In this document: positions 1-35,532 of the stretch, piece by piece
How the letters are laid out: every line of letters starts with the position of its first letter
Numbering within the stretch: the first letter of the stretch is position 1
Assembly: GCA_028289965.1 (NCBI GenBank)
Contig: JAQGKS010000095.1
Location: 1-35,532 of the forward strand
From: Sphingomonas bacterium
GTDB taxonomy: Bacteria > Pseudomonadota > Alphaproteobacteria > Sphingomonadales > Sphingomonadaceae
DNA length: 35,532 nt
Reading direction: 5' to 3'
Notes under the pieces: model-generated
What the model saw: the letters and a program-made list of their open reading frames with translations, nothing else
Database searches by the model: none
What the model was told of the DNA's origin: nothing
Program-made: the position numbers and the translations under genes

Positions 1-768
1 CGGCGGCGGCGGAGGAGGCGGGGGCGGCGGCGGCGGGGGAGGCGGCGGCGGCGGCGGAGCAGCCGGTTCGCCGAAGTTGTAGCTTATGCCCGCGAGCAGG
101 CTGTGCGAGCGATAGCGGGTGTCGGCACGGTCGCCATTGCCGGCGGTGAAGCGGACGTCCTCGACGTTGAAGAAGCGATACTTCAGGCTGACGTCGAAGC
201 GGCTGGTGAGCGGTGCACGCACACCGGCGATCGCCTGCCACGCAAAGCGCGTGTCGCGATCGTCGAGCAGCAGCACCTGGTTGCTGGTGCGGTTGATGCC
301 CGCCTTGACGCGCGCGCCGCCGACACCGCCGCCGACGAAGCCCTGGATGCCGTCATCCGGGCCGAAGTCCAGCATGCCGTTGATCATGGCGCTGTAGACC
401 TGGGTGTTGCCGAAGCCCTTGTAGCGGCCGCCAGCCTGTGTGCCGACCGGGCGACATGCGACGTTGGCGCAGAAGGCACCGCCGACCAGATCGATCGACT
501 TCACTTCGGCGCGCTTGTAGCCGCCTTCCACTTCGACGCGGAAACCGCCGAAATCATAGCCGATCACGCCGTCCGAATCGATGCCGTAGCGCGAATCGAC
601 GACGATGCCGTTGTTGGCCGAGCGCCGAGGGCCGGTCAGATCATATTTCAGATCCTCGACGATCGACGTGCCGACGTGGCCGCCGACGTACCAGGCTCCA
701 TCGCGTGCCATCGCTGGCGATGCCATCGCCAGCGGCGCAACCGCAGCTAGAAAAACAAGTCTCCGCAT
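1..768 (-). CDS. OmpA-family outer-membrane protein, C-terminus cut by window edge
   Basis: Reading from the ATG at 768 gives 256 codons with no stop before the window edge. A signal peptide (MRRLVFLAAVAPLAMASPAMA) is followed by a beta-barrel domain of the OMP_b-brl type. It starts with GAWYVGGHVGTS, contains repeated alternating strands such as GGFRVEVEGGYK and FDVSLKYRFFNVED, and ends in SLLAGISYNFG. The last 19 visible codons all encode proline. In sphingomonad proteins of this plan the proline linker joins the barrel to a C-terminal OmpA peptidoglycan-binding domain; that domain would lie beyond position 1 and is inferred, not seen. The likely role is anchoring the outer membrane to the wall and perhaps acting as a small pore. 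The gene is transcribed away from the channel gene at 1603 and has its own upstream region. Confidence 0.85.
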   Translation of the reverse strand, partial: MRRLVFLAAVAPLAMASPAMARDGAWYVGGHVGTSIVEDLKYDLTGPRRSANNGIVVDSRYGIDSDGVIGYDFGGFRVEVEGGYKRAEVKSIDLVGGAFCANVACRPVGTQAGGRYKGFGNTQVYSAMINGMLDFGPDDGIQGFVGGGVGGARVKAGINRTSNQVLLLDDRDTRFAWQAIAGVRAPLTSRFDVSLKYRFFNVEDVRFTAGNGDRADTRYRSHSLLAGISYNFGEPAAPPPPPPPPPPPPPPPPPPP

Positions 769-1180
769 CTTCGAGCTCCCATTTGTCGTCATTGCAAGCA
801 CACGCCACAGCCGCAGAAGGCCATGATCTAGTAGCTTTACTCCCAGTCTCACGCTTACTCCGATACCGCATCGGGCAAGTAAAAAGCTAGAGAGATTCTT
901 TCGATCTAGAACAAGAGCTTGGCCCCTGCTCCAATCCACCACGCGTATCTCTGCAGCAAGCGCAACTATTGTTATTCAGCCCTGGATTCGGGCAAGACCG
1001 TGTTCCTTCGGTTACACGATTCCTGCGCGCTGGCTTTTCACACCGGCACGCGGGAATCGAGCGCGAAAATTGACCACGCGAAACACAGACTCCGAACTTG
1101 CGGCTTTGTTCCAAGGCATGTGCGTGTGCGAGAAAATCGCTCGTCGGGTGTGTGCGCAGGGTCACTATCGCGCAAAACTG
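769..1180. other. Non-coding region upstream of the OmpA-like gene
   Basis: I see no convincing gene here: the open frames have no ribosome binding site and arginine-rich, shadow-like composition. The part next to 768 should hold the promoter and leader of the leftward OmpA-like gene (GGGAG lies just upstream of its ATG). The part near 1060-1180 is relatively AT-rich for this genome and contains TTGACC at 1070, but no good -10 box at the right spacing, so I do not call a promoter. Confidence 0.5.
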
Positions 1181-1207
1181 CGGCCCGAACGTTAACCGTT
1201 CGGGCCG
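1181..1207. terminator. Perfect 11-bp inverted repeat, possible insulator or terminator
   Basis: CGGCCCGAACG (1181-1191), a TTAAC spacer, then CGTTCGGGCCG (1197-1207) form a perfect 11-bp stem. On the minus strand a short TTTT run follows three bases after the stem, so it could stop leftward transcription before the OmpA-like gene. On the plus strand there is no T-run. No gene ends here, so it may instead be an operator or mark the end of an unannotated small RNA. Confidence 0.4.
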
Positions 1208-1472
1208 CCAGCAAGGGGTCGGGATAGCGAACTCCTTGAGGTCGCGATGCGAAGATGTTCATGCGCTTTGCGATGCGAGAAGAGCGGCGTTGCGCCTTCG
1301 CCGACGCAAGCGACGGCTTTGTCGCAGGGTGGAGGATGTGCATCGCCGGTGCGGGGCTGTCGGTTCCTGGAGCGGGTCGCCCGGCCGCTTGGTTTCCCAT
1401 CTTCTTTTGCACTTGCGAACAAACGCGCGATGCGAAATGCTCCAGGGAAGGCAGGCGCTCTCGCTTGCCGCG

Positions 1473-1530
1473 AAGGCGAACCCCAGCGCCGGGGCCAGCC
1501 TTTTCCGACGCCATACAGCAACGCCGCTGT
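1473..1530 (+). promoter_or_regulatory. Two-hairpin ANTAR-type (NasT-like) antitermination RNA element
   Basis: Two small hairpins with six-base loops lie in tandem in the leader of the channel gene. The first has stem CCCC/GGGG (1481-1484, 1491-1494) with loop AGCGCC, extended across an internal loop by AAGGC/GCCTT (1473-1477, 1498-1502). The second has stem ACAGC/GCTGT (1515-1519, 1526-1530) with loop AACGCC. Both loops have A at position 1 and G at position 4, the signature known for RNA bound by ANTAR-domain antiterminators such as NasR, NasT and EutV. The 3' arm of the second hairpin is part of the 5' arm of the terminator at 1523-1572, so the two structures exclude each other, as that mechanism requires. 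No ANTAR protein is encoded in this window. Confidence 0.75.
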
Positions 1531-1572
1531 TCGACCTGTCGCTCCCGCGACAGGCCGAACCGCGGCTTTTTT
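1523..1572 (+). terminator. Intrinsic terminator in the leader of the channel gene
   Basis: Arms 1523-1542 and 1547-1566 pair over 20 positions with only two mismatches, closing a four-base TCCC loop, and six T residues follow at 1567-1572. It lies 30 bases before the ATG at 1603, so it should stop transcription before the gene unless the overlapping hairpin at 1515-1530 is stabilised. This is a regulatory attenuator rather than an end-of-gene terminator. Confidence 0.85.
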
Positions 1573-1602
1573 CGTGCCCACCGAACAGCAACGAGGATCG
1601 CC

Positions 1603-2919
1603 ATGCGAACCGGTTACCGAACGCAAGCCCAGCATCGTCGGACGGCGCGCGGCCGACTTCATGGGGTTTCGGGCGGCGGCCGGAGACCGGCAAGCCGGAT
1701 CCACGGCGCGGCCGTCAAAGTCGCTCTCGGTGCGGCGACGATGCTGGGGGCTGGCGGGCCGGCGGCGGCGCAGGATCTGGTGCTCAAGCCCGTGCTGGAT
1801 GCCCGCGTGCGGTATGAGCATGTCGATCAGGCCGGTTTGCATCCCGATGCGAATGCGGTGACGGCGCGCGTTCGCGGCGGCGTGTCAGCCGAGGCCGGCA
1901 CGCTTTCCGGGCTGATGGAGGCGCAAGGGACGCTCGCGCCGGTGGGCCAATATTATGATGGACTGGAGGGCAGCGCGCCGCCGCCACTGGTCGCAGACCC
2001 GCAGAACATCGCGCTGTATCGCGCGCAGCTCCAGTACAAGAGCGGGCCGCTCGCGCTCACCGCCGGGCGGCAGCGTATCCAGCTCGATGATGAACGCTTC
2101 GTCGGTGCGGTCGACTTCCGCCAGAACGGCCAGACGTTCGATGCGGTGCGCCTGCAATATTCGGGAATGGCGAAGGTGAAGGTCGATCTCACTTATGCCT
2201 GGGGCGTGCGCACGATCTGGGGCATCGACGGCGGTGGCGCACGGCAGCAGGCGGCGTCGGGCGATAACCTCTTGGGCAATCTGAGCTATGCGACCCCGCT
2301 CGGAACGGTGACGGCCTTCGCCTATCTGGTCGATCAGGACGAAGCCGCGCTGCAGGGCTATCGCCTGTCCAGCCAGAGCTATGGCGGCCGCCTCGCCGGC
2401 GCGCATGCCTTCTCGGAGGGCGCCAAGCTTTCCTACCAGGCGAGCTTTGCCCGACAGGCCGCGTATCGGCGCAACCCCAACCGCTATCGCGCCAACTATT
2501 ACCTCGTCGACGCCGCGCTACAGCTGCGCGCGCTCAAGCTGGGCGCGGGCTATGAGGTGCTGGGCGCGGATCGCGGGGTCGCACTCACCTCGTTCCAGAC
2601 ACCGCTGGCAACGGCGTTCAAGTTCCAGGGCTGGGCCGACAAGTTCCTGACGACGCCGCCGAACGGCGTGCGCGATCTCTATGCCAGCCTCGGCTACAGC
2701 TTCCCCCAGGTCGGCCCGGCCAAGGCGGTCACGCTGCAGGCGGCCTATCACCGGTTCGACAGCGATCGGCTGAGCCAGCATTATGGAAATGAGCTGAACC
2801 TGCTGGCGAGCGCCAAGTTGGGGCGCTACACGCTGACGACCCGCTTTGCCGAGTATCGGGCGGAGCGGTTTGCCACCGACACCCGCAAGGCGTGGGTCCA
2901 GATGGACTTTGCGCTGTGA
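1603..2919 (+). CDS. Alginate-export-like outer-membrane channel
   Basis: The 438-residue protein resembles the alginate export (AlgE-like) beta-barrel family. The start at 1603 was chosen because AACGAGGATCGCC precedes it, it lies after the leader terminator, and an export signal with a long basic n-region ends in GGPAAAQD. The upstream in-frame ATG at 1255 would translate through the leader hairpins. The mature part begins LVLKPVLDARVRYEHV and carries the family pattern GRQRIQLDDERFVGAVDFRQ followed by TFDAVRL. It ends in a C-terminal strand closing on Phe-Ala-Leu (WVQMDFAL), usual for outer-membrane barrels. Family members next to HPP-type genes are common around nitrate assimilation loci. 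With the antitermination leader and the HPP gene downstream, I infer a pore for nitrate, nitrite or another small anion rather than alginate. Confidence 0.8.
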   Translation: MRTGYRTQAQHRRTARGRLHGVSGGGRRPASRIHGAAVKVALGAATMLGAGGPAAAQDLVLKPVLDARVRYEHVDQAGLHPDANAVTARVRGGVSAEAGTLSGLMEAQGTLAPVGQYYDGLEGSAPPPLVADPQNIALYRAQLQYKSGPLALTAGRQRIQLDDERFVGAVDFRQNGQTFDAVRLQYSGMAKVKVDLTYAWGVRTIWGIDGGGARQQAASGDNLLGNLSYATPLGTVTAFAYLVDQDEAALQGYRLSSQSYGGRLAGAHAFSEGAKLSYQASFARQAAYRRNPNRYRANYYLVDAALQLRALKLGAGYEVLGADRGVALTSFQTPLATAFKFQGWADKFLTTPPNGVRDLYASLGYSFPQVGPAKAVTLQAAYHRFDSDRLSQHYGNELNLLASAKLGRYTLTTRFAEYRAERFATDTRKAWVQMDFAL

Positions 2920-3015
2920 TGCCGGCGTTTTGCGTGCCGACAGGCGGTGAGCGGTCGACTGACCTTGCGGTGAGACGCCGCCGCGGAGCCTGAATGCCGC
3001 AGGTTCCCATCGGCG

Positions 3016-3759
3016 ATGTTCCGATGCAATAGCGCCGCGATGACATGGCTTGGCAGTTTCGGCGCGGTGGCATTGCAGACCAATTATCGCGAATGGCTTC
3101 GCGGCGCGATCGGGGTGCTGCTGGGCATCGCGCTGACCGGCGCGATCGCGACCGCCTGGTTCGGCTCTGCCAACGGATTGCCGCTGTTGATCGCCCCGCT
3201 CGGCGCCTCGGCCGTGCTGCTGTTCGGCGTTCCGGCCAGTCCGCTGGCGCAGCCATGGCCGATCCTCGCCGGAAACACGGTGTCGGCGGCGATCGGCGTT
3301 GCCTGCGCGCATGGCATCGGATCGCCGCTCGCCGCAGCCGCGGCATCGGTCGCCCTGGCGTTCGCGGCAATGTCCGTGTTGCGCTGCGTCCATCCGCCGG
3401 GCGGCGCGGTCGCGCTCAGCGCGGTGATCGGTGGTCCCTATGTGGCGCAGCTCGGCTATGAGTTCATCCTGGCGCCGGTGCTGCTGAACTCCGCGCTGCT
3501 CGCCATCGGCGCGGTGCTGTACAATAATCTCACCGGCCGATCCTATCCCCACCGCGCCCATGCACCGGAACATCCGCACCCCCCGCGCCGTACCGTGGTG
3601 CTGGAGGAGGAGGACTTTGCGGCGGTGCTGGCGGATTATGGCGAGACGCTCGACATCAGCCGCGAGGACCTTGAGGTGCTCTACCGCGAGTTGCTCGGTC
3701 GCGCCGAAAACAAGCGGCACGGTCCGGCGATGGTCGGACAGGGAGAGCTGGACCTCTGA
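3016..3759 (+). CDS. HPP-family integral membrane protein
   Basis: This 247-residue protein has about five hydrophobic segments in residues 30-175 and the family-defining His-Pro-Pro-Gly-Gly at residues 126-130. It also has the typical GASAVLLFGVPASPLAQPW stretch near residue 64. HPP proteins of cyanobacteria and chloroplasts transport nitrite, and bacterial ones often sit beside nitrate assimilation genes. The hydrophilic, acidic C-terminus (LEEEDFAAVLADYGETLDIS) probably lies in the cytoplasm. The gene starts about 95 bases after the outer-membrane channel and probably shares its transcript, so both would answer to the antitermination leader. The start is uncertain: ATG 3016 has only a weak GCAGG upstream, and ATG 3040 is an alternative without a visible ribosome binding site. 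The nitrite role here is inferred. Confidence 0.8.
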   Translation: MFRCNSAAMTWLGSFGAVALQTNYREWLRGAIGVLLGIALTGAIATAWFGSANGLPLLIAPLGASAVLLFGVPASPLAQPWPILAGNTVSAAIGVACAHGIGSPLAAAAASVALAFAAMSVLRCVHPPGGAVALSAVIGGPYVAQLGYEFILAPVLLNSALLAIGAVLYNNLTGRSYPHRAHAPEHPHPPRRTVVLEEEDFAAVLADYGETLDISREDLEVLYRELLGRAENKRHGPAMVGQGELDL

Positions 3760-4060
3760 GGGCCCATGGCGGGGCTTGGCCAATAAATGCGAACAGCACA
3801 GGGGCGGTTCCCCAAACGAATGTGCTCCGCCGAGCGCCAGGCACGGCAGGGCACTGTCCGGGTCGAAGGGACGGAAACTTAACCAATTTGGTCCCACAAA
3901 GTTCCGCTGCGCCGGCCCGGTATGCAACTTTCTCGTGCTTGCTGCTCGCGTGCACCAGTTCGATCAAACCCGCCTATTGGGGCCTTGCCCCTGCGCCCGA
4001 TCCACGTCTGCGGCCACGGACGCTTCAGCCGGCAAAAGATGCGCCATGGCCGATAGGGAG
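3760..4060. other. Non-coding spacer between the HPP gene and the MFS leader
   Basis: I find no gene with a credible start. The region contains a small palindrome ACCAATTTGGT (3882-3892) directly after CTTA, and GGGGC-CTT-GCCCC near 3980. It presumably holds the end of the HPP transcript and the promoter for the MFS transporter, but no clear -35/-10 pair is visible. Confidence 0.4.
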
Positions 4061-4123
4061 TAGCCACGGCCCTCCGGCTTCGGCAACTTAGCCGAAACTG
4101 GAAAATAGCGTGGTTAGGGAGGG
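4061..4123 (+). promoter_or_regulatory. Structured leader able to mask a ribosome binding site
   Basis: TAGCCACG (4061-4068) pairs with CGTGGTTA (4109-4116), eight pairs with one G-U. Inside it, TTCGGC-AACTTA-GCCGAA (4079-4096) forms a perfect six-pair hairpin. CCCTCC (4070-4075), lying within the loop, is fully complementary to GGAGGG (4118-4123), the ribosome binding site of the ATG at 4127. The two long pairings either form a pseudoknot or are alternatives. Both arrangements are familiar from translational riboswitches and thermosensors. I do not recognise a known riboswitch class. Confidence 0.5.
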
Positions 4124-4126
4124 TTC

Positions 4127-4222
4127 ATGACGATCATCTGTGTCTCGGCAGCGACACGACGCGGCGGAGCGGCGCCGCCGTCTGCCGCGGGATTAGGCGC
4201 TCCGGCGAGGGGCGCATGGTGA
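4127..4222 (+). CDS. 31-codon upstream ORF overlapping the MFS start
   Basis: GGGAGGG (4117-4123) followed three bases later by ATG gives a 31-residue peptide beginning MTIICVSAATRR and ending RGAW. Its TGA (4220-4222) lies four bases into the MFS gene, whose ATG is at 4216. This stop/start arrangement suggests translational coupling: ribosomes finishing the small ORF would restart on the transporter. The peptide has no recognisable domain and may only serve regulation. Whether it is translated is an inference from the ribosome binding site and the overlap. Confidence 0.45.
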   Translation: MTIICVSAATRRGGAAPPSAAGLGAPARGAW

Positions 4223-5538
4223 AGCCGAACGCCGACCCGATCGACGCAGGTGCCGGCGATGGCGCCGCGACGCCCGAACGCTGGACGCCGGGGCTCTGCT
4301 ATTTCCTCGGTTTTCTGACGCTCATTTCGATGTTCAACTATATGGATCGCTCGTTGCTCGGGCTGGTCCTGCCGCTGATCAAGGCCGATCTTCAGCTCTC
4401 GGATACCGCGCTGGGGCTGATCTCGGGGCTAGCGTTCGTGTTATTCTATTCGACGCTGGGCATTCCGATCGCCTCGCTCGCGGATCGCTCCAACCGCCGC
4501 AACATCGTTGCGCTCGGCTTTGGTTTCTGGAGCCTGATGACGGCCGTTTCGGGCAGCGTCGTCACCGGCTGGCAGATGGCGATGGCGCGCTTCATGATGG
4601 GCGCGGGCGAGGCCGCCGGGCTGGCCCCGTCGCAGTCGATGATCGCCGATCGCTTCTCCAAGGGACGGCGACCGCTCGCGTTGTCGATCTTTACCAGCGC
4701 CTTCGCGCTCGATGCGCTGATCTTCCTGCCGCTCGCCGCGTGGGGCGCGGATACGCTGGGATGGCGGACGGTGTTCCACATCTCGGGCGTGGTCGGCGTC
4801 GTCCTCGCCATCGTCTTTTATTTCACCGTCAAGGAGCCGGAGCGCGGCATGACCGACGCAGGGGCGTCGCAGGAGAAGGTGAAGATGCTCGCCGCGCTGC
4901 GCATCCTCGCCAAGTCGCGCGCTTATGTGCTGCTGATGGTCGGCGTGTCGTTCACCGGGGGCGCGCTCTATGCGGCGGGTACGTGGGGGACGGCCTTCCT
5001 GGTGCGCGTCCACGGCCTCAGCATCACCCAGATCGGCGCCGGCATCGGGCCGGTGCGCGGCGTGCTCGGCCTGATCGGCATCCTCGGGGCGGGCTATCTC
5101 GCCAACGCGCTGGGCAATCGCGATCCGCGGTGGCGGCTGTGGGTGCCGGCGCTGTGCTGCCTGTTGTTCGTGCCGGGCCAGTTGATGCTGCTGCTGTCGG
5201 ATACGACCTGGGTGTGGGTTGCCGGGCTCGGCATCACCGGCCTGCTCACCACTGCCTATCAGGGGCCGATCTACGCCGCGGTGGTGAACATCGCGCCGCC
5301 AAGGATGCGGGCGGTGGCGATTTCGGTGCTGGTCTTCTTCACGGGACTGGCGGGTCAGGTGTGCGGCCCGCTGATCGTCGGCGTGCTCAATGACGCGCTG
5401 GAGCCGACCTACGGCGATCATGCGATTCGCTATTCGCTGCTGGTGGTGGCGGGATGCTCGTTCTTCGCCGCGGTGGCTTTCTACCTTGCATCGCGCGTCC
5501 AGACGAAAGAGCCGGAGAATGCAACGCAGGGTGCCTGA
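4216..5538 (+). CDS. MFS transporter, Spinster-like family
   Basis: The 440-residue protein has the twelve-helix plan of the major facilitator superfamily. Helix 1 (YFLGFLTLISMFNYMDRSLL) contains the N-Y-M-D-R motif typical of the Spinster-like branch. The signature loop between helices 2 and 3 reads ASLADRSNRRN, and helix 4-5 has RFMMGAGEAAGLAPSQSMIADRF. The second half repeats the pattern (AVSFF-type helices ending near residue 425), followed by a short charged tail. Substrates of bacterial members are mostly unknown; sugars, organic acids or lipids are all possible. GAGGGG lies directly before the start at 4216. The structured leader and upstream ORF suggest translational control. It converges on the lipoprotein gene at 5622 across a large palindrome. 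Confidence 0.85.
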   Translation: MVKPNADPIDAGAGDGAATPERWTPGLCYFLGFLTLISMFNYMDRSLLGLVLPLIKADLQLSDTALGLISGLAFVLFYSTLGIPIASLADRSNRRNIVALGFGFWSLMTAVSGSVVTGWQMAMARFMMGAGEAAGLAPSQSMIADRFSKGRRPLALSIFTSAFALDALIFLPLAAWGADTLGWRTVFHISGVVGVVLAIVFYFTVKEPERGMTDAGASQEKVKMLAALRILAKSRAYVLLMVGVSFTGGALYAAGTWGTAFLVRVHGLSITQIGAGIGPVRGVLGLIGILGAGYLANALGNRDPRWRLWVPALCCLLFVPGQLMLLLSDTTWVWVAGLGITGLLTTAYQGPIYAAVVNIAPPRMRAVAISVLVFFTGLAGQVCGPLIVGVLNDALEPTYGDHAIRYSLLVVAGCSFFAAVAFYLASRVQTKEPENATQGA

Positions 5539-5577
5539 TCAGGCCGCCCCCTCGCGCCGCGTGCCCCGGCTCCGTCG

Positions 5578-5609
5578 CACCATGGCGGGCGCGTCGGCCC
5601 GCCATGGTG
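5578..5609. terminator. Perfect 13-bp hairpin between convergent genes
   Basis: CACCATGGCGGGC (5578-5590) and GCCCGCCATGGTG (5597-5609) pair perfectly around a GCGTCG loop, between the end of the MFS gene and the end of the lipoprotein gene. Neither side has a true T-run, so it is terminator-like rather than a textbook intrinsic terminator. Its position fits a two-way transcription stop. Confidence 0.55.
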
Positions 5610-5621
5610 ATTATCGGGTGA

Positions 5622-5915
5622 TTACTGCCCGTTGATGACCGCGTTCTTCTCACCGGCGGTGAGTGCGTCCGCGTTGACGTCCGAATCGTCGATCGCCTCT
5701 TCCCTGGCTTCGCCCGCGTCGCGGGTCGCCTCGGCATTGGCTTCCATCGCGTCCGCGGCCGGGCCGCTCATATTGTCGGCGGCGGCATCCATCGCATCGG
5801 CGCGATTCTCCATCGCCTCCTGCGCCTGCTCGCCCAGCTTGTCGTCGCCCTTCCCGCCACACGCCGCGAGGAGCAGCAGGCTGGGGGCGAGCGCCAGGAG
5901 CATCTTGTTGCGCAT
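5622..5915 (-). CDS. Small alanine-rich acidic lipoprotein
   Basis: This 97-residue protein begins MRNKMLLALAPSLLLLAACGG, a lipoprotein signal peptide with lipobox LAAC, so the cysteine near residue 19 should be lipidated and the protein anchored to a membrane facing the periplasm. The rest is rich in Ala, Glu, Asp and Asn with a heptad-like run (EQAQEAMENRADAMDAAADN) that may form a helix or coiled coil. AGAGGA precedes the ATG at good spacing. Similar short lipoproteins are common in sphingomonads and have no assigned role. It lies downstream of the PBP gene on the same strand with a gap of about 107 bases. Confidence 0.8.
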   Translation of the reverse strand: MRNKMLLALAPSLLLLAACGGKGDDKLGEQAQEAMENRADAMDAAADNMSGPAADAMEANAEATRDAGEAREEAIDDSDVNADALTAGEKNAVINGQ

Positions 5916-6022
5916 GTCTTGTGATTCCTCTGTTTGGTTTCCGTCCGGAAGCGCTTAGCGCCCCAGAACGGAGCCGGTTCCGTGCCACCGTCGGAAAAGG
6001 GGAACCGTTCGACCGTTCGGGC

Positions 6023-8071
6023 TCATTCCTCGGTGAACGGCTCGGGCGGATCATCCTGCGGCGGCAGCGCGAGATCGGCCTCGCGATCGCGCTCGAACGG
6101 GACTTCGCGCTGCCGTTCGGCGCGGGGCTCCGCCGACACCGTCAGCCCGTCCTCGCCCACCCGCACGCCGAGCATGATATCGCCGAGATCGGTCGCGACC
6201 GAGAAATCCGGCTCGTCCGCCGGCTCCTCGGGAGGCGCGGCGACGGGCGCCCGCGCCAGCGGCGCGCTGCCGATCGCGCTGGCCATGAAATCGCGCCAAA
6301 TCCGCGCCGGCATTCCGCCGCCGGCGATGCCTTTCAGCGGGCTGTTATCGTCATTGCCGATCCACACGCCGGTCACCAGATCGCCGGCAAAGCCGATGAA
6401 GATCGCGTCGCGATTATCCTGGGTGGTGCCGGTCTTGCCGAACACCTGGGTGCGCAGCGCCGCCGACCGGCCGGTGCCCTGGTTGACCGTCGCCGACAAC
6501 AGATCGAGCAGCATGTCGTGCTGGTGCGGCCCGAAGCGCCGCTGCCGCCCCAGCAGCCGTTCCAGCAGGCCCGGTTCCTCCTCGTCGGGCAGGCCGTGCG
6601 CCGCCACCGGATAGAGGCCGGCCGCCACCGCCGCATAAGCCGAAGTAAGCTCGATCAGCGTCATCCCCGATGTGCCGAGCGCCAGGCTGGGATCGGGGCG
6701 CATCGGGCTGCGCACGCCGAGATCGCGGGCGGCGCGGATGACCTTGTCGCGGCCGACCCGCTCGGCGAGGCGCACCGCGGCGACATTGCTCGACCGCGCG
6801 AACGCCTCGCGCAGGGTGAGCATGCCGCGGTAGCGCCGATCGCTGTTCGCGGGGGACCAGCCGTCGATCGTCAGCGGCGCATCCTCGACCTCATCCTCCG
6901 GGCTCATCCCGGCGCGCAGGGCGGCGAGATAGACGAACAGCTTGAATGTCGATCCCGGCTGGCGGCGGGCTTGCGTCGCGCGGTTGAAACGGCTGTCCGC
7001 ATAGGATCGCCCGCCGATCATCGCCACGACCCGTCCGTCGGGCCGCATCGCCACCAAGGCGACCTGCGCCTTGCCCAGCCCGGCGCGTGCGATGGCCCGG
7101 CGCGCGGCCCGCTGGATCCGGGTGTCGAGCGTCGTCTCGACCTTCTGTTCGGCATAGATCGCGCCGGCGCGGTCGCGCGCGGCGGGCATCGCCCAGTCGG
7201 CGAAATAGGTCCCGCTGGGGAGGGAGGCGACCGGCTGCAGGCGGACCCGCGCGGGCTTGACCCGGCGCGCGGTGCTTTTCGAGATGAAGCCGGCATCGGC
7301 CATCGCCGCGACGACCAGCTTCTGGCGGGCCCGTGCCCCAGCCAAATTGGTGCTCGGCGCCAGCCGCGACGGCGCCTTCATCAGCCCGGCGAGCATCGCG
7401 GATTCGCCGATGTTCAACTGCTCCGGGCGCTTGCTGAAATAATGGCGGGCGGCGGCGCGGAGCCCGTACACATTGTCGCCGAAATAGACGTTCGACAGAT
7501 AGCGCGAGAGGATCTCGTCCTTGCTGAGCCATGCCTCCAGCCAGAAGGCGATCATCGCCTCGCGCAGCTTTCGCGCGGCGGTGCGGTCGGCGTCGAGGAA
7601 GGCGACCTTGCTCAATTGCTGGGTGATCGTGCTGCCGCCTTCGCGCACCCCGCCCGCCAGCAGATTATGCCACGCCGCCCGGGCGATGCCGCGCGGATCG
7701 ATCCCGAGGTGGCTGTAGAAGCGGCGGTCCTCGATCGCGATGAACGCCTGCGGCACATGATCGGGCAAGGCGCGCGCATCCACCACGCGATCGATGATCG
7801 CCCCCCGCCGCGCGATCGGCGTGCCGTCCGCGGCCAGCAGGGTGACGCTGGGCGGTGCGATCGGGCGCAGCGATTGCGACAGGGGCGCGGTGATCGCCAG
7901 CCACGCCGCGAGCAACATCAGCACGCCGATCCCCGCCGCGACCAGCTTTGGCCACAGCCGGCGCTTCGGCCGTGCCGGCGGGCCAGCGGCGGCGGCAGCG
8001 CCCGCGATCGGTGGAATCGCCGAATGGGGCGGCGGCGATGCGGCCGGGTAGGGCGGGGGGCTATCCATCAA
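6023..8071 (-). CDS. Class A penicillin-binding protein (PBP1-type)
   Basis: The bifunctional peptidoglycan synthase has 682 residues. A proline-rich cytoplasmic tail (1-38) precedes one membrane helix (about 45-67). The family 51 glycosyltransferase domain follows, with IEDRRFYSHLG (catalytic Glu 114), GGSTITQQLSK and YLSNVYFGDNVYGL. The transpeptidase domain has the acylated serine in PGSTFK (Ser 374), SSN in FARSSNVAAV and the KTG triad in FGKTGTTQDNRD. It polymerises lipid II into glycan strands and cross-links the peptides on the periplasmic side. The C-terminal 80 residues are acidic, proline-rich and poorly conserved. No strong ribosome binding site precedes ATG 8071, and ATG 8068 is equally possible. 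It is divergent from the oxidoreductase gene at 8162 with about 90 bases between them. Confidence 0.93.
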   Translation of the reverse strand: MMDSPPPYPAASPPPHSAIPPIAGAAAAAGPPARPKRRLWPKLVAAGIGVLMLLAAWLAITAPLSQSLRPIAPPSVTLLAADGTPIARRGAIIDRVVDARALPDHVPQAFIAIEDRRFYSHLGIDPRGIARAAWHNLLAGGVREGGSTITQQLSKVAFLDADRTAARKLREAMIAFWLEAWLSKDEILSRYLSNVYFGDNVYGLRAAARHYFSKRPEQLNIGESAMLAGLMKAPSRLAPSTNLAGARARQKLVVAAMADAGFISKSTARRVKPARVRLQPVASLPSGTYFADWAMPAARDRAGAIYAEQKVETTLDTRIQRAARRAIARAGLGKAQVALVAMRPDGRVVAMIGGRSYADSRFNRATQARRQPGSTFKLFVYLAALRAGMSPEDEVEDAPLTIDGWSPANSDRRYRGMLTLREAFARSSNVAAVRLAERVGRDKVIRAARDLGVRSPMRPDPSLALGTSGMTLIELTSAYAAVAAGLYPVAAHGLPDEEEPGLLERLLGRQRRFGPHQHDMLLDLLSATVNQGTGRSAALRTQVFGKTGTTQDNRDAIFIGFAGDLVTGVWIGNDDNSPLKGIAGGGMPARIWRDFMASAIGSAPLARAPVAAPPEEPADEPDFSVATDLGDIMLGVRVGEDGLTVSAEPRAERQREVPFERDREADLALPPQDDPPEPFTEE

Positions 8072-8161
8072 GTGTCATATACATGCAACACACCCCGGAA
8101 CCATAGCGCAGGCTTACATCCTGGCGAAAGCTGCCTAGATCGGCAGGCGTAGGAGAATTTC

Positions 8162-9169
8162 ATGACGCAGATCTCGATCCTCGATCTCGTGCGCATTCGC
8201 GAAGGCGGCGATGCCCGCGGCGCGCTCGACGCCGCCCGCACGCTGGCGGCGCACGCCGAAACGCTCGGCTACACCCGCTTCTGGGTGGCGGAGCATCATA
8301 ATATGCCGGGCATCGCATCGGCCGCGACGTCGATCGTGATCGCCCATATCGCCGCGGGGACGCAGCGCATCCGGGTCGGCGCCGGCGGCATCATGCTGCC
8401 CAACCATTCGCCGCTGGTGATCGCCGAGCAGTTCGGCACGCTGGCGACGCTGTTCCCCGGCCGGATCGATCTCGGGCTGGGCAGGGCGCCGGGCACCGAC
8501 CAATTCACCCTCCGCGCGCTGCGCCGCACCCCCTCCAGCGCCGAGACGTTCCCGCAGGATGTGATGGAGTTGCAGAGCCTGCTCGCGCCGGCGCGCGAGG
8601 GCCAGCGCGTGCAGGCCGTGCCGGGTACGGGAACCGAAGTGCCGTTGTGGATCCTCGGATCGAGCCTGTTCGGCGCGCAGCTCGCGGCGCATCTGGGGCT
8701 GCCTTATGCCTTTGCGTCGCACTTCGCCCCGGCTGCGCTGATCCAGGCGTTGCGCGCCTATCGCGACGGCTTTCGGCCTTCGGCGCAGCTGGCGCGGCCG
8801 CATGCGATGATCGGCGTGAACATCATCGCGGCGGAAAGCGAGGCGGAAGCGCAGCGGCTGGCGACGACCCAGCAAATGTCGGTGGCCGATCTGTTTCGCG
8901 GCGCCCGCGGGCTCAGCAAGCCGCCGATCGACGAGATCGACGATTATTGGACGCCATCCGAGCGCGCCCAGGCGCAAGGCTTCCTCGCGCGGACGATCGT
9001 CGGTTCGGAGGAGACGGTGCGCGCCGGGATCGCGGCGCTGGTCGCCGAAACCGGTGCGGAGGAGCTGATGATCGTATCCGACGTGTTCGATCCGGCAGCG
9101 CGGCTGCGATCGTACGAGATCATCGCCGCAGCGGCGGCTCGGGCCGGTAACCCGGCGGCCGCCGAGTAG
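8162..9169 (+). CDS. Luciferase-like monooxygenase (LLM-class flavin oxidoreductase)
   Basis: This 335-residue TIM-barrel protein belongs to the bacterial luciferase-like superfamily, MsnO8-like branch. Visible hallmarks are [10 protein letters not shown] near the N-terminus, [18 protein letters not shown] (strand 2 region), [22 protein letters not shown] and [12 protein letters not shown], followed later by [19 protein letters not shown]. Members use reduced flavin, usually FMNH2 or F420, to oxidise small organic substrates; the substrate cannot be read from the sequence. GTAGGAG sits well placed before the ATG at 8162. No partner flavin reductase is nearby. The gene stands alone, divergent from the PBP gene. 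Confidence 0.9.
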
Positions 9170-9233
9170 CGGGGCGGCCAGACGAGCCCCGCGATGATGT
9201 GGCGGCGGACATGCGGCCCGCCGCCGCGAGTGC

Positions 9234-9446
9234 CTACCAGCTCTTGCGGATGGCGACCTTTTCGGCCTTCGGCTTGGGCGGGGGCTTCATCGCCGCGCGT
9301 GCTTCGGCTTCGCCGATATTGGCGATCAGGCGACGCCAGATGCTGTGGGCGCGGCGGTGATGGGCGCGGTCCCGGTCGGTCGTCGCGGCTTCCGCTTCGG
9401 CGAGGCTGGCCGCGGCCTTGGCGGTATATTCTTCGAGTTGGGACAT
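9234..9446 (-). CDS. Small conserved-looking hypothetical protein, 70 aa
   Basis: The ATG at 9446 follows GGAGG at ideal spacing, the strongest argument that this is a real gene. The product starts MSQLEEYTAKAAASLAEAE and is predicted largely helical up to about residue 52. Arg/His-rich DRDRAHHRRAHSIWRRL in the middle and a basic, proline-rich tail (KPPPKPKAEK) ending in a tryptophan follow. No known domain is recognised. It reads in the same direction as the 36-aa protein at 9524-9634, with a gap of about 77 bases, and could share its transcript. Confidence 0.7.
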   Translation of the reverse strand: MSQLEEYTAKAAASLAEAEAATTDRDRAHHRRAHSIWRRLIANIGEAEARAAMKPPPKPKAEKVAIRKSW

Positions 9447-9523
9447 GTTGCCTCCATTGAATGCGGGGTCGTGGGCGGAGAGCGCCAGAGGGCCTGCATG
9501 AAGCCCCGGCTGCTCCCTGCCGG

Positions 9524-9634
9524 TCAGGTCTTGATCACGCCCTTCATCGTCGGATTGGAGGCATTGCCCTTCGGTGGCGCTTCCTTCTTGGGCTTGCGCG
9601 CTTCCTTGCTGGACTTTTTCTGACTCTTGGCCAC
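9524..9634 (-). CDS. Lysine-rich 36-aa small protein
   Basis: A GTG at 9634, preceded by AAGGAA eight bases upstream, opens a 36-codon frame ending in TGA at 9524. The peptide has 10 lysines, one arginine and only two glutamates. It begins MAKSQKKSSKEARKPKKE and ends NPTMKGVIKT. The codons have the G/C third positions of real genes here. Short Lys/Pro-rich proteins of this style occur in many sphingomonads with no known function; a nucleic-acid or ribosome-binding role would fit the charge but is a guess. It lies just upstream of the 70-aa gene on the same strand. Confidence 0.6.
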   Translation of the reverse strand: MAKSQKKSSKEARKPKKEAPPKGNASNPTMKGVIKT

Positions 9635-9943
9635 GGCAGGTTCCTTGTCGTTATAGGCTCCGCACGGGGGACCTTGCTGAGAGCCTTCGCATCGGCTCGG
9701 CGGGATCAGCGCGCGACGCGTCCGAAAAGATCCGCATTTCCCATCCCGCTTGGGAGCGGGGGGACGGGGCAGATTGAGGCGCGCGATGCGGCTCGGTTCA
9801 GCCCGCTTGATCCATTCCGCGGCGAGGCGCCGGGAAGGCGATCATGCACAGCATCCAGCGTCGCCGCGTAGAAGCGGGTTTGGGATCATCGCCCGTCCGT
9901 GCCGGGATGGATCCTCGAAATACAGCGCCCGAGTTGCGCATGT
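9635..9943. other. Non-coding spacer downstream of the cold-shock gene
   Basis: No gene is supported: open frames on both strands lack ribosome binding sites. The right end carries the cold-shock terminator. The left end should contain the promoter for the small basic protein; TATAAC at about 9650 on the minus strand is a possible -10 box, but no matching -35 is clear. Confidence 0.4.
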
Positions 9944-9974
9944 AGAAAGGGCGGACATCCGAAGATGCCCGCCC
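9944..9974 (-). terminator. Intrinsic terminator of the cold-shock gene
   Basis: On the minus strand GGGCGGGCATC, a TTCG tetraloop and GATGTCCGCCC form an 11-pair stem with one G-U pair, followed by TTTCT. It begins 11 bases after the cold-shock stop codon, the expected place. Confidence 0.85.
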
Positions 9975-9984
9975 CGACTTTGGC

Positions 9985-10191
9985 TTATGCAGACTGGAGC
10001 TGCACTGCCGAGGTCTTGCCCCGGCGATCCGTCTCGAGCTCGTAGCTGACCCGCTGGTCCTTATCGAGCGTCCGCATGCCGGCCTGTTCGACAGCCGAGA
10101 TGTGCACGAACGCGTCGGCACCGCCGCCCTCAGGCGCGATGAAGCCATAGCCCTTGTCGGCATTGAAGAATTTCACGGTTCCGGTGATCAT
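9985..10191 (-). CDS. Cold-shock domain protein (CspA family)
   Basis: This 68-residue single cold-shock domain begins MITGTVKFFNADKGYGFIAP and contains both RNA-binding motifs, KGYGFI (RNP1) and AFVHIS (RNP2). The family folds as a five-stranded OB barrel that binds single-stranded nucleic acid and melts RNA structure. AAAGGATACCC precedes the ATG at 10191. The frame stays open far upstream, to 10608, but that stretch has no conserved sequence and is taken as a long 5' leader. A strong terminator follows. A GGAAC-N16-CGTT element at 10558-10582 on the same strand suggests control by the general stress sigma factor in addition to any cold response. Confidence 0.93.
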   Translation of the reverse strand: MITGTVKFFNADKGYGFIAPEGGGADAFVHISAVEQAGMRTLDKDQRVSYELETDRRGKTSAVQLQSA

Positions 10192-10734
10192 ATGGGTATC
10201 CTTTGTCCCATGTATGACGGGCATGCACCAACAGCGGAGCATCCCGGCTTCGGTGAGGCTAGAAAGGGACAAAGGGAGCCGAAGCGGCCCCATATCCGTC
10301 GCAGGCGACGTCAGCCCCTCCCAGATGGGCCCTTCGCTTCGAAAATGCAAATCATACCGGGCCCAGCCCTTGGCCGCCGCCGATATCAACCCAGCGGACG
10401 GGGCCGGAGCGATGTTGCGATGCCCGGGGGGTGGAACTGCCTGCACGCCGCGTTGCCGGCGACGTCGCGTGCCCTGAACGACATCGCCCCGACCAGCGGG
10501 GGGGGGCTGGCCGGGGCGGAAATCACGAGGTCCTGAGGGGGGGAACCTCATGGAAAAAACGGCGCGACCGCGGATCGGTTCCGGCGTTCGCAAAATTTCC
10601 ATTTTCAAGCCCCGCAGACGGTGTCGCCGTTCTGTGGTCCGCGCCGAGGCAACTCTGGCCCGGCGTGGCGGTTGAGCCTAAGGCGCGCCGCGACGATCGG
10701 CGGCCCCATCGGGCGCGCCGCAGCGAGGTAGTCG
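10192..10734. other. Divergent non-coding region with long cold-shock leader
   Basis: About 540 bases separate the cold-shock gene from selO. On the minus strand it would form a leader of about 360 bases from the EcfG-like promoter to the cold-shock ATG; long leaders are usual for this gene family. The plus strand has unusual G-tracts near 10426, 10498-10506 and 10536-10542. No coding frame in it has a credible ribosome binding site. Confidence 0.45.
10558..10582 (-). promoter_or_regulatory. Candidate EcfG (general stress) promoter, cold-shock gene
   Basis: On the minus strand GGAAC (10582-10578) is followed after 16 bases by CGTT (10561-10558). This matches the consensus for alphaproteobacterial EcfG sigma factors (GGAAC-N16/17-CGTT). 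It points at the cold-shock gene about 365 bases downstream. The distance is long, so an unannotated small RNA could be the target instead. Confidence 0.5.
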
Positions 10735-12210
10735 ATGACGTCCCACATTCCCTTCGACAACAGTTACGCGCGCCTGCCCGACAGGTTCTTTGCGCGGATC
10801 GAGCCGAGTGCGGGGCGTGCGCCGCGTCTCCTGGCGCTCAACCGGCCTCTCGCCGAGGAGCTTGGGCTCGATCCCGAATGGCTCGCCGGGCCAGAGGGGC
10901 TGGCGGTGCTCGCCGGCATGACGATCCCCGAGGGCGCGGAGCCGATCGCGCTTGCTTATGCCGGGCACCAGTTCGGCCATTTCTCACCGCAACTGGGCGA
11001 TGGCCGTGCAATCCTGCTGGGCGAGCTTTTGGACCGCAACGGCAAGCGTCGCGACGTCCAGCTGAAGGGCGCCGGGATCACTCCCTTTTCGCGCCGTGGC
11101 GATGGCCGCGCGGCGCTGGGCCCGGTGCTGCGCGAATATATCGTCAGCGAGGCGATGGCGGCGCTCGGCGTTCCGACCACCCGCGCGCTCGCCGCGGTCA
11201 CCACGGGCGAGCGGGTGATCCGCGAGACCGCTCTGCCGGGGGCGATCATCACCCGCATCGCCGCCAGCCATATCCGGGTCGGCACGTTCCAGTTCTTCGC
11301 GGCGCGCGGCGACACCGACGCCGTTCGCCTGCTCGCCGACCATGTGATCGCGCGCCATTATCCGGACGCGGCGGGCGCCGAGCGTCCCTATCGCGCCTTG
11401 CTCGACCGGGTGATCGCAGGCCAGGCCGAGCTGATCGCCCGCTGGCTGCTGATCGGCTTCATCCACGGCGTGATGAACACGGATAATATGGCTGTCTCCG
11501 GCGAGACGATCGATTATGGCCCGTGCGCCTTCATGGACGCCTATGATCCCGCGACGGTGTTCAGTGCGATCGACCAGCATGGGCGCTACGCCTATGGCAA
11601 CCAGCCCCGTATCGCGCAGTGGAACCTGGCTCGCTTTGCGGAGGCGCTCCTGCCGCTGCTGGCCGAGGATCAGGAGGCCGCGATCGCCGATGCACAGGAG
11701 GCGCTCGGCGTCTTCGCCGATCTGTTCCAGCGTTCGTACCAGGCGGGGCTGCGGCGCAAGATCGGGCTGGCGACGGTGCGCGACGGGGACGATGCGTTCC
11801 TGTCCGCATTGCTCGAGGCGATGGCCGTCAACCAGGTGGACTTCACCTTGTTCTTTCGGCGCCTGGGGGACGTGGCCGGCGGGGCCGCGGAGGAGGGGGT
11901 GCGTGCGCTGTTCGTCGATCCCACCGCCTGCGATGCGTGGCTGGCGCAGTGGCGCGCGCGGCTGGCGCTGGAGGACGGGGAGGCGGCGGATCGCGCGGCC
12001 GCGATGCACCGGGTGAACCCGGCCTATATTCCGCGCAACCATCAGGTCGAGGCGGTGATCCGGGCGGCGGTCGACCGGGAGGATTTCGCGCCCTTCCATG
12101 CGCTGCTCGCCGCGCTGGCCGAGCCCTTCGTCGATCAGCCGCACCTTGCCCGCTATGCCGAACCGCCGCAGGCCGACGAGCGGGTGCTGCAGACCTTCTG
12201 CGGCACCTGA
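10735..12210 (+). CDS. selO: Protein adenylyltransferase SelO (YdiU/UPF0061)
   Basis: This 491-residue protein is a full-length SelO pseudokinase. The N-terminus ([19 protein letters not shown]) and [23 protein letters not shown] are family signatures. They are followed by [50 protein letters not shown] and DYGPCAFMD, the last acting as the metal-binding kinase-like motif. SelO binds ATP in a flipped orientation and transfers AMP to Ser, Thr or Tyr of target proteins, with a role in redox homeostasis. The C-terminus ends TFCGT, with the cysteine near the end that is typical of the family (selenocysteine in the animal form). The gene stands alone between the cold-shock gene and glgC, converging on glgC with 27 bases between stops. 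Confidence 0.95.
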
Positions 12211-12237
12211 GCCCGCCCAACGGGCAGACCCTCCCGC

Positions 12238-13506
12238 TCAGGCGGCGATGCGGTCGATCATGGTCTGGGTGATCAGGCAGACGCCCTTTTCGGTATAGCG
12301 GAAGCGGCTGGCATCGAGCACCGGATCCTCCCCGACGACGAGGCCCGACGGGATCCGCACCCCCCGATCGACGATGACGTTGGTGAGGCGCACCGATCGG
12401 CCGATCTCGACGCGCGGCAGGATCACCGAGCGGTTGATGTGGCTGTACGAATTGACCCGCACCCCGGTGAACAGCAGCGACTGATCGAGCAGGGCGCCTG
12501 AAATGATGCAGTCGCCCGACACGAGCGACGACACCGCCTGGCCGCGTCGATCCGGTGAATCGTGGACGAACTTGGCCGGCGCGGTCATTTCCATCGCCGT
12601 CCAGATCGGCCATTCCCGGTCGTACAGGTTGAGGTCGGGGACGATGTTGGTCAGGTCGAGATTGGCCTCGAAATAGGCATCGAGCGTGCCGACATCGCGC
12701 CAATAGGCCTCCGATCGCGCTTCGGACCGGATTGCCGATTTGCCGAAATGGTGCGCGACGGCGTTGCCGTGGGCGACGATCTTGGGGATGATGTTGCGGC
12801 CGAAATCATGGTCGGAGTCCGGATCGGCGGCGTCCTCGTGCAGCCGATCGAACAGGAACTGGGTCTCGAACACGTAAATGCCCATGCTCGCCAGCGCGGC
12901 GTCGGGATTGCTGGGCATGGCGGGGGGATCGGCGGGCTTTTCGAGGAAGGCGATGATCCGCTCATTTTCGTCGACGTGCATCACGCCGAACCCGCTGGCC
13001 TCCGCGCGCGGCACCTCGATGCAGCCGACGGTAACGTCCGCGCCGCTGTCGACATGCTGCCGCAGCATCAGTTCGTAGTCCATCTTGTAGATATGATCGC
13101 CGGCAAGCACGACCATGTAGCGCGGTGCGTGGCTTTCGATGATGTCGAGGTTCTGAAAGACCGCGTCGGCGGTGCCCATATACCAATTATCTTCGGAATT
13201 GCGCTGGCTTGCCGGCAGAATATCCATCGACTCGTTGCGTTCGGAGCGGAAGAAGCTCCAGCCGTTCTGAAGATGCCGGATCAGGCTGTGCGCCTTATAC
13301 TGCGTCGCGACCCCGATCCGGCGGATGCCCGAGTTGAGCGCGTTGGATAGAGCGAAATCGATGATCCGGTTCTTGCCGCCGAAGAATACCGCCGGCTTGG
13401 CGCGCTGATCGGTCAACTCCATCAGGCGGCTGCCGCGGCCGCCGGCCAGAACGTAGGCCATGGCGTGGCGGGCAAGGGAGCCACCGGCTGGTCGTGCAGG
13501 GAGCAT
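12238..13506 (-). CDS. glgC: Glucose-1-phosphate adenylyltransferase
   Basis: GlgC makes ADP-glucose from glucose-1-phosphate and ATP, the committed step of classical glycogen synthesis. The 422 residues are normal for the family. The nucleotide-binding start is [28 protein letters not shown], followed by [44 protein letters not shown] and [23 protein letters not shown] precedes a C-terminal left-handed beta-helix with hexapeptide-like repeats ([19 protein letters not shown]). The start at 13506 has only a weak GAGAA upstream. It lies 76 bases after glgP on the same strand and is probably co-transcribed with it. No glycogen synthase gene (glgA) is found in the window. Confidence 0.95.
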
Positions 13507-13582
13507 TTTTGTTTTATTCTCGCTGTACGGACGTGTGAGACCAGAACGATACGCCGGAAAACCGGGGTTGTTCCATCATTAA

Positions 13583-16084
13583 TCACGCTACGTTCATGCG
13601 ACGCTGACCTGGATCGTAATTGGTCGGCAAGCCCCAGATCTCGGCGGCATATTCCCCGATCGTCCGGTCTGAGGAAAACCAGCCGACCCGCGCGGTATTG
13701 AGGATCGCGGATCGCCACCAGGCGCGGGGATCGCGCCACCGATCGGCGACATCGGCCTGCGCCGTGCGATAGGCATCGAAGTCGCACGCGGTGAGGAACG
13801 GATCGTTGAACACCAGCGCATCGACCAGCCCACGGTAGCGACCGGGCTCGTCGGGCGAGAACATGCCCGAGCCGACCGCGCGGAGCACCGCCCGCAGCGA
13901 TGGCGACGCAGCGACCGCCTCGCTGCAATCGAGCCCGAGCGCGTGGTGGTGGGCGACCGCATCGGCGCGCATGCCGAAGATGAACATGTTGTCGCCCCCG
14001 ATATGCTCGTGAAGCTCGATATTGGCGCCGTCATAGGTGCCGATCGTGAGCGCGCCGTTCAGCGCGAGCTTCATATTGCCCGTGCCCGACGCCTCCGTCC
14101 CCGCGGTCGAGATCTGTTCCGACAGGTCGGCGGCGGGGATGATCACCTGCGCCAGGCTGACATTGTAATTGGGGATGAAGGCGAGCTTCAGCCGGCCGCG
14201 AATATCCGGATCGTCGTTGATAACCGCCGCGACATCATTAGCGAGCTTGATGATCAGCTTGGCGCGATGATAGCTCGCCGCCGCCTTGCCGGCGAACAGC
14301 TTGACCCTCGGAACCCAGTGCGCGTCCGGATCGGCCTTGATGTCGAGATAGGCGGCGATCGTCTCCAATAGGTTGAGCAGCTGCCGCTTATATTCGTGGA
14401 TGCGCTTGATCTGGACGTCGAACAGCGCGTCCGGATCGATCGAAATGCCCAGCCGCTCGGATACCAAAGCCGCCAGCGCCTGCTTGTTGGTGCGGCGCAG
14501 CGCGGCGAAGCGCGCCTGCGCGTCCGCGTCGTCGGCAAATTGCGCGAAGCCATCCAGCGCGCCGGCGTCGTCGAGCACGCGCGGGCCGATCGTCTCGACG
14601 AGCATCCGGGTCAGCGCCGGATTGGCCTCGTGCAGCCAGCGGCGGAAGGTGATGCCGTTGGTCTTGTTGACGATCCGCCCCGGATAGAGCGCGTCGAGAT
14701 CGCGGAACACGGTCTCGCGCATCAGCTGGCTGTGCAGCGCCGACACGCCGTTGACCTTGTGCGACCCGACGAAGCTCAGCGTCCCCATCCGCACCGCGCG
14801 GCCGCGATCCTCGTCGATGATCGACAGCGCCCGCTGCGCGTCTCCGTGGCCGCCGGCGCGCAGATGTTCGAGGTGGCGGGCATTGATCAGATAGATGATC
14901 TGCATGTGGCGCGGCAGCAGCCGCTCCATCAGCTCGACCGGCCAGCGCTCCAGCGCCTCCGGCAACAGGGTATGATTGGTGTAGGAGAAGGTGCGGACGG
15001 TGATGTCCCAGGCTTCGTCCCAGCCAAGGCCGTGGTGATCGATCGCCAGCCGCATCAGCTCGGCGATGGCGATTGCCGGATGGGTGTCGTTGAGCTGGAT
15101 CGCGGCGCGGTCTGGCAGGGTCCGCAGGTCGCCATATTGATCGAGGTGGCGGTGCACGAGATCCTGGAGCGAGGCGGAGGAGAAGAAATATTCCTGCCGC
15201 AGCCGAAGCTCCTGCCCGGCGGGGGTATCGTCGCTGGGATAGAGCACCTGGGAGATGCTGCGCGCGCGCGTCCGCGCCGCGCTCGCCCCGACATAGTCGC
15301 CGCGGTTGAACACTTCGAGCTGGATCGGATCGGTGCCGCGCGCGGACCACAAGCGCAACGTGTTGACGTGGGCCCCGCGCCAGCCGACGATCGGCGTATC
15401 ATAGGCGACGGCGCTGACGACTTCACCGGGCGTCCAGTGGTGCGCGCCGGCGTCGTTCCCGTCCGCGGCGATCGTGCCACCGAAGCCGATCGGATAGATC
15501 ACCTCCGCGCGCTCGAACTCCCACGGATTGCCGAAGCTCAGCCAGGTTTCCGGCACCTCATGCTGCCAGCCATTCTCGATCAGCTGGCGGAACAGGCCGT
15601 GCTGATAGCGGATGCCATAGCCGTAGGCGGCGATCGACAGCGTCGCCATGCTGTCCATGAAGCAGGCGGCAAGCCGGCCGAGGCCGCCATTGCCGAGCGC
15701 GGCATCGGGCTCGACCTGCTCCAGCCGGGCCAGATCGACGCCGTGCACCGCCAGCGCCGCGCGCATCGGCTCGGTCAGCTGGAGGTTGTTGAGCGCATCG
15801 CCGAGCAGGCGCCCGATCAGGAACTCCAGCGACAGATAATAAACGCGCTTCTTCTGTTCGGCATAGCTGCGACGGGTCGAGACCATCCAGCCGTCGACGA
15901 TCCGGTCTCGCGTGGCCAGGGCCGCGGCGACGAACCAGTCCCGCTCGCTCGCGGTCGATGGGTCCTTGCCGACCGAAAACGTCAGCTTGGCGAGCAGCGC
16001 CGCGGCGAGCTCGGCAACGTCCTGGCTCCGGCCCTCCGCGGCGCCCGAGGTCGCAACACCAGCATCGGCGGCGTCGTTCAGCAT
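13583..16084 (-). CDS. glgP: Glycogen/maltodextrin phosphorylase
   Basis: The 833-residue GT35 enzyme releases glucose-1-phosphate from the ends of alpha-1,4-glucan using phosphate and pyridoxal phosphate. Landmarks are YYLSLEFLIGRLLGDALNNL, ALGNGGLGRLAACFMDSMATL, RQEYFFSSASLQDLVHRH and IQLNDTHPAIAIAELMR. They continue with VNKTNGITFRRWLHEANP, QIKRIHEYKRQLLN and the cofactor site EASGTGNMKLALNG with Lys 672 as the Schiff-base residue. The first of the pair glgP-glgC, it is divergent from the glgE operon with about 220 bases between starts. GGGGAA precedes the ATG. Its product is the substrate of GlgC, so the pair interconverts polymer and activated sugar. Confidence 0.95.
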   Translation of the reverse strand: MLNDAADAGVATSGAAEGRSQDVAELAAALLAKLTFSVGKDPSTASERDWFVAAALATRDRIVDGWMVSTRRSYAEQKKRVYYLSLEFLIGRLLGDALNNLQLTEPMRAALAVHGVDLARLEQVEPDAALGNGGLGRLAACFMDSMATLSIAAYGYGIRYQHGLFRQLIENGWQHEVPETWLSFGNPWEFERAEVIYPIGFGGTIAADGNDAGAHHWTPGEVVSAVAYDTPIVGWRGAHVNTLRLWSARGTDPIQLEVFNRGDYVGASAARTRARSISQVLYPSDDTPAGQELRLRQEYFFSSASLQDLVHRHLDQYGDLRTLPDRAAIQLNDTHPAIAIAELMRLAIDHHGLGWDEAWDITVRTFSYTNHTLLPEALERWPVELMERLLPRHMQIIYLINARHLEHLRAGGHGDAQRALSIIDEDRGRAVRMGTLSFVGSHKVNGVSALHSQLMRETVFRDLDALYPGRIVNKTNGITFRRWLHEANPALTRMLVETIGPRVLDDAGALDGFAQFADDADAQARFAALRRTNKQALAALVSERLGISIDPDALFDVQIKRIHEYKRQLLNLLETIAAYLDIKADPDAHWVPRVKLFAGKAAASYHRAKLIIKLANDVAAVINDDPDIRGRLKLAFIPNYNVSLAQVIIPAADLSEQISTAGTEASGTGNMKLALNGALTIGTYDGANIELHEHIGGDNMFIFGMRADAVAHHHALGLDCSEAVAASPSLRAVLRAVGSGMFSPDEPGRYRGLVDALVFNDPFLTACDFDAYRTAQADVADRWRDPRAWWRSAILNTARVGWFSSDRTIGEYAAEIWGLPTNYDPGQRRMNVA

Positions 16085-16223
16085 TCGCTATTCCCCATCA
16101 CGCGCCGCGAGCCGAGCAGCCGACAGCCAAGCCGTCCGGATAGCGCATCTTACGTTGCTGGCACATGACCGCTGCGGCAATCGCCGCTACTGCCGCTTAT
16201 GTTCGCTCCTCTGGCCGAGGGCC

Positions 16224-16248
16224 GGAACTATCGGCCGAAGCTAAGGTT
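16224..16248 (+). promoter_or_regulatory. EcfG-type general stress promoter of the glgE operon
   Basis: GGAAC at 16224-16228, exactly 17 bases, then GTT at 16246-16248 match the EcfG consensus. Transcription would begin near 16255, about 50 bases before the preferred glgE start at 16307. The element is the best visible promoter for the whole seven-gene operon. Trehalose genes are known EcfG targets in several alphaproteobacteria. Confidence 0.7.
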
Positions 16249-16306
16249 CTTTGGCGGTAAAGCGCGCTTCGGCAGGCGCCGGTTTGCACGGGAGATGCCG
16301 CTCATC

Positions 16307-19300
16307 ATGACTTCTTTGTCGGTCTCGGTGCTCGGCACGTCCGTCGCCGGCGAAAATACCCGGCTGCTTCCAGAAATCGAACGCGCTGCCGCCCTGGGAT
16401 TGGGCGCGGTGCTCGTGCCTGCCTCGGCGGACCTGATCGCGCCGGACGCGGCCAAACGGATCGCGCCGCTGGCCGCGCGATCGCGGGCACTCGGGCTGCG
16501 TCTGCTGGTCGACCTCGAGGTGGACTGGCTGGCGATCGACGATCCGCTCGTTGCCGCCAACCCCGATGCCTTCGCGATCCGTCGGCTGGGAGCGTCCGAT
16601 GCGCCGGTCGATCCGCGACAGCCGGCGCCGCCGCAGGGCCGCGCCCGCGCCCGTCTTAAGACCGAGCTTGGCAGGTCGCTGATCGCGCCACTCGCCGCCG
16701 AGCGGGTGCGGGCGCTGATCGCCGCCGGCGTCGGGGGCTTTCGCGTGATCCGCCCGCAGGCGGCGACGCCCGATTTCTGGCGTACCCTGATCGATACGGT
16801 GCGCGGCGCCTGTGCCGATGCCGTGATGATCGCCCAGACGGTCGGGGTTGAGCGTGACGCGGCGCTGGCGTTGGGCGGATGCGGTTTCGACTATCTGGTG
16901 TCGTCGGCCGGTTGGTGGGACGGCCGCGCCCGCTGGCTGATCGAGGAGCATGAGGCGCTGCGCACCGTCGCGCCGCTGCTCGGCGAAGTGCGGCCCGACC
17001 TGGCCGATCCGGCTGATGCCGAACGACAATTGCTGATCGCGGCGGCGACGGGATCGGGGATCGTCGTGCCGGCCGAGCTGTCCGCGCGCCCGGAACTCGA
17101 CGGCGCGGTGCGCAGCGCCTGCGCTTCGGCCGCTGCGCTCGCGGGGTTCGGCGGGGAGATGCGGGCGTTGACCCCGGCCGGCGCCGGGATGACCGCGTTG
17201 TTGCGGGTACCGACCGGGAGCGTGCGCGAGGCGGACGACGCGGCGATCGTGCTGATCAACACCGGAGTAGAATCCGCGATGATCGAGCCGTCGGCGATCC
17301 TCCCGGCAGCCGGCGTCGATCTGGCGGGCTTTACCGCGTTGGACGGCGGATCCGATCCGTTCGCGCCGCTCGATCCGGGCGCCGTCCGCGTCGTCACGGC
17401 ACGGCGGGGAAGGCCCGTCGTCGTGGCCGCCGCCGCGGCGGGAGATGCGCAGGCCGTCTCCGCTGCGCGCGCGCCGCGGCTGGTGATCGAGGATGTATCG
17501 CCGACCGTCACCGGTGGGCCCTATCCGGTGCGGCGCGTCGTCGGCGATCGCGTGCGCGTTCAGGCGGATATCTTCGGCGATGGGCATGAGCAGCTGGCCG
17601 CCGAACTGCAATGGCGCGCGGTCGACGGTGACGCCTGGCAAGGCGCGCTCATGGTCGCCCACTCGAACGATGTTTGGACCGGTGCGTTCACGGTCGATCG
17701 CCTCGGCCGGCATGAGTTCGTGATCGAGGCGTGGCTCGACCTCTACGGCGGCTTCCGGCGCGATTTCGCCAAGAAGCTGGCGGCGGGTGTTGCCCAGCCG
17801 GTCGACGCCCTGGAAGGACGGCTGCTGATCGCGCAGGCGCGGGACCGCAGCGACGGCGCGCTGGCCGAGGCGCTGGCGGCGCTCCTCGCGCAACTCGATG
17901 CGGCGGACGAGGAGGAGGGGGCGGCGCTTTTATTGTCGGACGACGTCGCCGATCTGATGCACCGGGCCGACGCGCGTCCGTTCCGGCTGCGCTCGGTGCC
18001 CCAGATCGTCGATGCCGAGCGGCTGCAGGCGCGCTACGCCAGCTGGTACGAACTCTTCCCCCGCTCGCAGACCGAGAGCGCCGATCGCCATGGCACCTTC
18101 GACGATGTTATCGCCCGGCTGCCGCAGATCCGCGACATGGGTTTCGACGTGCTCTATTTCCCGCCGATCCATCCGATCGGCACGCGCAATCGCAAGGGGC
18201 CCAACAACACGCTGACCCCCGGTCCGGGCGATCCCGGTAGCCCCTATGCGATCGGCTCGGCCGAGGGCGGGCATGATGCGCTGCACCCGGAACTCGGCAC
18301 GTTCGACGATTTCCGCCGGCTGGTGCAGGCGGCGGCGGATCACGGGCTCGAACTCGCGCTGGATTTCGCGGTCCAGTGCGCGCCCGATCATCCGTGGCTG
18401 ACCCAGCATCCGGGCTGGTTCGCCTGGCGCCCGGACGGGTCGATGAAATATGCGGAGAACCCGCCGAAGAAATATCAGGACATCGTCAACGTCGATTTTT
18501 ATGCGGCGGACGCGGTGCCCGACCTGTGGGTCGCGCTGCGCGATATCGTCCTGCTGTGGGTAAACGAGGGGGTTCGCACCTTCCGCGTCGACAATCCCCA
18601 CACCAAGCCGCTGCCCTTCTGGGAGTGGATGATCCGCGAAGTGCACGCCCGCCGTCCCGACGTGATCTTCCTCGCCGAAGCGTTCACCCGGCCCAAGGTG
18701 ATGTACCGGCTTGCCAAGATCGGCTTTTCGCAATCCTATACCTACTTCACCTGGCGCGACACCAAGGCCGAGCTTCAGGACTATCTGGTCGAGCTGAACA
18801 CCACCGCGCCCAAGGAGTTCTTCCGGCCGCATTTCTTCGTCAACACGCCCGACATCAATCCGTATTTCCTGCAGACCTCGGGTCCGGCCGGGTTCAAGAT
18901 CCGCGCTGCATTGGCCGCGACCCTGTCCGGCCTGTTCGGCGTCTATTCGGGGTTCGAACTGTGCGAGTGGGAGCCGGTGCCGGGCAAGGAGGAATATCTC
19001 GATTCGGAGAAGTATGAGATCCGGCCGCGCGATTGGCAGCGGCCGGGCAACATCATCGCCGACATCACCCTACTCAACCGTTTGCGAAAGGGCCACCCGG
19101 CGCTCCAGACCCATCTCGGCGTGAAGTTCTACGATGCGTTCAACGATCAGGTGATCTATTACGGCAAGGCGACGCCGGAGCAGGAGGACATGATCCTCGT
19201 CGCCGTCAGCCTCGATCCGCACAACGCGCAGGAAGCCGATTTCGAGATTCCCTTGTGGGAATGGGGGCTGGGCGACGACGGCGCGCTCGACGTCGAGGAT

Positions 19301-19408
19301 CTCGTCCGCGGCGATCGCTTCCGCTGGCACGGCAAGCGCCAGCGCCTGCGGCTCACCCCCGATCAACCCTATGCGCTCTGGCGCGTCCAGCCGGTGCGGA
19401 GCGCCTGA
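16307..19408 (+). CDS. glgE: Alpha-1,4-glucan:maltose-1-phosphate maltosyltransferase
   Basis: GlgE adds maltosyl units from maltose-1-phosphate to growing alpha-1,4-glucan. With the start at 16307 it has 1033 residues. An ATG at 16199 is in frame but lies upstream of the promoter element, and ATG 16295 is another option. The C-terminal two-thirds is the active GH13_3 enzyme: an N domain with VSPTVTGGPYPVRRVVGDR (about 390), YASWYELFPRS, nucleophile Asp 762 in RVDNPHTKP, acid/base Glu 791 in FLAEAFTRP and Asp 849 in NTPDINP. Residues 1-370 form an extra, amylase-like domain without catalytic residues (Ile 148 and Gln 177 stand where Asp and Glu are expected). First gene of the operon; the stop is one base before the treS start. 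Confidence 0.95.
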   Translation: MTSLSVSVLGTSVAGENTRLLPEIERAAALGLGAVLVPASADLIAPDAAKRIAPLAARSRALGLRLLVDLEVDWLAIDDPLVAANPDAFAIRRLGASDAPVDPRQPAPPQGRARARLKTELGRSLIAPLAAERVRALIAAGVGGFRVIRPQAATPDFWRTLIDTVRGACADAVMIAQTVGVERDAALALGGCGFDYLVSSAGWWDGRARWLIEEHEALRTVAPLLGEVRPDLADPADAERQLLIAAATGSGIVVPAELSARPELDGAVRSACASAAALAGFGGEMRALTPAGAGMTALLRVPTGSVREADDAAIVLINTGVESAMIEPSAILPAAGVDLAGFTALDGGSDPFAPLDPGAVRVVTARRGRPVVVAAAAAGDAQAVSAARAPRLVIEDVSPTVTGGPYPVRRVVGDRVRVQADIFGDGHEQLAAELQWRAVDGDAWQGALMVAHSNDVWTGAFTVDRLGRHEFVIEAWLDLYGGFRRDFAKKLAAGVAQPVDALEGRLLIAQARDRSDGALAEALAALLAQLDAADEEEGAALLLSDDVADLMHRADARPFRLRSVPQIVDAERLQARYASWYELFPRSQTESADRHGTFDDVIARLPQIRDMGFDVLYFPPIHPIGTRNRKGPNNTLTPGPGDPGSPYAIGSAEGGHDALHPELGTFDDFRRLVQAAADHGLELALDFAVQCAPDHPWLTQHPGWFAWRPDGSMKYAENPPKKYQDIVNVDFYAADAVPDLWVALRDIVLLWVNEGVRTFRVDNPHTKPLPFWEWMIREVHARRPDVIFLAEAFTRPKVMYRLAKIGFSQSYTYFTWRDTKAELQDYLVELNTTAPKEFFRPHFFVNTPDINPYFLQTSGPAGFKIRAALAATLSGLFGVYSGFELCEWEPVPGKEEYLDSEKYEIRPRDWQRPGNIIADITLLNRLRKGHPALQTHLGVKFYDAFNDQVIYYGKATPEQEDMILVAVSLDPHNAQEADFEIPLWEWGLGDDGALDVEDLVRGDRFRWHGKRQRLRLTPDQPYALWRVQPVRSA

Positions 19409-19409
19409 C

Positions 19410-22400
19410 ATGACCGATACCCCTGAGAAAGACCCGCTCTGGTATAAGGACGCGGTGATCTACCAGGTTCACGTGAAGTCGTTCTTCGATGCCAATAATG
19501 ATGGCATCGGCGACTTTGCCGGCCTTTTCGAAAAGCTTGACTACATCGCCGAACTGGGCGTGACGGCGATCTGGCTGCTGCCCTTCTATCCGTCGCCGCG
19601 GCGGGACGATGGCTATGACATTGGCGAATATCGCGATGTCAGCCCGGATTACGGCACGCTGGAGGATGCCAAGCGCTTCGTCCGCGAGGCGCATGCGCGC
19701 GGTCTGCGCGTGATTACCGAGCTGGTGATCAACCACACCTCGGATCAGCACCCGTGGTTCCAGCGCGCGCGCCACGCCCCGGCCGGATCACCGGAGCGCG
19801 ATTTCTACGTCTGGTCGGACAACGACAAGCTGTATTCCGGCACCCGGATCATCTTCCTCGATACCGAGAAGTCGAACTGGACGTGGGACGAGGAGGCGCA
19901 GGCCTTTTTCTGGCACCGCTTCTATTCGCACCAGCCGGATCTCAATTTCGACAATCCCGCGGTGCTGGAGGAAGTGCTGTCGGTAATGCACTTCTGGCTG
20001 GATGCCGGGATCGACGGTCTGCGGCTGGACGCGATCCCCTATCTGATCGAGCGCGACGGCACTTCCAACGAAAATCTGGCCGAGACCCATGCGGTGCTGA
20101 AGAAGATCCGCGCCGATCTCGACCAGCATTATCCCGATCGGATGCTGCTGGCGGAGGCCAATATGTGGCCCGAGGACACCCAGCAATATTTCGGCGCCGA
20201 TGGTGACGAATGCCACATGGCGTTCCATTTCCCGCTGATGCCGCGCATGTACATGGCGGTGGCGCAGGAGGATCGCTTTCCGATCACCGACATCATGCGC
20301 CAGACCCCGGATATTCCCGCCAACTGCCAATGGGCGATCTTCCTGCGCAACCATGACGAGCTGACGCTGGAAATGGTGACGGATGCCGAGCGGGATTATC
20401 TGTGGAACACCTATGCGTCCGATCGGCGCGCGCGGATCAACCTCGGCATTCGCCGCCGCCTCGCCCCGCTGATGGAGAATGACCGGCGGCGGATCGAGCT
20501 GATGAACGCGCTGCTGCTGAGCATGCCGGGAACGCCGGTGATGTATTATGGCGACGAGATCGGGATGGGGGACAATTTCCATCTCGGCGACCGCGACGGC
20601 GTGCGCACGCCGATGCAATGGTCGCCCGATCGCAATGCCGGTTTCTCCCGCGCCAACCCGGCGGCATTGACGCTGCCGGCGATCATGGACCCGGTCTACG
20701 GCTATGAGGCCGTCAACGTCGAGGCGCAGGCCGCCAACAGCCATTCGCTGCTCAACTGGGTCAAGCGGATGCTGGCCGTGCGGCGCGAGTTCAAGGCGTT
20801 CGGCCGCGGCACGCAGCGCTTCCTGCGGCCCGCAAACCGCAAGATCCTCGCCTTCGTCCGCGAACATGAGGACGAGACGATCCTGTGCGTCGCCAACATG
20901 TCGCGCAGCCCCCAGGCAGTCGAGCTTGATCTCGGCGAGTTTGCCGGCCGCACCCCGCTCGAATTGTCGGGGCGCAATGCCTTCCCGGCGATCGGCCAGC
21001 TGCCCTATCTGCTGACGCTGCCGGCTTATGGTTTCTACTGGTTCAGCCTGCGCGGCGATATGGACGCGCCGGGTTGGTCGAGCGCCGCCCCGGCTGTCGA
21101 CGTCGAACATCATACGTTCGTGCTGCGCGAAGGGCTTGCCGACCTGAGCAGCCCGCGCAACCAGCAGATCCTCGAGCAGGAGGTGCTGCCGGCCTATGTC
21201 CGGGCGCGGCGCTGGTTCCAGGGTAAGGATGCCGAGTTCCAGTCGGCTCGTATCCTCCGCACCCTGCCGCTCCCCGGCGAGGGCGACCTGTTGCTGACCG
21301 AGGTCGCGGTGACGACGAGCGCGGGAACGTCCACTTATGCCTTCCCGGTCGGCGTGGCGTGGGAAGGGGCGGCGAGCGGGCCGTTCGCGCCCAATCTCGC
21401 GCTGGCCCGCGTCCGCCGGGGCCGCACGGTCGGCCTGCTCACCGACGGGTTCGCCACGCCCGAGTTTGCCCGCTCCGTCCTCCGCGCGCTGGGCGACGGC
21501 GCGCGCGTGCCGCTGGAGGATGGCGAGCTGCGCTTCACCGCCTATCGCGATCTGGGCATCGGTGACGATGCGGCGCTGGAATGGTCGGCGGCGGAGCAGA
21601 GCAACAGCTCGATGGTGATCGGCGAGCATGCCGTCCTCAAGCTGCTCCGCAAGCTGGTCGCCGGCGTCCATCCCGAGGCGGAAATGACCCGCGTGCTGAC
21701 CGAGCGCGGCTTTGCCCACACCGCCCCCTTGCTCGGCGAAGTGGCGCGTATCGGCGCTGACGGCGAACCGGTGACGCTGATGCTGCTCCAGGGCTTCGTC
21801 TATAATCAGGGCGATGGCTGGCAGTGGACGCTCGACAATCTCGAGCGCGCGATCGACGATCACAGCCTCAGCACGGAGGCCGAGCGGCAGCCCGCGTTCG
21901 AGAATTATGGCAGCTTCGCCCGTATCTTCGGCCAGCGTCTTGCCGAAATGCACGAAGTGCTCGCCCGCCCCAGCGACGATGCCGCATTCACCCCGGAAAC
22001 GGCCGGCGCAGCGGACGTGGCGGCATGGGGCGAGCGGGTGCGCAGCCAGCTTGAACGGGCATTCGCGCTGGTTGAAGACCGCGCCGCTGCCGGGCCGCTG
22101 CTCGCCCGCCGCGATGCGCTGCTGGCCAAGGTCGGCGCGCTTGCCGAGATGGGGGCGGGGAGCCTGCGCACCCGCATCCACGGCGATCTTCACCTCGGCC
22201 AGGTGCTGGTCACCGGCGGCGACGTGACGATCATCGATTTCGAGGGCGAGCCCACCCGCACGCTCGACGACCGCCGCGCCAAGGACAGTCCCGCCCGCGA
22301 CGTGGCCGGGGTATTGCGCTCCTTCGACTATGCCGCGGCGATGGCCGAGCGCAGCGGCAGCGCGCAGGGCGATGCCGCCCATGCCCGCAGCGTCGACCTC

Positions 22401-22616
22401 GTCGATCGCTTCCGCCGGAGCGCGACGGAAAGCTTCCTCGACGGCTATCGTGCCGGGGGCGGCGACGTGCCCGAGGCGCTGATCGATCTCTTCCTGATCG
22501 AGAAGGCCGCCTATGAGATCGCCTATGAGGCGGCCAACCGGCCCGAGTGGCTCGATGTGCCGCTTCGTGGCCTGGCGGCAATTGCCGACCGGCTGATCGG
22601 GGGAGACCAAGCATGA
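19410..22616 (+). CDS. treS: Trehalose synthase-maltokinase fusion
   Basis: The 1068-residue fusion combines two steps. Residues 1-550 are TreS, the GH13 mutase that interconverts trehalose and maltose: [18 protein letters not shown] at the start, nucleophile Asp 207 in LRLDAIPY, Glu 249 in [11 protein letters not shown] and Asp 316 in [11 protein letters not shown]. Residues about 590-1068 are maltokinase (Mak/Pep2), which phosphorylates maltose to maltose-1-phosphate: [16 protein letters not shown] at its start, catalytic-loop [10 protein letters not shown] (Asp 926) and metal-binding IIDFEGEP (Asp 943). Fusing the two passes maltose directly to the kinase and supplies the substrate of GlgE, encoded one base upstream. 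The ATG at 19410 was chosen over 19371, which would overlap glgE by 38 bases. The end overlaps glgB by ATGA. Confidence 0.95.
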
Positions 22617-24795
22617 CCGATCTCGCGACCGCTGCGGCGGAACTGGTCGGTGGCCGCCTGACCGATCCATTCGCCTTCCTGGGGCCGCACGACACGCCTG
22701 CCGGCCGCACCGTGCGCAGCTTCCAGCCCGGCGCCGTAGCGGTCACGCTCGTCGCGCGTGACGACGGGCGCGTGCTGGGGACGCTGTCGCATGAAGGCCA
22801 TCCCGGCCTGTTCGTCGGCACCGCGGCCGAGCCGGGGCCTTACCTCCTGCGCATCGATTGGGGCGGGACGGTGCAGGAGACCGAGGATCCGTACAGCTTC
22901 GGCTTCGTCCTCGGGGAGCTGGACCTCTATCTGTTCGGCACCGGTTCCCACTGGGATCTCGCCCGCCGGTTCGGCGCTCAGCCGCGCACCATCGACGGCA
23001 TCGACGGTGTCGGCTTCTCGGTATGGGCGCCGAATGCCCGCCGCGTGTCGCTGGTCGGCGATTTCAACGTCTGGGACGGCCGGCGTCACCCGATGCGGCT
23101 GCGCGGCGACGCCGGGGTGTGGGAGCTGTTCGTCCCCCGGCTCGCCCCGGGTGCGCGCTACAAGTTCGAGGTCGTCGGCGCGGATGGCAGCGTCGTCCAG
23201 AAGGCTGATCCGATCGCGCGCGCCACCGAGCCTCCGCCGGCGACCGGATCGATCGTCGCACCGACCGCCAATTTTCGCTGGACCGATGACGACTGGATGG
23301 CGGAGCGGCCGGCGCATCACACGCCCGCCGCGCCGATCTCGATCTACGAGGTCCATGCGGCTTCCTGGCTTCGCCCCGATGACTCGCCCGACGCGACCTA
23401 CGACTGGGACGGGCTGGCCGAGCGGCTGATCCCCTATGTCGCGGACATGGGCTTTACCCATGTCGAGTTGCTGCCAATTATGGAGCACCCGTTCGGCGGC
23501 TCCTGGGGCTATCAGCCGCTATCGCAGTTCGCGCCGTCGGCGCGCTTCGGCAGTGCGAAGGCGTTCGCCCGGTTCGTCGACAGCGCGCACCGCGCCGGGA
23601 TTGGCGTCATCCTCGATTGGGTTCCCGCCCATTTCCCGACCGATGCGCATGGCCTGGCCCGCTTCGACGGCACTGCGCTTTATGAGCATGCCGATCCCAA
23701 GGAAGGCTTCCACCAGGACTGGAGCACGTTGATCTTCAACCTCGGCCGCCGCGAGGTGGAGGGTTTCCTGATCGCCTCCGCGCTGTGGTGGCTGGAGACG
23801 TTCCACGTCGATGGGCTGCGCGTCGATGCCGTCGCGTCCATGCTCTACCGTGATTATAGCCGCGACGCCGGCGAATGGGTGCCGAACATCCATGGCGGGC
23901 GGGAGAACCTCGAATCCGTCGCCTTCCTCAAGCGGCTCAACCAGCTGGTTGCCGAGCGCTGCCCCGGCGCGATGATGATCGCCGAGGAATCCACCGCCTG
24001 GCCGGGCGTGTCGGCGCCGGTGAGCGAGGGGGGGCTCGGCTTTTCGTACACGTGGAACATGGGGTGGATGCACGACACCCTGAGCTACGTCGAGCGCGAC
24101 CCGATCCATCGCGGCTGGCACCATAATGAGATGACGTTCGGGATGGTCTACGCCTTCACCGAACGCTTCGTCCTGCCGCTGAGCCATGACGAGGTGGTCC
24201 ACGGCAAGGGATCGCTGATCGGCAAGATGCCGGGTGATCGCTGGCGCAAGTTCGCGTCGCTGCGGGCCTATTTCGCCTTCATGTGGGCCCATCCGGGCAA
24301 GAAGCTGCTCTTCATGGGCGGCGAGATCGCGCAGGAGCGGGAGTGGAGCCACGATCGCCAGCTCGATTGGGAGCTGCTCTCCGTGCCCGAAAACGCGGCG
24401 ATCCAGCGGCTGGTGCGCGAACTCAATCGGCTCTACGCGGCCGAGCCGGCGCTGCACGCGAGCGATAGCGATCCGGCGGGGTTCGAATGGATCGTCGGCC
24501 ATGATGCCGGATCCAACCTGTTCGTGTTCCTGCGCAAGGCGGCAGGTGCTGCGCCCTTGCTGTTCGCGCTCAACATGAGCCCGGAGCCGCGCTACGGCTA
24601 CCGCGTCGGCCTCCCCGCGGCGGGGCGGTGGGCGGAAATCTTCAATAGCGACGCAAACGCCTATGGTGGCGGGAACATCGGCAGCGGCGGCATCGTTCAG
24701 GCGCAGCCCGTGGCATTTCACGGACAGTCGGCCTCCGCCGAGATCGTCATCCCACCGCTGGGTGCGATCATCCTGAAATACGAAGGACCGCTTGC

Positions 24796-24799
<4 letters not shown>
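22613..24799 (+). CDS. glgB: 1,4-alpha-glucan branching enzyme
   Basis: GlgB cuts linear alpha-1,4-glucan and rejoins the piece as an alpha-1,6 branch. The 728 residues are the usual length for the long form. An extra N-terminal carbohydrate-binding module (about 1-110) precedes the common CBM48 ([21 protein letters not shown], about 135). The GH13 barrel follows with nucleophile Asp 405 in [15 protein letters not shown], Glu 458 in [13 protein letters not shown] and Asp 526 in [12 protein letters not shown]. In the GlgE pathway GlgB is essential to make the branched product. The ATG at 22613 overlaps the treS stop (ATGA), and GGGGGAGACC lies just upstream; the frame is open further up but inside treS. 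Confidence 0.96.
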
Positions 24800-26900
<2,101 letters not shown>

Positions 26901-26904
<4 letters not shown>

Positions 26905-28646
26905 CGCGTTTCGCGCGCGATCTGCCGATGGGGGCGACCCTGACCGATCAGGGTACGCGCTTCCGCTTCTGGGCCCCGGCGCAGCAGGCAGTGACGCTGG
27001 AGATTGATGGCGGCGCGTCGGTGCCGATGCGCCAACTGGCCGATGGCTGGTTCGAGGCGGAGGCACCGTGCGGGGCCGGCACGCGCTATCGCTATCGGCT
27101 CAGCCCCGAACTGGCCGTTCCCGATCCGGCGTCCCGTGCCATTGCCGGTGACGTTCACGACTGGAGCCTGGTCGTCGATCCCGGTTCCTACGCCTGGCGC
27201 AATGCTGGGTGGAGCGGCCGGCGGTGGCACGAGACGGTGCTGTACGAACTCCATGCCGGGCTCCTCGATGGGTTCGAAGGCGTCGCGGCCCGGCTGCCCG
27301 AACTCGCCGAGCTTGGGGTCACGGCGATCGAGCTGATGCCGATCGCGGAGTTTCCGGGCAACCGGAACTGGGGCTATGACGGCGTCCTGCCGTTCGCCCC
27401 GGCGGCGGCCTATGGCACGCCCGATCAGCTCAAGGCGATGATCGACCGCGCCCACGATCTCGGGCTGATGGTGTTCCTTGACGTCGTCTATAATCATTTC
27501 GGGCCAGACGGTAATTATCTGCCGGTCTATGCGCCGCACTTCTTCGATGAAGCGCGGCACACGCCGTGGGGCGGGGCGATCGATTTCGGCAAGGCGCCAG
27601 TGCGGCAGTTCTTCGTCGAAAACGCGCTCTATTGGCTGGAGGAATATCGCTTCGACGGGCTGCGCTTCGATGCCGTCCACGCGATCGACGACAATGATTT
27701 CCTCGATGCGCTTGCCGCCGAGATCCGCCGCGCCGTCGCGCCCGAGCGGCAAATCCATCTCGTGCTGGAGAATGAATCCAACGACGCCGAGCGGCTGTCG
27801 CGCGATTATGACGCGCAGTGGAACGACGACTTCCACAACGTCCTGCACGTGCTGCTGACCGGCGAGACCGGCGCTTATTATCAGGATTTCGCCGATCGGC
27901 CGGCGAAGCGGCTGGCGCGGTGCCTGGCCGAGGGGTTCATCTATCAGGGCGAGGGATCGCCCAACCATGACGGCAAGCCGCGCGGCCGGCCGAGCGGGCA
28001 TTTGCCGCCGACCGCCTTCGTCTCCTTCCTGCAAAACCACGATCAGGTCGGCAACCGCGCGCTGGGCGAGCGGCTGACCCTGCTCGCGCGGCCGCAGGCG
28101 CTGCATGCCGCGACCGCGCTGATGCTGCTCTGCCCGCAGATCCCGATGATCTTCATGGGCGAGGAAGTGGGATCGGAAACGCCGTTCCTGTTCTTCACCG
28201 ATTTTCACCACGAGCTGGCCGACGCGGTCCGGGAAGGCCGCCGCCGCGAATTCGCCAAATTCCCGGCCTTCGCCGATCCCGCCCAGCGCGAGAAGATCCC
28301 CGATCCCAACGCGGTCGAGACATTCGCCACGTCGCGGCCCCGGGGCTCGCAGGCCGATACATGGCGGGCACGTTATCGCGACCTGATCGCGCTGCGCCAG
28401 GCGCGGATCGTCCCAACTCTTCCCGGCGCGAGCGCGCTGGGGGCCGAAGCGATCGGCGACCAGGCGGTGCGGGCGCGGTGGCGGCTGGGCAACGGCGCGG
28501 TGCTGACGCTGGCGATCAACCTTGGCGAGACAGCGGTTCCGGACACGGACCTGCCGAGCGCAGCGCCGATCCATGCCGTGGGCACTGTCGGGGCGGCGAA
28601 GCTTGGCGGGTACAGCTTCGGGGCGTGGCTGGAGGCAGCGGCATGA
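26901..28646 (+). CDS. treZ: Malto-oligosyltrehalose trehalohydrolase
   Basis: TreZ releases free trehalose from maltooligosyl-trehalose made by TreY. The 581 residues comprise an N-terminal CBM48-like domain (ATLTDQGTRFRFWAPAQQAV), the barrel start WHETVLYELHAGLL and NRNWGYDGVLPFAPAAAYG. Catalytic residues are Asp 257 in LRFDAVHAID, Glu 290 in LVLENESND and Asp 381 in QNHDQVGNRALGERL. IFMGEEVGSETPFLFFTDF is a clear TreZ signature. The start is a GTG at 26901 within the glgX stop (GTGA); the longer in-frame ORF lies inside glgX. Unusually, treZ and treY are separated by malQ rather than adjacent. Confidence 0.95.
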
Positions 28647-30667
28647 GCGACGACCGGATCAGGCAACTGGCCGAGACGGCAGGATTGATGGTCGACTGGC
28701 AGGATGCCGCCGGCCACGCGAAAACCGTCACGCCAGAGGCGCTGCGTGCGATCCTCACGGCGATAGACGTAGCCTGCGGCACGGCATCGGACGTGGAGGA
28801 CAGCCTCGCCCGCCTCGGCGGCGAGCGCGCGCCGCGGGACTTCGTGACTGGGGAGATCGGCCGCGCCACAGCGGTTGACGGCGGGACGGCCGGCGCCTCG
28901 GCGCGGATCGCGCTGGAGGACGGCTCGTTGCGGGACATTCGTCTGGAGGCGATCGGCCATGGCGTAGGCGTCCCCGCCATCGAGGTGGCGGGCTATCACC
29001 GCCTCGAGCTGGGCGATCGCACGATCACCTTGGCAATCGCACCGGATCGCTGCTGGAGCATCGCGGATGCGGCACCGGGGCGTACTTTGTGGGGTACGGC
29101 CGTCCAGGTCTATGCGCTGAACGAGCGGCCGGGGAGCGCCTTTGGCGATTTCGGCGCGCTTGCCGCATTTGCGGGGGCGACGGCGCGGATCGGGGCCGAT
29201 GCCATCGCGATCAGCCCGGTGCACGCGCTGTTTCCGGCGGATCCGGCGCGCTACAGCCCCTATGCGCCATCGACCCGGCTGTTCCTCAACCCGCTATTCG
29301 CCGATCCTGCGCTCCTTGGCGGCACATCCGCGGAACAGGTCGCCGCGGAGCCGCTCATCGATTGGCGATCCGCTATCCCCCGGCGGCTTGCGGCGTTGCG
29401 CATGCAGTTCGACGATCTCGAACGCCGCGACGATCCCGCCACGCGCCAGAGCATCGACGCGTTCGTGCAGACTGGCGGGGCGGATCTGCGCCTCCACGCG
29501 GTCTACGACGCCGTCCACGCCCATTTCTTCGCGCAGAGCGGGGCACGCGGGTGGCAGGACTGGCCTGTCGCTTTTCGCGATCCGCACGGACCGGCGGTGG
29601 CCGCGTTCGCGCGCGACAATGCGGTGGAGGTGCGATTCCACCTGTTCCTGCAATGGCTGGCCGATCGCAGCCTGGCGGCGGCACAAGGCGCGGCGCGCGA
29701 CGGCGGCATGGCGATCGGGCTGGTCGCCGATCTGGCGGTAGGGATGGACGCCGGGGGCAGCCATGCGTGGAGCCGGCGGGAAGACCTGCTGACCGGGCTC
29801 AGCGTCGGCGCGCCGCCGGACATCTTCCAGCCCGCCGGGCAAGGCTGGGGCATCACGACCTTCTCGCCCGAATCGCTGCGCCGCACCGGCTTTGCGCCCT
29901 TCCTCGCCACGATCCGCGCGGCGATGGCGCATGCAGGCGGGGTGCGGATCGATCATGCGATGGGGCTGCAGCGGCTATGGGTGGTCCCCGACGGCGCGTC
30001 GCCGCAGGAGGGCGCCTATCTGCGCTACCCGGTCGACGAGATGCTGCGGCTGGTCGCGCTCGAATCGCAGCGGCACCGCGCGGTCGTGATCGCCGAGGAT
30101 CTCGGCACCGTGGCGCCCGGCTTCCGCGAGGCGCTCGACGCAAAAGCGATCATGGGCATGCGCGTGCTGTGGTTCGAACGAACCGCGGAGGGCGGATTCA
30201 CTCCGCCCGCGAAATGGTCGCGCGACGCGGCGGCGCTGACGACGACGCACGATCTGCCGACGGTCGCCGGCTGGTGGACCGGTCGCGACATCGAATGGAC
30301 GTTCGATCTGGGCCGCAAGAGCAATTTCGAGACGGCGGACGCGGCCAAGGCGGACCGCGCGCAGGATCGCCAGCGCCTCTGGGATGCCTGCCTTGCCGCC
30401 GGCGCCGCGAGCGGCGCGCCACCTGCCGCCGATGCCCCGCAAGCGGCCGTCGACGCCATGCTGGAATTGATCGCCCAGACGCCGTGCCAGCTGGCGATCG
30501 CCCCGATTGAGGATCTGCTCGGGCTCGACGAGCAACCCAATGTGCCCGGCACGATCGACGAACATCCCAATTGGCGGCGACGGCTCGCCGGCCCAGCCGA
30601 AACGCTGTTCGGCGCCACCGAGGTCGCCGGCCGCATCGCCCGCTTGTCCGCAGCGAGACACGCATGA
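28643..30667 (+). CDS. malQ: 4-alpha-glucanotransferase (amylomaltase)
   Basis: MalQ shuffles glucan segments between malto-oligosaccharides and releases glucose. The 674-residue GH77 enzyme has an N-terminal domain of about 145 residues (RIRQLAETAGLMVDWQDAAG), then LWGTAVQVYALNERPGSAFG. Catalytic Asp 437 lies in RIDHAMGLQRLW, Glu 485 in VIAEDLGTV and Asp 537 in TTTHDLPTVAGWWTGRD. The C-terminus has LEQPNVPGT-like GLDEQPNVPGTIDEHPNW, a family hallmark. In this operon it would recycle the short chains left by TreY/TreZ and GlgX. The ATG at 28643 overlaps the treZ stop (ATGA). Confidence 0.95.
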   Translation: MSDDRIRQLAETAGLMVDWQDAAGHAKTVTPEALRAILTAIDVACGTASDVEDSLARLGGERAPRDFVTGEIGRATAVDGGTAGASARIALEDGSLRDIRLEAIGHGVGVPAIEVAGYHRLELGDRTITLAIAPDRCWSIADAAPGRTLWGTAVQVYALNERPGSAFGDFGALAAFAGATARIGADAIAISPVHALFPADPARYSPYAPSTRLFLNPLFADPALLGGTSAEQVAAEPLIDWRSAIPRRLAALRMQFDDLERRDDPATRQSIDAFVQTGGADLRLHAVYDAVHAHFFAQSGARGWQDWPVAFRDPHGPAVAAFARDNAVEVRFHLFLQWLADRSLAAAQGAARDGGMAIGLVADLAVGMDAGGSHAWSRREDLLTGLSVGAPPDIFQPAGQGWGITTFSPESLRRTGFAPFLATIRAAMAHAGGVRIDHAMGLQRLWVVPDGASPQEGAYLRYPVDEMLRLVALESQRHRAVVIAEDLGTVAPGFREALDAKAIMGMRVLWFERTAEGGFTPPAKWSRDAAALTTTHDLPTVAGWWTGRDIEWTFDLGRKSNFETADAAKADRAQDRQRLWDACLAAGAASGAPPAADAPQAAVDAMLELIAQTPCQLAIAPIEDLLGLDEQPNVPGTIDEHPNWRRRLAGPAETLFGATEVAGRIARLSAARHA

Positions 30668-33258
30668 CCCCACGCGCAACCTACCGCATCCAGTTCCACA
30701 AGGGCTTCACCTTTGCCGATGCGGTGCCCCTGGCGCCCTATTTTCGCGCGCTGGGGATCAGCCACCTTTATTCGTCGCCGATCACCACCGCGCGGTCGGC
30801 ATCGACCCATGGCTATGACGTGGTCGATCCGACCCGGATCAATCCCGAACTGGGTGGGGAGGAGGGCTTTCGCGCGCTCGTCGGCGCGATGCGGGCGGAG
30901 GGGCTGGGCGTCCTGCTGGATATCGTGCCCAACCATATGGCGGTCGGCGGCGGGGACAATGATTGGTGGCTCGACGTGCTCGAAAAGGGGCAGGCGAGCG
31001 ACCATGCCGCCTTCTTCGACATCGACTGGGATCCCGCCGATGCGCTGCTCAAGGGCAAGCTGCTCGCCCCCTTCCTCGGCGGCCCTTATGCCGAGGTGCT
31101 GGCGAGCGGCGACCTGACGCTCGAATATGATGTGGAGCGGGACCGGCTGTCGGTCGTCGCTTATGGCCAGCATCACTTCCCGATCCGGCCCGAGGACCGC
31201 GCCGAGGTGCTCGGCGATGGCGATCCGGGCCACGCGCTGGGCCGCTACGATGCGGCCACCGCGAACGGGCGCGCGCGGCTCCACGACCTGCTCGAGCGGC
31301 AGAATTACCGTCTGGCCTGGTGGCGGGTTGCGGGAGACGAGATCAACTGGCGGCGCTTCTTCGATGTCACCGAACTGGCCGGCATCCGTGTCGAGCGTGA
31401 CGAAGTGTTCGAGGCGGTCCACGCCTTGATCTTCCGGCTATATGGCGAAGGGCTGATCGACGGCGTGCGGGTCGATCATGTCGATGGCCTGGCCGACCCG
31501 GCGGGCTATTGCCGCACGCTGCGTGCCCGGCTCGATGCGTTGGCGGGCGAGCGACCGTCCAACGTGCCGCCCGGGCCGGCCTATCTCGTGATCGAAAAGA
31601 TCCTCGCCCGCAGCGAGCGGCTGTCGCCCGACTGGCAGACCGACGGCACCACCGGCTACGAATATATGAACGAGGCCGCCGCCTTGCTCCACGCGCCCGA
31701 GGGCGAGGCGGTCCTGACCGATTATTGGCACGGATTGAGCGGTCGCCCGGCGGCGTTCGAGATCGAGGAGGAGGAGGCCCGGCGCGAGATATTGCTGCGC
31801 CACTTTTCCGGGCAGCTCGACGCCACTGTGCATGCCTTCCACCGCGTCGCTAGATCCGATCTCGCGACCCGCGACATTGCGGCGGGAGCGATCCGCCGCG
31901 CGCTGATCGCCTTGCTGGCGGTGTTCCCGGCCTATCGCACCTATGGCACCGGCGAGTGGGCCCCACCGTCCGATGCCGCGCTGCTCGCGCCGGCGCTGGA
32001 ACGGGCCAAGAGCCGCGCCGCGCCGGGCGAGCAACCGTTGATCGACACGATCGCGGGCTGGCTCGGCGGCGTCGGCAGCGGGGATGCGGAACTGCGCCGG
32101 GACGCGGTGCGGCGCTTCCAGCAGCTGAGCGCGCCGGTGTCGGCCAAGTCGGTCGAGGATACCGCTTTCTATCGCTACCTTCGGCTGATCTCGCGCAACG
32201 ACGTCGGCTCCGATCCCGATCGCCTGTCCGCGTCAATCGCCGAATTCCATGCAGCGTCGGCAGAGCGTGCCGCGACCTTCCCGCACGCCCTGCTCACCAC
32301 CGCCACCCACGATCATAAGCGCGGCGAGGATGTTCGCGCCCGGCTCGCGGTTTTGAGCGAACTCGCGCCCGAATGGGTGGAGCGGGCGGCGCACTGGCGC
32401 GCGCTCAACGCCCGGCATGGCGAGGGGATCGATCCCGCCGACGAATATCAGCTTTACCAGACGCTGGTCGGGGCGTGGCCGCTCGATCTTTCTCCGGAGG
32501 ATCAATCCGGCATCGCGGCGTTCGCCGACCGCGTCTCGGGCTGGCAGCAGAAGGCGCTGCGGGAGGGCAAGCTGCGCTCCTCCTGGACCGCGCCGGACGA
32601 AGCCTATGAGGCGGCCTGCGAGGATTTCCTGCGCGCCTGCCTCGACGTGAGCCGTTCCTCCGCCTTCCTCGCCGACCTCACGGGGTTCGTCGAGCGGATC
32701 GCACCCGCGGGGGCGATGAACGGGATCGTGCAGGCGGTGCTGCGCTGCACCGTGCCCGGCGTGCCCGATCTGTATCAGGGCGCCGAATACTGGGATCTGA
32801 GCCTGGTCGATCCGGACAACCGCCGCCCGGTCGATTTCGCCACACGGCAGGCGGCGGCGGCGCAGGCGGGCGGCGCGTCCGACCTGCTGGCGACGTGGCG
32901 CGACGGAAGGGTCAAGCAGGCGGCCATTGTCAAGGCGCTACACCTGCGGCGCGAACATCCGGCATTGTTCCTGGATGGCGGCTATGAGCCGCTCGACATC
33001 CGCGGATCGCGCGCCGCCAACGTCATCGCGTTCGTCCGCCGCCATGGGGACGAGGCCATATTGGTCGCCGCGGCGCTGCGGTGTGCCGGGGCCGTCGCGG
33101 GGAGCGGCGCGCCATCGGTGCCGGTCGAGTGGTGGGGCGATACCGTGGTCGACCTGCCGGCGGGACTAAGCCTGGGTGACGACGCCGGCGCCGCTATCCC
33201 GATCGCGACGCTCCTCGACAGGATGCCCGCCGCGATCCGGCGACTGCGGCGGGGCTAG
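30664..33258 (+). CDS. treY: Malto-oligosyltrehalose synthase
   Basis: TreY turns the reducing-end alpha-1,4 bond of malto-oligosaccharides into an alpha,alpha-1,1 bond. The 864-residue protein starts RATYRIQFHKGFTFADAVPL and has ISHLYSSPITTARSASTHGYD and GVLLDIVPNHMAVGGGDNDW. Catalytic Asp 271 lies in VRVDHVDGLADP, Glu 311 in VIEKILARSERL and Asp 550 in TTATHDHKRGED. The tail carries GVPDLYQGAEYWDLSLVDPDN. The long insertion after the second catalytic residue is normal for TreY. The ATG at 30664 overlaps the malQ stop (ATGA). It is the last operon gene, and its stop abuts the stop of the convergent gene at 33259 with no base between. Confidence 0.95.
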   Translation: MTPRATYRIQFHKGFTFADAVPLAPYFRALGISHLYSSPITTARSASTHGYDVVDPTRINPELGGEEGFRALVGAMRAEGLGVLLDIVPNHMAVGGGDNDWWLDVLEKGQASDHAAFFDIDWDPADALLKGKLLAPFLGGPYAEVLASGDLTLEYDVERDRLSVVAYGQHHFPIRPEDRAEVLGDGDPGHALGRYDAATANGRARLHDLLERQNYRLAWWRVAGDEINWRRFFDVTELAGIRVERDEVFEAVHALIFRLYGEGLIDGVRVDHVDGLADPAGYCRTLRARLDALAGERPSNVPPGPAYLVIEKILARSERLSPDWQTDGTTGYEYMNEAAALLHAPEGEAVLTDYWHGLSGRPAAFEIEEEEARREILLRHFSGQLDATVHAFHRVARSDLATRDIAAGAIRRALIALLAVFPAYRTYGTGEWAPPSDAALLAPALERAKSRAAPGEQPLIDTIAGWLGGVGSGDAELRRDAVRRFQQLSAPVSAKSVEDTAFYRYLRLISRNDVGSDPDRLSASIAEFHAASAERAATFPHALLTTATHDHKRGEDVRARLAVLSELAPEWVERAAHWRALNARHGEGIDPADEYQLYQTLVGAWPLDLSPEDQSGIAAFADRVSGWQQKALREGKLRSSWTAPDEAYEAACEDFLRACLDVSRSSAFLADLTGFVERIAPAGAMNGIVQAVLRCTVPGVPDLYQGAEYWDLSLVDPDNRRPVDFATRQAAAAQAGGASDLLATWRDGRVKQAAIVKALHLRREHPALFLDGGYEPLDIRGSRAANVIAFVRRHGDEAILVAAALRCAGAVAGSGAPSVPVEWWGDTVVDLPAGLSLGDDAGAAIPIATLLDRMPAAIRRLRRG

Positions 33259-33525
33259 TCAGGTCGCCGCCTTGCTCCGTCGCGGCTTGGCGACGGGTGC
33301 CACCGGTGGCTTGGTCGTCGGCGCTTCGGCGGTCGCCTTTGGCTTGCGCGCGCGCGGCTTGGGCGTCGCCGATGCTTCGGCCTGCGGCTGGGGGGCGACG
33401 TCTTCCGCCTCGATCTCGCGCAGCGCCTGCCGCCAATGCTCGTCCTCTTTGCCGGCCGGGCGGCCATCGGCCTCCCAAAGGGCATAAGCGCGTCGGCGGA
33501 TGAGCGCTTCCCGCGGTTCGGACAT
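33259..33525 (-). CDS. DUF2934-domain small protein
   Basis: The ATG at 33525 follows GGAGG (AGAGGAGGTCCAGCT), so the start is well supported; the open frame continues upstream to 33606 but without a ribosome binding site. The 88-residue product begins with a DUF2934 motif, REALIRRRAYALWEADGRP followed by EDEHWRQALREIE. A low-complexity, basic Ala/Pro/Lys/Thr tail (KPRARKPKATAE and KPRRSKAAT) resembles histone H1-like or DNA-binding tails. The function of DUF2934 is unknown; such proteins are frequent in stress regulons of alphaproteobacteria. It converges on treY with no spacer and lies downstream of the DUF4142 gene, so it may share that gene's stress promoter. Confidence 0.82.
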   Translation of the reverse strand: MSEPREALIRRRAYALWEADGRPAGKEDEHWRQALREIEAEDVAPQPQAEASATPKPRARKPKATAEAPTTKPPVAPVAKPRRSKAAT

Positions 33526-33578
33526 AGCTGGACCTCCTCTGGCTGATCTCGCGACTGGCCGAAAATCATTGCCCGAAC

Positions 33579-33604
33579 GGCAGGAGCGCACAAGCGCCCC
33601 TGCC
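33579..33604. terminator. Hairpin between the DUF4142 and DUF2934 genes
   Basis: GGCAGG-A-GCGC, loop ACAA, GCGC-CC-CTGCC form an almost perfect stem of about 11 pairs. It lies after the DUF4142 gene and before the DUF2934 gene in their reading direction. No T-run follows, so it may only attenuate read-through or protect RNA ends. Confidence 0.35.
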
Positions 33605-33686
33605 ACTTTGAGAGGGTCATTCGGACAGGATCACCCGCCGGACGATCAGCCTCATAGCTCCCGATCCCGGCTGACCGCGGACGCCG

Positions 33687-34328
33687 TTATCGCGCCCCGT
33701 CGGCTCCGCCCTGATCGAGCTTCTGCACCATTTCGAGGTGATGCTGGATCTTCGGCGTGGTCGCCGCCGCGAGCTGTTTCAGCGCGGGGTTCTCGCCATC
33801 CTCGGCATAGCCGCTGTGCAGCGTCACCGCCTCGCGGTGGGCGGCGGTCTGCTGGTCGAGATAGGTCTTGTCGAAGTCCGCCGCGCTCGCCGCCTTGAGA
33901 TTGTCGATCATTCCCTGGCGACGCGCGTCCAATGCCGTCGGCGGGGTGATCGCCAGGTTCGCGCTGGCCAGCGTTTCCTTCAGCTTGGCGGTGGTGGCGG
34001 TATGATCGGTGATCATCTGCTGCGCGAATGCCTTTACGCCGGCCGACTGCGATTTCTCGACCGCCAGCCTGCTCGATTCGATCTCATACATGTCACCGAT
34101 CGCAGCGTTCGGGACATAGGCGTCGGCGGTGTTGGCCGCGGCTGCGGAACCAAGGCCGACAGCCGCGCCGGCGGCGTCCTGCGCTTCATTGACCGGCTGG
34201 GTCTGGCCGAGTTCGACGGTGTTGCCGGCACTCATGTTCGCCTCGGCGGACGGCGCGGCGCCGTCGTTACAGGCCCCGAGCATCAATGCCGAGGTGGCAG
34301 CAGTGACGAAGAAAATCCGGTTACGCAT
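33687..34328 (-). CDS. DUF4142-family lipoprotein
   Basis: The 213-residue product begins MRNRIFFVTAATSALMLGAC, a lipoprotein signal with lipobox LGAC (Cys 20). The mature part after a low-complexity linker is a DUF4142 helical bundle. It shows DMYEIESSRLAVEKSQSAGV, FAQQMITDHTATTAKLKE and YLDQQTAAHREAVTLHSGYA, with ferritin-like conserved D-H and Q-x-x-x-H patterns. DUF4142 proteins are secreted or periplasmic and of unknown activity, often induced by stress. AAGGAGGATGCC sets the start at 34328 rather than the longer frame from 34385, which would overlap the promoter. An EcfG-type promoter sits right upstream. Confidence 0.9.
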   Translation of the reverse strand: MRNRIFFVTAATSALMLGACNDGAAPSAEANMSAGNTVELGQTQPVNEAQDAAGAAVGLGSAAAANTADAYVPNAAIGDMYEIESSRLAVEKSQSAGVKAFAQQMITDHTATTAKLKETLASANLAITPPTALDARRQGMIDNLKAASAADFDKTYLDQQTAAHREAVTLHSGYAEDGENPALKQLAAATTPKIQHHLEMVQKLDQGGADGAR

Positions 34329-34353
34329 GGCATCCTCCTTGTTTTCCTTGAGC

Positions 34354-34378
34354 AACCGTCGATCGCGTTCATCGTTCC
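34354..34378 (-). promoter_or_regulatory. Candidate EcfG promoter of the DUF4142 gene
   Basis: On the minus strand GGAAC (34378-34374), 17 bases, then GTT (34356-34354) match the general-stress consensus. The predicted transcript start lies only about 20 bases before the DUF4142 ATG with its ribosome binding site in between, which is ideal promoter geometry. Confidence 0.65.
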
Positions 34379-34455
34379 AGCGCAAGGGACGAATGGAGAG
34401 CGGCAGGACGCGCTACTCGTCGGGGCCCAAAGCACGCCTCATGCGTTGCCGCGCG

Positions 34456-35106
34456 ATGTTCGTCTTTCTCGATTTCGAAGCCTCATCCCTGTCCAAGCGC
34501 AGCCGCCCGATCGAGGTGGCTTGGGTGTTCGAGGATGGCAGGTCGGAGGCCCACCTCATCCGCTCCGCACCCGGATGGGACGACTGGGACGCGCAGGCCC
34601 AGGCGATCCACCACATCGATCGCGGCACGCTGGAGACGGACGGTAGCCCGCACGACGTCGTCGCAAAGCGGATGGTGGAGGTGCTGGCCGGCCACGATCT
34701 GTTCGCCAGCGCACCTTCATGGGACGGCAAGTGGCTGAGTGCGCTGCTCCGCGCCGCCGGCCTGCCGCGTCATTCGCTCCGGCTGCGCGACACCGAGGAG
34801 GCGCAGCGCGAGACCGCTGCGGCGATCCTTGCCGACTGGATCGGGCCGGATGACCTTGCCAGGGCGGTCGAGGATCTGGTGGTGCTGACCGATTTTCGTG
34901 AGCGTTCCGGCCCGCCGGCGCATCGCGCGCTCGCCGATGCACTGGACGAGCACAGGCGGTGGGTCGCGGTGCGCGAGGCCGCTCTCCGCCAGCGCGCCGA
35001 GGCGTCGCTCAGTCGTCCTCCGGCCGCCGGTCGACTAGCGCAATCAGCCGGTCGAGAAGCGGCCGCTGGCTCGGCAGCATCATCGTCTCCGCTTCCGGAA
35101 TCGTGA
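34456..35106 (+). CDS. DnaQ-fold 3'-5' exonuclease-like protein
   Basis: The start of the 216-residue protein, MFVFLDFEASSLSKRSRPIEVAWV, holds the first exonuclease motif (D-F-E). IHHIDRGTLETDG and FASAPSWDGKWLSALL supply the later conserved part, with Asp in SWDGKW. The RNase H-like DEDD fold of this family removes nucleotides from DNA or RNA ends; in sphingomonads similar proteins are annotated as transcriptional regulators or exonucleases. The C-terminal 45 residues are low complexity and overlap the convergent NUDIX gene by 98 bases. ATG 34441 is an alternative start five codons upstream, and neither start has a clear ribosome binding site. Confidence 0.75.
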   Translation: MFVFLDFEASSLSKRSRPIEVAWVFEDGRSEAHLIRSAPGWDDWDAQAQAIHHIDRGTLETDGSPHDVVAKRMVEVLAGHDLFASAPSWDGKWLSALLRAAGLPRHSLRLRDTEEAQRETAAAILADWIGPDDLARAVEDLVVLTDFRERSGPPAHRALADALDEHRRWVAVREAALRQRAEASLSRPPAAGRLAQSAGREAAAGSAASSSPLPES

Positions 35107-35485
35107 ACCAGCGCGCCTGGTCGATCTCGGGATAGGCATGGATGCGGCCACTGCGCGGCGGCCATTCCATGTTGAATTCGTTGCTGACGATCGCCGAGGG
35201 ATCGAGCGCCTGCTCGACCGCGAAAGCCTCGACCTGCTTGCCGCCGGCCTGCTTGATGCCGCCGAGCGGGCGCATCTTGCCCGTGATCGGCACGCCAAGC
35301 TCCTCCTCGAATTCGCGCGCGGCGGCGGCGGCGGGGTTCTCGCCCGTCAGGATCAGTCCCTTGGGGATCTGCCACGCCCCGACATCGCGGTTGCTCCAGA
35401 ACGGCCCGCCCGGATGCGCGAGCAGCACGTTCAGCCCGGCCGCCGTGCGGCGATAGAGAAGCACTCCGGCGCTGCTATTTGGCAC
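35009..35485 (-). CDS. NUDIX hydrolase
   Basis: The 158-residue protein has the NUDIX box GLILTGENPAAAAAREFEEE followed by LGV, matching G-x5-E-x7-R-E-x2-E-E-x-G with all metal-binding glutamates present. The N-terminus AGVLLYRRTAAGLNVLLAHPGG and DVGAWQIPKG are typical of the diadenosine-polyphosphate or mutT-like small NUDIX enzymes that clear nucleoside diphosphate derivatives. The exact substrate cannot be told. The start is a GTG at 35485 with GAGG about ten bases upstream. Its 3' end overlaps the exonuclease gene tail to tail by 98 bases, so the two transcripts are antisense there. Confidence 0.92.
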   Translation of the reverse strand: MPNSSAGVLLYRRTAAGLNVLLAHPGGPFWSNRDVGAWQIPKGLILTGENPAAAAAREFEEELGVPITGKMRPLGGIKQAGGKQVEAFAVEQALDPSAIVSNEFNMEWPPRSGRIHAYPEIDQARWFTIPEAETMMLPSQRPLLDRLIALVDRRPEDD

Positions 35486-35532
35486 CGATCAAGCCTCGTC
35501 GAGCGCTGAACAACAGGTCTTCACGAGGAACA

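Follow-up and report, generated by a model that had tools for sequence, protein, structure and literature searches.

The locus studied here raises the question of whether the leader in front of an outer-membrane porin gene, itself followed by a gene for an HPP transmembrane protein, is an antitermination switch of the ANTAR type, and if so, which regulator works it, in response to which signal and for how many genes. The window, that is the whole stretch of DNA analysed (35,532 nucleotides), is contig C111 of a 3.0 Mb draft genome of 301 contigs, 87% complete, whose gene content points to a sphingomonad. The features in and behind the leader are:

1413-1441, plus strand: predicted promoter, TTGCGA (1413-1418), 17 bases, AATGCT (1436-1441)
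1450-1469, plus strand: P0, upstream stem-loop GGCAGGCG-CTCT-CGCTTGCC (hairpin statistics and fold)
1481-1494, plus strand: P1, first ANTAR hairpin, CCCC-AGCGCC-GGGG, loop with A1 and G4 (fold and helix covariation)
1515-1530, plus strand: P2, second ANTAR hairpin (antiterminator), ACAGC-AACGCC-GCTGT, loop with A1 and G4 (fold and covariation)
1523-1572, plus strand: intrinsic terminator, 20-position stem followed by T6 (fold and covariation)
1603-2919, plus strand: outer-membrane porin of the alginate-export type, 438 aa (Pfam PF13372, E 2.2e-9)
3016-3759, plus strand: HPP transmembrane protein, 247 aa, with an alternative ATG at 3040 (Pfam PF04982, E 1.1e-49)

An earlier note on this DNA had described two tandem hairpins with the loops AGCGCC and AACGCC, a terminator stem of 20 positions, six T residues and a distance of 30 bases to the ATG, and this description was exact to the base. 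The 5′ arm of the terminator (1523-1542) pairs with 1547-1566, with 18 pairs over the 20 positions; the T6 tract occupies 1567-1572, and the porin ATG lies at 1603, 30 bases 3′ of it. G4 of the P2 loop (1523) is the first base of the terminator 5′ arm, and the P2 loop and 3′ arm are common to the terminator over bases 1523-1530, which makes the two structures mutually exclusive. The 121-base leader region folds with -54.3 kcal/mol (z -3.8), and none of 200 shuffles was as good. A scan of the 35.5-kb window for a pair of A1/G4 hexaloop hairpins, the second of them shared with a terminator, gave a single match, and 60 dinucleotide-preserving shuffles of the window gave none. No Rfam family reached its gathering score with the leader; the top family by bits, Scr3202 (22.5 versus a cut-off of 52), was rejected as a chance match to a hairpin-rich leader.

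Transcription is expected to start near 1448. The 17-mer TTTTGCACTTGCGAACA (1405-1421), probably the -35 region of the promoter, recurs identically before the narK leader of the same genome (L002, 7093-7109), and the pattern TTG-N16/18-.A...T was present in 31 of 40 related leaders versus 22% in shuffles. The same 17-mer also precedes the nas leaders of three further loci (L037, L132 and L150). Divergent from the leader, on the minus strand at 1-770, lies a gene that by eye resembles an outer-membrane beta-barrel protein, with a polyproline tail running off the window.

To find further copies, nine leaders, all taken from other genomes, were used to train a covariance model (R1). In the genome studied here the window leader ranked first, with 65.3 bits (E 4.5e-15). 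Two further strong copies of the two-hairpin motif, for which the earlier note had proposed such a search, were found: one of 57.4 bits before nirB-nirD-nasA (C271:11289-11385) and one of 57.3 bits between nasS and narK (C93:7166-7264). As the genome is a draft in 301 contigs, the three leader units are seen on separate contigs and not on one. The next-best match elsewhere scored 24.3 bits; it lies at L112 2481-2547 (contig C151) and is shorter than the other leaders. Reverse-strand matches at the window leader were discarded as the palindromic terminator read backwards. The window leader is closest to the narK leader of its own genome (65%), and narK-type leaders rank above nirB-type ones; by sequence, the porin unit may have acquired its leader from a narK-type unit.

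The presence of an ANTAR protein in the genome had been set beforehand as a test. Exactly one ANTAR-domain protein was found, NasT (E 1.1e-20), adjoining NasS: contig C93 carries the receiver-ANTAR protein, then the NMT1-type binding protein NasS, a leader and a NarK-family transporter. In an alignment of NasT with EutV, the residues R142, K143, K149, E160, Y164, R168 and M172 are all kept and K147 is replaced by R; the seven kept residues are ones through which EutV contacts the hexaloop in its crystal structure (PMC8934654).

Of 299 Sphingomonadaceae genomes, 29 carry a leader at E<=1e-6. An ANTAR gene is present in every one of these, versus 68 of the 270 others (Fisher 2.5e-16). With the threshold at E<=1e-5, a leader is present in 35 genomes, 32 of which also belong to the 97 with an ANTAR gene. 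Three genomes (G205, G274 and G276) gave weak leader matches of 33-34 bits and no ANTAR gene was found in them, from chance or a missed gene. The window porin is, by gene context, the orthologue of the porin in the nas clusters of relatives, where it stands behind narK. One gene order that recurs there is nasT-nasS-[leader]-narK-porin-[leader]-nirB; leader-narK-porin was found in many genomes, and nasT lies in the same stretch at 30 of 40 fetched porin loci. The earlier note had named conservation of the loops before orthologues as a test, and they are indeed conserved in related units. In G034, G099 and G029, three genomes from outside the genus, an A1/G4 dual-loop leader even stands directly before a porin, only 41-43% identical; the model scores of these leaders are modest (22-29 bits), and the P1 pairing is short in G034. 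In the one other genome of the genus examined, ANTAR gene, leader and porin were not found and HPP was kept (44% identity).

The helices also covary. Over 42 distinct leaders, 92% of the cells for P1 and P2 pairs are paired; double changes number 78, versus 27.6 in shuffles, and the covariation score is 0.454 versus 0.192; for the terminator it is 0.50 versus 0.16. The P2 helix lies outside the model, and its covariation is therefore independent. All 43 leaders have A1 and G4 in the P2 loop. In P1, G4 is kept in 40 of 43 and position 1 is A or G in about equal shares, in agreement with the structure, where A1 makes no contact. The ANTAR protein of the genome and the loops conserved before related units, the two tests set by the earlier note, support its ANTAR-type interpretation. 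Because of the R1 copies, the sole NasT-NasS pair, the co-occurrence of leader and ANTAR gene and the covariation, we conclude that a NasT regulon for nitrate assimilation has the porin, probably with HPP, as its third unit. The leader is real and well conserved, and its cargo is slightly unusual.

Folding of the nascent transcript suggests how the switch would work. A transcript reaching 1536 folds P0, P1 and P2. The form with P2 has -57.6 kcal/mol and that with the complete terminator -65.0 kcal/mol, a gain of 7.4 kcal/mol, and therefore termination would be the default and NasT must hold P2. When nitrate is lacking, NasT would be held by NasS and RNA polymerase would stop at the terminator (1523-1572). 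Once nitrate or nitrite is available, NasT would be set free and would bind the hexaloops of P1 and P2; P2 would then stay folded, the terminator could not form, and transcription would run through into the porin gene and probably on into HPP. The porin would pass nitrate or nitrite across the outer membrane, and HPP perhaps across the inner membrane. In Paracoccus, nitrate dissociates NasS-NasT and NasT binds the nasA leader (PMC3795266); the release step proposed here is carried over from that system. We put the probability that the leader (about 1448-1572) is a NasT-worked ANTAR antitermination switch for the porin, and probably HPP, with nitrate or nitrite as signal, at roughly 0.88.

The leader might instead be a plain intrinsic terminator with unregulated read-through, its hexaloops surviving as a relic of the rearrangement through which the porin left the neighbourhood of narK. 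The position of the porin apart from the nas cluster and the loss of G4 in P0 would agree with this; yet A1 and G4 are kept in both P1 and P2 with intact stems, the window leader scores best of the three in its own genome, and promoter element and leader alike are closest to those of narK, and we regard a relic as very improbable. Even less probable, in our judgement, is an ANTAR leader that answers to something other than nitrate or nitrite, whether another NasS ligand or another input. NasS matches only NMT1-type binding-protein families and its ligand specificity is predicted, but the same NasT must also serve narK and nirB-nirD-nasA, all of nitrate assimilation.

How far the switch reaches beyond the porin is less settled. 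The earlier note had named both the outer-membrane channel and HPP as controlled genes; the part on the porin is supported by the leaders before its orthologues, and that on HPP is made probable by position. HPP has no leader of its own and starts 97 bases 3′ of the porin on the same strand, with no terminator-like or promoter-like site found in the gap. The porin-HPP adjacency was seen in this genome only, among the genomes examined, and control of HPP is therefore argued from its place behind the porin. None of the HPP loci of relatives examined had a porin, nasTS, narK, nirB or a leader nearby. Scanning of genome contigs with HPP gave two distant loci only, neither with a convincing leader, and a sequence search for HPP relatives of solved structure found none. 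HPP may thus be a chance neighbour of the porin, and that the porin alone is controlled, with HPP transcribed separately in another role, is a substantial possibility that we rate below an even chance: the separate, leaderless HPP genes of relatives speak for it, whereas the short gap without such sites, and the nitrite transport by HPP relatives that is ascribed to Maeda (2014) in a citing passage of PMC4137279, speak for joint transcription. An envelope-spanning nitrate/nitrite import module of porin and HPP is plausible but unproven.

Related leaders often carry a third hexaloop upstream. In 40 leaders, 55 hexaloop hairpins were found 5′ of P2, 40 of them with a loop that starts with a purine and has G4; hairpins of this kind number 1.0 per leader versus 0.045 in shuffles, and two occur together in 13 leaders (examples at L039 7398-7497, L123 1501-1599 and L141 1501-1604). 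P0 of the window (1450-1469) is their counterpart, with the stem kept and G4 lost. Among the papers searched there was no three-hairpin ANTAR leader and no study of sphingomonad NasT, which does not prove that there are none. We tentatively suggest, as a reading that is rather unlikely to hold in full, that sphingomonad NasT leaders are three-hexaloop ANTAR switches with P0 as an earlier landing site for NasT, here also controlling an HPP carrier and so giving an outer-plus-inner-membrane import module for nitrate or nitrite.

For the unstudied porin, these results make nitrate or nitrite the likely substrate and suggest a signal, and for a bacterial HPP protein they offer a testable regulatory link; members of the HPP family are known to transport nitrite in chloroplasts and in cyanobacteria. 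In the successive-binding model of ANTAR proteins, G4 is the sole base-specific contact (PMC8934654), and leaders that have a purine at position 1 of P1, and in many cases a third hexaloop, offer naturally occurring variation on which that model can be tested. The earlier note went too far in describing the known targets as chiefly enzyme operons, as nitrate/nitrite transporters are among those of Ramesh et al. (PMC3369931) and narK is one here. In the NasT regulon of Bradyrhizobium diazoefficiens, hairpins are likewise predicted in the leaders of nirA, narK and bjgb, and the text of that paper names neither a porin nor HPP (PMC6759348). AtNITR2;1 and the cyanobacterial HPP nitrite transporter (Maeda et al. 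2014) belong to the same transmembrane family, judging by sequence, as the window HPP. The dual A1/G4 hexaloop and the P2 shared with the terminator are as in Klebsiella NasR-nasF and Enterococcus EutV-eutP (PMC3369931, PMC8934654); unlike in those, the P1 loop starts with either A or G in the related sphingomonad leaders, and whereas NasR itself senses nitrate and EutV is switched by phosphorylation, the regulator here is a NasS-NasT pair. The nasA leader of Paracoccus denitrificans, with hairpins tested by mutation (PMC5424462), resembles the present system in its nasT-nasS pair, leader hairpins with terminator and nitrate assimilation genes, but there a single leader precedes nasABGHC, whereas three were found here, one of them before the porin and HPP. 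The type of switch is already known, and its predicted use for a porin-HPP pair is new.
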